Assembly: GCF_039655775.1 (NCBI RefSeq)
Contig: NZ_JBBYXJ010000002.1
Location: 434,001-498,000, forward strand
Source: Iodidimonas sp. SYSU 1G8
GTDB lineage: Bacteria; Pseudomonadota; Alphaproteobacteria; SMXS01
Reading direction: 5' to 3'
DNA length: 64,000 bases
Shown one piece after another: positions 1 through 64,000 of the stretch. The translations under genes were made by a program, and so were the position numbers. Under the pieces are notes generated by a model that saw only the letters and a program-made list of their open reading frames with translations, did no database searches and had not been told where the DNA came from. Position 1 is the stretch's first letter, and every line of letters starts with the position of its first letter.

Positions 1-339
1 GGCGATCTTGCGCCCGCGTTGGTCCGGCGCCACGCCGACCTGCCAGACGAACAGTGTGTCGGGCTTCTCGGGTGCGGCGAAACCACTGATAAAGCCGGCG
101 AGGTGGTCGCCATCTTCGGCGACGATGGACGTCTTGCCCATATAGGCGCCGACCATCAGGTAGGCATAGGGTGAGTTCATGTCGAGGCCGCCGGTCGCCT
201 TGGCCAGGGCCCACATGGCCGCGCCGTCTTCCACGGCGGGCTGGCGGAATGTCAGCGGCTCTTCATCACCGCCGGACAGGCTGTCGGTTTGTTCATGCAC
301 GGAAACGCAAAGCTCCCTCGGGGCCGATGGCGATGCCAT
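1..339 (-). CDS. ectA: L-2,4-diaminobutyrate N-gamma-acetyltransferase, 3' part beyond the window
   Basis: Acetylates L-2,4-diaminobutyrate with acetyl-CoA, the second committed step of ectoine synthesis (ectB-ectA-ectC), in the cytoplasm. The 113 visible residues match the EctA N-terminal half: FRQPAVEDGAAMW, then LDMNSPYAYLM, FISGF and DTLFVWQVGVAPDQRGRKIA, the last being the GNAT acetyl-CoA-binding motif A. The usual length is about 160-190 aa, so roughly a third is missing past the left edge. The ATG at 339 follows GGAGG closely. ectB and ectC would be expected on the minus strand to the left. The call is recognised from sequence; the pathway context is inferred because the neighbours are outside the window. 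Confidence 0.9.
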   Translation of the reverse strand, partial: MASPSAPRELCVSVHEQTDSLSGGDEEPLTFRQPAVEDGAAMWALAKATGGLDMNSPYAYLMVGAYMGKTSIVAEDGDHLAGFISGFAAPEKPDTLFVWQVGVAPDQRGRKIA

Positions 340-754
340 CAGCCTCCAATCATTATTTAATTTCAGGTGGATATATAATGGTGCCAAGGATTAAGGGATT
401 CAACCCTTGAGTCTCGCCTGTCTTTCTCGACAAAGTTTAGAATAATAAAATATATGACAGGCATTTGCGGCGCTTCTTAAGCAGCTTATTTAAAACAAAT
501 TACTGTAAATAAATTTTACTTTGATCGGAGAGTGTAGCGAAAATCGGCCCTATTTTCACTTTGTCCGGAAAGTGTATGTCATTATTTACTGCTAGGCCCG
601 GGCAGGTTCGCCCGTGTGCCGGCGTGCGGTGCGGCCGCCCTGGCGCTATTGGTTTGCGCCTGCGCCCGTTCCACACCTATGGTTCCGTTCTGAACAAACG
701 GTTTTCGCCTTGTCCGATCTCCCCTCCCATCCCGCCGCCGGCGAGCGTCCTTCC
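340..754. other. AT-rich divergent intergenic region between ectA and an MFS gene
   Basis: About 415 bases with no convincing gene. The first 250 bases are much richer in A and T than the surroundings, with runs such as ATATATAATG near 369-380 and AATAATAAAATATATG near 441-456. It must hold the ectA promoter (minus strand) and probably the MFS promoter (plus strand). Two similar operator-like elements lie at 518-576. A CCGTT/AACGG inverted repeat lies at 685-701, just ahead of the MFS gene. No single -35/-10 pair for ectA stands out. Confidence 0.6.
518..576. promoter_or_regulatory. Twin operator-like repeats upstream of the MFS gene
   Basis: ACTTTGATCGGAGAGTGTA (518-536) and ACTTTGTCCGGAAAGTGTA (558-576) agree at 16 of 19 positions and start exactly 40 bases apart, close to four helical turns. 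The second copy is palindromic (CACTTT, 6-base spacer, AAAGTG). A possible promoter, TTGTCC (561-566), 16-base spacer, TATTTA (583-588), overlaps the second copy, so a bound repressor would block it. The regulator is unknown. No regulator gene lies next to it in the window. Confidence 0.45.
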
Positions 755-2146
755 ATGATCGTGCCGCTGGTGATCGCCTGCGCGCTGTTCATGGAAACCC
801 TCGACGGAACGGTGATCGCCACCGCCATTCCGGCGATCTCCCGCAGTCTGGGCGAAAGCCCGCTGGCGCTGAACATGGCGATGACCGCCTACATGCTCAG
901 CCTCGCGGTTTTCATTCCGCTCAGCGGCTGGCTGGCCGACCGGTTCGGGGCGCGGCGTGTGTTCTGTTCGGCCATCGCCGTGTTCACGCTCAGTTCGCTT
1001 GGCTGCGCGTTGGCACAGGATCTGAACCAGCTTTTGGTCGCGCGCGTGGTCCAGGGAATGGGCGGCGCCATGATGATGCCCGTGGGCCGCCTGATCCTGC
1101 TGCGCACCATCCCGAAGAGCGAGTTCGTGAAAGCCATGAGCTGGGTGGTCGTGCCCGCGCTGATCGGTCCCGCGGTCGGGCCGCTACTGGGCGGCTTCAT
1201 CGCCACCTACTGGTCGTGGCGCTGGATATTCCTGATCAACCTGCCCATCGGCATGCTGGGGCTTTTTCTCGCGCTGCGCTTCATCGGCCCGGTGACCGGC
1301 CCCACGCCGGGCAAGCCGGACATTGTCGGCTTTGTCCTGGTCGGCCTTGGACTGGGCGCCTTCGCGTTCGGCGTCGACAATCTGGGACGCGGCCTCGACT
1401 CCGCCGCTGTCATCATCGCGGGCTTTACCGTCTCGGCGGCGGCGCTGGGGCTCTATGTCCGGCATGCCAGGAAGGCCGAAAATCCTGCGCTGGACCTGGG
1501 ATTGCTGCGCATTGCCACGTTCCGGATCGCGCTGGTCGGCGGCAGCGTCTTCCGCATCGCCATCGGGACGATCCCGTTCCTGTTGCCGCTGATGTTCCAG
1601 CTAGGCTTCGGCATGACGCCGCTGGAATCCGGCGCGCTGACCTTCGCGACGGCCATTGGCGCCATGAGCCTCAAGACGGTCGCGCCCTGGGTGCTGCGCC
1701 GCTACGGCTTTCGCCGCCTGCTGACCTGGAATGCCCTGTTCAGCGGGGTGCTTCTCGGCATCACCGGCCTGATCCAGCCCGACACGCCCTACCTGGTGGT
1801 GCTGGGCATTCTGCTGTTCTCGGGATTCTTCCGGTCGCTGCAGTTCACCTGCGTCAATGCCGTGGGCTTCGCCGACGTGCCGCCCGAGCGGATGAGCAAC
1901 GCCACCAGCTTTTCCGGCGTGGCGCAGCAACTCAGCCTCGGCATGGGTGTCGCCTTCGCGGCGTTGATGCTCGGCCTCATGCCCAGTGCCGGCGGACATG
2001 CGCCCGGCAGCATGGATCCCGGCGATTTCATGCCGATCTTCGCCGCCGCCGGCCTGGTCTGCGCGGCGTCATGGCTGTCGTTCCGCCATCTGACGGCCGA
2101 TGCGGGGCAGGAAATGAGCGGCTACCGCAAGCCTTCGGACGAGTGA
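755..2146 (+). CDS. MFS transporter, DHA2 (EmrB/QacA-like) drug:proton antiporter family
   Basis: Inner-membrane proton-driven exporter, probably of drugs or other toxic small molecules. The start is typical of the family: IVPLVIACALFMETLDGTVI followed by ATAIPAI (DHA2 motif D1 region). The MFS motif A GWLADRFGARRVF lies between helices 2 and 3, and GPLLGGFIATYWSWRW matches antiporter motif C. Length (463 aa) fits 12-14 membrane segments. The ATG at 755 begins just before the first helix; a TTG at 710 would add 15 residues, and neither has a strong ribosome site. It ends 4 bases before the convergent lipoprotein gene. Substrate is unknown. Confidence 0.85.
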   Translation: MIVPLVIACALFMETLDGTVIATAIPAISRSLGESPLALNMAMTAYMLSLAVFIPLSGWLADRFGARRVFCSAIAVFTLSSLGCALAQDLNQLLVARVVQGMGGAMMMPVGRLILLRTIPKSEFVKAMSWVVVPALIGPAVGPLLGGFIATYWSWRWIFLINLPIGMLGLFLALRFIGPVTGPTPGKPDIVGFVLVGLGLGAFAFGVDNLGRGLDSAAVIIAGFTVSAAALGLYVRHARKAENPALDLGLLRIATFRIALVGGSVFRIAIGTIPFLLPLMFQLGFGMTPLESGALTFATAIGAMSLKTVAPWVLRRYGFRRLLTWNALFSGVLLGITGLIQPDTPYLVVLGILLFSGFFRSLQFTCVNAVGFADVPPERMSNATSFSGVAQQLSLGMGVAFAALMLGLMPSAGGHAPGSMDPGDFMPIFAAAGLVCAASWLSFRHLTADAGQEMSGYRKPSDE

Positions 2147-2150
2147 CGAT

Positions 2151-2510
2151 CTACTTGTTGGCCCATGCGGGCGAGGTGGCGATATCCCGGAACGCCTTGC
2201 GCGCGGCCTCCAGTTTCTCGCCCTCGACCTTGGTGCCGGCGATGCGCAGACGGTCCAGTTCGCCGGCGCCGTCGACGGTGCATTCGGCGACGACCATCTT
2301 CTTGTCGCCGCCTGTGTCGGGAATGAAATCGATGGTCGCCTGGCCGGGCCCCCAGCCATGCGCGTCGACCACGGCCTCGCGCAGGACATCGTCCGCCGTA
2401 CGGGCCGAGGAAATGCAGCCGCTGATGATCACTTCCGGCTTGTAGACCACGCCGCAGCCGGAAAGGCCGGCCATGGCGGCGATCAGCAGAATGGTGCCCT
2501 GGGGTTTCAA
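2151..2510 (-). CDS. Small lipoprotein, paralogue of the gene at 2620-2964
   Basis: 119-aa predicted lipoprotein. It begins with the TTG at 2510, which has GGAGG six bases upstream; no suitable ATG gives a signal peptide. A short hydrophobic stretch (ILLIAAMAG) ends in the lipobox LSGC. The mature part is about 95 residues with no family I recognise. Its C-terminal half (CTVDGAGELDRLRIAG, then KLEAARKAF) aligns with CKVDNHGDLRRLKIDG and RLDAAQEAF of the neighbouring gene, so the two arose by tandem duplication. Role unknown. Confidence 0.7.
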   Translation of the reverse strand: MKPQGTILLIAAMAGLSGCGVVYKPEVIISGCISSARTADDVLREAVVDAHGWGPGQATIDFIPDTGGDKKMVVAECTVDGAGELDRLRIAGTKVEGEKLEAARKAFRDIATSPAWANK

Positions 2511-2619
2511 GTTGTGCCTCCGCGCAAGAAAATCATGACGCCGCCCACCGGGCCGGCGAACACTATCCCAGACAGTGTGGAGCGCCAACGTCGCACTCAT
2601 GCCACGGTTCGCTCATGGA

Positions 2620-2964
2620 TCAGTTTTGCTCGGTCGCGTCGGCGAAGGCCTCTTGCGCCGCGTCCAGCCGGCTGCCGGTGATGCGCACGCCGTCGATCTT
2701 CAGGCGTCGGAGGTCGCCGTGGTTGTCGACCTTGCACTTTGCCGTCACGGGCAGAGGTTCGCCCGAGGGGCGGGCGACCTGGAAGCGGACGATGCCTTCC
2801 TTGCCCACCACGGCGGTGTAGTCCACTTCGGCGTCGCGCAGGTTGAACAACACTTGCCGGGCCGCGGTCTGGCAACCGGCCAGCATGTCGGCCTTGCCCA
2901 GCGGCCGCCCGCAGGCCGCCAGCGCCGTCAGTCCCGCCACCAGAATCAGGGTACGAATCCACAT
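2620..2964 (-). CDS. Small lipoprotein, paralogue of the gene at 2151-2510
   Basis: 114-aa predicted lipoprotein starting at the ATG at 2964: MWIRTLILVAGLTALAAC gives a short positive N-terminus, hydrophobic core and lipobox LAAC. The mature domain (GCQTAARQVLFNL, CKVDNHGDLRRLKIDG, RLDAAQEAFADA) resembles that of the downstream gene in length, cysteine position and C-terminal helix. Both lie on the minus strand 109 bases apart and may be co-transcribed. I do not recognise the family. The conserved Cys in the C-K/T-V-D motif of both proteins suggests a disulfide with the Cys shortly after the lipobox. Confidence 0.7.
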   Translation of the reverse strand: MWIRTLILVAGLTALAACGRPLGKADMLAGCQTAARQVLFNLRDAEVDYTAVVGKEGIVRFQVARPSGEPLPVTAKCKVDNHGDLRRLKIDGVRITGSRLDAAQEAFADATEQN

Positions 2965-3005
2965 GGCCGATTCATAGCACGATGCGCGCCGCGTTGAACC
3001 TGCCG

Positions 3006-4574
3006 CTAGTTCACCTGCCGCCCGGTTTCGCCCCAGAAGCGTGCCCGCAGCACCTTCTTGTCGGGCTTGCCGATGGCGGTCACCGGGATGGCGTCGGCGA
3101 ATTCGACCCGTTTGGGCGCCTGTACCGATCCCTTCTTCTCCTTGACCAGGGCGATCAGTTCCTCGGCGCTCACCGATGCGCCGTTCTTGCGCACCACCAC
3201 CGCCGTGACGGCCTCGCCCCATTTGTCGTCGGGCACGCCGATGACGGCGGCCTGCGCCACGCCCGGATGATGGGTGAGCACGTCCTCGACTTCCTTCGGG
3301 TAGACGTTGAAGCCTCCGGAGATGATCATGTCCTTCTTGCGATCGACGATATAGAGGTAGCCTTCGGCGTCCTTGCGGGCCATGTCGCCCGTGTGCAGCC
3401 AGCCGCCGCGCAGGGTTTCGGCGGTTTCCGCCGGCCGCTTCCAGTACCCGTCCATGGCGAGCGGGCTGCGCACGCAGATCTCGCCGACCTCGCCCTGCGG
3501 CACTTCCTCGTCATGGTCATCCAGCAGCTTCACCTGCACGTTGGCCACCGGAAAGCCGCAGGATGAAAGCCTTTCGGAATGCGCCGGATCGTGGTCCCAG
3601 GTGTTCAGCGTGGTCACCGTCATCGGCAGCTCGGACTGAGCGTAGAGCTGCATGAAGACCGGACCGAAAATCCCCAGCGCTTCCCGCAGCCGGGCAGGTG
3701 ACATGGGCGAGGCCCCATAGACCACCAGCTTCAGGCTGGACAGGTCCAGCTCGCGGATGCGCGGGTGGTCGAGCAGACGGTACAGCATGGTCGGCACCAG
3801 CCAGGTGACCGTGATCTTCTCGCGCACCACGCAATCCAGGAACCGGTCCGGGTCGAAGCCTTCCTGCAGATGGACGGTGCCGCCCTTGACGAAGCTGGGC
3901 GCGACCATGGAGCCGCCGGCATGGGACAGGGGCGTCACCACCAGCGTCCGGATCTCGCGCGGCCATTCCCATTCGGCCAGCATCATCAGGATGGAATTGC
4001 AGGTCGCGTGATGGCGGTGGATGACGCCCTTGGGCCGGCCGGTGGTGCCGCCCGTGTAGACCAGGCCGACGATATCCGCCGGGTCGGCGGCGTCCCACAG
4101 CGGTTTCGGGTCGAAGCTGTCCGCGCGGGCCAGCAGGTCGTCGGCGATGCTGGACGGGCCGATGCTGACGATGTGCCGCAGGCCGGGCGACCGCGCCGCC
4201 AGCGCCGCGCCGCGTTCGGCGTAATAGGGATCGACCGCCAGCACGTCGGCCTCGGAATCCTCGATGATGAAGGCGTGGTCCTCCACCGCGCCCAGCGGGT
4301 GAAGCGCCGTGTAACGGATGCCCAGCAGGGTCGCGGCAAGCCGCACCATCAGGGTTTCCGGCCGGTTGGAGCCGAGCTGGCATAGCGCCATGCCGGGCTT
4401 CAGCCCGCGCGCCTCGAGCGCCTGCATGATCTGGCTGATGCGCTGGCCCAGCTGCCGGTAGGTCAGGCGGGTTTCGCCGCAGACCAGCGCTTCGCGGTCG
4501 CCATAGCGTTCGATGGCGCGGCGCGAGATCTCGCCCGCCGTGGTCCCCAGATGCACGTCGCGCAGTTCGGTCAT
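3006..4574 (-). CDS. AMP-dependent acyl-CoA synthetase/ligase
   Basis: ANL-superfamily enzyme joining a fatty or aromatic acid to CoA through an acyl-adenylate, in the cytoplasm. All core motifs are present: phosphate-binding VYTGGTTGRPKGV (residues about 172-184), YAQSE (A5 region), GWLHTGDMARKD (A7), DRKKDMIISGGFNVYP (A8 hinge) and the C-terminal GKPDKK carrying the catalytic lysine near 503. Length (522 aa) is normal. Substrate cannot be read from the sequence; it is closest in style to medium/long-chain or cinnamate-type ligases. It is divergent from the MBL-fold gene at 4754. Nearby MaoC, thioesterase and aldehyde dehydrogenase genes suggest side-chain or aromatic acid catabolism. Confidence 0.88.
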   Translation of the reverse strand: MTELRDVHLGTTAGEISRRAIERYGDREALVCGETRLTYRQLGQRISQIMQALEARGLKPGMALCQLGSNRPETLMVRLAATLLGIRYTALHPLGAVEDHAFIIEDSEADVLAVDPYYAERGAALAARSPGLRHIVSIGPSSIADDLLARADSFDPKPLWDAADPADIVGLVYTGGTTGRPKGVIHRHHATCNSILMMLAEWEWPREIRTLVVTPLSHAGGSMVAPSFVKGGTVHLQEGFDPDRFLDCVVREKITVTWLVPTMLYRLLDHPRIRELDLSSLKLVVYGASPMSPARLREALGIFGPVFMQLYAQSELPMTVTTLNTWDHDPAHSERLSSCGFPVANVQVKLLDDHDEEVPQGEVGEICVRSPLAMDGYWKRPAETAETLRGGWLHTGDMARKDAEGYLYIVDRKKDMIISGGFNVYPKEVEDVLTHHPGVAQAAVIGVPDDKWGEAVTAVVVRKNGASVSAEELIALVKEKKGSVQAPKRVEFADAIPVTAIGKPDKKVLRARFWGETGRQVN

Positions 4575-4753
4575 GTGACTACCCCGTTTTCCCCGGGGAT
4601 CACTCTATACGGGCATCCGAGACGGGTTCAATCGGCGGATCGCTCTGTTCAGCCGCCGGGCCGCCGGTTAGGGTTTCCCGGCGGCCTCGGAACGACACGG
4701 CTTTGCCACGAGACCGCCACAAAGTTTTCGGAAATCGGAACGGGGAGAGACCG

Positions 4754-5644
4754 ATGGACTTCATGAAATGGACGGTGGGCGACGTCACCATCACCAAGGT
4801 GCCGGAGCTGGACCGGGTGCCCGGCATGCGGGGTCTGATCCCCGCCGCGACGCGCGAGGCCATCGAGCCGATCGCCTGGCTGCGGCCGCACTTCGTCACC
4901 GACGACCTGAAGATGCTCGCCAGCATCCACGCCCTGATCATCGAGACCGGCGGCCGGCGCATCCTGGTCGACACCTGCGTCGGCAACGACAAGGACCGGG
5001 CGTTCGATGCCTGGAACCACATGCAGGGGCCGTTCCTCGACGACCTGGCCAAGGCGGGCTTCCCGCGCGAGTCCATCGACACGGTGCTGTGCACCCATCT
5101 GCATATCGATCATGTGGGCTGGAACACCATGTGGGTCGATGGCCAATGGGTGCCGACCTTCCCCAATGCGCGCTATCTGATGGGCCGCGAGGAATTCGCC
5201 TACTGGAAGGCCGAGGCCGATGCCGACGACGCTCGGCCGGCGGGCGACAAGGGCATGCTGGAGACCGGACAGGTGTTCGGCGATTCCGTCCGGCCGGTGT
5301 TCGAGGCCGGGCTGGTCGACCTGGTCGAGACCGGGCACCGCCTGTGCGACACGGTACGCCTGGTGCCGACCGTCGGGCATACGCCGGGCCATGTCAGCGT
5401 GCTGATCGAATCCGGCGGCGAGACCGCGCTCATCACCGGCGATTTCATGCACCATCCGTGTCAGATCGCCCATCCGGAATGGGCCGCCGCCGTGGACTAT
5501 GATTCCGAGCAGTCGACGAAGACGCGGCGCGAGGTGTTCGCCCGCTATGCCGACACGCCGACCCTGATCGTCGGCACCCATTTCGCCAGTCCGACCGCCG
5601 GACGGCTCGTTCGGGATGGCGAAACCTACCGGCTGGTGGTGTAG
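4754..5644 (+). CDS. MBL-fold metallo-hydrolase (lactonase/phosphotriesterase-like)
   Basis: Zinc-dependent hydrolase of the metallo-beta-lactamase superfamily. The dinuclear metal motif H-L-H-I-D-H is at residues 115-120; further ligands are in VGHTPGH, TGDF and the late GTHF. The general layout (long N-terminal segment, motif near residue 115, about 296 aa) resembles the AHL-lactonase/methyl-parathion-hydrolase branch rather than true beta-lactamases. There is no signal peptide, so it is probably cytoplasmic. The ATG at 4754 is preceded by GGGGAGAG; an in-frame TTG at 4703 lacks such a site. Substrate unknown. Confidence 0.82.
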   Translation: MDFMKWTVGDVTITKVPELDRVPGMRGLIPAATREAIEPIAWLRPHFVTDDLKMLASIHALIIETGGRRILVDTCVGNDKDRAFDAWNHMQGPFLDDLAKAGFPRESIDTVLCTHLHIDHVGWNTMWVDGQWVPTFPNARYLMGREEFAYWKAEADADDARPAGDKGMLETGQVFGDSVRPVFEAGLVDLVETGHRLCDTVRLVPTVGHTPGHVSVLIESGGETALITGDFMHHPCQIAHPEWAAAVDYDSEQSTKTRREVFARYADTPTLIVGTHFASPTAGRLVRDGETYRLVV

Positions 5645-5726
5645 CATGGAGCCGCAACATTCCTTGCGGGAGACAGGCATTCCGTAACGCGTGGACGATC
5701 GCCGCGATGGGCGCCGGAGCGGCGCC

Positions 5727-6848
5727 ATGAACCGCCTGCTGCCCCGGCTGGCGTTCATCGCCGCCGTGCTCGCGGCGGCGGGCTTCTTCGCCTATAGCGG
5801 CTGGCGCGATTATGCCAGCCAGACGCTGACCGAGACGGCGGAGTACAAGGCGCCGGACATTCCCTACACGCCGACGCCGGAGATCGTCGTCGAGCGCATG
5901 CTGGACGCCGCCCGCCTCGACCGGGGCGACCTGCTCTACGATCTGGGCTCCGGCGACGGGCGCATCCTGATCAAGGCGGCGCTGACCTATGGCGTGAAGG
6001 CGGAAGGCTACGAACTCGATCCGGATCTGGTCGAGCGCTCGCGGGCCGCCGCCCGCGCGGCCGGTCTCGACGAGAAGGTCACCATCCTGCGGCGCGACAT
6101 CCTGACGCTGGATCTCTCGGATGCCGACGTGGTGACCCTGTCGCTCAGCCGCGACCTGAACCGCAAACTCGTGCCCCAGTTGCTGGCGCTGAAGCCGGGC
6201 GCGCGCATCGTCAGCCACGATCACGCGGTCGGCGATTATGTCCCTGACAAGCTGATCCGCTTCGCCCCGGAAGTGCAGGGCGGGCGCGAGCATCTGATCT
6301 ATGTCTACACGGTGCCGCTGCGCACCGGCGACGACGCCACGGCGGTGGACCGGCCCGCCAAGGCCGGCATCAATTTCGTGCCGACGCCCGAGCCGGTCGC
6401 GGAGGAGATGCTGGGCCTGGCCCGCATCATGCCGCACGAAACCGTCTACGACCTGGGCTCGGGCGATGGACGCATCCTGATCGCCGCAGCCGCCGAATAT
6501 GGCGCCAAGGCGGTCGGCTACGAGATCGACGCCAGACTGGTCGAGGAGTCGCGCAAGCGCATCGCCGCGGCCGGGCTGGCGGACAGGGTCGAGGTGCGGG
6601 AAGGCAATCTGTTCGAGGCCGATCTGAGCCAGGCGGATGTGGTGACCCTCTATCTGAGCCCCACCATGAACGCCAAGCTGCTACCCCAGTTCGACGCCAT
6701 GAAGCCGGGCTCGCGCATCCTCAGCCACGATTTCGACATTCCTGGAATCAAGCACCAGACCGTTGTAAAGGTCACGCCCGGCGGGGCTTACAAGCGGGAG
6801 CGCACGATCTATCTGTGGACCACGCCACTCGAGCGCGTAGCGAACTAG
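5727..6848 (+). CDS. Membrane-anchored protein with two tandem class I methyltransferase-like domains
   Basis: 373 aa with an N-terminal hydrophobic segment (about residues 8-24) and two copies of a Rossmann-type SAM-binding domain. The motif I sequence YDLGSGDGRI occurs at 71-80 and again at 241-250, exactly 170 residues apart. Each is followed by an acidic motif (GYELDP / GYEID), a motif IV-like DADVVTL / QADVVTL, and LKPGARIVSHD / MKPGSRILSHD. The pattern recalls FAM173-type lysine methyltransferases, which have one domain. The ATG at 5727 has GGAG seven bases upstream; a GTG at 5691 is also possible. The positive N-terminus would place the domains outside the cytoplasm, which is odd for a SAM enzyme. 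Confidence 0.75.
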   Translation: MNRLLPRLAFIAAVLAAAGFFAYSGWRDYASQTLTETAEYKAPDIPYTPTPEIVVERMLDAARLDRGDLLYDLGSGDGRILIKAALTYGVKAEGYELDPDLVERSRAAARAAGLDEKVTILRRDILTLDLSDADVVTLSLSRDLNRKLVPQLLALKPGARIVSHDHAVGDYVPDKLIRFAPEVQGGREHLIYVYTVPLRTGDDATAVDRPAKAGINFVPTPEPVAEEMLGLARIMPHETVYDLGSGDGRILIAAAAEYGAKAVGYEIDARLVEESRKRIAAAGLADRVEVREGNLFEADLSQADVVTLYLSPTMNAKLLPQFDAMKPGSRILSHDFDIPGIKHQTVVKVTPGGAYKRERTIYLWTTPLERVAN

Positions 6849-6861
6849 AAGGACCGTTTTC

Positions 6862-8232
6862 ATGAGCGTGATGCAGGCCATCAACCCGGCCACCGGCGAC
6901 GTGATCGCCACCTATCCGGTTCACACCAAGGGCGAGGTCGGCCAGAAGCTCGACAACGCCGCCCGCGCGTTTCGCGACTGGTCACGCACCGCCATCGACG
7001 ACCGCGCCGCGCTGCTGGTCAAGCTGGCCGGCGTGCTGGAGGCGAACAAGGAAACCTATGCCCGCCTGATGACCATGGAGATGGGCAAGCCGATCAAGGA
7101 AGCCCGCGCCGAAGTGGACAAATGCGCCTGGGCGTGCCGCTACTACGCCGAGAACGGCCCCGGCTTCCTCGCCGACGACATCGTCAAGACCGAGGCGCAC
7201 AAGGCCTTCGTCGCCTTCCGTCCGCTGGGCGTGGTGCTGGCCGTCATGCCGTGGAATTTCCCGTTCTGGCAGGTGCTGCGCTTCGCCATTCCCAGCCTGC
7301 TCGCCGGTAACACGGCGGTGCTCAAGCATGCCTCGAACGTGCCCGGCTGCGCGCTCGCCATCGAGGAGGCGCTGCGCGAGGCGGGGCTGCCGGACGGTGC
7401 GTTCCACACGCTGATGATCCCGAGCGGCATGGTCGGCGACGTGATCGAGCACGGCGCCGTTCGCGCCGTCACCCTGACCGGCAGCAACGCCGCCGGCCGC
7501 GCCATCGCCGCCAAGGCCGGCGCGTGCCTGAAGAAGTCGGTGCTCGAGCTGGGCGGAAGCGACCCGTTCGTGGTGCTGGAAGACGCCGACCTGGACAAGG
7601 CCGCCGAAGCCGGGGCTGCCAGCCGCTTGTTCAACACGGGCCAGGCCTGTATCGCGGCCAAGCGGTTCATCGTCATCGACAGCATCGCCAAGCGGTTCGA
7701 GGAGAAGCTGGCGGAGCGGTTGCTGGCCCGCAAGATGGGCGATCCCATGGATGACAGCGTCGCCCTCGGATCCCTCGCCCGCGCCGATCTGCGCGACGAG
7801 TTGCACGATCAGGTCGCCCGCAGCCTGAAAAGCGGCGCGCGCAACGTCCTGGGCGGCCAGATCCCGAAGGACGCCGGGGCGTTCTATCCGGCGACCATCC
7901 TGGACGGGGTGGAGAAGGGCATGGCGGCGTTCGACGAGGAACTGTTCGGTCCGGTCGCGTCGATCATCCGGGCCAAGGACGAGGCCGAGGCGCTCGCCAT
8001 CGCCAATGATTCGCCGTTCGGTCTGGGCGCGGCCGTGTTCACCGAGGACAAGACGCGCGGCGAGCGCATCGCCAAGGAAGGCCTCGAGGCCGGCGTCTGC
8101 TTCGTCAACGATTTCGTGAAGTCCGATCCGCGCCTGCCGTTCGGCGGCATCAAGGAAAGCGGCTATGGCCGCGAACTGGGCATTTTCGGCATCCGCGAGT
8201 TCACCAATGTGAAAACAGTGGTCGTCGCCTAG
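6862..8232 (+). CDS. NAD(P)-dependent aldehyde dehydrogenase, succinate-semialdehyde dehydrogenase-like
   Basis: Oxidises an aldehyde to the acid with NAD(P)+. The 456-aa protein has the full ALDH layout: N-terminal INPATGDVIATYP, VLAVMPWNFPFWQ, cofactor region TLTGSNAAGR, catalytic general base E229 in LELGGSDPF and nucleophile C263 in NTGQACIAAKR, then EELFGPVASI and PFGGIKESGYGRELG. The short N-terminus and this last motif match the GabD/YneI group, so succinate semialdehyde is the likeliest substrate, but other aldehydes are possible. It ends by overlapping the convergent ion-channel gene by 4 bases. Confidence 0.88.
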   Translation: MSVMQAINPATGDVIATYPVHTKGEVGQKLDNAARAFRDWSRTAIDDRAALLVKLAGVLEANKETYARLMTMEMGKPIKEARAEVDKCAWACRYYAENGPGFLADDIVKTEAHKAFVAFRPLGVVLAVMPWNFPFWQVLRFAIPSLLAGNTAVLKHASNVPGCALAIEEALREAGLPDGAFHTLMIPSGMVGDVIEHGAVRAVTLTGSNAAGRAIAAKAGACLKKSVLELGGSDPFVVLEDADLDKAAEAGAASRLFNTGQACIAAKRFIVIDSIAKRFEEKLAERLLARKMGDPMDDSVALGSLARADLRDELHDQVARSLKSGARNVLGGQIPKDAGAFYPATILDGVEKGMAAFDEELFGPVASIIRAKDEAEALAIANDSPFGLGAAVFTEDKTRGERIAKEGLEAGVCFVNDFVKSDPRLPFGGIKESGYGRELGIFGIREFTNVKTVVVA

Positions 8233-9038
8233 TCCACGAACGGCCGCACGGATTCCTCGGCCTCGGCCTCCTTCTTGCGGCGCTGCAATGCGTCGCTGAA
8301 GGCGGCGGCGAGGATGCCGGCGGGCATGGCGATCAGGCCGATACCCATGACGGCGGTGATCGCCGCCAGGATCCGGCCCAGCGGCGTCACCGGGAAGACG
8401 TCGCCATATCCGACGGTGGTCAGCGTGACGATGGACCACCACATGGCGCGCGGGATGCTGCCGAAATTGTCGGGCTGGGCCTCGCCCTCGACGAAATAGA
8501 GCAGGGTCGAAGACACCACGAGCACGAACATGGCCGCGCAGACGCTGAGCATCAGCTCGTAGCGCCGCGAGGCGACGGCCTCGATGATGAAATGCATGGC
8601 CTGCGAGAAACGGCCCAGCCGCGTGACGCGCAGGATGCGGAACAGCCGGACCGCGCGGAGCAGGAACGGTTCACTGCCGGCGAAGGTCAGGAACACGGGC
8701 AGCAGCGCGACCAGATCGAGGATGGCCGCCGGTGTCTTCATGAAACGCAGCCGGCCGGCCCAGCCCGGCCCGTATTTGGGGTTTTCGGCGCTGATCCACA
8801 CGCGGACGAGGTACTCGGCCCCGAAGATCACCGTGAACAGCCATTCCGCCGCGAGGAACAGCCGGGCGTGTCCGCCGACCAGCGACTGCTCTGTTTCCAG
8901 GATCGCGGTGAGGGCCGACAGCAGGATCAGCACGCAGATGATCTTGTTGAACAGGGAAAGGCCGCGCCGGGACCCTTCCGTCTCCAGGTGCTCATAGACG
9001 ATCCGCCGCAAGTTTACGGTCGTCCGCGCGCCTTCCAT
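8229..9038 (-). CDS. Voltage-gated potassium channel
   Basis: Six-helix K+ channel subunit (269 aa) acting as a tetramer in the inner membrane. Selectivity filter TTVGYGD lies at about 207-213, between the pore helix and S6. The S4 voltage sensor is unusually clear: arginines at 128, 131, 134, 137, 140 and 143, every third residue, in the stretch starting LLRAVRLFRILR. A charged tail (LQRRKKEAEAEE) follows S6 and there is no RCK domain. The ATG at 9038 is preceded by GGTGGGGGA; an upstream start at 9068 would add 10 residues. Likely role: setting or sensing membrane potential, possibly in osmoadaptation. Confidence 0.9.
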   Translation of the reverse strand: MEGARTTVNLRRIVYEHLETEGSRRGLSLFNKIICVLILLSALTAILETEQSLVGGHARLFLAAEWLFTVIFGAEYLVRVWISAENPKYGPGWAGRLRFMKTPAAILDLVALLPVFLTFAGSEPFLLRAVRLFRILRVTRLGRFSQAMHFIIEAVASRRYELMLSVCAAMFVLVVSSTLLYFVEGEAQPDNFGSIPRAMWWSIVTLTTVGYGDVFPVTPLGRILAAITAVMGIGLIAMPAGILAAAFSDALQRRKKEAEAEESVRPFVD

Positions 9039-9219
9039 GTGTCCCCCACCAACGCCCGCGAGCGTCACCGCGCATTCCGGAAAAGCCGAAGTGTGGCAGA
9101 GGGCGCGGCGAAATCAACGACGCGTATGCAGGGTGATGGCGGATTCGCCCGTTGCGCGGCCCCGCGACGCGCCGTACCGTGGGTAACCACATGGTAACAG
9201 CGGCTGGGGAGGCGCGCGG

Positions 9220-10887
9220 ATGGCTCGGGCAGAGATTCTCATCACCAACGGATTGATCGTCGACGGCTCCGGCGCCGCGCCGTTCACGGGCGATATCGCC
9301 ATCGCCGATGGCCGGATCGTTGCGGTCGGCGCGTTCGAGGGCGACGCGGCGCGGGTGATCGACGCGGCGGGCAAGGCCGTCGCGCCGGGTTTCATCGACA
9401 TCCACACCCACTATGATCCGCAATTGTGCTGGGACCGGCTGGCGACGCCCTCGCTGGAGCATGGCTGCACCACGGTGGTGATCGGCAATTGCTCGCTGTC
9501 CGTGGCGCCGATCCGCGACAAGGCGGCGGCCAGGAAGCTGGTGAGCATGTTCCGGGTCATCGAGGACATCGGCGACGCCACCTTCGAGGCGGGCGTGCCC
9601 TGGTCGTGGGAAAGCTTTCCCGACTATCTCGACTTTATCCGCGACGGGCTGGGCATCAATGTGGGCGCGCTGGTCGGCCATTCGGTGCTGCGCCTCTACG
9701 TCATGGGCGAGGCCGCGCAGGAGCGCGTGGCCACCGACGAGGAGATCGGCGAGATGGTCCGGCTGTTGAAGCAGGCCATGGACGCCGGCGCCATCGGCCT
9801 GTCCACCTCCTATGTGGATATCGACGAGAACATGAAGCCGGTGCCGAGCCGCTTCGCCGACATGCGGGAAAAACTCGCTCTCGCGCGCGCCATGGCCGAG
9901 ACCGGGCGCGGCGTGATGCAGACCGTGCCGTTCTTCCTCGACCCGGTGAAGCAGCTCGCCTGCATCGACGAACTGGCCGAGATTTCGCGCCAGACCGGGG
10001 TGATGTGCACTCTCGCCCCCATCGTCTACAGTCCCATGGGCAGCCTCTGGCAGGACTCGCTGGACCGGCTGACCGCGGTGCGCGAGGCCGGCGCGAACGT
10101 CTATGGCCAGTCCATGCCGCGGCCCTTCGACCTCAACATGCGCCTGTCGGAAAACTCGTTCCTGCTGCTGTCCATGCCCAGCTGGGCCAAGGCGTTGAAA
10201 ATGGGGCTGACGGACCGGCTGGCCTATTTCTCCGACCCGGCGACACAAGAAATTCTGATCGAGGAGATGAGCGCGGGGGCGATCATGGCCGCGTTCGGCA
10301 AGCTGCGCGTCGGCCGCGTCACCCATCCGGACAACAAGCCCTATGAGGGCCGGGCGCTGCACGAGGTGGCGAACGAACTGGGCGTGCCCATGCCGCGCGC
10401 CATGATCGATATCGCGCTGCGCGACGGGCTCGAGGCCGAATTCCAGCTGGTCGGCGCCATCCATGGCGACGAGAATTTCGTGGCGCGGATCCTCGACCAT
10501 CCGGCCTGCCTGGTGGGCGCATCGGACGCGGGAGCGCATATCGCCCAGTTCTGCGGCGCGGGGGACACCTGCTACATGCTGTCGCGCCATGTGCGCGAAC
10601 GCGGCGACATGACCCTGGAGCGCGCCGTGTTCCGCATGACCAAGGAAGTGGCAGACGCCTGGGGCATCGAGGGGCGCGGCCTGCTGAAACCGGGGATGGC
10701 GGCGGACGTGGTCGTGTTCGATCCGGCGACCATCGACCGGGGCGAGGAGGTTTTCGTGCATGACGTGCCGGGCAACGCCAACCGTTATATCCGGCACCCG
10801 TCCGGCATCGAGGCCGTGATCGTCAACGGCGCCCTCGCCGTCGACCGCGGCGTCTACACGGACGCGCGGGCTGGCGCGGTCGTCTGA
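9220..10887 (+). CDS. D-aminoacylase / N-acyl-D-amino-acid deacylase family amidohydrolase
   Basis: Amidohydrolase-3 family metalloenzyme (555 aa) that would hydrolyse N-acyl-D-amino acids or related amides. The N-terminal beta-sandwich segment ILITNGLIVDGSG is followed by GFIDIHTHYDPQ with metal ligands H62 and H64. The zinc-binding cysteine typical of D-aminoacylases is present as C91 in VIGNCSLS. Later motifs include GHSVLR, LVGASDAGAHIAQF with the catalytic Asp, and RGLLKPGMAADVVVFDP at the C-terminus. Divergent from the channel gene. Exact substrate not known; many members of this subgroup are annotated only as amidohydrolases. Confidence 0.87.
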   Translation: MARAEILITNGLIVDGSGAAPFTGDIAIADGRIVAVGAFEGDAARVIDAAGKAVAPGFIDIHTHYDPQLCWDRLATPSLEHGCTTVVIGNCSLSVAPIRDKAAARKLVSMFRVIEDIGDATFEAGVPWSWESFPDYLDFIRDGLGINVGALVGHSVLRLYVMGEAAQERVATDEEIGEMVRLLKQAMDAGAIGLSTSYVDIDENMKPVPSRFADMREKLALARAMAETGRGVMQTVPFFLDPVKQLACIDELAEISRQTGVMCTLAPIVYSPMGSLWQDSLDRLTAVREAGANVYGQSMPRPFDLNMRLSENSFLLLSMPSWAKALKMGLTDRLAYFSDPATQEILIEEMSAGAIMAAFGKLRVGRVTHPDNKPYEGRALHEVANELGVPMPRAMIDIALRDGLEAEFQLVGAIHGDENFVARILDHPACLVGASDAGAHIAQFCGAGDTCYMLSRHVRERGDMTLERAVFRMTKEVADAWGIEGRGLLKPGMAADVVVFDPATIDRGEEVFVHDVPGNANRYIRHPSGIEAVIVNGALAVDRGVYTDARAGAVV

Positions 10888-10996
10888 CGGACTGTCAAAA
10901 AAACTTCACTGGCGCAGGCCCCCCGGTTTGGGAACCATCAGAGCGACGAGGCCGCCGCGCGGGCGGCACGGCTGTCCTATTGTCCTTGGAGTGACC

Positions 10997-11518
10997 ATGC
11001 CCAGCGACGGCGTCTACGATGTCCTGTTCTTCTGCACCCGCAACGCGGCGCGCAGCATTATCGCCGAGGCCATCCTCAACCAGCTGGGAGCCGGCAAGTT
11101 CAAGGGCTACAGCGCGGGCACCGCGCCCAGCGGCGAGATCGATCCCCATGCGCTGAATCTGCTGGAGCAGATGGGCCATCCCATCGAGGGCCTGCGCTCG
11201 AAATCCATCGAGGAGTTCAGCGGTCCGGACGCCCAGCCGTTCGATTTCATCATCACCATATGCGACAAGGCCACGGGCGAGACCGTGCCGGTCTGGCCGG
11301 GCCGTCCGATTACCGCCGAATGGACCTTCCCGGATCCCTCGCGCTTCGATGATGGCGAGAACAGCGAGGCCGAGATCGCCGCCGAGTTCGCCGAGACCTA
11401 CAAGGACATCCACGCCCTGCTGTCGACCTTCGTCAGCCTGCCGCCCGAATCGCTCGACCGGCTGAGCCTGGAGAATTTGAACAGCACCACGGCCCGGCAC
11501 GTTCCCCGGTCGGCCTGA
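10997..11518 (+). CDS. ArsC/low-molecular-weight phosphatase family protein lacking the third redox cysteine
   Basis: 173-aa protein of the LMW-PTPase/arsenate-reductase fold. The P-loop CX5R is present as CTRNAARS (C13, R19), as is the acid loop FPDPS with D113. The region ICDKATGETVPVWPG matches thioredoxin-coupled ArsC, with the second redox cysteine at C89, but the third cysteine normally found just before PVWPG is a valine here. The thioredoxin-linked cysteine relay of classical ArsC would therefore be incomplete. The protein may act as a phosphatase or use another reductant. The ATG at 10997 follows TTGGAG. No ars genes are beside it. Confidence 0.78.
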   Translation: MPSDGVYDVLFFCTRNAARSIIAEAILNQLGAGKFKGYSAGTAPSGEIDPHALNLLEQMGHPIEGLRSKSIEEFSGPDAQPFDFIITICDKATGETVPVWPGRPITAEWTFPDPSRFDDGENSEAEIAAEFAETYKDIHALLSTFVSLPPESLDRLSLENLNSTTARHVPRSA

Positions 11519-11539
11519 TCGGTCGCCGCCCGGTCGGCC

Positions 11540-11992
11540 TCAGGCCGGCCGCTTGTGGACGAGGCTGTCGCCGAGGAAATGGAAGACCGCCTCTCCCGCC
11601 TCGTTGCGCAACTCGTGGCGAATGGTGACGCGGCCGATATCCGTGCGCTTCTTCCACGGCCGCTTCTCGAGGATTTCCGCCCAGCCGTGGACCGTGTCGC
11701 CCGGCTTCAACGGCTTGCGCCAGCGCACCTGGTCCCAGCCGATGCCGCAGACCCAGTGCACGTCGCCGAAAACCTGGTGGTCGAGCAGGCGCCAGATCGC
11801 CGCCGTGTAGATGCCGCTGGCGGTCAGGCCCTGGAACACCGGGTGATCGGCGGCCTGCGCCTCGTCATTGTGGAAATATTGCGGGTCGTAGCGGCCGGCG
11901 AAGGCGATCATCTCGTCGCGGTCCAGCGTGAAGGGCCGAGACCGGACCGTTTCACCGACCGACAGATCCTCGAAATAGCGCCATTCCGTCAT
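11540..11992 (-). CDS. MaoC-like hot-dog dehydratase
   Basis: 150-aa single hot-dog domain protein of the MaoC/R-hydratase family, expected to add or remove water at the 2,3-position of acyl-CoAs. The hydratase motif is visible as IAFAGRYDPQYFHND, with Asp and His in the usual catalytic positions. This is followed by VFQGLTASGIYTAAIWRLL and the strand WRKPLKPGDTVHGWAEI. It is convergent with the ArsC-like gene and divergent from the MFS gene at 12087. Substrate unknown; it fits the acyl-CoA metabolism theme of this segment. Confidence 0.85.
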   Translation of the reverse strand: MTEWRYFEDLSVGETVRSRPFTLDRDEMIAFAGRYDPQYFHNDEAQAADHPVFQGLTASGIYTAAIWRLLDHQVFGDVHWVCGIGWDQVRWRKPLKPGDTVHGWAEILEKRPWKKRTDIGRVTIRHELRNEAGEAVFHFLGDSLVHKRPA

Positions 11993-12086
11993 GGCCTTCG
12001 CCCTTCTATGTCGCTAGCGTTGAGCCTGTTTGTAGAATCATTCGTGCCGATGCCGCAACGGCCGCGCCCGCGGGGAGGGGCGCACC

Positions 12087-13325
12087 ATGAACTATCTGGC
12101 GTTCATCCTGTCCAACCCCAGGTTTCTGGCCTACGGGTTCATGATGCTGTTCTTTTCGGGGTTCGGGCAGACCTATTATTTCGGCCCGTTCACCGACAGC
12201 GTGCGCGCGGAATTCCAGCTCAGCCATGGCGATATCGGCGCCCTGTTCTCCATCGCGACCGGCCTTGCCGGGGTGCTGATGATGTGGGCCGGGCGCAAGG
12301 TCGACGACGTGGATCTGCGCATGTTCACCTTCCTGATCTGCGTCACCCTGATCGCCGGATGTTTCGCCATGTCGGGCGCCAACGGCATCGCCACCCTGGT
12401 GCTGGGGTTTTTCCTGCTGCGCATCTCGGGCCAGGGGCTGATGATGCATGCCTCGTTCACCTCCATGGCGCGCTATTTCGACAAGGAGCGCGGCAAGGCG
12501 ATCTCGGTCGCGGCGTTCGGCATGACCATCGCGCAGGCGGTGTTTCCGTGGGTGGCGAAGACTCTGAACGTGGAGTTCGGCTGGCGCATGGCCTGGTACT
12601 GGAGCGGCGTGTTCCTGACCGTGACCCTGGTGCCGATGATGCTGTGGCTGCTGACCGGCCACAAGGAGCGGCACGAGAAGTTCCTGCGCGAGAGCGAGGA
12701 AGGGCTGCACGGCGCGGCGCCCAAGTCGGGCTGGACGCGCAACGTGCTGCTGCGGGATATCCGATTCTATCTGATGTTCCCGTCGGCCATGGCCATGGCC
12801 TACATCCTGACCGGCTTCATCTTCCACCAGCAGCACATCGCGCGGCTGGAAGGCTGGCCGCCGGGGTTGCAGCCGAAAGCGTTCATCGCCTTCGCCGCCA
12901 CCGGCTTCATCTGCTCGGTGATCGCCGGGCCGCTGGTCGACCGGTTCGGCGCGCGGCGGATGATCGCGTGGAATTCGGTGCCGTTCATGATCGGCATGAT
13001 CAGCCTGGCGCTCACCAGCCACGAGATCGCCGCCTGGCTCTATCTGGGGCTGGCGGGGATCACGCTGGGCTTCGGCATTCCGGTCGGCACCGCGTTCTGG
13101 GCCGAGATGTACGGGCCGCGCCATGTGGGATCGGTGCGGGCGATCATGGGCTCCATGGGCATGCTGGCGACGGCGCTGGCGCCCTATACGATGGGCATCA
13201 TGTTCGATCATGGCGTGTCCGTCGCCGCGCTGGCGCTGGGCAGCGCGCTCTATATCGCGGTCAGTTCGGTGCTGGTCTGGCTGGTGGTGACACGGTACTG
13301 GGAACGGCCCAATCCAACGGCCTGA
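12087..13325 (+). CDS. MFS transporter (monocarboxylate/oxalate-formate-like)
   Basis: 412-aa 12-helix major facilitator. Early helices read GFMMLFFSGFGQTYYFGPF and FQLSHGDIGALFSIATGL; the cytoplasmic loop between helices 2 and 3 is degenerate (WAGRKVDDVDLR), as in several organic-acid MFS subfamilies. A second half begins near residue 230 with VDRFGARR as the repeat of motif A. A strong GGGGAGGGG precedes the ATG. The gene is followed after 13 bases by the DsbA-fold isomerase, so the two are probably one operon and may handle the same organic acid. Substrate unknown. Confidence 0.82.
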   Translation: MNYLAFILSNPRFLAYGFMMLFFSGFGQTYYFGPFTDSVRAEFQLSHGDIGALFSIATGLAGVLMMWAGRKVDDVDLRMFTFLICVTLIAGCFAMSGANGIATLVLGFFLLRISGQGLMMHASFTSMARYFDKERGKAISVAAFGMTIAQAVFPWVAKTLNVEFGWRMAWYWSGVFLTVTLVPMMLWLLTGHKERHEKFLRESEEGLHGAAPKSGWTRNVLLRDIRFYLMFPSAMAMAYILTGFIFHQQHIARLEGWPPGLQPKAFIAFAATGFICSVIAGPLVDRFGARRMIAWNSVPFMIGMISLALTSHEIAAWLYLGLAGITLGFGIPVGTAFWAEMYGPRHVGSVRAIMGSMGMLATALAPYTMGIMFDHGVSVAALALGSALYIAVSSVLVWLVVTRYWERPNPTA

Positions 13326-13338
13326 CGGGGAGAGAGAC

Positions 13339-13947
13339 ATGATCCGGTTCGAGTTCTTTTTCGATTGCTCCAGCCCGTGGACCTATCTGGCGTTCCACAA
13401 CATCCAGCCGCTGGCGGCGGAGTTCGGCGTCGAGATCCAGTGGAAGCCGGTGCTGGTGGGCGGCATCTTCAACGCGGTGAACGACAGCGTCTACCGCAAC
13501 CGCGACAATCCCATTCCCGCCAAGGCGACGTACTCCCGCAAGGATCTGTACGACTGGGCGCGGCTGGCGGGCATCGAGATCAACTGGCCGAGCATCTTCC
13601 CGATCAACAGCGTCAAGGCCATGCGCGGCTGCCTGGTCGCCGCCGAGAGCGGGGCGCTGGTGCCGTTCGCCACCAACGTGTTCCATGCCTATTGGGGCGA
13701 GGACCGCGACATCAACGACGATGCGGTGCTGCGCGACATCGTCGCCGCAAGCGGGCTCGATCCGGACGATGTCTTCGCGGGCATCGCGCGGCAGGACATC
13801 AAGGACCGGTTGAAGGCCAACACGCAGGAGGTCATCGACCGGGGCGGCTTCGGCTCGCCGACCATGTTCGTCAATGGCGCGGACATGTATTTCGGCAATG
13901 ACCGGCTGCCGCTGGTGCGCGCGGCGTTCGAGGCGCTCAGCCGGTAA
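13339..13947 (+). CDS. DsbA-fold 2-hydroxychromene-2-carboxylate isomerase family protein
   Basis: 202-aa kappa-class GST/HCCA-isomerase-like protein. The N-terminus FEFFFDCSSPWTYLAF matches the family, with SSPW replacing the CXXC of true DsbA and its Ser acting as glutathione-binding residue. The C-terminal GGFGSPTMFVNGADMYFGNDR is the standard cis-Pro-containing strand and end motif. Known members isomerise ring-cleavage intermediates of polycyclic aromatics in a glutathione-dependent way. Others are annotated as 2-hydroxychromene isomerases without proof. Likely co-transcribed with the upstream MFS gene; its last 11 bases overlap the convergent thioesterase gene. Confidence 0.85.
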   Translation: MIRFEFFFDCSSPWTYLAFHNIQPLAAEFGVEIQWKPVLVGGIFNAVNDSVYRNRDNPIPAKATYSRKDLYDWARLAGIEINWPSIFPINSVKAMRGCLVAAESGALVPFATNVFHAYWGEDRDINDDAVLRDIVAASGLDPDDVFAGIARQDIKDRLKANTQEVIDRGGFGSPTMFVNGADMYFGNDRLPLVRAAFEALSR

Positions 13948-14377
13948 GCGTCCGGCCTTCGAAGCGGGTGACCGCGTCGGCGAAGCTGGGCATCACGGGA
14001 ACCGGGCGGTGGGTCGCCATGTCGGCGCAGACCATGATGGTCTCGCCCTGGGCGAGCAGATCGTCCGCGCCGGCCGCGTGAATCTCGAATAGATTGCTCA
14101 GGCTGGTGCGGCCGATGCGCGCGACGCGCACCCAGATGTCGACAAGCTGGTCGAAAACGATGGGCTGGCGGTATTCGACCACCGATTTGACCAGATGGAA
14201 ATCGAGGCCGCTGCGGGCCACCTCGCCGGCGTAGTCATAGCCGGTCGCGCGCATGTACTCGGTGTGGGCGACGTCGAAATAGGTCAGGTAATGCGCGTTG
14301 AAAACCACGCCCTGGGCGTCTACCTCCGCGTAGCGGATGCGGAGCGTGTGGTGAAACCTGAAATCCGGCAGCGGCAT
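13937..14377 (-). CDS. Acyl-CoA thioesterase, 4-hydroxybenzoyl-CoA thioesterase type
   Basis: 146-aa single hot-dog enzyme hydrolysing an acyl-CoA thioester. The signature RYAEVDAQGVVFNAHYLTYFD contains the catalytic Asp of the 4HBT/YbgC class, and the later strands VVEYRQPIVFDQLVDIWVRV and TSLSNLFEIH are typical. The ATG at 14377 starts 9 residues before the first strand; an upstream start at 14446 would add a tail unlike the family. No strong ribosome site is visible. Overlaps the convergent isomerase gene by 11 bases and is divergent from the aldehyde dehydrogenase at 14488. Substrate not known. Confidence 0.8.
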   Translation of the reverse strand: MPLPDFRFHHTLRIRYAEVDAQGVVFNAHYLTYFDVAHTEYMRATGYDYAGEVARSGLDFHLVKSVVEYRQPIVFDQLVDIWVRVARIGRTSLSNLFEIHAAGADDLLAQGETIMVCADMATHRPVPVMPSFADAVTRFEGRTLTG

Positions 14378-14487
14378 CGGGAGACATTCCGGCAATCCGG
14401 GCGTTGATGCAACGCTGATAAACGTAGATGTGAGTTTGCCGCACACGCGGCGCGGGTAAAAAATACCGAAGGGAAAGGAGGGCCATC

Positions 14488-15897
14488 ATGCACGACCGGC
14501 GGATCGGCGTGCTGCTGGAACGCCAGCGCGAGGCATTTCTGCGCGACGGCGCGCCCAGCCTCGAGGAGCGCCGCGAGCATCTGAAGGCGCTGGAGGATCT
14601 GGTGCGCACGCACCATCCGCGCATGGCGGAGGTTCTCAACGAGGATTTCGGGCAGCGCAGCGCGCACGAGACCATGATGGCCGAGGCGCTGGGCAGCATG
14701 CTGCTCATCAAGCACACGCGCAAGCATCTCGCCGGCTGGATGAAGCCGCGCCGCCAGCCGCTCAACCGGCTGCAGCATCCTTTCGCCAAGGCCTATGTGC
14801 AGTACCAGCCGCTCGGCGTGATCGGGGTGATGGCGCCGTGGAACTATCCGTACAAGCTGTGCCTGGTGCCGCTGGCGCAGGCGCTCGCCGCCGGCAACCG
14901 GGTCATGCTGAAACCGTCCGAGCTGACGCCCGGGGCCTCGGCGCTGATCCGCGAGCTGCTGGCGCAGGTGTTCGACGAGGACCGGGTCGCGGTGGTGACC
15001 GGCGGGCCGGACGTGGCCGCGGCGTTCAGCCGCCAGAAGTTCGATCATCTCATGTTCACCGGCTCGACGGCGACCGGGCGCCAGGTGATGAAGGCCGCCG
15101 CCGAGAATCTGGTGCCGGTCACGCTGGAGCTGGGCGGCAAGTCGCCGGCGATCATCGGCGCCGGCTGCGAGCTGTCCGAGGCGGCCGGCTCCATCGCCTT
15201 CGGCAAGCTCATCAATGCGGGCCAGACCTGCATCGCGCCCGATTACGGCTTCCTCCCAGAAGGCCGGATGGACAATTTCGCCACCGCCTTCGCCAGCCAC
15301 GTCAACGCCATGTATCCGACCCTGGGGTCCAATGGCGATTATTCCTCGATGGTGTCCGACGGTCATTACGCGCGGGTGCGCGGGCTGATCACGGACGCGC
15401 AGGCCAAGGGCGCCGACATCATCGAGATCAATACCGCCCGCGAAGCCCTGGGCAACCGGCGCAAGATCGCGCCGACCCTGGTGCTGAACGCCACCGACGA
15501 CATGGCGATCATGCAGGAGGAGGTGTTCGGTCCGGTGCTGCCGCTGCGGTCGTACCGGTCCATCGACGAGGTCATAACCTATATCAATGCGCGGCCGCGG
15601 CCGCTGGCGCTCTATCACTTCACCAATGACAACGAGGAAAAGCAGAAGGTGCTGTCGCGCACCCTGTCGGGCGGCGTCACCATCAACGACACCATGATGC
15701 ACGTGGCGATCGAGGACCTGCCTTTCGGCGGCGTCGGCGCGAGCGGCATGGGCGCCTATCACGGCGAGGCCGGATTCCGCACCTTCAGCCATGCCCGCTC
15801 GGTCATGGAGCAGGGGCGCATTCACTTCACCCGCAACGCCCGTCCGCCCTTCGGCGCGCGAATCGAGCGAATCGGCCGCTTCCTCATCGGCGGCTGA
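14488..15897 (+). CDS. Coniferyl-aldehyde-dehydrogenase-like aldehyde dehydrogenase
   Basis: 469-aa ALDH of the class 3/coniferyl aldehyde dehydrogenase branch. It lacks the long N-terminal strand of other ALDHs and begins with a helical segment (LLERQREAFLRDGAPS). Key residues: GVMAPWNYPYKLCL, general base E214 in LELGGKSPAI and nucleophile C248 in NAGQTCIAPDYG. The end LPFGGVGASGMGAYHGEAGF is typical of the class. Known relatives oxidise coniferyl and other long or aromatic aldehydes during lignin-monomer breakdown; the actual substrate here is inferred only. A good GGAGGG site precedes the ATG. Confidence 0.87.
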   Translation: MHDRRIGVLLERQREAFLRDGAPSLEERREHLKALEDLVRTHHPRMAEVLNEDFGQRSAHETMMAEALGSMLLIKHTRKHLAGWMKPRRQPLNRLQHPFAKAYVQYQPLGVIGVMAPWNYPYKLCLVPLAQALAAGNRVMLKPSELTPGASALIRELLAQVFDEDRVAVVTGGPDVAAAFSRQKFDHLMFTGSTATGRQVMKAAAENLVPVTLELGGKSPAIIGAGCELSEAAGSIAFGKLINAGQTCIAPDYGFLPEGRMDNFATAFASHVNAMYPTLGSNGDYSSMVSDGHYARVRGLITDAQAKGADIIEINTAREALGNRRKIAPTLVLNATDDMAIMQEEVFGPVLPLRSYRSIDEVITYINARPRPLALYHFTNDNEEKQKVLSRTLSGGVTINDTMMHVAIEDLPFGGVGASGMGAYHGEAGFRTFSHARSVMEQGRIHFTRNARPPFGARIERIGRFLIGG

Positions 15898-15985
15898 GGC
15901 GCGCCGCGATCTGTCGCACGGATCAGTGACAGCCGGGGTAAAACCGGTATTATCGGGTCACTTACCGGCAGATTCGGAGTGCTTC

Positions 15986-16492
15986 ATGCTGCGGAAAATC
16001 GGCCTAGCGGCCACCGCGTTCGCCATGGTCGCGGCGCAAACCACGCCTTCGCTGGCGCAGGAATGGCGCCATATCTACGCGCCGCAGGACAATACGCTGG
16101 CGGGCGTGCTGGACGACGACGCCGTGGCGGGCATGGCCTATCTGAAGATTCCGTTCGGCGGTCCGGCGCATCTGCGCAAGAACGACGTGAAGTACGGCGT
16201 GGCCCTGGCCGCCCGCATGCCCGACAATTTCAACGGCTCGTATGTGGAGACCCAGCGCAACCTGATGTCGCTGGTCGACCTGAAGTTCTCGCCGGACGGG
16301 TTCAACGACCTGAACATCAACGGCCTGAGCAGCCGCCAGGCCTTCGACCGCATCGCCTATCGCAGCGAGGGCGAGCCCTCGGCGTGGTGGACCTATGGCC
16401 TGATGGCGCTGGCGCTGGGCACCGCCGCGCTGATCGCCGTGGCCGCCACCAGCGACGGCGCGGCGCAGGAAGCCCCGACGAGCGGGCAGTGA
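15986..16492 (+). CDS. Secreted/periplasmic protein of unknown function
   Basis: 168 aa. A clear Sec signal peptide ([18 protein letters not shown], cleavage likely after PSLA) is followed by about 120 soluble residues and a hydrophobic segment near the C-terminus ([18 protein letters not shown]). It may therefore be membrane-tethered at the C-terminus. Recognisable pieces are YLKIPFGGP and [12 protein letters not shown], which look like beta-strands of a small outer-membrane-associated protein, but I do not recognise the family. The ATG has CGGAG seven bases upstream. It stands alone between the aldehyde dehydrogenase and rpmJ. Confidence 0.65.
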
Positions 16493-16524
16493 CCGAAACG
16501 GGCCGGAAAACGCCCTTTCGTGTG

Positions 16525-16553
16525 TTGACAACGCCAAATGTGGCCCATATGGT
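16525..16553 (+). promoter_or_regulatory. Sigma-70-type promoter of rpmJ
   Basis: A perfect -35 TTGACA (16525-16530), a 17-base spacer and -10 TATGGT (16548-16553) lie 42 bases upstream of the rpmJ start. This is the best match to a housekeeping promoter that I found in the window, as expected for a ribosomal protein gene expressed on its own. Confidence 0.75.
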
Positions 16554-16595
16554 CCGCGCCTCAATTCAGCCGCGAGCGCGGTCCGGAGCAGAACA

Positions 16596-16721
16596 ATGAA
16601 GATCAAGAACTCACTGAAGTCGCTGAAGGCGCGCCACCGCGATTGCCGCGTGATCCGTCGCAAGGGCCGGGTCTACGTCATCAACAAGACGCAGAAGCGC
16701 TACAAGGCACGCCAGGGCTGA
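16596..16721 (+). CDS. rpmJ: 50S ribosomal protein L36, type B (zinc-independent form)
   Basis: 41-aa protein reading [17 protein letters not shown] at its start and [15 protein letters not shown] at its end, the hallmark of type-B bL36. Only one (C17) of the four zinc ligands of the type-A protein remains, so this form should not need zinc. It binds 23S rRNA late in large-subunit assembly. It has its own promoter and a strong terminator, so it is a single-gene unit. High lysine and arginine content fits. The usual annotation threshold would easily miss it because of its size. Confidence 0.96.
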
Positions 16722-16744
16722 TCCCAGCCGCAGGCGAAGGTTTC

Positions 16745-16784
16745 AAAGGGCCGTGTCCGCAAGGACGCGGCCCTTTCCTTTTTT
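16745..16784 (+). terminator. Rho-independent terminator of rpmJ
   Basis: A 14-pair stem (AAAGGGCCGTGTCC with GGACGCGGCCCTTT, one G-T pair) closed by the tetraloop GCAA and followed by CCTTTTTT. It starts 23 bases after the rpmJ stop codon. Confidence 0.92.
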
Positions 16785-16891
16785 CCGGCCGCGTACCGGC
16801 CAGACGCGCAAAACCTTCATCTGCGCGTAAAACGTGTTGTCTCCTAAACCAGCAATGTTGTTTATTGTCTTTATAAATCATGACCTTAGGT

Positions 16892-16918
16892 TTTTGCATG
16901 CCTCGCTTGCATGCAAAA
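16892..16918. promoter_or_regulatory. Perfect inverted repeat upstream of the TonB-dependent receptor
   Basis: TTTTGCATGC (16892-16901) and GCATGCAAAA (16909-16918) are perfect reverse complements separated by 7 bases, 107 bases before the receptor start, in an AT-rich stretch between the rpmJ terminator and the receptor. It lacks a T-run and is more likely a dimeric repressor operator than a terminator. A TTGACG hexamer at 16924-16929 lies immediately downstream, but I see no good -10 at the right distance. Confidence 0.5.
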
Positions 16919-17025
16919 TTGATTTGACGGTTTTTACAGGGGTGCTGCTCCCCTAGGTTGCGCCGGTCAAAAAATAAGCGCCGCAGAATAAGGCGCGTGG
17001 ACGCAACAAAACCGAAGGGACTCCC

Positions 17026-19488
17026 ATGAATCATCGCCACGGCGAAAGCCGTCGTCGTTTCAGACTCCGTCACCTGCTGTGCGCGGCCGCTCCGGTCGCG
17101 CTGATCGGCGCCGCCTCGCCGGCGCTGGCCCAGATCGACGAGATCGTCGTCCAGGCCCGCGGCCAGGAAGAATCGGTGCGCGACATTCCGGTCGCCATCA
17201 CCGCCGTCGGCCAGGAGCAGATGGAGAAGTTCAGCCTGACCAGCCTGCAGGACGTGGCCGCCAACACGCCGCAGCTCTCGATCGTGCGCGGCAGCAGCGG
17301 CAGCGGCGCCAGCATCAGCATCCGCGGCGTCGGTTCGACCTACACCAGCATCGGCATCGAACAGTCGGTCGCGGTGATCCTGGACGGCGTCTACTATCCG
17401 CAGGGCCGCGTCATCGATGAAGGCATGTTCGACGTCAGCCAGGTCGCGATCCTGAAGGGTCCGCAGGCGCTGTATTTCGGCAAGAACGCCACCGCCGGCG
17501 CGCTGGCCATCACCACCAACGATCCGGGCAACGAGTTCGAGGCGCTGGCGCGCGTCGGCTACGAGTTCGAGCAGCAGCGCCTGGTCGGCGAGGCCATGGT
17601 CTCGGTGCCGGTCACCGACAAGGTCGGCGTCCGCCTCGCCCTGCGCGGCACCAAGATGTTCGGCGGCTACATCGAGAACAACGCGGCCGACACCACCTAC
17701 ACCACCCGCGACCGCGCCAACGGCAATCTGGCGACCGTGCACCAGAACCCGGCCTCGTCCGAGAAGCAGTATCCGGGCACCGAGTCGCTGTATGGCCGCC
17801 TGACCGTGAAGGGCACGCCCAGCGACCGCTTCACCTATACCCTCAAGGGCTCGTTCGCCGACGTCTACAACAACTCGCCGACCGGCCATTTCGAGCGCTG
17901 GCGCTGCCCGACCCTGAACGGCGTGCCGCACCTCAACGTGGGCGGCGTTCCCGTGCCGAACGCGCAGGCCGAGTGCAAGGGCGACTGGAAGCACGCCAAC
18001 AACCCGATCCCGGGCACGCTGGCCGCCTCCAACCCGCTGCTGGGCCGTTTCGGCGGCGAGCTGGGCGACAAGTACAAGTCGTACGGCATTACCGGCAATT
18101 TCAACCTGGACATGGACTATGTGGACCTCACGGCCATCGTGAACTACCACAACCAGAAGAACGCCTGGGTCGGCGATCATGATGGCGGCGGCTCCACCAC
18201 CACCATGGCGGCCGAGCGCAACTCGTTCGAGAACATCTCGACCGAAGTGCGCGCGGTGACCAAGCTGGACGAGCCGCTGAACTTCGTGCTCGGCTTCTAC
18301 TACCAGAACACCACCCGCAACTTCCTGCAGGACGTCATCTTCGCCGGCGCCGAGGACAGCTCGGTCGCGCCGGAATACCGCTACACGGCCTACCGCAAGC
18401 TGTCGGCCACCGATGGCGAGACCGCGTCGGTCTATGCGGAAATGATCTGGGACATCACGGACGAGTGGCAGCTGACGGGCGGCGCGCGCTACCTGCACGA
18501 GACCAAGCGCTCGTTCTTCGAGCAGCCCTATGTGAACGGCAACCTGGTCGGCATCTTCGAGCCGAACACGCGCCTGAACTCGGACCTGGCGTTCAACGAC
18601 GTCTCGCCGGAAGCGACGCTGCGCTGGCAGCCGACCTCGGATCTGACCCTGTACGTGGCCTACAAGCAGGGCTTCAAGTCGGGCGGCTTCTCCAATTCGG
18701 GCATCTACAGCGCCAGCTCGATCGACCCGCGCGAGGATTTCGAGTTCCAGCCGGAAGGCGTCGAGGGCTTCGAGGGCGGCGTGAAGACCTCGTTCTTCAA
18801 CGGCAGCCTCGATTTCGAACTGGAAGGTTACTACTACAAGTTCAAGAACCTGCAGCTCGACTTCTTCAACTCGCCGACCTTCGCCTACCAGACCGAGAAC
18901 GCCGGCAGCGCCAAGACCACCGGCGCGGAAATGCAGGCGACCTGGCGTCCGGACGGCATCGACGGCCTGACGTTCAGCGGCTCGCTGGCCTACAACATCG
19001 GCAAGTACATCGACTTCGAGGCGCCCTGCTACGCCGGCCAGACTCCGGCCCAGGGCTGCAACATCTTCGCCGGCTATGCGCTGCCGACGAAGCAGGAGCT
19101 GGGCGGTCACCCGCGCTCGTCCGCGCCGAAATGGTCGGGCTCGCTGATGGCCGACTATGAAACCCCGGTCGGCAACGGCCTGGTGCTGGGCGTCTCGGGC
19201 AACGTGCAGTTCAAGAGCAAGTATTTCCTCAGCGCGTTCGGCAATCCGTTCGACGTGCAGAAGAGCTACGCCACGCTCGACGCCGCCATCCGCCTGGGCA
19301 CCGAGGACGGCGCCTGGCAGCTGGCCGTCATCGGCAAGAACCTGACCAACAAGTACGCCATGCTGGTCTCCAGCGAAGTACCGGGCACGGGCGGCCTCAC
19401 CGGCACCCCGGGCGGCTTCGTCGCCGACCGTTACGGCGTCTCCACCCTGCCACGCACCATCGAGATCCAGCTGACCTGGCGCTACTAA
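17026..19488 (+). CDS. TonB-dependent outer membrane receptor
   Basis: 820-aa active importer of the outer membrane. A signal peptide of about 35 residues ends SPALA, followed at once by IDEIVVQARGQEESVRDIPV, i.e. a TonB-box-like start and the plug domain (about 50-165, with SIRGVGS and ILKGPQALYFGKNATAGAL). The rest is a 22-strand barrel with recurrent aromatic strand ends (TLYVAYKQGFKSGGF is the conserved late motif), finishing in QLTWRY with terminal Tyr. It resembles the CirA/large catabolic receptor group of alphaproteobacteria. Ligand unknown. A single-gene unit flanked by an upstream inverted repeat and a downstream terminator. Confidence 0.93.
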   Translation: MNHRHGESRRRFRLRHLLCAAAPVALIGAASPALAQIDEIVVQARGQEESVRDIPVAITAVGQEQMEKFSLTSLQDVAANTPQLSIVRGSSGSGASISIRGVGSTYTSIGIEQSVAVILDGVYYPQGRVIDEGMFDVSQVAILKGPQALYFGKNATAGALAITTNDPGNEFEALARVGYEFEQQRLVGEAMVSVPVTDKVGVRLALRGTKMFGGYIENNAADTTYTTRDRANGNLATVHQNPASSEKQYPGTESLYGRLTVKGTPSDRFTYTLKGSFADVYNNSPTGHFERWRCPTLNGVPHLNVGGVPVPNAQAECKGDWKHANNPIPGTLAASNPLLGRFGGELGDKYKSYGITGNFNLDMDYVDLTAIVNYHNQKNAWVGDHDGGGSTTTMAAERNSFENISTEVRAVTKLDEPLNFVLGFYYQNTTRNFLQDVIFAGAEDSSVAPEYRYTAYRKLSATDGETASVYAEMIWDITDEWQLTGGARYLHETKRSFFEQPYVNGNLVGIFEPNTRLNSDLAFNDVSPEATLRWQPTSDLTLYVAYKQGFKSGGFSNSGIYSASSIDPREDFEFQPEGVEGFEGGVKTSFFNGSLDFELEGYYYKFKNLQLDFFNSPTFAYQTENAGSAKTTGAEMQATWRPDGIDGLTFSGSLAYNIGKYIDFEAPCYAGQTPAQGCNIFAGYALPTKQELGGHPRSSAPKWSGSLMADYETPVGNGLVLGVSGNVQFKSKYFLSAFGNPFDVQKSYATLDAAIRLGTEDGAWQLAVIGKNLTNKYAMLVSSEVPGTGGLTGTPGGFVADRYGVSTLPRTIEIQLTWRY

Positions 19489-19513
19489 GCCACCAGCTAG
19501 GTTAGGAAAATGG

Positions 19514-19545
19514 GGTCGGGTCCGCGTGTCGGGCCCGGCCTTTTT
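19514..19545 (+). terminator. Rho-independent terminator of the TonB-dependent receptor
   Basis: GGTCGGGTCC (19514-19523) pairs with GGGCCCGGCC (19531-19540), including G-T pairs, around a 7-base loop, followed by TTTTT. It begins 26 bases after the receptor stop codon. Confidence 0.8.
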
Positions 19546-19618
19546 CTTTGGGGATGGGGGCGTCTGATCGGCTTCGCCTGCCCTGCCAGCAATTTTGTAA
19601 GTTGGTCCCGAAATCCAA

Positions 19619-19846
19619 CTATTTGGCGTTCCAGTCAATCAACCAGCGAGACTCTACGAGATAATCTTCAACAACGCTCATATCCTCAGCCCAGTCATCA
19701 TATCCTTCGTTATTGTCCGGGCCTAGACTTCGGACAGTTAGTATCAGATAGCCGCCAGTGTTCTCGCTATCATCCTGGATCATTAGATACCATCCCTTTT
19801 TATTCCCTGAAAGGATTCGTCCCCAAGTGTTAATGGGAATACTCAT
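19619..19846 (-). CDS. Small acidic protein of unknown function in an AT-richer islet
   Basis: 75 aa, rich in Asp, Glu and Trp (four Trp), with no signal peptide. It reads MSIPINTWGRILSGNKKGWY at the start, then IQDDSENTGGYLIL, and ends in a DDW-x-ED-x-S-x-VEDY helix. The acidity and small size resemble immunity proteins or antitoxins, but I recognise no family. AAGGAG lies 6 bases before the ATG, so it is probably translated well. It follows the ART-like gene on the same strand after 167 bases. Base composition is clearly lower in GC than the flanking genes. It could be a third member of the module or an independent cargo gene. Confidence 0.6.
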   Translation of the reverse strand: MSIPINTWGRILSGNKKGWYLMIQDDSENTGGYLILTVRSLGPDNNEGYDDWAEDMSVVEDYLVESRWLIDWNAK

Positions 19847-20013
19847 TTATTTCTCCTTATTATTGTCTAGTCTCCGACCATATGGCGTCCACAGAGCAAT
19901 CTCTGGACTGGGGCACAAGTCGTTAGTTCCATGCGTTTTTAGATCGCATGCTGGGCAGCAGGGGCTCTATCAGATCAGCTGTCTGGCAGCCTGAAATTTT
20001 CAGTATGCATCGG

Positions 20014-20622
20014 TCATTGGTTCACGTCGGGGTATGGTTTAGGCCAGAAGACCCCAAGGATGCATTCATCCGTGCGTACGGCGATCTGGACGTGCGTTTG
20101 GTTATAAAAGCCGCTACCGGGATAAACACGGTTACCCTCAGTGAAAATTCCGCGCACCGTATCATAGGGTGGCGCCTTTGGATCGCCGGCCTCAACCAAG
20201 CCGGCATGCAAATGTCGGAATACGGCGCAATCGAGAAACCGCTGCGTCAGATCCTTCTCTGGTCGGCCGCTGGCCGGGAGGTTTTGCGGAATTTCGAGTC
20301 CAGATTCCTTCTGGACGGCTATGAAAGATTCATAGGCGCTTTCGAGCATGACTATATTTTCGCGGGCAGCGAGGTCGAGGCAATGCCGAAGATCAATCAC
20401 CGCACCGATCACCGCCGCTTCCGCATAGGATCCCTGGCGGACCTTCCAATTCGCCCACTCCAGAGCGCGGAGCGGATCTCCCTCCCAGAAATAAACGCCC
20501 GCACCAAGCCAATCGCGAGATGTGTCACTCCATAAGAGCGTCAGTTCTCCCGCGATTGCCCTTTCAGCAGTCTCGCGCGAGCATCCATGGTAGCCGAGTA
20601 CGAAAGAGGGAGATCGTGTCAC
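20014..20622 (-). CDS. ADP-ribosyltransferase-like protein, candidate toxin
   Basis: 202 aa. The N-terminal GYHGCS (H12, G13) and DWLGAGVYFWEGDPLRALEWA (Y44, W46, E47) correspond in spacing and character to the H-G and G-x-G-x-Y-F segments of PARP/DUF3990-type ADP-ribosyltransferases. The C-terminal THVQIAVRTDECILGVF would supply the third active-site position, with Gln instead of Glu. The fold call is inferred from these motifs, not proven. It starts at a GTG that overlaps the TGA of the upstream gene (GTGA), implying translational coupling. No signal peptide or membrane segment. Base composition is AT-richer than the chromosome around it, suggesting transfer. Confidence 0.6.
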   Translation of the reverse strand: MTRSPSFVLGYHGCSRETAERAIAGELTLLWSDTSRDWLGAGVYFWEGDPLRALEWANWKVRQGSYAEAAVIGAVIDLRHCLDLAARENIVMLESAYESFIAVQKESGLEIPQNLPASGRPEKDLTQRFLDCAVFRHLHAGLVEAGDPKAPPYDTVRGIFTEGNRVYPGSGFYNQTHVQIAVRTDECILGVFWPKPYPDVNQ

Positions 20623-20915
20623 CTGGGCTCGGAGCGGCCTAATTTTGTGATAGCCAGTACGCGATCTAACAAGCTCCGGCGCTTTGTCCGTATTCCCCGT
20701 GATCCCGTAAATTCAGGCAACGGCTTTCCGCCTCTGACCATGATATGTTGCGCCGGAGCTCTGCCGCCGAATTCGACCGTCAGTTCTCCAGTTGGAGAAT
20801 AAATACCCTCGTCGATCAACATCTTACGAGCAGCTTCCGTGCTCTTGGTGCCTTCGATCGCCCGCCTTTTCATGATTGCGACAACTGCGTCGCGGCGCTC
20901 AGCGTCATTCCTCAT
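20619..20915 (-). CDS. Small basic protein, candidate antitoxin partner of the ART-like protein
   Basis: 98 aa, basic, mostly helical at the start: RDAVVAIMKRRAIEGTKSTE, then ARKMLIDEGIY, SPTGELTVEFGG. Proteins with the EGIY-x-x-x-GEL-x-x-x-FGG end are common in alphaproteobacteria without an assigned function. Gene order (small gene first, 4-base overlap with the larger gene) is the classical toxin-antitoxin arrangement. An inverted repeat lies 34-48 bases upstream of its ATG, where an autoregulatory site would be. The C-terminal 25 residues are rich in Arg and Lys. Antitoxin role is inferred only from context. Confidence 0.6.
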   Translation of the reverse strand: MRNDAERRDAVVAIMKRRAIEGTKSTEAARKMLIDEGIYSPTGELTVEFGGRAPAQHIMVRGGKPLPEFTGSRGIRTKRRSLLDRVLAITKLGRSEPR

Positions 20916-20948
20916 TGCTGCCGATCCTTTGCTCTAACGAGCCAACTT

Positions 20949-20963
20949 GTAACATATGGTTAC
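20949..20963. promoter_or_regulatory. Inverted repeat in the promoter region of the two-gene module
   Basis: GTAAC-ATATG-GTTAC: 5-base arms around a 5-base spacer, 34-48 bases upstream of the 98-aa gene. Position is right for an operator covering the -10 region of a minus-strand promoter. Short, so chance cannot be excluded. Confidence 0.35.
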
Positions 20964-21068
20964 CATTTTTTGCGGGGCCACGCACGTCCCGTGAGTTCTT
21001 AGGGGCGCGATCCGGCTGGTGTTGGTGCCAGTAATCGTTTCAGAAAATAAAGCGCCCTGGGGATTCCC

Positions 21069-22493
21069 TCAATCCTCCTCGCGGACTTCGGCGATGCGCA
21101 GGACGTTGGTGCGGCCGGGGGTGCCGAAGGGGTCGCCGGCGGTGACGACGATGAAGTCGCCGGTGCGGGCGAAGCCGGTCTGCTTGGCGATGCGCCGGGC
21201 CTTTTCCACCATGTCGCTGAAATTGTTCGCGTCCTCGCCGATGAAGCCGTGCAGGCCCCAGCCGATGGTGAGGCGGCGCGCGGTCTCGATGCGGGGCGTC
21301 AGCACGAGGATCGGCGCGGTGGGGCGCTCGCGGGCGGCGCGCAGGGCGGTTGAGCCCGAGGTGGTGTAGGTGACGATGGCGGCGGCATCGAGGGTCTCGG
21401 CCACCTGGCGGGCGGCCTTGGTGATGGCGTCGGCGCCGGTCGCCTCGGGCATGGGGCGGATGCTGTCGATGTAGCTGCGGTAGTGGGGGTCGGTCTCGAC
21501 CTTGGCGCCGACCCGGTCCATGACGGTGACGGCCTCGACCGGAAACTCGCCCGCCGCCGATTCCGCCGACAGCATCACCGCGTCGGCGCCCTCGAACACG
21601 GCGTTGGCCACGTCGGAGACCTCGGCGCGGGTCGGCACGGGCGACTTCACCATGGAATCCAGCATCTGGGTGGCGACGACCACCAGCTTGCCGCGCCGGC
21701 GGGCGGCGTCGATGATCTTCTTCTGCGCGCCGGGCACGTCCTCCACCGGCATTTCCACGCCCAGATCGCCGCGCGCCACCATCAGGGCGTCGGCGATGTC
21801 GGCGATGGCGTCGATGTCGCGCAGGGCCTGGGGCTTTTCGATCTTGGCGATCAGCCCGGCGCGGCCGTCGACGGCGTCGCGGGCGGCGGCCACGTCGGCG
21901 GCGCTCTGCACGAAGGACTGGGCGATCCAGTCGACGCCCAGATCCAGCGCGAAGGCGAGGTCGCGGCGGTCCTTGTCGGTCAGCGGCGGCAGCGCCAGCA
22001 GCGCCTCGGGCACGTTCACGCCCTTGCGGTCGGACAGGGCGCCGCCGACCATCACCACGGTTTCGGCATAGCCATCACCGATGTCCTGCACGCGCAGCCG
22101 GATCTTGCCATCATCGAGCAGCAGCCGCTGGCCGGGCGTCAGCGCGGCGAGAATTTCGGGGTGCGGCAGGCTGGCACGCCGCTGGGTGCCGGGCGCGTTG
22201 TCGAGGTCGAGCCGGAACAGGTCGCCCTCGTGCAGCACGACCCTGCCCTCGGCGAAGGCGCCGACGCGGAACTTGGGGCCCTGCAGGTCGGCGAGGATGC
22301 CGATCGGCCGGCCGGCCGCGTCCTCGACGCCGCGCACCGCCTGATAGAGCGCGGCGATCTGGCCGTGATCGCCATGGCTCATGTTGAGGCGGAACGCGTC
22401 GGCGCCGGCCTCGTACAGGGCGCGGATCATGGCGGGCGTGCTGCTGGCGGGGCCCAGGGTCGCGAGGATGCGGATGCTGCGGGAAAGGCGCAT
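21069..22493 (-). CDS. pyk: Pyruvate kinase
   Basis: Converts phosphoenolpyruvate and ADP to pyruvate and ATP, last step of glycolysis, cytoplasmic tetramer. The 474-aa protein starts with the typical short bacterial N-terminus (RSIRILATLGPASS), then FRLNMSHGD, LADLQGPKFRVG, the active-site LIAKIEKPQAL with the catalytic Lys, VARGDLGVEMP (metal ligands) and VATQMLDSM. The C-terminal allosteric domain (TYTTSGSTALRAARERPTAP) is complete. The ATG at 22493 has GGAGA upstream; longer in-frame extensions do not belong to the family. It is divergent from gapR. Together with the PPi-type PFK at 56803 it provides lower and upper glycolysis steps. Confidence 0.95.
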   Translation of the reverse strand: MRLSRSIRILATLGPASSTPAMIRALYEAGADAFRLNMSHGDHGQIAALYQAVRGVEDAAGRPIGILADLQGPKFRVGAFAEGRVVLHEGDLFRLDLDNAPGTQRRASLPHPEILAALTPGQRLLLDDGKIRLRVQDIGDGYAETVVMVGGALSDRKGVNVPEALLALPPLTDKDRRDLAFALDLGVDWIAQSFVQSAADVAAARDAVDGRAGLIAKIEKPQALRDIDAIADIADALMVARGDLGVEMPVEDVPGAQKKIIDAARRRGKLVVVATQMLDSMVKSPVPTRAEVSDVANAVFEGADAVMLSAESAAGEFPVEAVTVMDRVGAKVETDPHYRSYIDSIRPMPEATGADAITKAARQVAETLDAAAIVTYTTSGSTALRAARERPTAPILVLTPRIETARRLTIGWGLHGFIGEDANNFSDMVEKARRIAKQTGFARTGDFIVVTAGDPFGTPGRTNVLRIAEVREED

Positions 22494-22649
22494 GGCAGGG
22501 TCTCCGGAGATTTGGCGCCCCGGCTTAGCACAGCGGCGCGGCGCGGGACAGGGCGGGCGGCGCGAAGACACGGCCACGCGCCTTGCAATCCCGGCCTGAG
22601 CCGCTAAGTTTCCCGCAACACAGGAACACACAGATACAGGGAGCGTTTC

Positions 22650-22892
22650 ATGGCCGATGTCGGCGGTATCGCGGCGGGTCAACTCAAGTCCATCGTCGAG
22701 CGCATCGAGCGGCTCGAGGAAGAAAAGAAGGGCCTGCAGGAAGATATCAAGGACATCTATGCCGAGGCCAAGGGCAACGGATTCGACCCCAAGATCGTCC
22801 GTCAGGTGATTCGCCTGCGCAAGATGGAGCGGGCGGACCGTCAGGAACTGGAAGCCCTGGTCGAACTCTATCTCGCAGCCGTCGAGGGATAA
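22650..22892 (+). CDS. gapR: GapR-family DUF2312 nucleoid-associated protein
   Basis: 80-aa helical DNA-binding protein of the DUF2312/UPF0335 family, best known as GapR of Caulobacter, which binds overtwisted AT-rich DNA ahead of replication and transcription forks. The sequence shows the family pattern: QLKSIVERIERLEEEKKGL coiled coil, then IYAEAKGNGFDPKIVRQVI and RKMERADRQELEALVELYL. A clear start at 22650, 20 bases after GGGAG. Its stop is one base before the start of pepF, so the two are probably co-transcribed, though functionally unrelated. Confidence 0.92.
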   Translation: MADVGGIAAGQLKSIVERIERLEEEKKGLQEDIKDIYAEAKGNGFDPKIVRQVIRLRKMERADRQELEALVELYLAAVEG

Positions 22893-22893
22893 C

Positions 22894-24672
22894 ATGGCCC
22901 AGCCCGCACGCTCCAACACCACCCTGCCCGAATGGGATCTGACCGATCTCTATCCCGGGCCCGAGTCGCCCGAACTGGCGGCGGCGCTGAAGGAACTGGA
23001 GCAGCGGGCGAAGGACTTCGAGGCGTCCTATCAGGGCAAGATCACCAGCCTGAGCGGCGACGCGCTCGGCGAGGCGGTCACCATCTATGAACAGATCGAG
23101 GAGCTGGCCGGACGCATCGGCAGCTATTCGGGCCTGTACTACGTCACCCGGCTCGACGATTCCGAGACCGCGCGCTTCGCGCAGGGCATCCAGGAGACGC
23201 TGACCGATATCAGCGCGCACCTGCTGTTCTTCACGCTGGAGATCAACCGGATCGAGGACGCGGCGTTCGAGACCATGCTGGAGAGCGACGCGCTGAACCA
23301 CTACCGGCCGTGGCTGGACGAGGTGCGGCTGTTCCGCGAACACCAGCTGTCGGACGAGGCCGAGCATCTGCTGCACGACAAATCGGTGGCGGGCCGGTCG
23401 TCCTGGACGCGCCTGTTCGACGAGACCATCGCCGGCCTGCGCTTCACCGTCGACGGCGAGACGCTGACCGAGGAACAGGCGCTCAGTCTGCTGTCGGACA
23501 AGGACCCGGAAAAGCGCCGCAAGGCGGCCGAGGCGCTGACCGAGGTGTTCGGCAAGAACATCCGCCTGTTCGCGCTGATCATGAACACGCTGGTCAAGGA
23601 CAAGGAAGTCGAGGACCGCTGGCGCAAGTACAAGACGCCGGCGGCGTCGCGCCATCTGGCCAACCAGGTCGAGCCGGAAGTGGTCGATGCGCTGGTCAGC
23701 GCCGCGCGCGAGGCCTATCCCAAGTTGGCGCACCGCTATTATGCGCTGAAGGCCAAGTGGCTCGGCATGGACACGCTGAACTTCTGGGACCGCAACGCGC
23801 CGCTGCCCGAGCAGGACGACGCGCATATTCCGTGGGAGCAGGCGACCTCGACGGTGATCGAGGCCTACCGCGCCTTCTCGCCCAAGCTGGCCGATGTGGG
23901 CAGCCAGTTCTTCAGTAACAACTGGATCGACGCGCCGGTGAAGGCCGGCAAGCAGGGCGGCGCCTTCGCGCATCCGACCGTGCCGTCGGCCCATCCCTAT
24001 CTGCTGCTGAACTATCAGGGCAAGACCCGCGACGTGACCACCTTGGCGCACGAGCTGGGTCATGGCGTGCATCAGGTGCTGTCCGGTCCGCGCGGCGCGC
24101 TGATGGCCGGCACGCCGCTGACCCTGGCGGAAACCGCCAGCGTGTTCGGCGAGATGCTGACCTTCCAGGCGCTGCTCGCCCAGACCACGGACCCGGCCGC
24201 GCGCAAGGCGATGCTGGCCGGCAAGGTCGAGGACATGATCAACACGGTGGTACGCCAGACCGCGTTCCACACCTTCGAGGAGCGGGTCCACGCCGAGCGC
24301 CGCAGCGGCGAGCTGACGCCGACCCGGCTGGGCGAGATCTGGATGGAGGTCCAGGGCAACAGCCTGGGGCCGGCGATCACGCTGACCGAGGGGTACCGGG
24401 ACTACTGGTGCTACATCCCGCACTTCATCCACACGCCGTTCTACGTCTACGCCTATGCCTTCGGCGATTGCCTGGTGAACTCGCTCTACGCGGTCTATCA
24501 GCGCACGCCCGAGGGGTTCGAGGACAAGTATCTCGACATGCTGCGGGCCGGCGGCACCAAGCGGCACAAGGAACTGCTCGAGCCGTTCGGCCTCGATGCG
24601 TCCGATCCGGCGTTCTGGCAACAGGGCCTCTCGGTGATCTCGGGCATGATCGACGAGCTGGAGCGGCTCTAA
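22894..24672 (+). CDS. pepF: Oligoendopeptidase F (M3 family metallopeptidase)
   Basis: 592-aa cytoplasmic zinc peptidase cutting short peptides. The M3 active site is TLAHELGHGVHQV with H386, E387 and H390; the third metal ligand is the Glu in TLAETASVFGEML. The N-terminal WDLTDLYPG and the long helical lid domain are as in PepF/M3B proteins, and length is normal. Start codon follows the gapR stop by one base. The conserved C-terminal block with YVYAYAFGDCLVNSLY and the late GGT-x-x-x-x-ELL are present, so the protein looks intact and active. Confidence 0.94.
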   Translation: MAQPARSNTTLPEWDLTDLYPGPESPELAAALKELEQRAKDFEASYQGKITSLSGDALGEAVTIYEQIEELAGRIGSYSGLYYVTRLDDSETARFAQGIQETLTDISAHLLFFTLEINRIEDAAFETMLESDALNHYRPWLDEVRLFREHQLSDEAEHLLHDKSVAGRSSWTRLFDETIAGLRFTVDGETLTEEQALSLLSDKDPEKRRKAAEALTEVFGKNIRLFALIMNTLVKDKEVEDRWRKYKTPAASRHLANQVEPEVVDALVSAAREAYPKLAHRYYALKAKWLGMDTLNFWDRNAPLPEQDDAHIPWEQATSTVIEAYRAFSPKLADVGSQFFSNNWIDAPVKAGKQGGAFAHPTVPSAHPYLLLNYQGKTRDVTTLAHELGHGVHQVLSGPRGALMAGTPLTLAETASVFGEMLTFQALLAQTTDPAARKAMLAGKVEDMINTVVRQTAFHTFEERVHAERRSGELTPTRLGEIWMEVQGNSLGPAITLTEGYRDYWCYIPHFIHTPFYVYAYAFGDCLVNSLYAVYQRTPEGFEDKYLDMLRAGGTKRHKELLEPFGLDASDPAFWQQGLSVISGMIDELERL

Positions 24673-24689
24673 CCTTTACGGAGGCTCCC

Positions 24690-25643
24690 GTGGACTGGCT
24701 GTTCCGCCTGCGCCAGCGCCTGTTGCCGACGCCCTGGGCGGCGGCGCGGCGGGCGCGGCAGGACGGCAAGGCCGAGTTCGAGTTCACCGGGATGCTGCGT
24801 CCGGCGCTGGTCCAGGCCAGCGCCGTCTATCTGTCCCTGCTCGAGCACATGGCGATCTCGCCCGACGCGCCGCCCGACGACGTGCTGGCGGACGCGGCGC
24901 GGCGCGGCGGCGACATCGGCCGCGCCCTCGCAACCCTGGCCGCGCCGGCGCTCGGCAATCCGCGCCGGGCCGCCTATCTGGCCCGCGTTCTCGATTATGC
25001 CCATGCCCTGCCCGGCGCGATCGAGCGGCAGATTTCGGTGTGCCGGCAATTGTGGCTCGCCCGGCAGGCGGGCGACGCGGACACGCAATTGCTGCTGCAC
25101 GGCGCGCAGGACCGGCTGTTGATCGGGCTGCTGGAGCATGAGCGCGTGTTCCAGCAGGCGTCGGCGGCGGCGGCGCCGGCGTATCACCCGCAGCACTGGA
25201 TCGCCCTGGCGCGCGCCACGCTCAACGCGGCCATGGTCCGCCTGCTCGATCACGCCAGCGATCCGGGGCGGGCGAGGAGCTGGGGCCGCGACCGGGCCGA
25301 CGCCCTGCGCGGGCTCGACGCGGCGGAAGCCATGCTGCGGCGCGCCGGCGAGCTGGCGCCGCGCTACACCAGGGCGCTGACGCGGCGCTCGTCGGAAACG
25401 GGCGGCGCGCCCATGGAAACGGCGCTGCGGGCCTTGCGCGACGGTCTCGAGCACAGCATCGCGACGGAGCAGGCCATCGCCGGCGACGTCCGGCGGCTGG
25501 TGATGGGCCTCGACGCGCCGCCCATGGCCGTGACACGGGGCACCGCCGCCTATCAGGGACAGGCGCCACTCGCCATCGCGGGGCTGGTGGCGCGGCGCCT
25601 CTCGCCCCGCGCGTCAGCGGAAGAGGCCGTGCGCAAACCGTAA
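24690..25643 (+). CDS. Protein of unknown function
   Basis: 317 aa, very rich in Ala, Arg and Leu, with no signal peptide or obvious membrane segment. It begins at a GTG with CGGAGG seven bases upstream, 17 bases after pepF. The N-terminus (DWLFRLRQRLLPTPWAAARR) is amphipathic and basic; the rest is predicted to be alpha-helical with several His and Cys (VCRQLW). I recognise no domain. Codon use matches the neighbourhood. It probably belongs to the gapR-pepF transcription unit. Confidence 0.6.
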   Translation: MDWLFRLRQRLLPTPWAAARRARQDGKAEFEFTGMLRPALVQASAVYLSLLEHMAISPDAPPDDVLADAARRGGDIGRALATLAAPALGNPRRAAYLARVLDYAHALPGAIERQISVCRQLWLARQAGDADTQLLLHGAQDRLLIGLLEHERVFQQASAAAAPAYHPQHWIALARATLNAAMVRLLDHASDPGRARSWGRDRADALRGLDAAEAMLRRAGELAPRYTRALTRRSSETGGAPMETALRALRDGLEHSIATEQAIAGDVRRLVMGLDAPPMAVTRGTAAYQGQAPLAIAGLVARRLSPRASAEEAVRKP

Positions 25644-25676
25644 AGTCACGTGCGCTTGTACACAGCACTGATTGTT

Positions 25677-25703
25677 GCGGCGCATGGTTCGTCTGCTATA
25701 GTC
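25677..25703 (+). promoter_or_regulatory. Candidate promoter of the transhydrogenase operon
   Basis: TTGCGG (25677-25682), 16-base spacer, TATAGT (25698-25703), 50 bases before the pntAA start. The -10 is good, the -35 weak. Confidence 0.45.
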
Positions 25704-25752
25704 CCGGCCAACGATAAACACGCCTGCAAAAACGGCATAACGGGACTTTTTC

Positions 25753-26904
25753 ATGAAAATCGCTGTACCCAAGGAACGGCGACCGCACGAACGCCGTGTC
25801 GCGGTCTCGCCGGAAACCGTCAAGAAGCTGAAGGCCCTGGGCTTCGACGTTGTCGTCGAAACCGGCGCCGGCGAAGCCGCCGCCATGCCGGACCGCCTCT
25901 TCGCGGAAGCGGGCGCGACCATTGCCCCGGACGCGGCCTCGGCCTACGCGGACGCCGATATCGTCTTCAAGATCCAGCGCCCGCTGCGTGCCGGCGAAGG
26001 CGATCTGGACGAAATGAGCCTGATCAAGCGCGGCGCGTATCTGATCGCCTCGCTCAGCCCGTATCAGGATATGGAGGGTGTCGCCGCCTATGCAAGCGCC
26101 GGCATCAACGCCATGGCCATGGAACTGATGCCGCGCATCAGCCGCGCCCAGTCCATGGACATCCTGTCGTCGCAGAACAACCTCGCCGGCTACAAGGCGG
26201 TGATCGAGGCGGCGGACCATTACAACCGCGCCATGCCCATGATGATGACGTCGGCGGGCACCGTCGCCCCGGCCAAGGTCATGGTCTTCGGCGCCGGTGT
26301 TTCGGGCCTGCAGGCGATCGCGACGGCCAAGCGCCTGGGCGCCATCGTGTCGGCGACCGACGTGCGTCCGGCCACCAAGGAGCAGGTGGAATCGCTGGGC
26401 GGCAAGTTCCTGATGGTCGAGGACGAGGAGTCCAAGGCCGCCGAGACCGCCGCCGGCTATGCCAAGGAAATGAGCGACGCCTACAAGGCCAAGCAGGCCA
26501 AGCTGATCGCCGACACCATCGCCAAGCAGGACATCGCCATCACCACGGCGCTGATCCCGGGCCGTCCCGCGCCCAAGCTGATCGACGAGGCCATGGTCCA
26601 GTCCATGAAGCCGGGTTCGGTGATCTACGATCTGGCGGCGGAAACCGGCGGCAACTGCACGCTGACCGTGCCGGGCGAGGTCGTGGTGCGCCATGACGTG
26701 ACCATCATCGGCCATTTCAACGTGCCCAGCCGCGTGCCGGTGGACGCGTCCAATTTGTTCGCCAAGAACCTGCTGAACTTCGTGTCACCGCACGTCAAGG
26801 ACGGCGTCCTGTCCTTCACCTGGGACGACGAGACCGTCGCCGGCATCCTGCTGACCCGCGACGGCCAGATCGTCCACCCGCAATTCTCCGGCCAGGGAGC
26901 CTGA
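25753..26904 (+). CDS. pntAA: NAD(P) transhydrogenase subunit alpha, part 1 (NAD-binding domain I)
   Basis: Soluble NAD(H)-binding domain I of the proton-translocating transhydrogenase, which uses the proton gradient to make NADPH from NADH. 383 aa beginning with the family N-terminus [40 protein letters not shown] and the nucleotide fold [20 protein letters not shown] are diagnostic, and it ends [12 protein letters not shown]. The alpha chain is split here into two genes, as in Rhodospirillum rubrum, rather than fused as in E. coli. It is followed after two bases by pntAB. Confidence 0.96.
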
Positions 26905-26906
26905 CC

Positions 26907-27239
26907 ATGGAACACCTCGTTGTTAGCCCCGTCGTCTTCCAGCTGGCGATCTTCGTGCTGGCGATCTTCGTCGGTTATTATGTGGTCTGGAGCGTCACGC
27001 CCGCCCTGCACACGCCGCTGATGGCCGTGACCAACGCCATTTCGTCGGTGATCGTGGTCGGCGCGCTGATCGCGGTCGGCGTGCAGATCCCCGAAATGGC
27101 CGACATCAACGTCGAGAAGATGACCTGGACGTCGAAAATCCTGGGCTTCCTGGCGCTCATCATGGCGTCCGTCAACATCTTCGGCGGCTTCCTGGTCACC
27201 CAGCGCATGCTGGCCATGTACAAGAAAAAAGAAAAGTAA
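26907..27239 (+). CDS. pntAB: NAD(P) transhydrogenase subunit alpha, part 2 (membrane)
   Basis: 110-aa membrane part of the alpha chain, contributing three helices to the proton channel (domain II). Typical sequence: [40 protein letters not shown] and [20 protein letters not shown], then a basic end (YKKKEK). Two bases after pntAA and 12 before pntB, so the three subunits are translated from one message. Confidence 0.95.
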
Positions 27240-27251
27240 GGGGCCGGGGAA

Positions 27252-28655
27252 ATGTCCGCGAATCTCACCGCCATTCTCTACCTGATCTCCGGCGTCCTGT
27301 TCATCCTGGCGCTGCGCGGCCTGTCGTCGCCGGTCACCTCGCGCCGGGGCAACACGATGGGCATGATCGGCATGGCAATCGCCATCGGCACCACGCTGGC
27401 GAACATCGCCGGGCACGGGGTCGATCCGGCCACCATCGGGCTCATCGTCGGCGGCCTCGCCATCGGCGGCGGCATCGGCGCCGTGATCGCGCGCAAGGTC
27501 GCCATGACGGCCATGCCGCAGCTGGTCGCCGCGTTCCACAGCCTCGTCGGCCTCGCCGCCGTGATGGTGGCCGCCAGCGCCTTCTATTCGCCGGAAGCCT
27601 TCAACATCGGCGTGCCGGGCGCCATCCACACCGCCAGCCTGGTCGAGATGTCGCTGGGCATCGCCATCGGCGCGGTGACGTTCACCGGTTCGGTCATCGC
27701 CTTCACCAAGCTGCAGGGCCTGGTGTCGGGCGCGCCGGTCGTGTTCCCGGGCCAGCACCTGTTGAACGCGCTGCTCGGCATCATCCTGGTGCTGCTGATC
27801 GTCTATTTCTGCATCGCCCAGGAAGCCTGGGTGCTGTGGACCATCGCCGTGCTGTCGCTGGTCATCGGCATCACCCTGATCATCCCGATCGGCGGCGCCG
27901 ACATGCCGGTCGTCGTGTCCATGCTGAACTCCTATTCGGGCTGGGCGGCCGCCGGTATCGGCTTCACCCTGTCCAACACCGCGCTGATCATCACCGGCGC
28001 GCTGGTCGGCTCCTCGGGCGCGATCCTGTCCTACATCATGTGCAAGGCCATGAACCGCTCGTTCTTCAGCGTCATTCTCGGCGGCTTCGGCGGCGATTCG
28101 ACGGCTGCGGCGGCCGGGGCGGTCGAAACCCGCCCGGTGAAGCGCGGCTCGGCCGAGGACGCGGCCTTCATCATGAAGAACGCCGGTTCGGTGATCATCG
28201 TCCCGGGTTACGGCATGGCCGTCGCCCAGGCGCAGCACGCGCTGAAGGAAATGGCCGAGGAGCTGAAGAAGGAAGGCGTCACCGTGAAGTACGCCATCCA
28301 TCCGGTCGCCGGCCGCATGCCTGGCCACATGAACGTGCTGCTGGCCGAAGCCAACGTGCCCTATGACGAGGTCTTCGAGCTGGAGGACATCAACTCGTCG
28401 TTCAGCCAGACCGACGTGGCCTTCGTCATCGGCGCCAACGACGTGACCAACCCGGCGGCCAAGACCGACAAGACCAGCCCGATCTACGGCATGCCGGTGC
28501 TCGACGTGGAAAACGCCAAGACCGTGCTGTTCATCAAGCGCGGCATGGCGGCCGGTTACGCCGGCGTGGAGAACGAGCTGTTCTTCCGCGACAACACCAT
28601 GATGCTGTTCGGCGACGCCAAGAAGATGGTCGAAGAGATCGTCAAGTCGCTGTAA
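27252..28655 (+). CDS. pntB: NAD(P) transhydrogenase subunit beta
   Basis: 467-aa subunit with the remaining membrane helices of domain II (residues about 5-260) and the NADP(H)-binding domain III at the C-terminus. Visible landmarks are RRGNTMGMIGMAIAIGTT, VIGGADMPVVVSMLNSYSG-type sequence (IGGADMPVVVSMLNSYSGWA) in the channel, and in domain III IIVPGYGMAVAQAQH, VKYAIHPVAGRMPGHMNVLL and VIGANDVTNPAAK. All are intact. It is the last gene of the operon, closed by a strong terminator. Confidence 0.96.
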   Translation: MSANLTAILYLISGVLFILALRGLSSPVTSRRGNTMGMIGMAIAIGTTLANIAGHGVDPATIGLIVGGLAIGGGIGAVIARKVAMTAMPQLVAAFHSLVGLAAVMVAASAFYSPEAFNIGVPGAIHTASLVEMSLGIAIGAVTFTGSVIAFTKLQGLVSGAPVVFPGQHLLNALLGIILVLLIVYFCIAQEAWVLWTIAVLSLVIGITLIIPIGGADMPVVVSMLNSYSGWAAAGIGFTLSNTALIITGALVGSSGAILSYIMCKAMNRSFFSVILGGFGGDSTAAAAGAVETRPVKRGSAEDAAFIMKNAGSVIIVPGYGMAVAQAQHALKEMAEELKKEGVTVKYAIHPVAGRMPGHMNVLLAEANVPYDEVFELEDINSSFSQTDVAFVIGANDVTNPAAKTDKTSPIYGMPVLDVENAKTVLFIKRGMAAGYAGVENELFFRDNTMMLFGDAKKMVEEIVKSL

Positions 28656-28676
28656 GGCAGGGTTCATCCCGACGAC

Positions 28677-28705
28677 AAAGGGGCTGCTTCGGCAGCCCCT
28701 TTTTT
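28677..28705 (+). terminator. Rho-independent terminator of pntAA-pntAB-pntB
   Basis: AAAGGGGCTGC, loop TTCG, GCAGCCCCTTT, then more T. The stem is perfect, with a stable UUCG tetraloop. The A-run on the other side means it could also stop transcription arriving from the convergent VOC gene. Confidence 0.95.
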
Positions 28706-28717
28706 GTGGCCGGCGCC

Positions 28718-29314
28718 TTATTCCGCCGGTTCGGCGACCCGCTGCAGCGCCAGATAGCGCGCGGCGTCATCGGCGGTCGCCGGGTCGTGCCGAACGTCGC
28801 CGGGCGCGCCCATGGGCCGCGTCCAGGCCGCGAATTCCAGCTGGATGCCGTCCGGGTCGAGGAAGTAGATCGAGCGCACGAAGGTGGAGGGGGTGAGTTC
28901 CAGGCTGGCCTGGCGCTCGGACTCGTCATGGTTGATGACGGGCGTGATCTCGATGCCCGCCGCTTCCAGCCTGCGGCGGTACTCGTCGATCCTGTCAGCG
29001 GGTACGTTGAACGCCAGATGGTTGAGCGAGGCGTGCGCCGTGGTGATCGATCCGCGCCCGACCAGATGGGCCGGATGGGTCACGCCGGGCACCGCCTCGG
29101 GCGCGTCGGGGAACCAGAAGAAGGCGAGCGAGTCGCCATTGCCGATATCGAAGAAGAAATGCTGGCCCATGCCGTTGGGCAGATCGATGGTCTTGGTGAG
29201 CGGCATGCCGAGCAGGCCGGAATAGAACGCCACCGTGCGCTTCATGTCCTTGCACACCAGCGCGAGGTGGTTCACGCCCATGATCTCGAACTTCTCGTTC
29301 TTCGGCGCCGTCAT
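28718..29314 (-). CDS. VOC-superfamily dioxygenase/glyoxalase-like protein
   Basis: 198-aa vicinal-oxygen-chelate protein. Two babab modules: first [20 protein letters not shown] (metal His) with [19 protein letters not shown], second around [11 protein letters not shown] (second His) with the third ligand in [16 protein letters not shown] (Glu). This layout is used by extradiol dioxygenases, glyoxalases and epimerases; the reaction cannot be chosen by sequence alone. The ATG at 29314 follows GGGGAGA; the longer start at 29329 has no such site. Convergent with pntB across the shared terminator. Confidence 0.82.
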
Positions 29315-29464
29315 CCCGTCTCTCCCCATGGCTGAAGCCGTCGGTGAATTTTATACGCTCATACAAATTTTTCATCCGCTTTTCAGCGGCCGCGTCACGG
29401 CGCCGCCGCACGCCCCGGCTGCATTGCTGCCATGCGGCGCGCGATAGGGCGAAGCCGGCGACCG

Positions 29465-29478
29465 TTGATCGCGATCAA
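29465..29478. promoter_or_regulatory. Perfect FNR/ANR-type box upstream of the cbb3 operon
   Basis: TTGATCGCGATCAA is a perfect match to the TTGAT-N4-ATCAA consensus of FNR, ANR and FixK regulators. It lies about 100 bases before the gene at 29579, the first gene of the cco cluster. A class II activator site centred at -41.5 would put the transcription start near 29513. The matching regulator is encoded at the far end of the cluster. Confidence 0.88.
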
Positions 29479-29578
29479 GGCTCCGGAGGCGTGCCCGGAC
29501 GAAGGTCGGCGGTGCGGGCGCTCCACCCAGGCCATGACCGGCCGCGGCGCCGCCCGGCAGCCGAAAGGACAACCTGGC

Positions 29579-30442
29579 ATGGACGATATCGGACCCAAGG
29601 CGCTGACGGGCGCGGCCCTGGCCGCCGCGATGATGGTGGCCGCGCCGGGCGCGCGGGCGGAGCCGCTGCGCTACATCCCGCCGGTCAGCAATCCCCTGTT
29701 CAACGAGAGCCCGCTGATCACCACCGAGGTGCGGCCGGTCTTCATTCACCACGACATTCCGAAAGGCTTCCTGACCGGCGGCGGCAACGTGGACGTGGCG
29801 GCGGTGCAGGCGCGCGTCGCGATCACCGACAGGCTGGCGATCATCGCCACCAAGGACGGCTATGCCGACGTGCATTTCGCCGGGGTGCTGCCGGACGACA
29901 ACGGGTTCGCCAACATCGCCGCCGGCTTGAAATATGCGCTGGTGCTGACCGACGACGCGGCGCTGACGGTCGGCTTGCGCTACGAGGCGCCGCTGGGCAG
30001 CCTCAAGACGGCGGGCATCAGCCTGCAGGGCCATGGCGACGGCTTCATCAACGTCTTCGCGACGGCGGTGAAGCAGTTCGACAGGCTGCAGGTGCAGGCC
30101 AGCGTCAACGCCAACATGGCGCTCGATTCCGACGCGGACAGCTCGCTGCTGGTCGGCTCGCTGCATGCCAACTACGCCGTGACCGACTGGTTCTACCCGC
30201 TGGTCGAGTTCAACGTGTTTTCGGTCATCGACCATGGCGCGCGCATGAACGTGCCGTTCGAGGGCTTCGACCTGGTCAATTTCGGCGCCACCGATGGCGG
30301 CACCGTCGCGACCGTGGCCGCCGGCGCGCGCTTCCGGATCGCCTCCAACGTGCTGCTCGGCGCCGCCTACGAGGCGCCGGTCACCAGCCGCAAGGACATC
30401 ACCAGCTGGCGCGTCTACGCCGACGCCGTCATCAGCTTCTGA
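29579..30442 (+). CDS. Outer-membrane beta-barrel-type protein preceding ccoN
   Basis: 287-aa exported protein. The signal peptide runs to about residue 27 (hydrophobic core [10 protein letters not shown], cleavage after GARA). The mature part is made of alternating short strands such as [40 protein letters not shown] and [14 protein letters not shown], ending DAVISF with a terminal Phe, the pattern of a 12-14-strand porin-like barrel. I do not recognise a named family. It lies between the FNR box and ccoN, 11 bases upstream of the ccoN ATG, so it is almost certainly induced with the oxidase under low oxygen. Confidence 0.72.
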
Positions 30443-30453
30443 GGATCACGGGC

Positions 30454-32064
30454 ATGGGTGCGGGACTCTACCATGTGGTCATGGGGTTGGTGGCGATGCT
30501 GGCGATCCTCGCCGCCGGGCTGACCCATGACCCGAATTTCGCGGTGCACGCGTGGATCGTCGCGCTCGCGGCGGGCGTCGCCATCATCGCCGGCCTTCAG
30601 ATCTTCGATCCGGAAGGCAAGCCGAAGCCGGTGACGGAGAAGTACCTGGACGGGGTCGTCCGGGCCGGCGTCGTCGCCACGGTGTTCTGGGGCCTCGCCG
30701 GGTTCCTTGTCGGCCTCGTCATCGCGCTGCAGCTGACCTTCCCGCAGCTCAACCTGGATCTGGCCTATACCAGTTTCGGGCGGCTGCGGCCGCTGCATAC
30801 GTCGGCGGTGGTGTTCGCCTTCGGCGGCAACGCACTGATCGCCACCAGCTTCTACGTGGTCCAGCGCACGACGGGCGCGCGGCTGGCGCTGGGCAACACG
30901 GCCTGGTTCGTGTTCTGGGGCTATCAGCTGTTCATCGTGCTGGCGGCGACCGGCTATCTGCTCGGCATCACCCAGAGCAAGGAGTACGCCGAGCCCGAAT
31001 GGTACGTGGATCTGTGGCTCACCGTCGTGTGGGTGGCGTATCTGGCGGTGTTCCTCGGGACGTTGTTCAAGCGCAAGGAACCGCACATCTACGTGGCCAA
31101 CTGGTTCTATCTGGCGTTCATCGTCACCATCGCCATGCTGCACGTGGTGAACAATCTGGCCATGCCGGTCTCGCTGCTGGGGGCCAAGAGCTATTCGCTG
31201 TTCTCGGGCGTGCAGGATGCGCTGACCCAGTGGTGGTACGGCCACAACGCCGTCGGCTTCTTCCTGACCGCCGGCTTCCTGGGGATGATGTACTATTTCG
31301 TGCCCAAGCAGGCGAACCGGCCGATCTATTCCTACCGGCTGTCGATCATCCATTTCTGGGCCCTGATCTTCCTCTACATCTGGGCCGGGCCGCATCATCT
31401 GCACTACACGGCGCTGCCCGACTGGGCGCAGACGCTGGGCATGGTGTTCTCGATCATGCTGTGGATGCCGAGCTGGGGCGGCATGATCAACGGCCTGATG
31501 ACGCTGTCCGGCGCCTGGGACAAGCTGCGCACCGATCCGGTGCTGCGCATGATGGTCATGGCCATCGCCTTCTACGGCATGAGCACCTTCGAGGGCCCGA
31601 TGATGTCCATCAAGGCCGTCAACTCGCTCAGCCACTACACCGACTGGACCATCGGCCACGTGCATTCCGGCGCGCTGGGCTGGGTCGGCATGATCAGTTT
31701 CGGCGCGATCTATTTCCTGACGCCGAAACTGTGGGGGCGTCCGGCGCTCTACAGCGCGCGGCTGGTCAACTGGCACTTCTGGCTGGCGACCATCGGCATC
31801 GTGCTTTACGCGGCGTCCATGTGGGTCAGCGGCATCATGCAGGGCCTGATGTGGCGCGCCTACGACCAGCTCGGCTTCCTGCAATACAGCTTCGCCGAGA
31901 CGGTGGCCGCCATGCATCCCTTCTACCTGATCCGCGCCGCGGGCGGCGGCCTGTACCTGCTGGGCGGGTTCATCATGGCCTACAACGTGGCGCGGACGAT
32001 CCAGGGCCGCAGCCGGCGCGAGGCGCCCATGGGCTTCGCCGTCCCCGCCGCGCAGGGAGCGTGA
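30454..32064 (+). CDS. ccoN: Cytochrome cbb3 oxidase catalytic subunit I
   Basis: 536-aa membrane subunit that reduces O2 at a high-spin heme b3-CuB centre. Haem and copper ligands are recognisable: H115 in [18 protein letters not shown] (low-spin haem b), the CuB His in [11 protein letters not shown], the His pair in [14 protein letters not shown], and [12 protein letters not shown] (b3/b). About 12-14 helices. An extra N-terminal stretch of roughly 60 residues with two helices ([12 protein letters not shown]) precedes the conserved core, as in several alphaproteobacterial CcoN. The ATG at 30454 lies 11 bases after the upstream gene. First gene of ccoNOQPGHIS. Confidence 0.96.
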
Positions 32065-32065
32065 C

Positions 32066-32794
32066 ATGAAGTTCAGTCACGCCATCATCGAGAAGAACGC
32101 GACGCTGCTGCTGGTGCTCAGCTTCATCGTGGTCAGCATCGGCGGCATCGTCGAGATCGCGCCGCTGTTCTACCTGCAGAACACCATCGAGAAGGTGCAG
32201 GGCATGCGGCCCTACACGCCGCTGGAGCTGGCGGGACGCGGCATCTACATCCGCGAGGGCTGCTACACCTGCCACAGCCAGATGATCCGGCCGTTCCGTG
32301 ACGAGGTCGAACGCTACGGTCATTACAGCCTTGCGGCCGAGAGCATGTACGACCATCCGTTCCAGTGGGGCTCGAAGCGGACCGGGCCGGACCTGGCGCG
32401 GGTGGGCGGCAAGTACTCCGACGAGTGGCACGTCCAGCATCTGAAGGCGCCGCGTTCGGTGGTGCCGGAATCGGTGATGCCCGGCTATGCGTTCCTGGCC
32501 GAGACGCCGCTGCGCACCGACGACATCGCCGATCATCTGCGGGCGAACCATCAGGTGGGCGTGCCCTATTCGGAGGCCATGCTGGAGAACGCGCTGGCCG
32601 ATCTGGCCGCCCAGACGGAGCCGGACGGCAAGGGCGCGGACGCGTTGCGGCAACGCTATCCCGGCGCGGTCATCCGCGATTTCGACGGCGATCCCAGGCT
32701 CGTCAGCGAGATGGACGCGGTCGTCGCCTACCTCCAGATGCTCGGCACGCTGGTGGATTTCAACGCCTATGACGAAGAAGCCAACCGGCGCTAG
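32066..32794 (+). CDS. ccoO: Cytochrome cbb3 oxidase monohaem subunit II
   Basis: 242-aa membrane-anchored cytochrome c. An N-terminal helix ([20 protein letters not shown]) precedes the periplasmic domain with one haem site, GCYTCHSQM (C66, C69, H70). [13 protein letters not shown] and [20 protein letters not shown] are typical of FixO/CcoO, and the distal Met is probably the one in SVMPGY. It passes electrons from CcoP to CcoN. Its ATG lies two bases after the ccoN stop codon. Confidence 0.96.
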
Positions 32795-32803
32795 GGGATC
32801 ATC

Positions 32804-32953
32804 ATGGATTACAACGACCTTCGCCATCTCGCCGACAGCTGGGGCCTGGTCTACTTGCTGGTCATCTTCGTCGCCGTTGTCGCCTTCGTGTTCCGGCCGG
32901 GCGCGCGGCAGGCCTATGAGCGCATTGCCCGCATCCCGCTGGACGAGGACTGA
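32804..32953 (+). CDS. ccoQ: Cytochrome cbb3 oxidase small subunit CcoQ/FixQ
   Basis: 49-aa single-helix protein: MDYNDLRHLADSWGLVYLLV opens the helix, which is followed by FRPGARQAYERIARIPLDED. CcoQ stabilises the CcoNOP complex. The gene is short and easily missed; position between ccoO and ccoP and the FRPG-x-R motif after the helix make the call safe. It starts at the ATG at 32804 and ends 3 bases before ccoP. Confidence 0.94.
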   Translation: MDYNDLRHLADSWGLVYLLVIFVAVVAFVFRPGARQAYERIARIPLDED

Positions 32954-32956
32954 GCC

Positions 32957-33844
32957 ATGACCGACAAGGAACGGGACGCGCTGAGCGGTGTCGAGACCAC
33001 GGGGCATGAGTGGGACGGCATCAAGGAACTGAACAACCCGTTGCCGCGCTGGTGGCTGTGGACGTTCTATGCCTGCATCGTCTGGGCGCTGATCTACACG
33101 GTGTTCTATCCGGCGTGGCCGCTGATCGACGGCGCGACCAGGGGCGTGCTCGGCTTCTCAAGCCGGGCGAACCTGACCGCCTCGGTGAGCGAGGCGCGCG
33201 CGGCGCAGTCGCGGTACCTGGCGCAGATCGAGGCTTTGCCGCTGGAGCGCATCCGGCACGATCCGGCGCTGTTCGATTTCGCCGTGGCCGGCGGGCGCTC
33301 GGCCTTCGCGGTGAACTGCGTCCAGTGCCATGGCGGCGGCGGCGCGGGCGCCAAGGGCTATCCCAACCTCAATGATGACGACTGGCTGTGGGGCGGCACG
33401 CTGGAGGAGCTCCACTTCACCCTTCGGCACGGCATCCGGTCGGAGAACGATGCGCAGACCCGCATGTCGCTGATGCCGGCGTTCGGGCGCGACGGCATTC
33501 TCGACCGCAAGCAGATCGCGGACACGGCGGACTACGTCCTGTCCCTGTCCGGGCAGGACCATGATCCGTCGGCGGCGGCGCGTGGCGCGGTGGTGTTCGC
33601 CGATCAGTGCGCCGCCTGCCACGGCGCCGACGGGGGCGGCGACCGGGCGCAGGGCGCGCCTTCGCTGAAGGACGGCATCTGGCTGTATGGCGGCGACCGG
33701 GCGACGGTCATTGAAAGCATCACCAACGCCCGGCGCGGCGTGATGCCGGCCTGGGGCGGCAAGCTGGACGAGGCGACGCTGAAACAGGTGGTGATCTACG
33801 TTCATTCGCTGGGCGGCGGCGAGCCTTCGGTAGCGGCGCCCTGA
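32957..33844 (+). CDS. ccoP: Cytochrome cbb3 oxidase dihaem subunit III
   Basis: 295 aa. HEWDGIKELNNPLPRWWLWT is the diagnostic N-terminal CcoP motif, then a membrane helix and two periplasmic cytochrome c domains with haem sites C121-x-x-C124-H125 (CVQCH) and C218-x-x-C221-H222 (CAACH). Distal Met candidates are in SLMPAFG and GVMPAWGG. It receives electrons from the cytochrome bc1/c pool. Start codon three bases after ccoQ; one base to ccoG. Confidence 0.96.
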   Translation: MTDKERDALSGVETTGHEWDGIKELNNPLPRWWLWTFYACIVWALIYTVFYPAWPLIDGATRGVLGFSSRANLTASVSEARAAQSRYLAQIEALPLERIRHDPALFDFAVAGGRSAFAVNCVQCHGGGGAGAKGYPNLNDDDWLWGGTLEELHFTLRHGIRSENDAQTRMSLMPAFGRDGILDRKQIADTADYVLSLSGQDHDPSAAARGAVVFADQCAACHGADGGGDRAQGAPSLKDGIWLYGGDRATVIESITNARRGVMPAWGGKLDEATLKQVVIYVHSLGGGEPSVAAP

Positions 33845-33845
33845 C

Positions 33846-35312
33846 ATGACGACGCCGCCCGACATCGAGCGGGTCGAGGTCGCGCCGGTCAACCGGCGCG
33901 AGCCCCAGTCCCTGTTCAAGGCGCGGGAGAAGATCTTTCCCAAGCGAGCGACGGGCTTCTTCCGCACCCTGAAATGGCAGGTCATGGCCGTCACCCTGGC
34001 CATCTATTACCTGACCCCGTGGATCCGCTGGGACCGGGGGCCGGGCGCGCCGGACCAGGCGGTGCTGATCGACATGCCGGTACGGCGGTTCTACTTTTTC
34101 TTCATCGAGATCTGGCCGCAGGAGTTCTTCTATGTGGCCGGCCTGCTGATCCTCGCCGGTATCGGCCTGTTCCTGCTCACCTCGACCGTGGGCCGCGCCT
34201 GGTGCGGCTACACCTGCCCGCAGACGGTGTGGGTCGACCTGTTCCTGGTGGTCGAGCGCTGGATCGAGGGCGACCGCGGCGCGCGCATCAAGCTGGAACA
34301 GGCGCCGTGGAGCGTCTCCAAGCTGCGCAAGCGGATCGGCAAGCATACGCTGTGGATCCTGATCGGCATGGCAACCGGCGGTGCGTGGGTATTCTACTTC
34401 GCCGACGCGCCGACACTCGCCGCGCGGCTGGCCGATTTCAGCGCGCCGCCCATCGCCTGGATCACCATCGCCATCCTGACGGCGACCACCTACGTGTTCG
34501 GCGGGCTGATGCGCGAGCAGGTCTGCACCTACATGTGTCCGTGGCCGCGGATCCAGGCGGCCATGCTCGACGAGGACTCGCTGGTCGTGACCTACAATGA
34601 CTGGCGCGGCGAGCCTCGCGCCCGCCACCAGAAGACCCAGCAGGCTGGCGCGGGGGATTGCATCGACTGCAACCAGTGCGTCGTGGTCTGCCCCATGGGG
34701 ATCGACATCCGCGACGGCCAGCAGCTGGAATGCATCACCTGCGCCCTGTGCATCGATGCCTGCGACGCGGTCATGGACAAGGTCGGCCGGCCGCGCGGCC
34801 TGATCTCCTACGCGACCCTGAAGGACTACAACGCCAGCACGCGCGAGCGGCCGGTGCATACCACGCTGCGCTCGCTGATCCGCCCGCGCACCATCCTCTA
34901 TATCGTGCTGTGGACGGCGGTGGCGGCGGGCATGCTGTATGCCCTGCTGACCCGCGACCGGCTCGACCTCAATGTCCTGCACGACCGCAACCCGGTGGCG
35001 GTCCGCCTGTCGGACGGATCGATCCGCAACGGCTATACGGTGAAGATTCTCAACATGGCGCCGGAGGGCAGAACGTTCACGCTGACGACGGATGGCGTGC
35101 TGGGCGCTTCGCTCGTGCGCGCGGGCGCCGACGATCCGCCCGCCGCGATCCTGTCGCTGCCCGTGGCGGGCGATGCGGTCCGGAGCATGAAAATCTACGT
35201 CACGGCACCCGCCGCCTCGGTGGACGAGGCGGAGACGCCGCTGCGCTTCACGCTCCGGGATACCGGCGGCGCGGAGACGGCGGTCTACGACTCCCATTTC
35301 GCCCGGCCATGA
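33846..35312 (+). CDS. ccoG: Cytochrome cbb3 maturation protein CcoG/RdxA (FixG)
   Basis: 488-aa membrane protein with two ferredoxin-like 4Fe-4S clusters, required for copper handling during CuB-centre assembly. The clusters are seen in CIDCNQCVVVCPMGID and CITCALCIDACD. The upstream membrane part contains GRAWCGYTCPQTVWVDLF and YMCPWPRIQ, further conserved Cys motifs of this family. A C-terminal Ig-like FixG domain (RNGYTVKILNMAPEGRTF) is present. Between ccoP and ccoH. Confidence 0.95.
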   Translation: MTTPPDIERVEVAPVNRREPQSLFKAREKIFPKRATGFFRTLKWQVMAVTLAIYYLTPWIRWDRGPGAPDQAVLIDMPVRRFYFFFIEIWPQEFFYVAGLLILAGIGLFLLTSTVGRAWCGYTCPQTVWVDLFLVVERWIEGDRGARIKLEQAPWSVSKLRKRIGKHTLWILIGMATGGAWVFYFADAPTLAARLADFSAPPIAWITIAILTATTYVFGGLMREQVCTYMCPWPRIQAAMLDEDSLVVTYNDWRGEPRARHQKTQQAGAGDCIDCNQCVVVCPMGIDIRDGQQLECITCALCIDACDAVMDKVGRPRGLISYATLKDYNASTRERPVHTTLRSLIRPRTILYIVLWTAVAAGMLYALLTRDRLDLNVLHDRNPVAVRLSDGSIRNGYTVKILNMAPEGRTFTLTTDGVLGASLVRAGADDPPAAILSLPVAGDAVRSMKIYVTAPAASVDEAETPLRFTLRDTGGAETAVYDSHFARP

Positions 35313-35323
35313 AGGAGCGCTCC

Positions 35324-35818
35324 ATGAAGGCTGTTCCAACACCGCATTTCTTCACGGGACGTCACATGCTGGCGGTCGTGCTGGGCTTCTTCGCCGTGGT
35401 GATCGCCGTCAACCTGACCCTGGCCTTCTTCGCCACGCGCAGCTGGACCGGGCTCGTCGTCGAGAACAGCTACGTGGCCAGCCAGCATTACAACGAGGAA
35501 CTGGCCCAGGCACACCGGCAGCGGGCGCTCGGCTGGCATGGCGGATTGAGCTATGAGGGCGGAAGGCTGGTCTTTCGTCTGCGCGATGCCGCCGGCGCGC
35601 CGCTCCCGGGGATGCAGGTCAGCGCCACGGTGCGGCGCCCCACTCATGAGGGCGAGGACCGGGAACTGTTCCTCTCGCCCAGCGCGGCGGGCGTCTATGC
35701 CGTCCCTGTCGCCCTCATGCCGGGGACGTGGGCGGTCGAGGTGCATGCGCTGGGCCGAGATGGCCGGCCCTACCGCCGCGACTATCGTCTCTGGGTGGCC
35801 GAGGAGACCCGGCCATGA
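35324..35818 (+). CDS. ccoH: FixH/CcoH family assembly protein
   Basis: 164-aa protein with one N-terminal helix (MLAVVLGFFAVVIAVNLTLA) and a small periplasmic beta-domain: SYVASQHYNEELAQAHRQRA, LGWHGGLSY, LFLSPSAAGVY, PGTWAVEVHALGRDGRPYRR. These are the family landmarks. It helps assemble the cbb3 complex. The ATG at 35324 has AAGGAG six bases upstream; an ATG at 35309 overlapping the ccoG stop is the alternative. The stop codon overlaps the ccoI start (ATGA). Confidence 0.9.
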   Translation: MKAVPTPHFFTGRHMLAVVLGFFAVVIAVNLTLAFFATRSWTGLVVENSYVASQHYNEELAQAHRQRALGWHGGLSYEGGRLVFRLRDAAGAPLPGMQVSATVRRPTHEGEDRELFLSPSAAGVYAVPVALMPGTWAVEVHALGRDGRPYRRDYRLWVAEETRP

Positions 35819-38070
35819 CCACGCCCGCCGATGCGCGCGTCCGTGAGAGTGGCGCCGGACTGCTCCATATGGATATGCTCGCCCCGGGCATTCATTGCGG
35901 CGGCTGCGTCAGCCGTATCGAACGGTCGTTGATGGCGCATCCGGCGGTGACCGGCGCACGGGTCAATCTAAGTACCCGGCGGATCGCGGTGGACTGGCGC
36001 CCCGGCGCCGCCACGGCCGACGACATCATCGGCATCGTGGCCGGGTTGGGCTTCGAGGCCCAGCCGATCACGGCGGAGGTGGTCGCCGATGCCGGCAAGG
36101 TCAGCGGCGGCGCGGGTCTGTTGCGGGCCATGGCCGTGGCGGGATTTGCCGCCAGCAACGTGATGTTGCTGTCCGTCTCGGTCTGGTCGGGCGCCGACGA
36201 GGCGACCCGGACCCTGTTCCACTGGATTTCGGCGCTGATCGCGCTGCCCGCCGTGACCTATGCCGGCCAGCCCTTCTTCCGCTCGGCCTACGCGGCCCTG
36301 AAGGCGCGGGCGATGAACATGGACGTGCCGATCTCGCTGGCGGTCATTCTCGCCACGGCGCTCAGCGTGGTCCAGACTGTCCGCCATGCCGAGCATGCGT
36401 TCTTCGATGCCGCGGTCATGCTGTTGTTCTTCCTGCTCGTCGGCCGCTATCTCGACCACATGATGCGCGACCGCGCGCGCTCGGCCGTGACCCAGCTCCT
36501 GTCCCTGTCCGCCAGGACGGCCACGGTCATCCGCGAGGACGGGAGCCGAGAGCACGTGTCCGTCGGCGCCATCGAGACGGGCATGCTCGTCGCCGTGCCG
36601 GCGGGCGAGCGGGTGCCGGTGGACGGTGTGATCGCCGAAGGGACGAGCGAGGTCGACCGGTCGATGGTGACCGGCGAATCCGTGCCCGAGGCGGTCGGCG
36701 CCGGCGACATGGTCCATTCGGGCACCATGAACCTGTCCGGCGCGCTCAAGGTGCGGGTCACGGCCACCGGCGAGGACACGCTTCTGGCCGACGTGGTGCG
36801 CATGATGGAAGCGGCCGAACAGGGCAAGGCGCGCTACGTCCGTCTCGCGGACAGGGTGGCGCGGCTGTATGCGCCCGCCGTGCATGTCCTGGCGGGCCTG
36901 ACCTTCACGGGCTGGCTGGCGGCGACTGGCGGCGATGCGTACGCGGCGATCATGGCCGCCATCGCCGTGCTGATCATCACCTGCCCCTGCGCCCTGGCGC
37001 TGGCGGTGCCAGCGGTGCAGATCGTCGCCAGCGGCCTGTTGTTCCGGCGCGGCATATTGCTCAAGGATGGCGCGGGGCTGGAGAAGCTGGCGGCCATCGA
37101 CACGGTCGTGTTCGACAAGACCGGCACGCTGACGCTGGGGCGGCCCGTCCTTGTCGAACCGGTGGCGATCAGCACCGGCATGCTCGCCATCGCCGCGGGG
37201 CTGGCGCGCGAGAGCCGCCATCCGCTGTCGCGGGCCGTCGCGCAGGCGGCGCGCGAGCGCGGCATCGCGGCCGAGGCCGTGCATGCCGTCAGGGAAGTGG
37301 CGGGAGAAGGCCTGCAAGGCACGTCGGTCGAGGGCGAACTGGTGCGCCTGGGCAGCCGTCGCTGGTGCGGCGTGCTCCAGGGCGCCGCTCCGGGGGGCGA
37401 TGCCCTGGAGCTGTTTCTCAAGATCGGCATTCGCGACGCCGTGGCGCTGCGGTTCAGCGACCGGCTGCGGCCGGAGGCGGCCGAGGTGGTGGCGGGCCTG
37501 CGCCAGCGGGGCATCGACACGGAAATCCTGTCCGGCGACCGGGAAGAAGCCGTCGAGGCGGTGGCCGACGCGGTCGGCATCTTCCGGTATGAGGGCGGGC
37601 AGACGCCGCAGGCCAAGCTGGCCCACATCAACCGGCTGGCGGCCCAGGGCCGTAAGGTGCTGATGGTGGGCGACGGCATCAACGACGCGCCTGCACTCGC
37701 CGCGGGACACGCGTCGATGGCGCCCTCCTCGGCGTCGGATATCGGCCGCACGGCGGCGGACTTCGTTTTTACCAGCGAGTCTCTCACCGCGGTGCTGGAC
37801 GCCGTGGACATTGCCCGTCGGACGCGGCGGATGGTCACCCAGAACTTCCTGCTCGCCATCGGGTACAACATCGTCGCCGTCCCCGTCGCCATGGCAGGCC
37901 TGGTCACCCCGCTGATCGCGGCGCTGGCCATGTCCTCATCGTCGCTGATCGTGACCGGCAACGCGCTGCGCCTGAGGTTGATGCATCTCGGCCCGGCGTC
38001 GCCGAACGCCGCCGCACAGGAGACGGACAGCGCCGATGCGGGATCGCGCCCGCTCCGGAGCGCCGCATGA
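35815..38070 (+). CDS. ccoI: Cbb3-associated copper-translocating P1B-type ATPase
   Basis: 751-aa copper ATPase supplying Cu for the CuB site. An N-terminal metal-binding domain carries GIHCGGCVSRIE (C28, C31). Then follow the membrane helices, the actuator motif MVTGES, the ion-path CPC at 390-392, the phosphorylated Asp in DKTGTL (D434), SRHPLSRA (HP motif) and GDGINDAPAL (near 620). All essential residues are present. A stretch of CcoI-type helices (FRYEGGQTPQAKLAHI before the hinge) fits FixI rather than CopA. Overlaps ccoH and ccoS by 4 bases at both ends. Confidence 0.95.
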   Translation: MTTPADARVRESGAGLLHMDMLAPGIHCGGCVSRIERSLMAHPAVTGARVNLSTRRIAVDWRPGAATADDIIGIVAGLGFEAQPITAEVVADAGKVSGGAGLLRAMAVAGFAASNVMLLSVSVWSGADEATRTLFHWISALIALPAVTYAGQPFFRSAYAALKARAMNMDVPISLAVILATALSVVQTVRHAEHAFFDAAVMLLFFLLVGRYLDHMMRDRARSAVTQLLSLSARTATVIREDGSREHVSVGAIETGMLVAVPAGERVPVDGVIAEGTSEVDRSMVTGESVPEAVGAGDMVHSGTMNLSGALKVRVTATGEDTLLADVVRMMEAAEQGKARYVRLADRVARLYAPAVHVLAGLTFTGWLAATGGDAYAAIMAAIAVLIITCPCALALAVPAVQIVASGLLFRRGILLKDGAGLEKLAAIDTVVFDKTGTLTLGRPVLVEPVAISTGMLAIAAGLARESRHPLSRAVAQAARERGIAAEAVHAVREVAGEGLQGTSVEGELVRLGSRRWCGVLQGAAPGGDALELFLKIGIRDAVALRFSDRLRPEAAEVVAGLRQRGIDTEILSGDREEAVEAVADAVGIFRYEGGQTPQAKLAHINRLAAQGRKVLMVGDGINDAPALAAGHASMAPSSASDIGRTAADFVFTSESLTAVLDAVDIARRTRRMVTQNFLLAIGYNIVAVPVAMAGLVTPLIAALAMSSSSLIVTGNALRLRLMHLGPASPNAAAQETDSADAGSRPLRSAA

Positions 38071-38213
38071 CCAATCTGCTGGTTCTGATACCCTGTGCCC
38101 TGTTCCTCGGCGGGCTGGGGCTGGCGGCATTCCTGTGGTCGCTGCGCGCCGGCCAGTACGATGACCTGGACGGCGCGGCGGCACGCATCCTGGACGATGA
38201 GGACGACGCTTAG
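38067..38213 (+). CDS. ccoS: Cbb3 oxidase maturation protein CcoS
   Basis: 48-aa single-helix protein: helix LLVLIPCALFLGGLGLAAFL, then the diagnostic WSLRAGQYDDLDGAAARIL and an acidic end. CcoS is needed for haem and copper insertion into CcoN. It starts at the ATG at 38067 inside the ATGA overlap with ccoI, and ends with a 4-base overlap with the convergent regulator gene. Small enough to be missed by length filters. Confidence 0.95.
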   Translation: MTNLLVLIPCALFLGGLGLAAFLWSLRAGQYDDLDGAAARILDDEDDA

Positions 38214-38950
38214 TCGCCCATGGCCTCGGCCAGTTCCTCGAGGGCGTCCTCGTCGACGATCACCACGTGGTTGGCGCCTTCCAGCCGGATGACGCCGTCA
38301 TTGCGCAGTCTGGTGAAGGTGCGGCTGACGGTTTCGATGGTCAGGCCCAGATAATCGGCGATGTCGATGCGGCCCATCCCCAGATCGATCTGGTTGACCG
38401 CGCCGCCGCAGCGCATGTTCTCGCGGTGCAGCCGCCACAGGAACGACGCGACCTTCTCCACCGGCGATTTGCGGCCCAGCAGCAGCATCTGCTCCTGCGC
38501 CTCGCTCAACTCGTCGGCGGCGATGTCCAGCAGACGGGATTTCAGGTTGGGAAATTCGTTCAGCAGCTCCAGCAGCTTTTCCCGCGGGAACCGGCACAGC
38601 CTGACCGGACCGATGGCCTCGGCGGAGCAGGTATAGGCGCCGTGGCTGGCAAGGCCCAGCATGTCGCCCGGAAACACGAAGCCGACGATCTGGCGGCGCC
38701 CGTTCGGCAGCAGCTTGACCAGCCGGATCATGCCTTCGGTCAGATTGTAGATGAAGCGCGGCTCGTCGCCGCCTTCGAACACCGTCTGGCCGGGTTCGTA
38801 GTCCTTCGAGACGGTGATGGCCTCGAGCCGGGCCAATTCCGTATCGTCCAGCGAGCCGCAGGCCGCGACGCTGCGGACCTGGCACTTGTCGCACAGGCCA
38901 CCCCTCGGCACGAGCCGAAGAGGCGAAGGGCGGCTGGTCGAGGTCTGCAC
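38210..38950 (-). CDS. fnrL: FNR-family oxygen-sensing transcriptional regulator (FnrL/ANR type)
   Basis: 246-aa Crp/Fnr-family activator. The N-terminal cysteines C20, C23 and C31 form the CX2CX7C pattern of 4Fe-4S FNR proteins, and a further Cys lies in AYTCSAEAIG. The cyclic-nucleotide-fold domain has YNLTEGMIRLVKLLPNGRRQ and VGFVFPGDMLGLA. The recognition helix IADYLGLTIETVSRTFTRL carries the E-x-x-S-R that reads TTGAT, matching the box at 29465. It starts at a GTG with AGGAG upstream. Convergent with ccoS; almost surely the regulator of that operon. The gene name is by analogy. Confidence 0.9.
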   Translation of the reverse strand: MQTSTSRPSPLRLVPRGGLCDKCQVRSVAACGSLDDTELARLEAITVSKDYEPGQTVFEGGDEPRFIYNLTEGMIRLVKLLPNGRRQIVGFVFPGDMLGLASHGAYTCSAEAIGPVRLCRFPREKLLELLNEFPNLKSRLLDIAADELSEAQEQMLLLGRKSPVEKVASFLWRLHRENMRCGGAVNQIDLGMGRIDIADYLGLTIETVSRTFTRLRNDGVIRLEGANHVVIVDEDALEELAEAMGD

Positions 38951-38960
38951 GGGTGGACTC

Positions 38961-39272
38961 CTATTGCTGCGACGCCGAATAGGTGCCGAAGGCCATGGCG
39001 CCCATCAGATCGCCTTCAACGCTCAGCGCGCCGCTCATGAAGGCCTGCTGACCCTGGAGCTCGCCGCTGCGCAACTTTTCGAAATTGGCCAGCGAGATCG
39101 ACATGGTGGTGTCCGCCTCGCGGTCTTCGTTGGACACCGAGTTCGGGGCGGATTTGGCGTCGATGAACACGACGCCGTCGGCGCCGAAATCCAGTTTCAG
39201 GGTCCGGTCGAGACCACTGTCCTTGCCCTCGAAAAGGCCGCGCATGGCCTGCGTTGCTTCATCCAGCGTCAT
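38961..39272 (-). CDS. SCP2 sterol-carrier domain protein
   Basis: 103-aa small protein consisting of a single SCP2 fold: GLDRTLKLDFGADGVVFID, then ADTTMSISLANFEKLRSGEL, AFMSGALSVEGDLMGAM. The family binds lipids or acyl-CoAs. The ATG at 39272 is preceded by AGGAG; the longer frame to 39332 has no support. It sits upstream of fnrL on the same strand, 10 bases apart, and next to an enoyl-CoA hydratase, so a fatty-acid or sterol role is likely. Confidence 0.83.
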   Translation of the reverse strand: MTLDEATQAMRGLFEGKDSGLDRTLKLDFGADGVVFIDAKSAPNSVSNEDREADTTMSISLANFEKLRSGELQGQQAFMSGALSVEGDLMGAMAFGTYSASQQ

Positions 39273-39355
39273 GGCGCCTGTCTCCTGCAGCTTCCGTGCG
39301 CCCAAGTATGGCCCCCGACACTCTCTTGGCAAAGGATTTCGGCGCAGGACCGTTC

Positions 39356-40150
39356 TCAGGCGCCGGTGAACCGCGGCTTGCGTTTCTCGACGAAGGAGCG
39401 CACGGCCTCGGCATGGTCCTCGCCCAGCTGGGTGGTCAGCTCGTAGCTGATCCCGGCGTCGAAGGCGGCGTGCGCCAGCTGCTTGAGGGCGATATTGGCC
39501 GAGACCTTGGTCCAGCGGATGGCCTTGGTGGCGCCATTGACCAGTTTGTGCGCCAGCTTGTCGACGGCCGCATCGAGCTCCGCTTCCGGCACGGCCTGAT
39601 TGATCAGTCCCATGCGCGCGGCCTCCGGCGCCTCGATCAGGTCGCCGGTCATCAGATATTGCTTGGCGCGGGCGAAGCCGATCAGCTGCGGCCAGATCAC
39701 GGCGCCGCCATCGCCGGCCACCAGGCCCGCGCGGACGTGAGGGTCGCCGATGCGGGCATGATCGGCGGCTATGATCATGTCGCAGTACAGAGCGACCGTG
39801 GCGCCCAGGCCGATGGCGTCGCCGTTCATGCGGCAGATCACCGGCTTCTCGCAGTCCAGCAGGTTGAAGACGACGCGCTTGGCTTCGTAGCTGGACAGGC
39901 TGCCGACGGTCCGAGTCTCGAGGCCTTCAAGCAGCCAGGGATAATCGCCGCCGGCCGAAAAGGCGCGGCCGGCGCCGGTAAGCACGACCACGTCCGTGTC
40001 GTCGTCATACATGACGTCGTCCCAGATGTGCGCGAGCTCGTAATGCAGCCGGGCATTCACCGCGTTCAGCACGTCGGGCCGGTTCAGGGTGACCCGCAGC
40101 ACGCGACCGTCCCGCGCGATCTCCATATGCTCGTAGGCGGTGTAGTCCAT
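39356..40150 (-). CDS. Enoyl-CoA hydratase/isomerase family protein
   Basis: 264-aa crotonase-fold enzyme. The CoA-binding segment VLRVTLNRPDVLNAVNARLH, the oxyanion-hole region AFSAGGDYPWLLEG and NGDAIGLGATVALYCDMIIA are intact. ARIGDPHVRAGLVAGDGGAV is where the first catalytic Glu usually lies; it is replaced here by Ala/Gly, so this may be a hydratase-family member with different chemistry. The ATG at 40150 follows AAGGGG; an upstream start at 40249 would add a non-family tail. Divergent from the Rieske oxygenase. Confidence 0.83.
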   Translation of the reverse strand: MDYTAYEHMEIARDGRVLRVTLNRPDVLNAVNARLHYELAHIWDDVMYDDDTDVVVLTGAGRAFSAGGDYPWLLEGLETRTVGSLSSYEAKRVVFNLLDCEKPVICRMNGDAIGLGATVALYCDMIIAADHARIGDPHVRAGLVAGDGGAVIWPQLIGFARAKQYLMTGDLIEAPEAARMGLINQAVPEAELDAAVDKLAHKLVNGATKAIRWTKVSANIALKQLAHAAFDAGISYELTTQLGEDHAEAVRSFVEKRKPRFTGA

Positions 40151-40354
40151 CCCATGCCCCTTGAGTTCCCGAACCACTGTCCCACGGTCAGTGTCCGCCG
40201 GTTTGAGTCGCCTGTCATGCAGTGTTGGGGTAAAACAGATAAAAGTCATCCTTGCCTAAAGAAATCCGCGCCGCCCTGTTGCGGCCGCTGAATGAACGTG
40301 ACAAATTTTCAGGCGCCCGCGAATTGGCTAGACTCGGCGGGGCGTTTGACCAAG

Positions 40355-40367
40355 ATATTCGAAATAT
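40355..40367. promoter_or_regulatory. Short palindrome ahead of the Rieske oxygenase
   Basis: ATATT-CGA-AATAT, perfect 5-base arms, 61 bases before the oxygenase start and within an otherwise GC-rich stretch. Could be an operator or a promoter element; short enough to occur by chance. Confidence 0.3.
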
Positions 40368-40427
40368 GGAACGCGTTCAGCCTGAAGCGGCGGACGTGGC
40401 GAGCCGGGAAACGAGGAGAAGACCGCC

Positions 40428-41822
40428 ATGAACATCGAAGATCCCAAGACGCTGAAGCCAGGCGAGGCGCGCTCGGAAGCGATTTCCGTGCAGGAGCTGC
40501 TGGATCGCGAACGGGTCGCCGTGCCGCCGGTGCTGCGCAAGAACTTCAACGTTCACATGGGCTCCGACCGGCTGCCGACCACGCGCTGGACCAGCCCGGA
40601 ATTCGCCCGGCAGGAAATGGACAAGATGTGGTCCAAGGTCTGGCAGTTCGCCTGCCGCGAGGAACACATCCCGGACGTGGGCGACTACATCACCTATGAG
40701 ATCGGCGAGTACTCGTTCCTGGTGGTGCGCACGGCGGAAGAGACCATCAAGGCCTATTACAATGCCTGCCTGCATCGCGGCAACCAGCTTAAGCCGGAAG
40801 GCACCCAGGGCAACGCCTCGGAGCTGCGCTGCACGTTCCATGGCTTCACCTGGACCATCGATGGCGAACTGGCCGACATTCCTTGCCGCTGGGACTTCCC
40901 GCATGTGGAGGACGCCGAATACAAATTGCCGCAGGTGAAGGTCGGCACGTGGGGCGGCTTCGTCTTCATCAACATGGATGACGACGCCGAGAGCCTGGAA
41001 TCCTATCTGGGCGACCTGATCCCCGAGTTCGACCGCTGGGACTTCAAGAACAAGTACATCATGAACCACATCGCCAAGCGCGTGGACATGAACTGGAAGG
41101 TCGGCATCGAGGCCTTCGCCGAGAGCTACCACGTGGTCGCGACCCATCCGCAGATCATGCCGTCCACCGCCGACGCCAATACCCAGTACGACGTGGATCC
41201 GGACCGCAACTACAACCGCATGATCACGGCGATGGGCGTGCCCAGCCCGCACATCACCGGCGTGACCGAACAGGCCATCGTCGAGGCGATGACGCCGCGT
41301 TCGTACCGCATGGGCGTGAACATGGACGACTTCAAGGTGCCGGAGGGCGTGACCGCGCGCGAATTCGTCGCCGAGATGCGCCGCAAGTCGGTGGGCGCCA
41401 TGTACAATCACGACTATTCGTCGGCCACGGACAGCGAGATGCTGGACGCCATCCAGTACTGGGTGTTCCCGAACTTCTTCCCCTGGGGCGGCTTCGGCAC
41501 CAACATCGTCTACCGCTTCCGTCCCGATGGGTTGAACCCCAACTCGGCGTTGATGGAGGTGTTCATCCTCAGCGATTACGACCTCACCAAGCCGCGCCCC
41601 GATCCGGCGCCCATGCGCCTTCTGGGCGAGGACCAGGAATGGATCGTCGCCGAGGACGAGATCGGCGGCCTAGCCGGCGTGTTCCAGCAGGACATGGTCA
41701 ACATGCCGCAGGTCCAGAAGGGCATGAAGTCGCTGAAGCGCGGCGTCACCCTGGCCAACTACCAGGAAAGCCGGCTGCGCCACCTGCACTGGAAGATCGA
41801 CGAATACATCAACGCCGAATAG
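40428..41822 (+). CDS. Rieske non-haem iron aromatic-ring oxygenase, alpha subunit
   Basis: 464-aa terminal oxygenase component inserting oxygen into an aromatic or related substrate. The Rieske 2Fe-2S site is CLHRGNQ and CTFHGFTW (C114, H116, C135, H138). The mononuclear iron site has H235 and H240 in ESYHVVATHP and an Asp expected in the FQQDMVN stretch near the C-terminus. GHGM-type N-terminal features and total length suit a homotrimeric alpha-only oxygenase. No reductase or ferredoxin gene is adjacent, so electrons must come from an unlinked system. Followed by three tandem terminators. Confidence 0.9.
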   Translation: MNIEDPKTLKPGEARSEAISVQELLDRERVAVPPVLRKNFNVHMGSDRLPTTRWTSPEFARQEMDKMWSKVWQFACREEHIPDVGDYITYEIGEYSFLVVRTAEETIKAYYNACLHRGNQLKPEGTQGNASELRCTFHGFTWTIDGELADIPCRWDFPHVEDAEYKLPQVKVGTWGGFVFINMDDDAESLESYLGDLIPEFDRWDFKNKYIMNHIAKRVDMNWKVGIEAFAESYHVVATHPQIMPSTADANTQYDVDPDRNYNRMITAMGVPSPHITGVTEQAIVEAMTPRSYRMGVNMDDFKVPEGVTAREFVAEMRRKSVGAMYNHDYSSATDSEMLDAIQYWVFPNFFPWGGFGTNIVYRFRPDGLNPNSALMEVFILSDYDLTKPRPDPAPMRLLGEDQEWIVAEDEIGGLAGVFQQDMVNMPQVQKGMKSLKRGVTLANYQESRLRHLHWKIDEYINAE

Positions 41823-41834
41823 GCGGCGACCGAA

Positions 41835-41866
41835 CCCCGGCCCAGCGCCGGGGTTTTTCGTTTTTT
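41835..41866 (+). terminator. Tandem terminator, copy 1
   Basis: Stem CCCCGGC (41835-41841) with GCCGGGG (41847-41853), 5-base loop, then TTTTTCGTTTTTT. It begins 12 bases after the Rieske oxygenase stop. Confidence 0.9.
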
Positions 41867-41872
41867 GCCCAA

Positions 41873-41903
41873 CCCCGGCCCAGCGCCGGGGTTTTTCGTT
41901 TTT
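41873..41903 (+). terminator. Tandem terminator, copy 2
   Basis: Same stem and loop as copy 1 (41873-41891) followed by TTTTTCGTTTTT; starts 38 bases after copy 1. Confidence 0.88.
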
Positions 41904-41909
41904 GCCCAA

Positions 41910-41937
41910 CCCCGGCCCCGCGCCGGGGTTTTTCGTT
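41910..41937 (+). terminator. Tandem terminator, copy 3
   Basis: CCCCGGC (41910-41916) with GCCGGGG (41922-41928); the loop differs by one base from the other copies, and the T-run is shorter (TTTTTCGTT). It starts 37 bases after copy 2. Confidence 0.85.
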
Positions 41938-42010
41938 CAGGTGAGTGCGGTAGCGCATCGCGTCCGCCGCCGCTAAGGTGCCTGCTCCCGCCCGACAGGA
42001 GCACGCCGTT

Positions 42011-43312
42011 TTGGATATCGCACCCCCGACACAGCCCGCGCCGTCGCACACGCAGGGCCGCTGGACCATCGTCGGCCTGCTGCTGGTGGTGCAGATCTTC
42101 GCCAACATCGACCGTCAGGTACTCAACGTGCTGGTCGAGCCCGTGCAGGCCGAGTTCGGCCTGTCCAACACGGTGATGGGCCTGCTGACGGGCGCGGCCT
42201 TCTCGGTCTTCTACGCCGTGCTGGGCGTGCCGCTCGCCATGCTGGCGGACCGCGCCAACCGCCGGAACATGATCGCCGCCGCCATCGCGGTCTGGAGCGC
42301 CATGACCGTGCTGTGCGGCATGGCCCAGAGCGCGGCGCATCTGATCCTGGCCCGGATCGGCGTCGCGGTCGGCGAGGCGGGCGCGGGGCCGGCGTCCCAT
42401 TCCATCGTCTCGGATCTGTTCGCGCCCAAGGAGCGGGCGACGCCCATGGCCGTGCTGGCCATGGGACCGAATTTCGGCATCCTGTTCGGCTTCATCCTGG
42501 GCGGCCTGATCAGCGCGGCGTTCGGCTGGCGCGCGGCTTTCATCGCGGTGGGCGTTCCCGGGCTGCTGGTGGCGCTGATCGTCGTGCTGGGCATGCGCGA
42601 GCCCAAGCGCGGCATGGCCGACGACATCCTGGTCGACACGGACGCGCCGTCGCTGGGCCTGGGCGACCTGATGCGCACCATCGCCGCCAAGCCGTCGCTG
42701 TTGTTCATCATCATGGGCTTCTCGTGCGCCGGCATGTTCGGCTATGGCACCATTGCCTGGATCACGCCGTTCTTTCACCGTTCCTACGGCCTGTCGGAAG
42801 GCGAGATCGGGCCGCTGATCGGCCTGATCGTCGGCATCGCCGGCGCGGTCGGCACTTTCGCCGGGGGCTTCCTGGCCGACCGGCTCGGCAGGCGCGACGT
42901 GCGCTGGCGGCTGTGGATCATCTGTATCGTCGGGCTTGGCTCGGTGCCGCTCGCGGTGGCTGCCTATCTGGCGCAGAATCAGTGGCTGACGCTGGCGCTG
43001 ATGGTTCTCCCCGCGTCCATCGCCGTGTTTCACGCGGGACCCAGCTTCGCGCTGCTGCAGGGGCTGGTCCATGTCCGGCTACGGGCAGTGGGGGCCGCGT
43101 TCCTGCTGTTCTGCCTCAATGTGGTCGGCGGCGGCCTCGGGCCGCTCTATGTAGGGATCATGACCGATCTGCTCGAGCCCAGCCTGGGGCTGGAGGCGCT
43201 GCGCTACGCGCTGCTCAGCCTCGCGGTGCCCATGCTGTTCAGCGGCCTGTTCTATTTCCTCGCGACCCGCACGCTGGTGCGCGACCTCGCCGCGCCGCAT
43301 CCCGAGACGTAG
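42011..43312 (+). CDS. MFS transporter, spinster-like
   Basis: 433-aa 12-helix transporter of the Spns/GlpT-like branch. It reads FANIDRQVLNVLVEPVQAEF in helix 1, GLLTGAAFSVFYAVLGVPLA, then MLADRANRRNMIAAAIAVWS (motif A) and GVAVGEAGAGPASHSIVSDL, the characteristic glycine-rich helix of this branch. Proposed start is the TTG at 42011, nine bases after AGGAG; a GTG at 41978 has no ribosome site. Relatives near ring-hydroxylating oxygenases often carry aromatic acids. Insulated from the Rieske gene by terminators, so probably transcribed separately. Confidence 0.8.
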   Translation: MDIAPPTQPAPSHTQGRWTIVGLLLVVQIFANIDRQVLNVLVEPVQAEFGLSNTVMGLLTGAAFSVFYAVLGVPLAMLADRANRRNMIAAAIAVWSAMTVLCGMAQSAAHLILARIGVAVGEAGAGPASHSIVSDLFAPKERATPMAVLAMGPNFGILFGFILGGLISAAFGWRAAFIAVGVPGLLVALIVVLGMREPKRGMADDILVDTDAPSLGLGDLMRTIAAKPSLLFIIMGFSCAGMFGYGTIAWITPFFHRSYGLSEGEIGPLIGLIVGIAGAVGTFAGGFLADRLGRRDVRWRLWIICIVGLGSVPLAVAAYLAQNQWLTLALMVLPASIAVFHAGPSFALLQGLVHVRLRAVGAAFLLFCLNVVGGGLGPLYVGIMTDLLEPSLGLEALRYALLSLAVPMLFSGLFYFLATRTLVRDLAAPHPET

Positions 43313-43315
43313 ACG

Positions 43316-43873
43316 TCAGATCTGCTGCGGCGCCGACGGCCGCGCCGAGGGCATGGAGAAGACTGGCGATTCGATGTTGAGGCCATGCAGCCGCAACTGC
43401 CCGTCCTCGCGCCGCAGGGTCATTTTCAGCAGGGCCGGTCCCCGTTCGAAGCGCGCGGCGACCTCGACGCTGATCTGGGTGCCCTGGCCGGTCGAGCTGG
43501 ACCAGCCCACCGTCCTCGGCGGCTCGAAGCTGGCGAGGTCGCCCAGTCTGGAGAAGACCGTCATCATCCGTGCCTGGCCGGGCTCCGCCAATGTGCGGTT
43601 GAACGCCTCGGTGCCGTAGGGCGCCAGTGCCTCGCCGCGCCATTCGGCGATGACGGGCATGATGTCGACGACGAAATTCTCCACATCCTCGCTGGAAGGG
43701 CCGATCACGCCGCACGCCGTGACGAACAGGATCATGGCGGCGGCGAGGAGCGATCTCGCGAGGGACGGTGCGAAAGAGGGTGTGATGGCGCGACCTGCGG
43801 CTTGGCTGGGTGAGACGCCAGTGTCGGCGGCGGCGCCGTGGAAGGCAAGCCCAACCCCGGGTGTAAAATTCAA
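43316..43873 (-). CDS. Predicted lipoprotein of unknown function
   Basis: 185 aa. A hydrophobic stretch LLAAAMILFVTACG ends in a good lipobox (VTAC), but it is preceded by about 45 residues, longer than a normal lipoprotein signal. A later start would be better, yet I find no in-frame ATG or GTG close enough; the frame opens at a TTG at 43873. The mature part is around 130 residues, with EDVENFVVDIMPVIAEWRGE and EPPRTVGWSSSTGQGTQISV, without a family I know. Convergent with the MFS gene. Confidence 0.55.
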   Translation of the reverse strand: MNFTPGVGLAFHGAAADTGVSPSQAAGRAITPSFAPSLARSLLAAAMILFVTACGVIGPSSEDVENFVVDIMPVIAEWRGEALAPYGTEAFNRTLAEPGQARMMTVFSRLGDLASFEPPRTVGWSSSTGQGTQISVEVAARFERGPALLKMTLRREDGQLRLHGLNIESPVFSMPSARPSAPQQI

Positions 43874-43947
43874 GCTTCGCCGCTGAATTATTTGTCGCGG
43901 GAAAATCGGGCGGTCTATAGTGCGGGTCTCAACGGAGGAATTGCCCC

Positions 43948-44499
43948 ATGGCCGAGAATTACGACGACGTCACCCAGTACACGCTCGACCCGGAACGGGA
44001 ACAGGAGTTGCTGGAAACCCAGCATGAATGCACCTTCATCTGGGCCAACAAGGAAGGCCATCCGATCGGCGTCATCATGGCCTATGTGCCGAAGGACGGA
44101 AAAATCTGGCTGACCGCCGCGCGCCACCGCGCCCGCGTCCCGGCAATCCGGCGCGATGCGCGTTCATCCGTGGTCATCACGTCCGTCGGCACCCGGATGG
44201 GCGGCGGCAAGACCATCACCTACAAGGGCACGACCATCGTCCATGACGACAATCCGGAGGTGAAGGCCTGGTTCTACCCCAAGCTGGCCGCCGCCATGGC
44301 CGCGCCGGCCGATGCCGCCAACGCGGGTGATTTCAACCGGGGCCTGGTGCCCGACCTGTTCGTGAAGTTCCTCGACACGCCCGAGCGCGTGATCCTGGAA
44401 TTCACGCCCGAGATGAGCATTCCCTTCGACGGCGACAAGATGGCCAAGGGCACGGCCAAGGCTTATGCCGAGTTCGCCGCCCAGCACGCCAAGGGCTGA
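43948..44499 (+). CDS. Pyridoxamine 5'-phosphate oxidase-like flavin-binding protein
   Basis: 183-aa split-barrel protein of the PNPOx/F420 class. The domain starts ECTFIWANKEGHPIGVIMAY, then KIWLTAARHRARVPAIRRDA and SSVVITSVG, the strand-helix-strand pattern that binds FMN or another flavin-type cofactor. It probably acts as a small oxidoreductase; the substrate is unknown. GGAGG lies 9 bases before the ATG. Convergent with the DUF72 gene, 3 bases between stops. Confidence 0.78.
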   Translation: MAENYDDVTQYTLDPEREQELLETQHECTFIWANKEGHPIGVIMAYVPKDGKIWLTAARHRARVPAIRRDARSSVVITSVGTRMGGGKTITYKGTTIVHDDNPEVKAWFYPKLAAAMAAPADAANAGDFNRGLVPDLFVKFLDTPERVILEFTPEMSIPFDGDKMAKGTAKAYAEFAAQHAKG

Positions 44500-44502
44500 G
44501 CC

Positions 44503-45306
44503 CTAGGCGAGCCGCTCGATCAGGGCCATGGCGGCCGCCGGGTTGGCGACCTTGTGGCCGCTGATGACATAGAGATAGACATCGCGCGCCGCCGGCGGCC
44601 TGGCTTCCGGCGGCGCGACGCTCTCCAGGTCGGCGGGCGTGCCGCCCGCGGCATAGGTGCGCGCCCGTTCGGCCCAGGCGTCGAGGGCCTGCTTCGAATA
44701 TCCCGCCGCCTCGCCTTCCGCCGTGCCCATGATCCGGGCATAGACGAAGGGCGCGGTCGGGTCGGCGATCTGGGGATATCTGGAATCGCCGGCCATGACG
44801 ATGGCGATGCCGGCCGCGCGGGCCATGTCGATGAACTCCGGCGTGCGAAAGCTGTCGTGGCGGACTTCCAGCGCATGGCGCAGCGGTCTTCCATCCAGCG
44901 CGTCCGGCAACAGGGCGATGAAGGCGGCCATGTCCTCGGGATCGAATTTCTTGGTCGGCGGCAGCTGCCAGTTGATGGCGCCGAGCGTCTCGCCGAGCGG
45001 GGCGACGCTGGCGAGGAACCGCTCGATGGACTCGCCGGCCTCGGCCAGGACGCGGCGGTTGGTGGCGAAGCGCGGTCCCTTCAGCGAAAACACGAACCCG
45101 TCGGGCGCCTCGTCGCGCCATTTGGCGAAGGTCTCGGGCTTCTGCGCGCCGTAGAAGGTGCCGTTGACCTCGATGGACGTCAGCTTGCGGCTGGCATATT
45201 CCAACTCGCGCTTTTGGGTCAGGTCGTCCGGATAGAACACGCCGCGCCAGGGCGCGAACGTCCAGCCGCCGATACCGATCCGGATCGAGGACGTCGTCTT
45301 GGGCAT
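44503..45306 (-). CDS. DUF72 family protein
   Basis: 267-aa TIM-barrel-like protein of the DUF72/YecE family, function unknown. Family marks are IRIGIGGWTFAPWRGVFYP at the start, LEYASRKLTSIEVNGTFYG, FVFSLKGPRFATNRR, LGAINWQLPPTKKFD, LRHALEVRHDSFR, and VYARIMGTAEGE. The ATG at 45306 has GGAG eight bases upstream. Divergent from the decarboxylase-like gene at 45483. Confidence 0.85.
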   Translation of the reverse strand: MPKTTSSIRIGIGGWTFAPWRGVFYPDDLTQKRELEYASRKLTSIEVNGTFYGAQKPETFAKWRDEAPDGFVFSLKGPRFATNRRVLAEAGESIERFLASVAPLGETLGAINWQLPPTKKFDPEDMAAFIALLPDALDGRPLRHALEVRHDSFRTPEFIDMARAAGIAIVMAGDSRYPQIADPTAPFVYARIMGTAEGEAAGYSKQALDAWAERARTYAAGGTPADLESVAPPEARPPAARDVYLYVISGHKVANPAAAMALIERLA

Positions 45307-45482
45307 GATCGGCTCCATGGTCTCGGCAGTGATTGCGCTTACGGGAATCTCGGCGCGGGCAGACCGGATTGCAACCGGCATGTCGGACAGCGGCCGGCCA
45401 GCCGCGGCGGGCCAGATTTGTCTTGCCGCCCCACGCCGGGTCGGCGGAAGCTTCTAGTTCCCCAACGCTGAAGGAGGACAGC

Positions 45483-46139
45483 ATGCCCCGGTTGAGACAG
45501 GTGCCGCGCGCCGAGGCGGCGCCCGAGGTGCTGAAATATTACGACGCGCTGTTTCCTGGCCGGGATCCCGTCACCGAGCCCGGCACCGCGACGGGGACGC
45601 CCGGCAACTGGTGGACCGTCTTCGCGCTGCGGCCCTATATCTTCAGCCATGCGACGGCGCATTTCGGGATGTTCGGCATGTTCGCCAACGCCTCGGTCAG
45701 CCAGCTCGATCCGGCGATTCGCGAAATCGCCATCCTGCGCGCGGGCTATGTGGCCGGCAGCCAGTTCGTCTTCTCGCAGCACTGCAAGGCGGGACGCAAG
45801 AACGGCCTGGCCGAAGAGAAGATCGCCGCCATTCCTCATTGGGCCGTGGCCGATGTCTGGACGCCCCTGGAACGGGCCGTGCTGGCCTGGACCGATGGCC
45901 TGATCCAGGATCGGGGCCGGGTCGCCGACGGCGTGTTCGAGGCGCTGAGCGCGCTGATGTCGGACGAGGACATTCTGGAACTGACCTATCACGTCTGCGG
46001 CTACAACACCCATGCCGTGATGTGCCGGGCCCTGCGCCTCGAATATGACGACGTGCCCGAGCGGATCGAGGAAGTTCCCATGCCGGACGGGCCGGGCGTG
46101 CAGGACTGGGCGGGCCGCGCATGGTCCAAGCCGGCGTGA
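45483..46139 (+). CDS. Carboxymuconolactone decarboxylase family protein
   Basis: 218-aa all-helical AhpD/CMD-fold protein. LDPAIREIAILRAGYVAGSQ is the family core helix, followed by FVFSQHCKAGRKNGLAEEKI with Cys and nearby His in the positions that give the fold its redox or catalytic site, and LERAVLAWTDGLIQ. Members act as peroxidase partners or in the protocatechuate pathway, and most are uncharacterised. AAGGAGG precedes the ATG. Its end overlaps the next gene, so the pair is co-transcribed. Confidence 0.82.
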   Translation: MPRLRQVPRAEAAPEVLKYYDALFPGRDPVTEPGTATGTPGNWWTVFALRPYIFSHATAHFGMFGMFANASVSQLDPAIREIAILRAGYVAGSQFVFSQHCKAGRKNGLAEEKIAAIPHWAVADVWTPLERAVLAWTDGLIQDRGRVADGVFEALSALMSDEDILELTYHVCGYNTHAVMCRALRLEYDDVPERIEEVPMPDGPGVQDWAGRAWSKPA

Positions 46140-47080
46140 AGGCGGTCCTGCAATACCGGGCGAGCGCGGGGTTTCGCGCCCAGCTGGAGGCGGCGCGCCC
46201 GTCCTGGCTCTCGCTCGCCATCGTCGAGGAGACGGACCGGGACGGCTTCGCGCGGGAGATGCGGGACGCGGAGGTGCTTTTGCATGTGCTGGAGCCGGTC
46301 ACCGGGACGGTCATGGCGTCGGCGCCGCGGCTGCGGCTGATCCAGAAAATCGGCGTCGGCGTCAACACCATCGACGTGGACACCGCCAAGGCCCGCGGGA
46401 TCGCCGTGTGCAACATGCCCGGCAGCAACAGCCAGGCGGTGGCGGAAGCGACCCTGCTGCTGATGCTGGCGACCCTGCGGCGCCTGACGGTGCTGGATGC
46501 CATGACCCGCGCGGGCGCGGGCTGGCAGCTGCCGATGGACAGTTTCGACGGAATGGGCGAGATCGGCGGCCGCACGGTGGGCCTGGTCGGTTATGGCGAC
46601 GTGCCCCGGCGCCTGGCGCCGGCGCTGCGCGCGCTGGGCGCCGACATCGTCTATACGGCCCGTTCGGAAAAGCCGGACGCGGTGGGCCGCTGGCGCTCGC
46701 TGGACGCGCTGCTGTCGATGTCGGACATCGTCTCGCTGCATGTGCCGCTGACTCCCGAAACCGCCGGGCTGCTGTCGCCGGCGCGACTCGCCGCGATGAA
46801 GCCGGGAGCGGTCCTGGTCAACACGGCGCGCGGCGGGCTCGTCGACGAGCCCGCGCTGGTCGAGGCGCTGCGCGGCGGACACCTGCGCGGGGCGGGACTC
46901 GACGTCTTCGCGGCGGAGCCGACCGGCGCCGGAAACCCGCTGTTCGGGATGGACAACGTGGTCGTCGCGCCTCACGTGGCCTGGCTGACGCCGGAGACGC
47001 TGGCCCGCAGCATTCATGTCGCCATGGACAATTGCGCCCGGCTGCGGTCAGGCGAGGCGCTGGTGCACCGGGTCGCCTGA
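46121..47080 (+). CDS. D-isomer-specific 2-hydroxyacid dehydrogenase
   Basis: 319-aa NAD(P)-dependent dehydrogenase of the D-2-hydroxyacid family. Catalytic residues are recognisable: Arg in NTARGGLVDE, Glu in AGLDVFAAEP and His in APHVAWLTPE. The dinucleotide motif reads GLVGYGDVPRRLA: the usual third Gly of GXGXXG is Pro here. The first ATG (46121) overlaps the previous gene by 19 bases; a GTG at 46136 overlapping its stop codon is the alternative. Substrate unknown. Confidence 0.85.
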   Translation: MVQAGVKAVLQYRASAGFRAQLEAARPSWLSLAIVEETDRDGFAREMRDAEVLLHVLEPVTGTVMASAPRLRLIQKIGVGVNTIDVDTAKARGIAVCNMPGSNSQAVAEATLLLMLATLRRLTVLDAMTRAGAGWQLPMDSFDGMGEIGGRTVGLVGYGDVPRRLAPALRALGADIVYTARSEKPDAVGRWRSLDALLSMSDIVSLHVPLTPETAGLLSPARLAAMKPGAVLVNTARGGLVDEPALVEALRGGHLRGAGLDVFAAEPTGAGNPLFGMDNVVVAPHVAWLTPETLARSIHVAMDNCARLRSGEALVHRVA

Positions 47081-47082
47081 CG

Positions 47083-47640
47083 TCACGGCCCCATGTTCAG
47101 CGGGCCGTAGTCCGGCAGCCCGTCATCCTGTGGCTCGGTCTGCGGTGTCTCCGGGAGCTTGAGGCGCTTGCCGTCGCGCCATTCCCAGGGCGTGATGTGC
47201 TCGCTGGACCACAGACCTTCATTGTTCACCCGCGCCGCGTCTTCGGCGGCGGCGTAGTCGCCGCCGGTCGCGCGGTCGGCGAAGGCCCAGCCGCTCCCGA
47301 CCATCCATGCGGCCAGATCCTCGCCATTCAGGTCGCAGACGGCCAGGATGTAGCCACTCACGTTGCGGATGGTCTGGCACCGCACCGGCTGGCCGCCGAT
47401 GAAGGAGGACAGCGAATTGCGTGATTCTTCCCCGCATGGCCAGGGCCGGTTGCCGTTCAGGCAGATCTGGTCGGGCTCGAGGGCATCGATCCCGAACAGT
47501 TTCACCATCTGCCCCTGCATTTCCAGGGTTTCGCCGTCGATCACGTTCACGGGACTGGTCGTGTCGGCCATCGCCAGCGATGGAACAACGGCGAGGCCGC
47601 AGGTCACAATTGCGTGTTTGAAAAGTGTCCGGATAGCCAT
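47083..47640 (-). CDS. Exported staphylococcal-nuclease-like protein
   Basis: 185 aa with a signal peptide (IRTLFKHAIVTCGLAVVPSL, cleavage after AMA). The mature domain follows the thermonuclease fold in bacterial relatives: VIDGETLEMQGQMVKLFGID, then the cysteine-bearing CLNGNRPWPCGEES and VCDLNGEDLAAWMVGSGWAF and ARVNNEGLWSS. The catalytic Arg-Asp-Glu set of nuclease is not clearly intact, so nuclease activity is uncertain. The ATG at 47640 is likely; ribosome site weak. Confidence 0.75.
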   Translation of the reverse strand: MAIRTLFKHAIVTCGLAVVPSLAMADTTSPVNVIDGETLEMQGQMVKLFGIDALEPDQICLNGNRPWPCGEESRNSLSSFIGGQPVRCQTIRNVSGYILAVCDLNGEDLAAWMVGSGWAFADRATGGDYAAAEDAARVNNEGLWSSEHITPWEWRDGKRLKLPETPQTEPQDDGLPDYGPLNMGP

Positions 47641-47984
47641 GCGACGGCGCAACCCCCTGGCCTGTATGTACGATCGCACAAGATATAGATCATTCGCCGG
47701 TCATTGGCGACACAGGCAGGGACCACGGGCTTTAGCGGTGCATATGCTCCGCGTAGCACGCTTCGGGCACCGGTAAGACTCCGTAACTATCCTTGCCGCG
47801 CCTTGCCGCGTCCGTGGTACTATCGGGTGCGGAGCCATGGCGGCGGACAAAAACTCAAGTGATAATCCCGCGTTAGGTGGCCGCCAGAGCCAGCTGTCCC
47901 GAAAAATTCCGTTGCCGCTCAAGGCCCGCGATGGTATGGCTTCTGGCAGGTAACCGAAGCCTTTGTGGGTTTGGAGGGGGTATT
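47641..47984. other. Intergenic region upstream of the surface-fibre locus
   Basis: 344 bases without a gene that I can support. It holds an exact tandem duplication CCTTGCCGCG-CCTTGCCGCG at 47791-47810, flanked by two ACTATC hexamers (47787-47792 and 47817-47822). TTGCCG with TACTAT 19 bases later is a possible but poor promoter. The long leader and the GGAGGGGG just before the 47985 ATG point to a regulated, well-translated first gene. Confidence 0.45.
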
Positions 47985-48671
47985 ATGAAGAGTGCCAACA
48001 AGTTGATGGCGGCTGCCGTCTGCTCGGCAGTCAGTGTCGTCATGGGCGCGTCGGCCGCGCTCGGCAATGGCTTCCTCGAGAATCGTCCGTGGCAGTTTGA
48101 CACCGCCAACGACAAGATCGCCAAGGCGTCCATCGCCGATCTTCGCGAGAAGAAGAAGGGCGGGTATTACGACGGTTTCGACACGACCATCAACAACAGC
48201 TATGCCACCAACATCGCGGGCGATCAGATCAACTGTAATCTAACGGCGTCCGCGATCGGCAATACGGCGTCCAACGGCGTCACCAGCAACGCATCGTCGC
48301 CCACCGTGGATACGCCCGGTTCGATCGGCGCGGATGCGACCGGTAATATCAGCACCACCTCGACGAACGGCACCAAGCCGACCAACGGGGCGAACAGCTC
48401 GGCGACGAGCAGTTCGACGGGCCAGTCGTCGGCCGTGGGACAGGCGGGTCAGCTGAGCAACACCTCGCAGGGCAATACGGGAAGCCCGCAGACCGCGAGC
48501 GTGGATAATTCGACGATTTCGAGCAGTGTCGACAACATGAACACGTCCGGGGGGACTTCGGAAGTCGCGCTCAACTCGAATATGGGCAATGAAGACAGCC
48601 CGCAGACCGCCAGCGTGGCGGACAGCCAGGCATGTGGGTTTAGTGAGTCGGCGTCCGCGCCGCTCAACTAG
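47985..48671 (+). CDS. Exported Ser/Asn/Thr-rich protein with one repeat unit, putative fibre subunit
   Basis: 228 aa. Signal peptide of about 27 residues (MAAAVCSAVSVVMGASAALG). After a charged segment (IADLREKKKGGYYDGFDTT) the protein is dominated by Ser, Thr, Asn, Gly and Ala. The stretch NLTASAIGNTASNGVTSN matches the repeat core of the giant protein at 51497. SPQTASV occurs twice (NTGSPQTASVDNS and NEDSPQTASVADS). Two Cys near the ends. Composition and position suggest a secreted minor subunit or nucleator, comparable in place to HfaA/CsgB, but I see no direct homology. GGAGGGGG lies 4 bases before the ATG. Confidence 0.6.
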   Translation: MKSANKLMAAAVCSAVSVVMGASAALGNGFLENRPWQFDTANDKIAKASIADLREKKKGGYYDGFDTTINNSYATNIAGDQINCNLTASAIGNTASNGVTSNASSPTVDTPGSIGADATGNISTTSTNGTKPTNGANSSATSSSTGQSSAVGQAGQLSNTSQGNTGSPQTASVDNSTISSSVDNMNTSGGTSEVALNSNMGNEDSPQTASVADSQACGFSESASAPLN

Positions 48672-48731
48672 ACGCGAAGTCGGTGGCCGGGAGCTTGACT
48701 TCCGGCGCCGTGGGGCAGGAGGGGGAATACC

Positions 48732-50048
48732 GTGATCGTTAGCTGGTCTAAGAAGATCGTCACATGTGGTGCCATCGTGGCGCTGACTGCCTGTACGGCG
48801 TCGGTTGACCACTACAAGCGGCACTCCGATGAGGCGCCAACCGTGCAGGGTCCGCCCGTCACCGATAATACGACGCCGCTCGAAGGCTCTTATCAGTGCA
48901 TGGCCGAGAAGATCCGCGAGACAGGCCGGAACAAGATCCGTGTCGCTGTCGGCAACATCAAGGATTACACGGGCAAGTTCAGCGAATCGGAAGGCGGTAA
49001 CCCGATCACCCAGGGCGGCGCCCTGATGGTGATGTCGGCGCTCGGCAAGCTGGGCGACGCGGTGCGCCTGCAGGAACGCTTCGACACCCAGGTGACGGAA
49101 CTGGAATTGCGCTACCTGGACCGGCGCTATCTGGGCGACGGTTCGGTGCATGAAGTCCGCGGCAAGACCGGCGGTTCGCAGAAGGTTCCGTGGAAGCCCT
49201 ATTACGGCGGCACGGTCATCGAATCCGACTACTTCATCGTCGGCGGCATCACCGAGCTGAACTACAACGTGCATTCCGGCGGTCTCGAAGTCGTCGTCGA
49301 CGGCATCGGGGGCAAGGGCCGCGTCTTCACCGTCAACGTGGCCGTCGATCTGCGTATCGTCGATACCTCGTCGCTGGAAGTGCTCAAGACGGTCAGCCTG
49401 CAGAAGCAGATCACCGGCTATGAAGTCGGCGTGAACGTGTTCGAGTTCTTCAAGAACACGCTGGTCGACGTGAGCGGTGGCCTGAAGAGCCAGGAGCCCC
49501 TGCAGCTCGGCGTGCGCACCACGCTCGAACTCGGCGTTCTGGAACTGATCGGTTCGGTCGCCGGCGTCGACGAAAAGCCGCTGGTCAATTTCGACGGCGT
49601 CAACCCGTGCCCGACCGTGGGCGGCGTACCCGCCGCCGTCGTGCCGACGCCGGTCGCCGAGGTTCCGCCTCCGGTCGAGGCGCCGGCCCCGGCTCAGTCG
49701 AGCAATTTCACGGTCTACTTCGCCACCGGCAGCGCCGAGCTGACGCCCGAAGCGCTCAAGACCATCAAGGATGCCGCCGCCGCCGCCAAGGCCGGTCAGG
49801 CCGCCAACCTGCTGCTCGAAGGCCATACGGACACCCAGGGTGGCGAGCTTTACAACCTGGATCTCTCGCGCCGCCGTGCCGTGGTGGTTCAGGGCGCGCT
49901 TGTCCAGGAAGGCATCGTGAAGAACCGCATCTCGCTGGTGTGGTATGGCGAGAGCCAGCCGGCGGTGAAGACGGCCGATGGTGTGGCCGAGCCGCTGAAT
50001 CGCCGCGTCGTCATCCAGATCCTGGAAGATACCGCGCTGTTGAAGTAG
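48732..50048 (+). CDS. CsgG/HfaB-type secretion lipoprotein fused to a C-terminal OmpA domain
   Basis: 438-aa outer-membrane lipoprotein, lipobox LTAC at C21. Residues about 55-290 match the CsgG/HfaB family: RNKIRVAVGNIKDYTGKF, ITQGGALMVMSALGKLGD, YFIVGGITELNYNVHSGG, VDLRIVDTSSLEVLKTVSLQ. CsgG forms a nonameric pore that exports curli subunits; HfaB anchors the Caulobacter holdfast. A Pro-rich linker (about 295-318) leads to an OmpA domain ending at 438: FTVYFATGSAELTPEAL, and LLLEGHTDTQGGELYNLDLS followed by RRRA, with Asp and Arg for peptidoglycan binding. The fusion would tie the pore to the cell wall. 60 bases after the previous gene. Confidence 0.85.
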   Translation: MIVSWSKKIVTCGAIVALTACTASVDHYKRHSDEAPTVQGPPVTDNTTPLEGSYQCMAEKIRETGRNKIRVAVGNIKDYTGKFSESEGGNPITQGGALMVMSALGKLGDAVRLQERFDTQVTELELRYLDRRYLGDGSVHEVRGKTGGSQKVPWKPYYGGTVIESDYFIVGGITELNYNVHSGGLEVVVDGIGGKGRVFTVNVAVDLRIVDTSSLEVLKTVSLQKQITGYEVGVNVFEFFKNTLVDVSGGLKSQEPLQLGVRTTLELGVLELIGSVAGVDEKPLVNFDGVNPCPTVGGVPAAVVPTPVAEVPPPVEAPAPAQSSNFTVYFATGSAELTPEALKTIKDAAAAAKAGQAANLLLEGHTDTQGGELYNLDLSRRRAVVVQGALVQEGIVKNRISLVWYGESQPAVKTADGVAEPLNRRVVIQILEDTALLK

Positions 50049-50076
50049 GTCCCGATACGAACCACAGGAGGTTGCT

Positions 50077-51285
50077 GTGACACTGACGTGGTTCGGTACG
50101 GGTTTGTTGATTGCCGGGGTGTCCGCGTTGGTCTCAGCGCCTGTCGCGGCCCAGCCACTCAACATTGCCTCGCCCCAGGAAGCAGCGCCGGTCGATGCCG
50201 GCCTGCCCCTGGGCGGTGAGGAAGAGACGGATCAGTCTCCTTCATTCGTGACCAGGCCTCCTGCGTCCGCCTCCCAGACACCTGCTCCGGGTACATACGG
50301 CGTGGAGTGGGCGGATCATGTCTCGCCCTCGTTCCGGCGCTGGGTTCAGGGCGGCGATGTGGTTGCCGCCCCGCCCGCCGATCCGGCGATTCGCAACCGG
50401 CCGGACGCGGAGCAGACGGCCAGCGATCTGAATACGGTCGAGAACGCTCGGGAAAGAGTAAAGACCGCTTCGGCGGGCGTCCCCGCCTCGGCCGCCGCAA
50501 CGCGGTTTCTCAAGAGGATCAGCCGCTCGCATGCCCGCGCGATCGTGGGACCCGAGGGCGCCCTGATGGGCGCGGAACTGGCGGACGGTATCCAGATGAC
50601 GCCGCTCACCCGCAGCCGCAGCAAGGGGACCCTGTTCGACCGGTCGTTGCCCGACGCCGGTGCGCCGCCCAAATTGGCCCAGGCGCCGTTACCCGGCCCG
50701 GGACCGTTGCAGGACATGCCGGCGCCGGAGACCTATGACGGCGCGCCCCTGTTCGGCATGGAGGGCGATCAGCCGCGGGAAAAAGGGTATACGCTCGCGG
50801 TCCGCGATGGCGCGGTCATCGGCATGGAACTGGGCGATCACGTCAGCGTGGTCCATGTCTCCCGTTTCGCCAAGGGCGAGGCGCCGGACTCGGGCGAGGT
50901 GGCCATCTATCCCCGGTCGCGCTACCGGCCCTTCGGTCCGATCAATTCCTTCGAACATCTGGATCCGTTTCTCGCGATCAATGTGGAGCCGCTCCAGACC
51001 GCGGCCGATCCCAGCGATCCCGCCCCTGTCGCGCGCAGCGCCTACGCCATCGGGTTCTGGGACCTGCCAGGCGACGTGCCCATGCCGCTGTCCGACAAAT
51101 CCATGTACGAATTCCGCGACCGTCTGATCGCCGATCAGCGTGATCCGCGCAATTGTTGCGGTCCGACGCGGATCACGGTGATGCACAATCCGCTCGCCAT
51201 CGCCATCCTGCCGAACTCGTTCAATTCCATGCCGGGCCAGACGGCGCAGGTCGTGCCGCTAGCGCCGGGCATGCCGGCCTGGTAA
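50077..51285 (+). CDS. Exported protein of unknown function in the fibre locus
   Basis: 402 aa starting at a GTG with AGGAGG five bases upstream. The signal peptide ends near residue 25 (hydrophobic core GLLIAGVSALVSAP, cleavage after VAA). A Pro/Ala/Glu-rich disordered region (about 40-75) precedes two more ordered parts: KRISRSHARAIVGPEGALMG and YTLAVRDGAVIGMELGDHVS, and the end with DPRNCCGPTRITVMHNPLAI (paired Cys). I recognise no family. Its place, 28 bases after the CsgG-like gene, suggests an accessory factor of the same system, such as a periplasmic chaperone or assembly protein. Confidence 0.6.
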   Translation: MTLTWFGTGLLIAGVSALVSAPVAAQPLNIASPQEAAPVDAGLPLGGEEETDQSPSFVTRPPASASQTPAPGTYGVEWADHVSPSFRRWVQGGDVVAAPPADPAIRNRPDAEQTASDLNTVENARERVKTASAGVPASAAATRFLKRISRSHARAIVGPEGALMGAELADGIQMTPLTRSRSKGTLFDRSLPDAGAPPKLAQAPLPGPGPLQDMPAPETYDGAPLFGMEGDQPREKGYTLAVRDGAVIGMELGDHVSVVHVSRFAKGEAPDSGEVAIYPRSRYRPFGPINSFEHLDPFLAINVEPLQTAADPSDPAPVARSAYAIGFWDLPGDVPMPLSDKSMYEFRDRLIADQRDPRNCCGPTRITVMHNPLAIAILPNSFNSMPGQTAQVVPLAPGMPAW

Positions 51286-51496
51286 TCGGGCGCGGCCGGG
51301 CCTGACGCGCCCATCTCCTTACGAATATTACGGTTTCAAAACACCCAGTCTGGGTAGAGCCGCCCTTTTCCTCTGGCCCTTCGTTGCGGCTTTGGGTTAG
51401 CATATCGTTACGGCTGCGAGAGGGGCTGCCGTTCCGCGTGCTTTTGTCGGCTAACCAAGGCATGCGGGAAATGTGGGCTATTATGGGGGCTACCAA

Positions 51497-54400
51497 ATGA
51501 AGATGAATCGCGTACTGGCGACGGTGAGTGTCGTTGCCTTGACCACGGCTGCCGGCATGACTGGCGCCCGGGCCGACAACGTGCTCTATGATCTGAGCGC
51601 CATTCCGCCGACCATCACGGCCGCGGCGGCCAGCGCTTCGGTGATCACCAGCAACCAGCTGGACAGCGTAACCTCCATCACCGCCACCAACTCGGTCACC
51701 CTGATCGGCGCGCCGCTCGTCGGCACCCACGACCTTGAAGGCGGCACCGATTCGGTCTTCGTCGACATCAACGACATCTTCGCCGAAGCCACGGGCAACA
51801 CGAAGACCAACAGCGTCGACCTCAACACCGCTACCGGCGCGCCGACCCTGAACGCGGCCACCGCCGCGACGCTGCAGGTCAATTTCGGCGGCGGCACCGC
51901 GACGCTGGATGCGGCCGTCACGACCGCGACCATCCGCGCCGACTTCGAGGATGCCGGCACGGGCAGCAATCTCGTCGTTGACGCCAACACGGTGCGTGCC
52001 GACGCGGTGGTGAACGAGGCCACGAACACGGTCGCCGGCGACATCAACCAGCTGCTGACCAGCACGGAAGCCGGTGGCTCCGTGGTCTCTCTGCCGGGCA
52101 CCCCGAACGAACTGACGGCCGGCGCGACGGTGCTGACGGCGAACGCCCAGCTGATCGACAATCTCGCTTCCCCGATGGCCAGCGTCGATGAGACGCGCAT
52201 TGGTCTCGGCGCCACGGTCGACGGCACGCCGGCCTCGCTGGTCGGTGTCAATCTGGACGTCACCGACAACCTGGTGCGGGCCCGCTTCAACGGCAACGAC
52301 GCCACCAACCGGGTCGCGGTCGCCGATGGCGGCGCGGTCACGCTCAATGGCACGGCCGGCGTCGCCAATCTACAGAGCGCGGCAGGCGTGGACGCCTTCG
52401 CCGCAAGCATCACGAACACGGTGATCGAACTAGGCGACACGTCACCCGTCACCGACGAAGCGATCGCCGACCTGACCGGCAGCACGGCCGAGTTCACCGG
52501 CAACGACATTCTCGGCGCGGTCGCGTCCAACAGTTCGGTCAACTCGGTCGCGCTGGCGGACACGGTCAGCCAGAACCCGGTCAACGGCACCCAGGTCAAC
52601 GCGGTCGATTTCACCGGCGGCACCCTCCTGCAGGTTGGCGCCGATCTGTTCGTCCAGAACGTCCAGTATGCCGAGGTGGACGCCAACGCCAACGTGAATG
52701 GCGATCTCAACGTTCTGATCGAGGACGTGTCCGGCTCGACGGTGCTCGCGGATGGCAACAGCGTCGGCGCGACCGCGACGGGAAATGCGACCGTCAATGC
52801 CATCGGCGTGGGCGATGCGACCACCTTCTCGTCCATCACCGCCGTGCAGTCGGTGCAGTATGCGGAAGGGGCGCAAATCGCCAATTCGGGCGCGAGCATT
52901 AACGGCTCCAACCTCAGTGTCTCCATTGCCAGCCTCAACGCCAATGGCGATATCGTCTCGACCGCGGTATCGACCACGGACAACCGCCTGTATACCGAGG
53001 CGATGGGCAACACCCATGACAGCAGCATCGCCATCGACGGCACCACGCTCAATTCCGTGGGGGGCCTCAATGGCGCGGGCGTCGACAGAAGTCTGTCCGA
53101 ATCCTCCATTGCCGCCGATACCAGCCTCCTGACTGGTCAGGTGCTGGATGGCGGCGGCGCGCAGGCGACGACCATCTCGCGCATCCGCGTCGATGCCTCG
53201 CTGGCCGGCACGCCGACGTCCGACATCACCTCGTCGACCATCGATACGTCGGAGAACGAGATTTCGGCGCTGGCGATCGGCAACCTGTCCACCGAAGCCA
53301 GCATCGCCCTCGACGCGACCAGCGTGGGGTCGGGCGCGGCGGTGGTGAGCGTGCAGACGGTCGAGGACGGCGCGTCGCTGAGCGCTCGGACCGACTCGCC
53401 CATCGGCAATCAGAGCCAGGTCGAAGTGTGGGGCTTCCCCGCGCAGATCGTCGACTCGTCCATCAACACCGACGGCAACGTGTTCAGCGCGCGGGTTTTC
53501 GGCAATCTGGTCGACGGCACGGGTAACTCGCTGGATGTCGATGCGACCACGATCACCAGCAACAATCTGGTTCCTGGCAACGGGTCGGCGAACAATCGTA
53601 GCCTGCCGGGCAACACCGCATTCGCCGACATGCTCGTGATCAACGACCAGTCGGTCGAGGATCTGGAAGGCTCGGTCGTCACGGCGGTCAACGGCCAGGC
53701 GGCCGATGCCGGCCAGGGGGATTTGGTGTTCGTGCGGATCGGCCTCAGCGATCAGTTCGCGCTGAGCAACACGGATTTCACCATCAACGACAATCAGGGC
53801 GTGGTCGCCGCCACGCTCAACCAGGCGGTGTCCTCGGCCACGGTCGCTGCCGTGACGAACAACGCGGGAACGGCTCTGCTCAACGTGCAGTCGGTGCGCG
53901 ACGAAGACGGCAATGGCAGCTCGGCCGGCCTCGTCGCCAACCAGTATGACGCGGACATGACGCTGAGCATCGGCGCCAATGCGGACGGCGCGCCCCTATC
54001 CATCGCCGATGGCAATTTCGAGATCGTCAGCAATGATCTGCTGGCGTCGGGCCGTGTCAATCTGGCGACCAACACGGTCGCGGTCTCCGGCCAGAGCCAG
54101 ACCATCGTCGGCAAGCAGACCGCCGGCCAGGAAACCGCGGTGCTGGACGTGCAGGTGGAGACGTTCGGCGTGACGTCGCTGTTGAACGACCAGTCCTTCG
54201 TCGATCTGTCGCCCACGGGAATCGGCAGCGGCGTGGGCGTGGTGAACGACAATTCCGACTTCAGCATGGTGATCGCGACGGACGGCGCTTTCGCCAACAG
54301 CGTCGCACAGATCGATGACAACACCATGCGCGTCCAGGCCCTGGGCAACGATGCCAGCAACAGCCTGACCGTGGCGATCGACACGTTCGACCTGTCGCAG

Positions 54401-56668
54401 GCGGCGGTCGGTGCGACTCCGCTCAACCTCTCCCTCGGCAGCCTCGTCTCGCGTCAGGAAGGTATCACGGACACCGCGGCCGATGGCGAGATGCTGGCCA
54501 ACGCCATCAGCGTGCGCGCAATTCTGGACATGAGCGACGTGACCGGCTCCATCTCCGGCGCCGACATCACCACCGATGGCAACAGCATGCGCACCATCGC
54601 GCGGACCAACAACGTCACCAACGTGCTGACCGCCACGGGCACCACCCTGCCGGACGTGGAAGGCGTGACCGCGCCGTCGGCGGCCGTGCTCGACGACACG
54701 AGCGGCGTCGCCATCGTGTACACGGACGCGGTATTCGGGGTCGCCTCCCAGCAGACCAATGGCATCGACATCACGTCGGTGATCGAAGGCTCGGGCGGCG
54801 GCACGCCGTCAGGCATGCGCATCGTCGCCGATGGCGCCGCCACCATCGACGGCACCGATCTGTCGGCCAGCGGCAACGCCATCGTGGCGGAAGCGCGCGG
54901 CAACGACTCGGGCAACGGCGCGTCGCTGAATTACACCAGCAACAGCGCGCAGGTCTTCGTCACCAACGTTCAGCAGGTCACCGACTACGATCCGTTCATC
55001 GAGGCGCGCGTGTTCGATGCCGAGATTCTCGTCGACGTGGATGGCGACACGATCGGCATCGCGCCGGTGATCAACGCGTCCAGTGTCGTGCTGGACGGCA
55101 ACGCCATCGCCGCGCTGGCCTCGTCCAACCGCACCACCAACAGCGTCAGCGTCAGCGGCACCAACGTGCTCAGCGGATCGGACGCGGCGTCGCGAGGCGT
55201 GGTCATTGATAACGGCCTGTCGCCGCTGATCGGCGTCACCGGCGACATCGCCCTGATCAATGCGCAGGGCGCGACCGCGTTCACCTCGCCCGACCAGGAC
55301 GAGGAACTGCTGGCGGTGGTCGATACCGCGAACATCGTGGCGGACGTCGCGACCCTCAACACCGGGTCGGTGAGCATCGACAACAACGTGGTGCTCAGCC
55401 AGGGCATCGTCCAGAACGCCAGCAACACGCTGGCGCTGAACGCCTCGGCCAATGTGGGCGCGGTGGGCGATACCCCGAACGCGCTCCTGATGTCCTACCA
55501 GGCCTTCGCGGATGATTCCGAGGTCAACACCGATACGTTCGACGTGACGATCGGCGTCATCGACGCGGCCAACACGGGCGCCGTCGAGGGCATCGCGGAC
55601 ATGGCGGATCTGGGCAGCGCCTCGGCGTCTGTCGCCGGCAACTCCGTCTCCGGCGTCGCCATGGGCGGCACCGCGACCAACCGTCTGACGGTGACGGCCG
55701 GCGCCGAAATCGTCGGCGGCACGGCCGCGCCGGTCCTGACGGTGGGCAACCCGGAGAATGATCCGGTCACGTTCCAGAATGCCGATTACACGGTGGTCAA
55801 CCTTCAGGTCGGTCTGACTGACGGCAGCGACATCGAAGCCGACGTCGACAACACCCTGATCGGTGTCAGCATCGCTTCCGACATCGCCAATGACAGCCTG
55901 ACGGTCGACAACAATCTGGTGCAGGCGCAGGTCCGCGGCTTCGCCTCGACCAACACGCTGGCGTTGACCGCCGGCTCGTCGAGCGACGCGACGGCACAGG
56001 TCGGCAACCTGCAGTTCGTCGACGGCTTCGACGATATCCAGGGCGAGATCACCGACACCACGATCATCGCCACGGTCGATGGCGGCGCGCTGAACAGCGG
56101 CGTCAGTGTCTCGGACAATCTGGTGTCCGCCTCCACCGCGGGCAACACGGCGCTCAACGCCCTGTCGACCACGGCGCAGGCGACCCTTCAGGAATCCAGC
56201 GGCGCGGGCTCGGTGCTCACACCGGGCGGCGCGGTCGAAATCGCGGTGACCGGCACCGATTACGCGGTCCTCAACCGCCAGTCGGTGAGCGATGTGGGTG
56301 AAATCGACTCGACCATTGGCAACGCGGCGGTCGGCATCGACGACCTGTCTGGTGCCGGCGGTGTCGACGCCACGGCGCTCGACGTGAATGGCAACACCCT
56401 GCTCGCATCGGCGACGGCCAATGACGCGGTCAACTCGCTGGTCCTGAACACGGGTACGTTCCAGCACCCGTCCTCGTCCATCGCCAGCCTGCAGACCACC
56501 AGCGATACCACCGTCAGCGCCTCGGCGAGCAATGTGAGTGTCGGTGTCGGCCTGGGCGGCGGCCTGCTCTCGGGCACCAGCAGCAACAGCAGCGTGACCG
56601 TTCGCGGCAACGTGGTGGGCGCCACGGCCATCGGCAACAGCGCGGTCAGCGCCATCAGCGGCAACTGA
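51497..56668 (+). CDS. Giant secreted repeat protein, putative adhesin or fibre
   Basis: 1,723 aa. Signal peptide of 26 residues (cleaved after GARA). The rest is about 20 imperfect units of roughly 85 residues, each with a first part around V-x-N-x-Q-x-V-x-D and a second with GN-x-V-x-A-x-A-x-GN-x-A-x-N-S-V (examples ADGNSVGATATGNATVNAIG, VDNNLVQAQVRGFASTNTLA). It is rich in Asn, Asp, Ser, Thr, Ala and Val and poor in Lys; I saw no Cys. There is no barrel, anchor or sorting signal at the end, so export must depend on a partner, plausibly the CsgG-type pore upstream. GGGGG lies 7 bases before the ATG. The Asn/Gln ladders recall curlin. Confidence 0.75.
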   Translation: MKMNRVLATVSVVALTTAAGMTGARADNVLYDLSAIPPTITAAAASASVITSNQLDSVTSITATNSVTLIGAPLVGTHDLEGGTDSVFVDINDIFAEATGNTKTNSVDLNTATGAPTLNAATAATLQVNFGGGTATLDAAVTTATIRADFEDAGTGSNLVVDANTVRADAVVNEATNTVAGDINQLLTSTEAGGSVVSLPGTPNELTAGATVLTANAQLIDNLASPMASVDETRIGLGATVDGTPASLVGVNLDVTDNLVRARFNGNDATNRVAVADGGAVTLNGTAGVANLQSAAGVDAFAASITNTVIELGDTSPVTDEAIADLTGSTAEFTGNDILGAVASNSSVNSVALADTVSQNPVNGTQVNAVDFTGGTLLQVGADLFVQNVQYAEVDANANVNGDLNVLIEDVSGSTVLADGNSVGATATGNATVNAIGVGDATTFSSITAVQSVQYAEGAQIANSGASINGSNLSVSIASLNANGDIVSTAVSTTDNRLYTEAMGNTHDSSIAIDGTTLNSVGGLNGAGVDRSLSESSIAADTSLLTGQVLDGGGAQATTISRIRVDASLAGTPTSDITSSTIDTSENEISALAIGNLSTEASIALDATSVGSGAAVVSVQTVEDGASLSARTDSPIGNQSQVEVWGFPAQIVDSSINTDGNVFSARVFGNLVDGTGNSLDVDATTITSNNLVPGNGSANNRSLPGNTAFADMLVINDQSVEDLEGSVVTAVNGQAADAGQGDLVFVRIGLSDQFALSNTDFTINDNQGVVAATLNQAVSSATVAAVTNNAGTALLNVQSVRDEDGNGSSAGLVANQYDADMTLSIGANADGAPLSIADGNFEIVSNDLLASGRVNLATNTVAVSGQSQTIVGKQTAGQETAVLDVQVETFGVTSLLNDQSFVDLSPTGIGSGVGVVNDNSDFSMVIATDGAFANSVAQIDDNTMRVQALGNDASNSLTVAIDTFDLSQAAVGATPLNLSLGSLVSRQEGITDTAADGEMLANAISVRAILDMSDVTGSISGADITTDGNSMRTIARTNNVTNVLTATGTTLPDVEGVTAPSAAVLDDTSGVAIVYTDAVFGVASQQTNGIDITSVIEGSGGGTPSGMRIVADGAATIDGTDLSASGNAIVAEARGNDSGNGASLNYTSNSAQVFVTNVQQVTDYDPFIEARVFDAEILVDVDGDTIGIAPVINASSVVLDGNAIAALASSNRTTNSVSVSGTNVLSGSDAASRGVVIDNGLSPLIGVTGDIALINAQGATAFTSPDQDEELLAVVDTANIVADVATLNTGSVSIDNNVVLSQGIVQNASNTLALNASANVGAVGDTPNALLMSYQAFADDSEVNTDTFDVTIGVIDAANTGAVEGIADMADLGSASASVAGNSVSGVAMGGTATNRLTVTAGAEIVGGTAAPVLTVGNPENDPVTFQNADYTVVNLQVGLTDGSDIEADVDNTLIGVSIASDIANDSLTVDNNLVQAQVRGFASTNTLALTAGSSSDATAQVGNLQFVDGFDDIQGEITDTTIIATVDGGALNSGVSVSDNLVSASTAGNTALNALSTTAQATLQESSGAGSVLTPGGAVEIAVTGTDYAVLNRQSVSDVGEIDSTIGNAAVGIDDLSGAGGVDATALDVNGNTLLASATANDAVNSLVLNTGTFQHPSSSIASLQTTSDTTVSASASNVSVGVGLGGGLLSGTSSNSSVTVRGNVVGATAIGNSAVSAISGN
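51750..56660 (+). repeat. About 20 degenerate protein-level repeats in the giant protein gene
   Basis: Units are recognisable at protein level only; at DNA level they have diverged, so the array is old and not recently expanded. The second-half core occurs as DGNSVGATATGN, SDNLVSASTAGN, NGNTLLASATAN, RGNVVGATAIGN and so on, about every 70-100 residues. The first-half core occurs as NVQSVRDEDG, NVQQVTDYDP, NRQSVSDVGE and NLQFVDGFDD. Confidence 0.8.
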
Positions 56669-56690
56669 TCCGCCAGAACTGGAAATGTCG

Positions 56691-56724
56691 CGGGCCGGCG
56701 TGCGAACGCCGGCCCGTTTCTTTT
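56691..56724 (+). terminator. Rho-independent terminator of the giant repeat protein gene
   Basis: CGGGCCGGCGT and ACGCCGGCCCG form a perfect 11-pair stem around GCGA, followed by TTTCTTTT. It starts 23 bases after the stop codon and ends the fibre locus. Confidence 0.93.
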
Positions 56725-56802
56725 CCGCGAGGCTTCTATGGGAAGCCGGTCCACGATCTGTATGATGTGGCCGCGATTCATCCACGGTGAAGGAGAGCGC
56801 CC

Positions 56803-57957
56803 ATGCGCATCGGCATTCTGACGGGTGGCGGCGACGTTCCCGGTCTCAACCCCTGCATCAAGGCGGTGGCCGGCAGCGCCGCCGAACTGGGCTGGGAGAC
56901 CATCGGCTTTCGCCGGGGCTGGTCCGGTCCCCTCGAAATCGATCCGGACGATCCCGAATCCGTGGATGCTCACACCATCATCCTGGACCGGGGCCGCGTG
57001 CGCGGCATCGATCGTACCGGCGGCACGATCCTGCACACCTCGCGCACCAATCCGGGCCGGGTCGCCGTGAAGGACCTGCCGCCCTTCATCGAGGCACCTT
57101 ACGCCGTCGATGACAATGCGCGCATCGATTGCACCGACCACGTGCTCGAGGTGATCGACCGTCTGGGCATCCAGGCGCTGATCGCGATCGGCGGCGACGA
57201 CACTCTGTCCTATGCGGCGCGGCTGCATCAGGAGGGCGTGAAGGTCATGGCGTGTCCGAAGACCATGGACAATGACGTCTATGGCACCGATTACTGCATC
57301 GGCTTCGGCACCGCCGTCAGCCGCAGCGTCGACGCCATCGACGCGCTGCGCACGCCGACCGGCAGTCACGAACGGATCGCCGTCATCGAGCTGTTCGGCC
57401 GCAACAGCGGTGAGACCGCGCTGATCTCGGGCTATCTGGCGGCGGCCGACCGGGTGCTGATCAGCGAAGTGCCCTTCGACGTCGAGAAGGTCGCCGAACT
57501 GATCATGCAGGACAAGGCGGCCAATCCCGCCGGCTACGCCATGATCGTGATTTCCGAGGGCGCCACCATCCGCGGCGGCCGCACCGTGGAAAGCGGCGAG
57601 GAAGACCCGTACGGCCACCGCAAGCTCGGCGGCATCGGCAATATCCTGGGCGAGGAAATCAAGCGGCTGACCGGTCAGGGCATCGTCAACCAGTCGCTGG
57701 CCTATCTGATGCGCGCCGGTGCGCCGGACGCGCTGGACCGCATGGTCGCCTCGGCCTATGGCACCATGGCGGTGCAGAAGCTGGCGGCGGGCGAAAGCGG
57801 CCTGATGATGGCGATCCGCGACGGCAACTACGAGACCGTGCCCATCGACACCTGCATCCAGGGCAAGAAGCGCGTCGACGTGGCCCAGCTCTATGATGCC
57901 GACGCCTACCGCCCGGTGATCCGCCAGGTGCAGGGCAAACCCATGTTCCTGTACTGA
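56803..57957 (+). CDS. pfp: 6-phosphofructokinase of the diphosphate-dependent type
   Basis: 384-aa PFK-A family enzyme phosphorylating fructose 6-phosphate. The N-terminal [16 protein letters not shown] and the signature [13 protein letters not shown] carry two Asp (D132, D133) where ATP-dependent enzymes have GGDGS. The active-site stretch is CPKTMDNDV with K153 and D156. Asp at the first position and Lys at the second are the residues that distinguish PPi-dependent (reversible) from ATP-dependent PFKs. I therefore favour PPi as donor, but the assignment rests on these residues alone. Ends 6 bases before the convergent carboxyltransferase gene. Confidence 0.83.
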
Positions 57958-57963
57958 CGCGCC

Positions 57964-59511
57964 TCAGGGGCGCATGTGGAACAACGTCTTCCCGGCGGTC
58001 CTCAGCGGGGCCGCCAGGTTGGCGAACTCGCACAGCAGTGGCCGCGTCTCGCGCGGGTCGATGATGTCCTCGATCAGGAACGCCTCGGCGGTCCGGAATG
58101 GCGACCGCACCCGGTTGAGCCGTTCCTCGATATCCCGGCGCATGGCGGCCGGGTCCTCGGCCTCGCTCAATTCCTGGGTGTAGGCGGCCTCGATGCCGCC
58201 TTCGATGGGCAGCGAGCCCCAGTCGCCGGACGGCCAGGCATAGCGGTAATGCAGCCGTTCATGATTGGTGTGGGCCGATCCCGCGACGCCGAACGCCTTG
58301 CGGATGACCACGGAACACCAGGGCACCGTGGCCTGATAGACCGCCGCCAGGGCGCGCGAGCCGTGGCGGATGGTCGCCGCCATCTCGTGCTGCACGCCGA
58401 CCGCGAAGCCCGGATTGTCGACCAAGTGGACCACCGGCAGATGGAACGTCTCGGCCATGTCGACGAAGCGGATACATTTGTGCGAGGCATCGGCGGTCCA
58501 GCCGCCGCCATAATGATACGGGTCGCTGGCCAGCACGGCGACGGGCCAGCCGTCGAGGCGGGCCAGGCCGGTGATGAGGGGGCGGCCGTTGAACTTGCCG
58601 ATCTCCATGAACGAGCCCTTGTCGAACACAGCGTCCAAAATCTTGCGCATCTTGTAGACCTTGCGCCGGTCGCGCGGGACGACGGAAATCAGCGATTCCT
58701 CGCGCCGGTTGACGTCATCCTCCTGGGGGCCGCGCGGCGGCAGCTCGTGCACGCTCGGCGGCAGATAGGACAGGAAACGCCGGGCGCAGGCCAGCGCGTC
58801 GTCCTCGCTGGCGACCTCGTCATCGACCGAGCCGTTGCGGGTGTGCATCCAGCTGCCGCCCAGCTCCTCCTTGGTGACGTCCTCGCCCACATGCCGCGCG
58901 ACGGGCGGGCCGGCGACGAAGACCTGGCTCATGTCCTTCACCATCACCGAATAATGGCTGGTGACCAGACGCGCCGCGCCGAGGCCCGCGACCGGGCCGA
59001 GCGCCAGGCCGACGACGGGAACCTGGGCCATGTTCGCCACCACATAGTCCCAGCCGGGATTGCGGGGCAGATAGGTTCTTCCGTCCTTCTCCAGCGTCTT
59101 GACCGATCCACCGCCGCCGGTGCCGTCGATCAGCCGGACCAGCGGCAGACGCAGCTCCAGCGCCATCTGTTCGGCCATGGCCTGCTTGGCCCAGATCGCC
59201 GCGTCCGAGGCGCCGCCCCGAACGGTGAAGTCGTCGCCCTGCACCACCACGGTGCGACCGTCGATGCGGCCGCGTCCCATGACCGTGTTGGCCGGCATGA
59301 AGTCGACGAGATTGCCGTCCTCGTCATACTGCGCCTTGCCGGCGATACCGCCGACCTCGCGGAACGAGCCGGGATCGAGCAGCTTGTCGATGCGCTCGCG
59401 CACCGTAAGCTTGCCGCGTGATTTCTGTTTGAGAACCTTGTCCTCGCCGCCCATTTTCAGGGCCATGGCCTCGCGCCGGCGCAGTTCTGCGACGTCAGCT
59501 TCCCAGCTCAT
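57964..59511 (-). CDS. Acyl-CoA carboxyltransferase beta subunit (propionyl/methylcrotonyl-CoA carboxylase-like)
   Basis: 515-aa biotin-dependent carboxyltransferase subunit that moves CO2 from carboxybiotin to an acyl-CoA. It has the N-terminal RERIDKLLDPGSFREVGGIA, the acyl-CoA region DGTGGGGSVKTLEKDG, GLGAARLVTSHYSVMVKDMS, and in the C-terminal half VHLVDNPGFAVGVQHE, GSRALAAVYQATVPWCSVVI and FGVAGSAHTN. No biotin carboxylase alpha subunit is adjacent. A decarboxylase role is possible in subgroups of this family. Start at the ATG at 59511, with GGAGA six bases upstream. Confidence 0.87.
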   Translation of the reverse strand: MSWEADVAELRRREAMALKMGGEDKVLKQKSRGKLTVRERIDKLLDPGSFREVGGIAGKAQYDEDGNLVDFMPANTVMGRGRIDGRTVVVQGDDFTVRGGASDAAIWAKQAMAEQMALELRLPLVRLIDGTGGGGSVKTLEKDGRTYLPRNPGWDYVVANMAQVPVVGLALGPVAGLGAARLVTSHYSVMVKDMSQVFVAGPPVARHVGEDVTKEELGGSWMHTRNGSVDDEVASEDDALACARRFLSYLPPSVHELPPRGPQEDDVNRREESLISVVPRDRRKVYKMRKILDAVFDKGSFMEIGKFNGRPLITGLARLDGWPVAVLASDPYHYGGGWTADASHKCIRFVDMAETFHLPVVHLVDNPGFAVGVQHEMAATIRHGSRALAAVYQATVPWCSVVIRKAFGVAGSAHTNHERLHYRYAWPSGDWGSLPIEGGIEAAYTQELSEAEDPAAMRRDIEERLNRVRSPFRTAEAFLIEDIIDPRETRPLLCEFANLAAPLRTAGKTLFHMRP

Positions 59512-59599
59512 CCGTGTCTCCCCATGTGACGGAGGACCATTCTCACGGATAACGCCGGGGCATGCAATTGGGCAGCTGCTACCGGATTTTCCTTACCCG

Positions 59600-59730
59600 G
59601 TCACCCCGGCGTTGTTCCGGGACCTGCCGATATGCCAGGCGCGATGATGATGCAGGTCTGCCGGCGTCAACGCGCGCTCACACACGATCATTTCCGGACA
59701 GGCGCAGGCCCGGAACGAGTCCGGGGTGAC
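59600..59730. repeat. Inverted pair of intergenic palindromic elements
   Basis: Two 22-base elements, 59600-59621 and 59709-59730, are reverse complements of each other at 19 of 22 positions, 87 bases apart. Each is itself near-palindromic around CCGG. They lie in a 230-base gap without genes between the carboxyltransferase and the 82-aa gene. Short GC-rich elements of this kind are scattered in many alphaproteobacterial genomes. Confidence 0.65.
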
Positions 59731-59741
59731 GGCAGAGGCCG

Positions 59742-59990
59742 CTAGAGCGGCTTCGGCTGCTCCAGCGGTTGATCCTCGCCGTCGAGCGGAATGTCACCGG
59801 GATGACGCAGGGCGTGCACGAGGTGCTGTATCGTATGGGTGGCGCCGTCGCCGGCCCGGTCCGCCGCCGCGACCGTGTCGAGCGCTTCCCTCATCTGGGC
59901 CTCGGTCACCACGCCACTGCGCAGTAGCGCGATCCAGATGGCCGCGATCTGCCGGTCGGCGTTGGTGCCTGGTGGGGTTCCGGTATTCAT
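59742..59990 (-). CDS. Small protein of unknown function downstream of phasin genes
   Basis: 82 aa, mostly helical (RQIAAIWIALLRSGVVTEAQ, MREALDTVAAADRA), ending in an acidic and Pro-rich tail. No recognisable domain. AGGAGA lies 5 bases before the ATG. It follows the phasin at 60040 on the same strand, 49 bases away, and may be co-transcribed. Confidence 0.65.
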   Translation of the reverse strand: MNTGTPPGTNADRQIAAIWIALLRSGVVTEAQMREALDTVAAADRAGDGATHTIQHLVHALRHPGDIPLDGEDQPLEQPKPL

Positions 59991-60039
59991 GATGTCTCCT
60001 GAAAGGTGGGCGTGCGCGGCGCGGCGAAAGGTCCGCCGG

Positions 60040-60477
60040 CTACTGCACGAGCTTGGCGGCGGTCGCCAGCGTGTCCTCGGTCTGCGCGGTCGCCTGGTCG
60101 AGCGTATCCGCGACCAGTTCGCTCGCTCCGGTCGCGGCGGTTCGGGTCTGGCCGCTCAGGGCGCCCCATAACTCCGCCTGCGCCTTGCGCCCGATTTCCG
60201 CCAGTTCGCCCATGTTCTGGATGATCAGCATGGTGTTGGCGCGTGTCGCCTCCATGGACTGCTCGATCACGTCGCTCGGCTTGCCGGTCGCCATGGCCGC
60301 GGTCCGCATGTTGTTCAGCGCCGCGAGCGCGATGCCCTGCTGTTGCTGCATGACCTCGCGGGCGGTGTTGGCGCCGATGCGCGCCATTTCGCCCATGGCC
60401 TGAAGCGGCCCGCCCGTGGACAGGCCGCTCATGGGCTTGAACGCGTCGAAGAAGTTGGGAAAGGGGGTCGCAACCAT
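60040..60477 (-). CDS. Phasin family protein (second copy)
   Basis: 145-aa amphipathic helical protein expected to coat polyhydroxyalkanoate granules. The central helices are rich in Ala, Gln and Met (MGEMARIGANTAREVMQQQQ, GIALAALNNMRTAAMA), followed by a phasin-type LAEIGRKAQAELWGALSGQT and an Ala/Thr tail. It shares the ARIGAN / ARIAAN and QQQQ-A-I-A segments with the phasin at 60632, so the two are paralogues. AGGAGA precedes the ATG. Confidence 0.85.
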   Translation of the reverse strand: MVATPFPNFFDAFKPMSGLSTGGPLQAMGEMARIGANTAREVMQQQQGIALAALNNMRTAAMATGKPSDVIEQSMEATRANTMLIIQNMGELAEIGRKAQAELWGALSGQTRTAATGASELVADTLDQATAQTEDTLATAAKLVQ

Positions 60478-60572
60478 GGGATTCTCCTCAATCGAGCCTG
60501 GCCGCGTGCGCGGCGTCCTCTGAGAGGAACACGCGCCGGCTCCAATCGATCCTGAACCGCCACCGATTTCAT

Positions 60573-60603
60573 AAAAAATCCCCGCGACTCCGGTCGCGGG
60601 GAT
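60573..60603 (-). terminator. Rho-independent terminator of the upstream phasin gene
   Basis: On the minus strand ATCCCCGCGAC pairs with GTCGCGGGGAT around a 4-base loop, followed by a T-run (60573-60578 read on that strand). It lies 28 bases after the stop of the phasin at 60632 and so separates the two phasin genes transcriptionally. Confidence 0.93.
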
Positions 60604-60631
60604 CGTGTCTCCACCAGCCTCGGGGCCGGGA

Positions 60632-61039
60632 TTACTTCTTGCCCAGGTTCTTTTCGAACTGGGTGCTCAGGACCGACCAGATATCGGTCTGGGCCTTGCG
60701 GGCGATTTCCGACAGATCGCCGAAATTCTTTGCGGCGGTCTCCGCGTTGGCGCGGAAGGTGTCCAGCGACTGGGCCATGACGGCCTGGGCTTCGCCCTTG
60801 GCGAGCTTGCCGGCGGTCTGCTGCCACTCGGCGACGGCCTGGGTGGCGATCGCCTGCTGCTGCTGGACGATCTCCTGCAGCGCGTTGGCGGCGATCCGCG
60901 CCACTTCGCTCATGGCCTGCATGTTGCCCTGGCCCGCCTGGGTCAGCGACTGCATGTCGAAAGTGGGGAGGCCGCCGCCGGCGGTCATCTTCTGGACGGT
61001 CTCATACCATTCGGCGAACGGGTTCGTGGTCTTTGCCAT
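60632..61039 (-). CDS. Phasin family protein (first copy)
   Basis: 135-aa phasin. NPFAEWYETVQKMTAGGGLP at the N-terminus, then the helices MSEVARIAANALQEIVQQQQ and AIATQAVAEWQQTAGKL, and the LSEIARKAQTDIWSVLSTQF block. It binds the surface of polyhydroxyalkanoate granules. The ATG at 61039 has AGGAG six bases upstream; the ATG just before it (61042) would be too close to this site. Ends in a lysine-rich tail (FEKNLGKK). Confidence 0.87.
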   Translation of the reverse strand: MAKTTNPFAEWYETVQKMTAGGGLPTFDMQSLTQAGQGNMQAMSEVARIAANALQEIVQQQQAIATQAVAEWQQTAGKLAKGEAQAVMAQSLDTFRANAETAAKNFGDLSEIARKAQTDIWSVLSTQFEKNLGKK

Positions 61040-61187
61040 CATCGGCTCCTGTGTGTCGCCTTGCGGCGGTTGACCCCGAGTTCAGCGATCGGAAACGCGC
61101 CCAAGACGGCCGGGGCTGCCGTTTGTGCTGCACTGCAACATAATGGCGATTTTCTTCATTGCAAGAGCGAAATCGCCCCGAGCGCCG

Positions 61188-61652
61188 CTACGGCTTGGGC
61201 GGTAGCTGCGCGACATTCTCGTCGAACACCTCGTAGATCTCGATCACGTTGCCGAACGGGTCGCGTCCATAGGTCGCGGCGGCGGACCCCATGTTCTGCG
61301 GCGGACAATGGAAGGTCATGCCGCCGGCCAGCAGACGTTGGTATTCGTTGTCGATGTCGGTGACCTGCAGGCAGAAATGGGTGTAGCCGTGATGGTTGAC
61401 CGGATAGTTGGGATCCTTGGGGTCGCCGCGCGGCGTCTCGTACTCGAACAGCTCGATATAGGCGTTCGACCCCTTGAGCATGCGGCCCTTCGCACCCGAG
61501 TTGCGAATGCCGACGATGGCGTCATTGACCGGATTGCCCGGTTCCCAGCGGCCGCCTCCCAGATCCTGAAAGCCCAGGACGTCGCAATAGAAGCGGACGG
61601 CGGAGTCCATGTCCGGCACGGAAATGGCGGTGTGATGAATACCGACGATCAT
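61188..61652 (-). CDS. VOC-superfamily protein (glyoxalase/dioxygenase-like)
   Basis: 154 aa. MIVGIHHTAISVPDMDSAVR opens the first module (His ligand), YIELFEYETPRG provides Glu, and HHGYTHFCLQVTD with DPFGNVIEIYEVFDE completes the second. This is the metal site of the vicinal-oxygen-chelate fold. Reaction not predictable. Co-oriented with and 16 bases after the amidohydrolase gene at 61669, suggesting a catabolic operon. Confidence 0.84.
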   Translation of the reverse strand: MIVGIHHTAISVPDMDSAVRFYCDVLGFQDLGGGRWEPGNPVNDAIVGIRNSGAKGRMLKGSNAYIELFEYETPRGDPKDPNYPVNHHGYTHFCLQVTDIDNEYQRLLAGGMTFHCPPQNMGSAAATYGRDPFGNVIEIYEVFDENVAQLPPKP

Positions 61653-61668
61653 GGCGCTCTTCCTCTCG

Positions 61669-62682
61669 TCAGGTGAATGAAGGCAGCCGGTAGACCCGGC
61701 TGGCGGTTCCGGAAAACAGGGCGGTCTTCTCGCCGGGCGTGAAATCCGCGGCGATCCGCTTGAAGGAATTCCACAGCACGCCGTAGGAACAGGACAGCTT
61801 GTCGACCGGGAAGTTGCTCTCGAACATGCAGCGCTCCGGCCCGAACACATCGATCATGTGGAGATACCAGTCGCGGGTGGCCGCGGTCAGTTGCGCCGAG
61901 GTCGGCGGCTTGTCCAGCTTGTGCCAGCCATAGCCGTTGACCGCCATGTTGATGCCGCCGAGCTTGGCGTGGACGTTGGGGCATCGGGCCAGCTCGGCCA
62001 CGTCCTTTTTCCAGCGGACGAAAATCTCGTCGCGCTTGCCCTCGTAGGGACCGATGCCGAGCGGTCCGCCGAAATGATCGAAGATCACCGGAATGTCCGG
62101 AAACGCCCGGGCCAGGTCGGTCAGCTCGGGAATCTGCGGGTGATAGAGCCAGGAATCGAAGCTCATGCCGTAGCGCCCGAGCTGCGCGTAGCCGCGCCGG
62201 AACACTGGATCGAGAAGCATGCCCTCGCGCGGGTTGGTGTGCGAGCGCCGGACGCGGTCGTCCTTGTCCCAGCCCGCCGCGTGGCGGATGCCGCGGAAGC
62301 GGTCGGGGGCGGCGGCCTGATGCGCCTCCAGCACCTCGGCGACCTCTTCGCCCAGGGTCAGGTCCGCGAAGCCGACGATGCCGGCGCAGGCGCGGGTCCG
62401 GCCATAAATGCCGCTGGCGCTCATGGCGGCGATGCCGTTGACGAACTCGGTCTCGCCGACCGGCCGCAGCCGCACGGGTCCATCGGCGCGGTACATGGCG
62501 GCGCATTCCATGAAGACGGTGGCGACGATATTATGGCCGCTGCCGGTGTCGGCGAGCAATTCGTCGAGCAGATAGCGCGAGCCGGGGTGATCCCACAGAT
62601 GGTGATGGGGGTCGACAATCGGCAGATCCGGCTCCAGAGCCGCTTCCTCCACCAGCGCCAGCCACGCCGCGTCTCCCGCCAT
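61669..62682 (-). CDS. Amidohydrolase-2 family TIM-barrel protein
   Basis: 337-aa metal-dependent hydrolase or decarboxylase of the amidohydrolase-2 family (relatives include 2-pyrone-4,6-dicarboxylate lactonase). Landmarks: LPIVDPHHHLWDHPGSRYLL near residue 22, FRGIRHAAGWDKDD, IPVIFDHFGGPLG, VHAKLGGINM and CMFESNFPVDKLSCSY with the late Asp. A good candidate for ring-cleavage-product metabolism together with the VOC gene. No signal peptide. Confidence 0.85.
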   Translation of the reverse strand: MAGDAAWLALVEEAALEPDLPIVDPHHHLWDHPGSRYLLDELLADTGSGHNIVATVFMECAAMYRADGPVRLRPVGETEFVNGIAAMSASGIYGRTRACAGIVGFADLTLGEEVAEVLEAHQAAAPDRFRGIRHAAGWDKDDRVRRSHTNPREGMLLDPVFRRGYAQLGRYGMSFDSWLYHPQIPELTDLARAFPDIPVIFDHFGGPLGIGPYEGKRDEIFVRWKKDVAELARCPNVHAKLGGINMAVNGYGWHKLDKPPTSAQLTAATRDWYLHMIDVFGPERCMFESNFPVDKLSCSYGVLWNSFKRIAADFTPGEKTALFSGTASRVYRLPSFT

Positions 62683-62749
62683 CGCTCTCCCCTTTTCCGG
62701 TTCCCCAACCGTTCGAGCCTACTCCATGCAGCGGTGCAGAAAAAAGAGC

Positions 62750-63436
62750 CTAATCCGCTTCGGCGCAGGGTTCCGCGCGCGCGAGACCGCCAAACAGATC
62801 CAGCATGCGCTGGCGCCAGGCCTCGACGGGGTCGGCCGGATCGAGGAGGCCGCCAACGGTCATCCGTGCCCACATGAAGCCGCCGAAGGCGCAGTAATCC
62901 GCATAGGCGGGGGCGTCGCCGGACAGGAAATCGCGCTCACGCAATGTCAGCCGCAGGGGCTCGATCGCCGCGCGCAGCTTCTTCACGCTGCCTGCCTCGG
63001 CCATCTGCTCGATGCTCATGCCGGTCCAGTCGAAGCGGCTCTGGCGAAAGTAGGGCTGGTCCGCTTCGGGCGTCAGGGCATAGGTCGCGGGCGTGCACAG
63101 CAGGAACAGGGCCGACAGTTGCTGACTGTCGCACCAGTGATTGACGAGGCGGGCGAGCGCGCGGCCGCCGTCGCCGCCGAACAGGCTGGGACGGTCGGGA
63201 TAGGTCTCTTCCAGATGACAGGCGATGCGCCACGAATCGCTTACGGCGGTCTCGCCATCGACCAGGACGGGCACCCGGTCCTGTCCGGAAAAGGCGATGA
63301 CATGCTTGCCGCCATAGCCGATGCCGATCCGCTCGGGCGTCAGGCCCTTATGCGCCAGCGCCATCCGGGCGCGCCAGACGAACGGACTGACCGAGCGCCC
63401 CTGGTTCAGCACGAGTTCGTAGAGCCGCACGTCCAT
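62750..63436 (-). CDS. Glutathione S-transferase family protein
   Basis: 228-aa soluble protein with an N-terminal thioredoxin-like domain (RLYELVLNQGRSVSPFVWRA; VPVLVDGETAVSDSWRIACH is the cis-Pro and gamma-Glu-binding segment) and an all-helical C-terminal domain. Expected to conjugate glutathione or act as isomerase or dehalogenase. The start at 63436 matches the fold, although the ribosome site is close; starts at 63466-63469 would add 10-11 residues. Substrate unknown. Confidence 0.84.
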   Translation of the reverse strand: MDVRLYELVLNQGRSVSPFVWRARMALAHKGLTPERIGIGYGGKHVIAFSGQDRVPVLVDGETAVSDSWRIACHLEETYPDRPSLFGGDGGRALARLVNHWCDSQQLSALFLLCTPATYALTPEADQPYFRQSRFDWTGMSIEQMAEAGSVKKLRAAIEPLRLTLRERDFLSGDAPAYADYCAFGGFMWARMTVGGLLDPADPVEAWRQRMLDLFGGLARAEPCAEAD

Positions 63437-63482
63437 CTCCCCGGTTCGCGTGTGCGCCGGCGCCATCACGCCCGAGGAGAAC

Positions 63483-64000
63483 TCAATAGTCCAGCTTGTA
63501 CTGCACCCGGAACTTCTGGTTGCCGGTGCTGGTCGCCTCCGTCCCCACGCTCAGGTTCTTGGTGAGATCGATCTCGACCGACGCGGAGGTCGCGTCCTCC
63601 TCTTCGGTGGCGCTGCCGAATTCCACATAGATGTCCTTGGTGATGTATTTGCCGCCGCGAATGACGGGGGAGCCGGCCTCGTCCTCGTCATCGGCGCCGG
63701 GACGGTCGAGCGTTCCCACGGTCAGTCGGTCGAGGCTCAGCGCGCCGCGCAGCTTGCCGATCACGTCGAAGCCCGAGCCCGATGAACCCAGCGAGGCCAC
63801 GGCGGTCGCCAGCTGGGCGGCCTCGAAGGTCGACAGGTTCGCCTTGCCGGTGCCGAACAGAACCCGGGAGATGATTTCGTCCTGGGGCATTTCCGGATTG
63901 GACGACAGCTTGATCTGCGGGTTGGAGGCACGGCCGCTCAGGGCGATCTCGGCGCTCAGCGAGGGGACGGTGTAAACCGCCCGCGCGTTGATGACCGGGT
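63483..64000 (-). CDS. tamB: TamB translocation/assembly module, C-terminal end (partial)
   Basis: Last 172 codons of a much larger protein running past the right edge. SNPEMPQDEIISRVLFGTG is the conserved start of the TamB/DUF490 C-terminal domain, followed by SLDRLTVGTLDRPG, KYITKDIYVEFGSA, SASVEIDLTKNLSVGTEATS and ending KFRVQYKLDY. TamB spans the periplasm and with TamA helps build outer-membrane proteins or moves lipids. tamA would be expected upstream on this strand, outside the window. Confidence 0.9.
   Translation of the reverse strand, partial: PVINARAVYTVPSLSAEIALSGRASNPQIKLSSNPEMPQDEIISRVLFGTGKANLSTFEAAQLATAVASLGSSGSGFDVIGKLRGALSLDRLTVGTLDRPGADDEDEAGSPVIRGGKYITKDIYVEFGSATEEEDATSASVEIDLTKNLSVGTEATSTGNQKFRVQYKLDY

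Follow-up and report, generated by a model that had tools for sequence, protein, structure and literature searches.

A CsgG/HfaB-type lipoprotein with an OmpA domain, encoded beside a giant repeat protein in Iodidimonas sp. SYSU 1G8, probably serves the export and assembly of beta-repeat surface proteins

The window analysed here is the whole 64,000-nucleotide stretch of Iodidimonas sp. SYSU 1G8 DNA between positions 434,001 and 498,000 of contig NZ_JBBYXJ010000002.1. Towards its end lie four genes, all on the + strand and all with open reading frames (ORFs), as a preliminary description of this DNA had indicated. Gene A (47985-48671), whose ATG is preceded by the stretch GGAGGGGG, codes for an exported, Ser/Asn-rich protein of 228 amino acids. 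Gene B (48732-50048; 438 aa) codes for an outer-membrane lipoprotein with a CsgG/HfaB pore domain and a C-terminal OmpA (peptidoglycan-binding) domain, and gene C (50077-51285; 402 aa) for a further exported protein. Gene D (51473-56668; 1731 aa as listed) codes for a giant exported repeat protein with 20 scored units; the ATG at 51497 is a likelier start than the listed 51473. A terminator-like hairpin of 12 pairs, 10 of them G-C, is located 3′ of D (56690-56717, + strand). The scan for terminators reported 2 sites where shuffles would give 6.0; the scan itself is therefore no evidence, and it is the stem length and the position of the hairpin that count. Reading by eye indicated a signal peptide on A, on C and on D and a lipobox on B, in agreement with the claim that the locus specifies only exported products; the signal peptide on D is of the Sec type and gives D an export signal of its own kind. 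No named Pfam or NCBIfam family was matched by A, C or D: A and C gave no match at E ≤ 1, and D none over the cut-off.

Profile searches of B placed both of its domains well above the Pfam cut-offs, with 61.5 bits for CsgG (PF03783; cut-off 20.8) and 71 bits for OmpA (PF00691; cut-off 27.2), and the description of the locus as a CsgG pore fused to OmpA and adjoining a giant repeat gene is upheld by these profiles. Among solved structures, B matched CsgG chains as well as Pal/OmpA chains. The best NCBIfam model for B was HfaB (NF037935), with a score of 232.2 bits that falls below the 300-bit cut-off of this equivalog. The lipobox was read by eye as LTAC, and its Cys is invariant in an alignment of 87 rows. 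In the same rows CsgG PF03783 was detected 87 times out of 87, and Pfam OmpA PF00691 15 times (E ≤ 0.001 in both cases). A model of the OmpA part built from the first seven rows gave hits in 51 of the 79 B rows that are of the window's type (E ≤ 0.001, 87-sequence set), which indicates that a divergent OmpA-like tail is common; the remaining rows of this type are short and have no OmpA tail. In a quick tree, which has several long branches and is unsure in its finer points, the 79 rows formed one clade relative to eight other HfaB-type genes of the class (SH-aLRT 97). The OmpA part is absent from several branches of the tree, and the well-supported branches force at least two changes. The clade is defined by the type of B, and D is not visible in some members where the contig ends.

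The domain structure of B can also be read in another way, namely that B is mainly an OmpA-type envelope-stability lipoprotein, that D is exported otherwise or is periplasmic, and that the neighbourhood reflects only co-regulation. Such a role would fit the Pfam-grade OmpA domain and the HTD...LSRRRA stretch present in it, which we take to be peptidoglycan-binding. However, it is the CsgG domain that every B row has kept, whereas the OmpA part is missing from several branches, and the A-B-D order is preserved across classes (see below). We consider a mainly stabilizing role for B to be very improbable.

The A family, as revealed by a 70-row alignment, has a conserved region, WQF...DLxxKKKxGYY, and two invariant cysteines (C84 and C217) in proteins that are otherwise variable and Ser/Asn-rich. 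The cysteine pair suggests a disulfide between C84 and C217. The AF2 model of A was poor (pLDDT 49.2). The preliminary description had proposed a repeat core common to A and D. When scored with the D-repeat HMM, 43 out of 75 A proteins, the one in the window included, exceeded all 20 of their own shuffles, at a mean score of -4.6 bits, and to this extent the proposal gains some support; the profile-profile comparison of A with the D repeats, with a probability of 1.1%, gave it none. Any link between A and the D repeats would be a weak one.

Matches to C were confined to the window's genus and one sister genus, and an invariant CCG is found near its C terminus (6/6 rows). A-B-C-D had been put forward as a four-gene unit. 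It was rejected as such because C has this restricted occurrence; furthermore, five other genomes have a complete A-B-C, and in three of them D is not adjacent. The conserved core is A-B-D, which occurs also outside this window.

D is an Asn/Gln/Ala-rich protein of ∼1.73 kaa, with a repeat unit of ∼85 aa and a Gln/Asn ladder. It is not a chance ORF, since its counterpart in genome G005 is 53.7% identical to it over 1748 aligned residues. The D-repeat model found 22 rows in the D of the window, 20 of which had positive scores. All 24 D copies longer than 1600 aa in the genus and the sister genus have either 19 (n = 5) or 20 (n = 19) units, as counted with a model trained on these 24 copies among others, and the pairwise identity of 23 aligned copies is only 31-65%. 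The D proteins of sphingomonads (∼1,000-1,200 aa) have 13 units in 14 out of 15 cases, the exception being L150 with 11, and two Variovorax types carry 21-22 and 17-18 units. Across 1541 units three residues are near-fixed: Q9 (99%), N44 (98%) and N53 (88%). With Pfam and NCBIfam no autotransporter barrel, two-partner (TPS) or type I (RTX) domain was found in D, in keeping with the earlier statement that it has no known export domain, and two other D proteins likewise showed no such domain in a search of this type.

The C-terminal part is the best conserved section of D in the 23 aligned copies. An AF2 model of the last 450 residues (55316-56665, + strand), based on 48 sequences, was confident and all beta (pLDDT 87.6, pTM 0.87). 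No significant Foldseek match was obtained with this part. A second fold comparison returned chains of the beta-helix class, with SufB-SufD as the best (Z 8.6); hence, no new fold is claimed.

CsgA of Pontibacter was among the matches of the second comparison (Z 7.7, but with an rmsd of 8.5), and a Gln/Asn ladder is also a property of curlins, so that D could be regarded as a classic amyloid subunit like the curlins. Nevertheless, the Pfam curlin repeat (PF07012) had no match in the window's genome, with a positive E. coli control, and curlin repeats were rejected on this result; D also contains no copy of the curli motif QxGxxN. Furthermore, the D unit of ∼85 aa stands against a minimal curli motif of 23 residues, X6QXGX2NX10, as given in PMC3521004. 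A curlin-type subunit deserves hardly any credence here. No CsgE or CsgF match was found either, in the window or across the whole genome (E. coli control positive), which leaves B with no known gating factor. The locus resembles curli (CsgA-G) in having a CsgG pore domain and a Gln/Asn-rich repeat substrate devoid of an outer-membrane domain, but D is one giant chain whereas the curli subunits are small. Judged by its sequence, the system is not curli. PMC3521004 also states that an ordinary-sized CsgG lets through CsgA homologues carrying as many as 22 repeats, and this provides a precedent for large CsgG substrates, although with a much shorter unit.

The genome to which the window belongs (3.92 Mb in two contigs) contains two CsgG-family genes and five full D copies. 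A near-full B was found in four of the six other genomes of the genus; G004 has a piece of it at a contig end, and G003 has D pieces together with B matches limited to OmpA parts. Among three genomes from other genera of the family, G007 has a B with 75% identity. A and C accompany B at L036-L039, and at L040 (G007) there is a clear A and a C of weak similarity. D adjoins the locus in the window, in G005 (L038) and in G007 (L040). In G001, G002 and G006 the gene after C is phosphofructokinase-like (named by eye), and the D copies lie elsewhere. Five D copies are present in G005, and ten near-full copies plus one cut by the contig end in G006. No match to A, B or C was observed in 20 stretches around other D copies.

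One further D paralogue is located ∼6 kb past the end of the window (L063, 6060-11519), and at a matching place in related species a D copy adjoins genes that by eye are TamA/TamB-like. The D genes of G006 are paired in tandem at L068, L070, L071 and L072, pointing to local amplification. The second CsgG-family gene of the window's genome is HfaB-like and has no OmpA domain. It is found in L003 (G000 C2:1468000-1486000), where positions 7393-11437 hold the HfaB-like gene followed by genes for a 363-aa repeat-like and a 164-aa exported protein, and a regulator of LuxR-type look was seen nearby by eye. In genome G024, HfaB-type genes of the L003 kind number at least five. The HfaB-like gene of L003 could serve some of the D proteins.

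To learn how widely the locus is distributed, named genomes were scanned with the CsgG part of B, which gave 516 relatives, and the best 80 of the 516 were kept. An A-like gene was found by blastp in all of these best 80 loci. A and B are on one strand in 79 of the 79 loci in which B was matched as one ORF, and the median distance between the called ORFs is 16 nt; at L137, A and D are present and no single ORF matched B. A repeat ORF of at least 900 aa follows B in 63 of the 69 loci of the best 80 that have more than 4 kb there. Sixty of them were recovered by a filter (N/Q-rich ORF of at least 900 aa, within 2.6 kb), and L118, L144 and L150 were missed by it. All 61 first ORFs that passed the filter, one of which sits in a locus with less room, have at least nine units. 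The six loci without such an ORF are L080-L082, which are from the same genus and have D elsewhere, L156, L101, where a 432-aa ORF with 3 units follows B, and L117, where the repeat gene is in three ORFs. A 1093-aa ORF near the HfaB-type gene of L043 contains no D units. The labels among the best 80 include Variovorax, Halomonas, Solimonas, Novosphingobium, Sphingomonas and roseobacters, with single records labelled Planctomycetaceae and Deltaproteobacteria. In a survey of 385 evenly sampled Alphaproteobacteria the A family was present in at least seven; four of these belong to the window's own genus and family, and two were weak. This count is a lower bound, because at most eight candidates were scored per genome. 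The D end was matched in 12 out of 12 genomes chosen for carrying the locus.

Caulobacter HfaABD, too, combines a CsgG-like lipoprotein with a repeat protein and a small exported one. Our locus could be such a holdfast-anchor system with D as an enlarged HfaD, which would tether polysaccharide to the envelope and build no protein fibre. The pore and the gene order resemble hfaABD: HfaB is the best family of B, and the order small exported gene, HfaB, repeat gene matches that of L167, the first gene of which was named by eye. In addition, Q.N.G and AxAxGN motifs are found in HfaD-type proteins, three of four of which outscored every one of their 20 shuffles when searched with the D-repeat HMM, the one of L168 alone with a positive score. 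However, B is here OmpA-fused, scores below the HfaB cut-off and belongs to the separate clade mentioned above, and D, at 1.73 kaa against the 374 positions of the HfaD model, is far longer and multicopy. The HfaD model NF037936 had no match in the window's genome, with a positive Caulobacter control, and D as canonical HfaD was rejected on this result; the absence of CsgE, CsgF and HfaD noticed earlier in the window extends to the whole genome. Profile-profile comparison did not equate A with HfaA or D with HfaD: A against three HfaA-type proteins, assigned by position and by eye, gave an hhalign probability of 0.6%, and D against four HfaD-type proteins, only one of which is over the HfaD cut-off, gave 0.5%. 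None of the three HfaA-type proteins exceeded its own shuffles with the D-repeat HMM. Finally, Variovorax and Halomonas, which carry the locus, are to our knowledge not known as holdfast makers. Taken together, we regard the holdfast anchor as an unlikely alternative.

We propose that the locus probably encodes a CsgG/HfaB-type, type VIII-like module that exports and assembles giant beta-repeat surface proteins. No description of such a module was met in the open-access literature searched, as had been surmised. A and D would cross the inner membrane by Sec. B would assemble into a CsgG-like oligomeric pore in the outer membrane, with its OmpA domain fastening it to peptidoglycan. D would pass this pore unfolded and, once outside, fold into a long rod or fibre of beta repeats that may serve adhesion or matrix. 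A, in the HfaA position, may be a co-exported minor subunit, a cap or a nucleator. A dependence of this kind is described in PMC6707917, where surface HfaA and HfaD depend on HfaB. A further likeness, by description, is to MafA/MafB of Neisseria, in which an outer-membrane lipoprotein likened by the authors to CsgG exports its partner; MafB, however, acts as an antibacterial toxin, unlike the repeat surface proteins considered here (PMC7738311).

The module likely exports giant repeat proteins both in cis and in trans, and one B pore would also serve the D paralogues encoded elsewhere on the chromosome. Export in trans is proposed because the genome has five D genes but two CsgG-family genes, because three species have A-B-C but no D beside it, their D copies being elsewhere, and because neither A, B nor C accompanies those other copies in the 20 stretches. 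Most D genes of the genus are unlinked to B, so that their use of the B pore would rest on homology.

More tentatively, we suggest as a possibility that these loci represent an undescribed CsgG-type branch in several classes, in which a peptidoglycan-tethered pore would thread unfolded chains of 100-200 kDa and of set repeat number (13, 17-18, 19-20 or 21-22 units, depending on the lineage), which, once outside, would fold to give rods of a fixed length. A single pore of this kind in the window's genus would serve five to eleven dispersed giant substrates and thereby vary the surface coat. If this is true, CsgG-type pores export single chains ∼ten times larger than the small curlins, in alpha-, beta- and gammaproteobacteria, and D, with its set number of units and its Gln/Asn ladder, would be a beta-rod of defined length. 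CsgG pores are already in use as nanopore sensors, and D would be useful for testing how unfolded giant chains pass the outer membrane without a known energy source.
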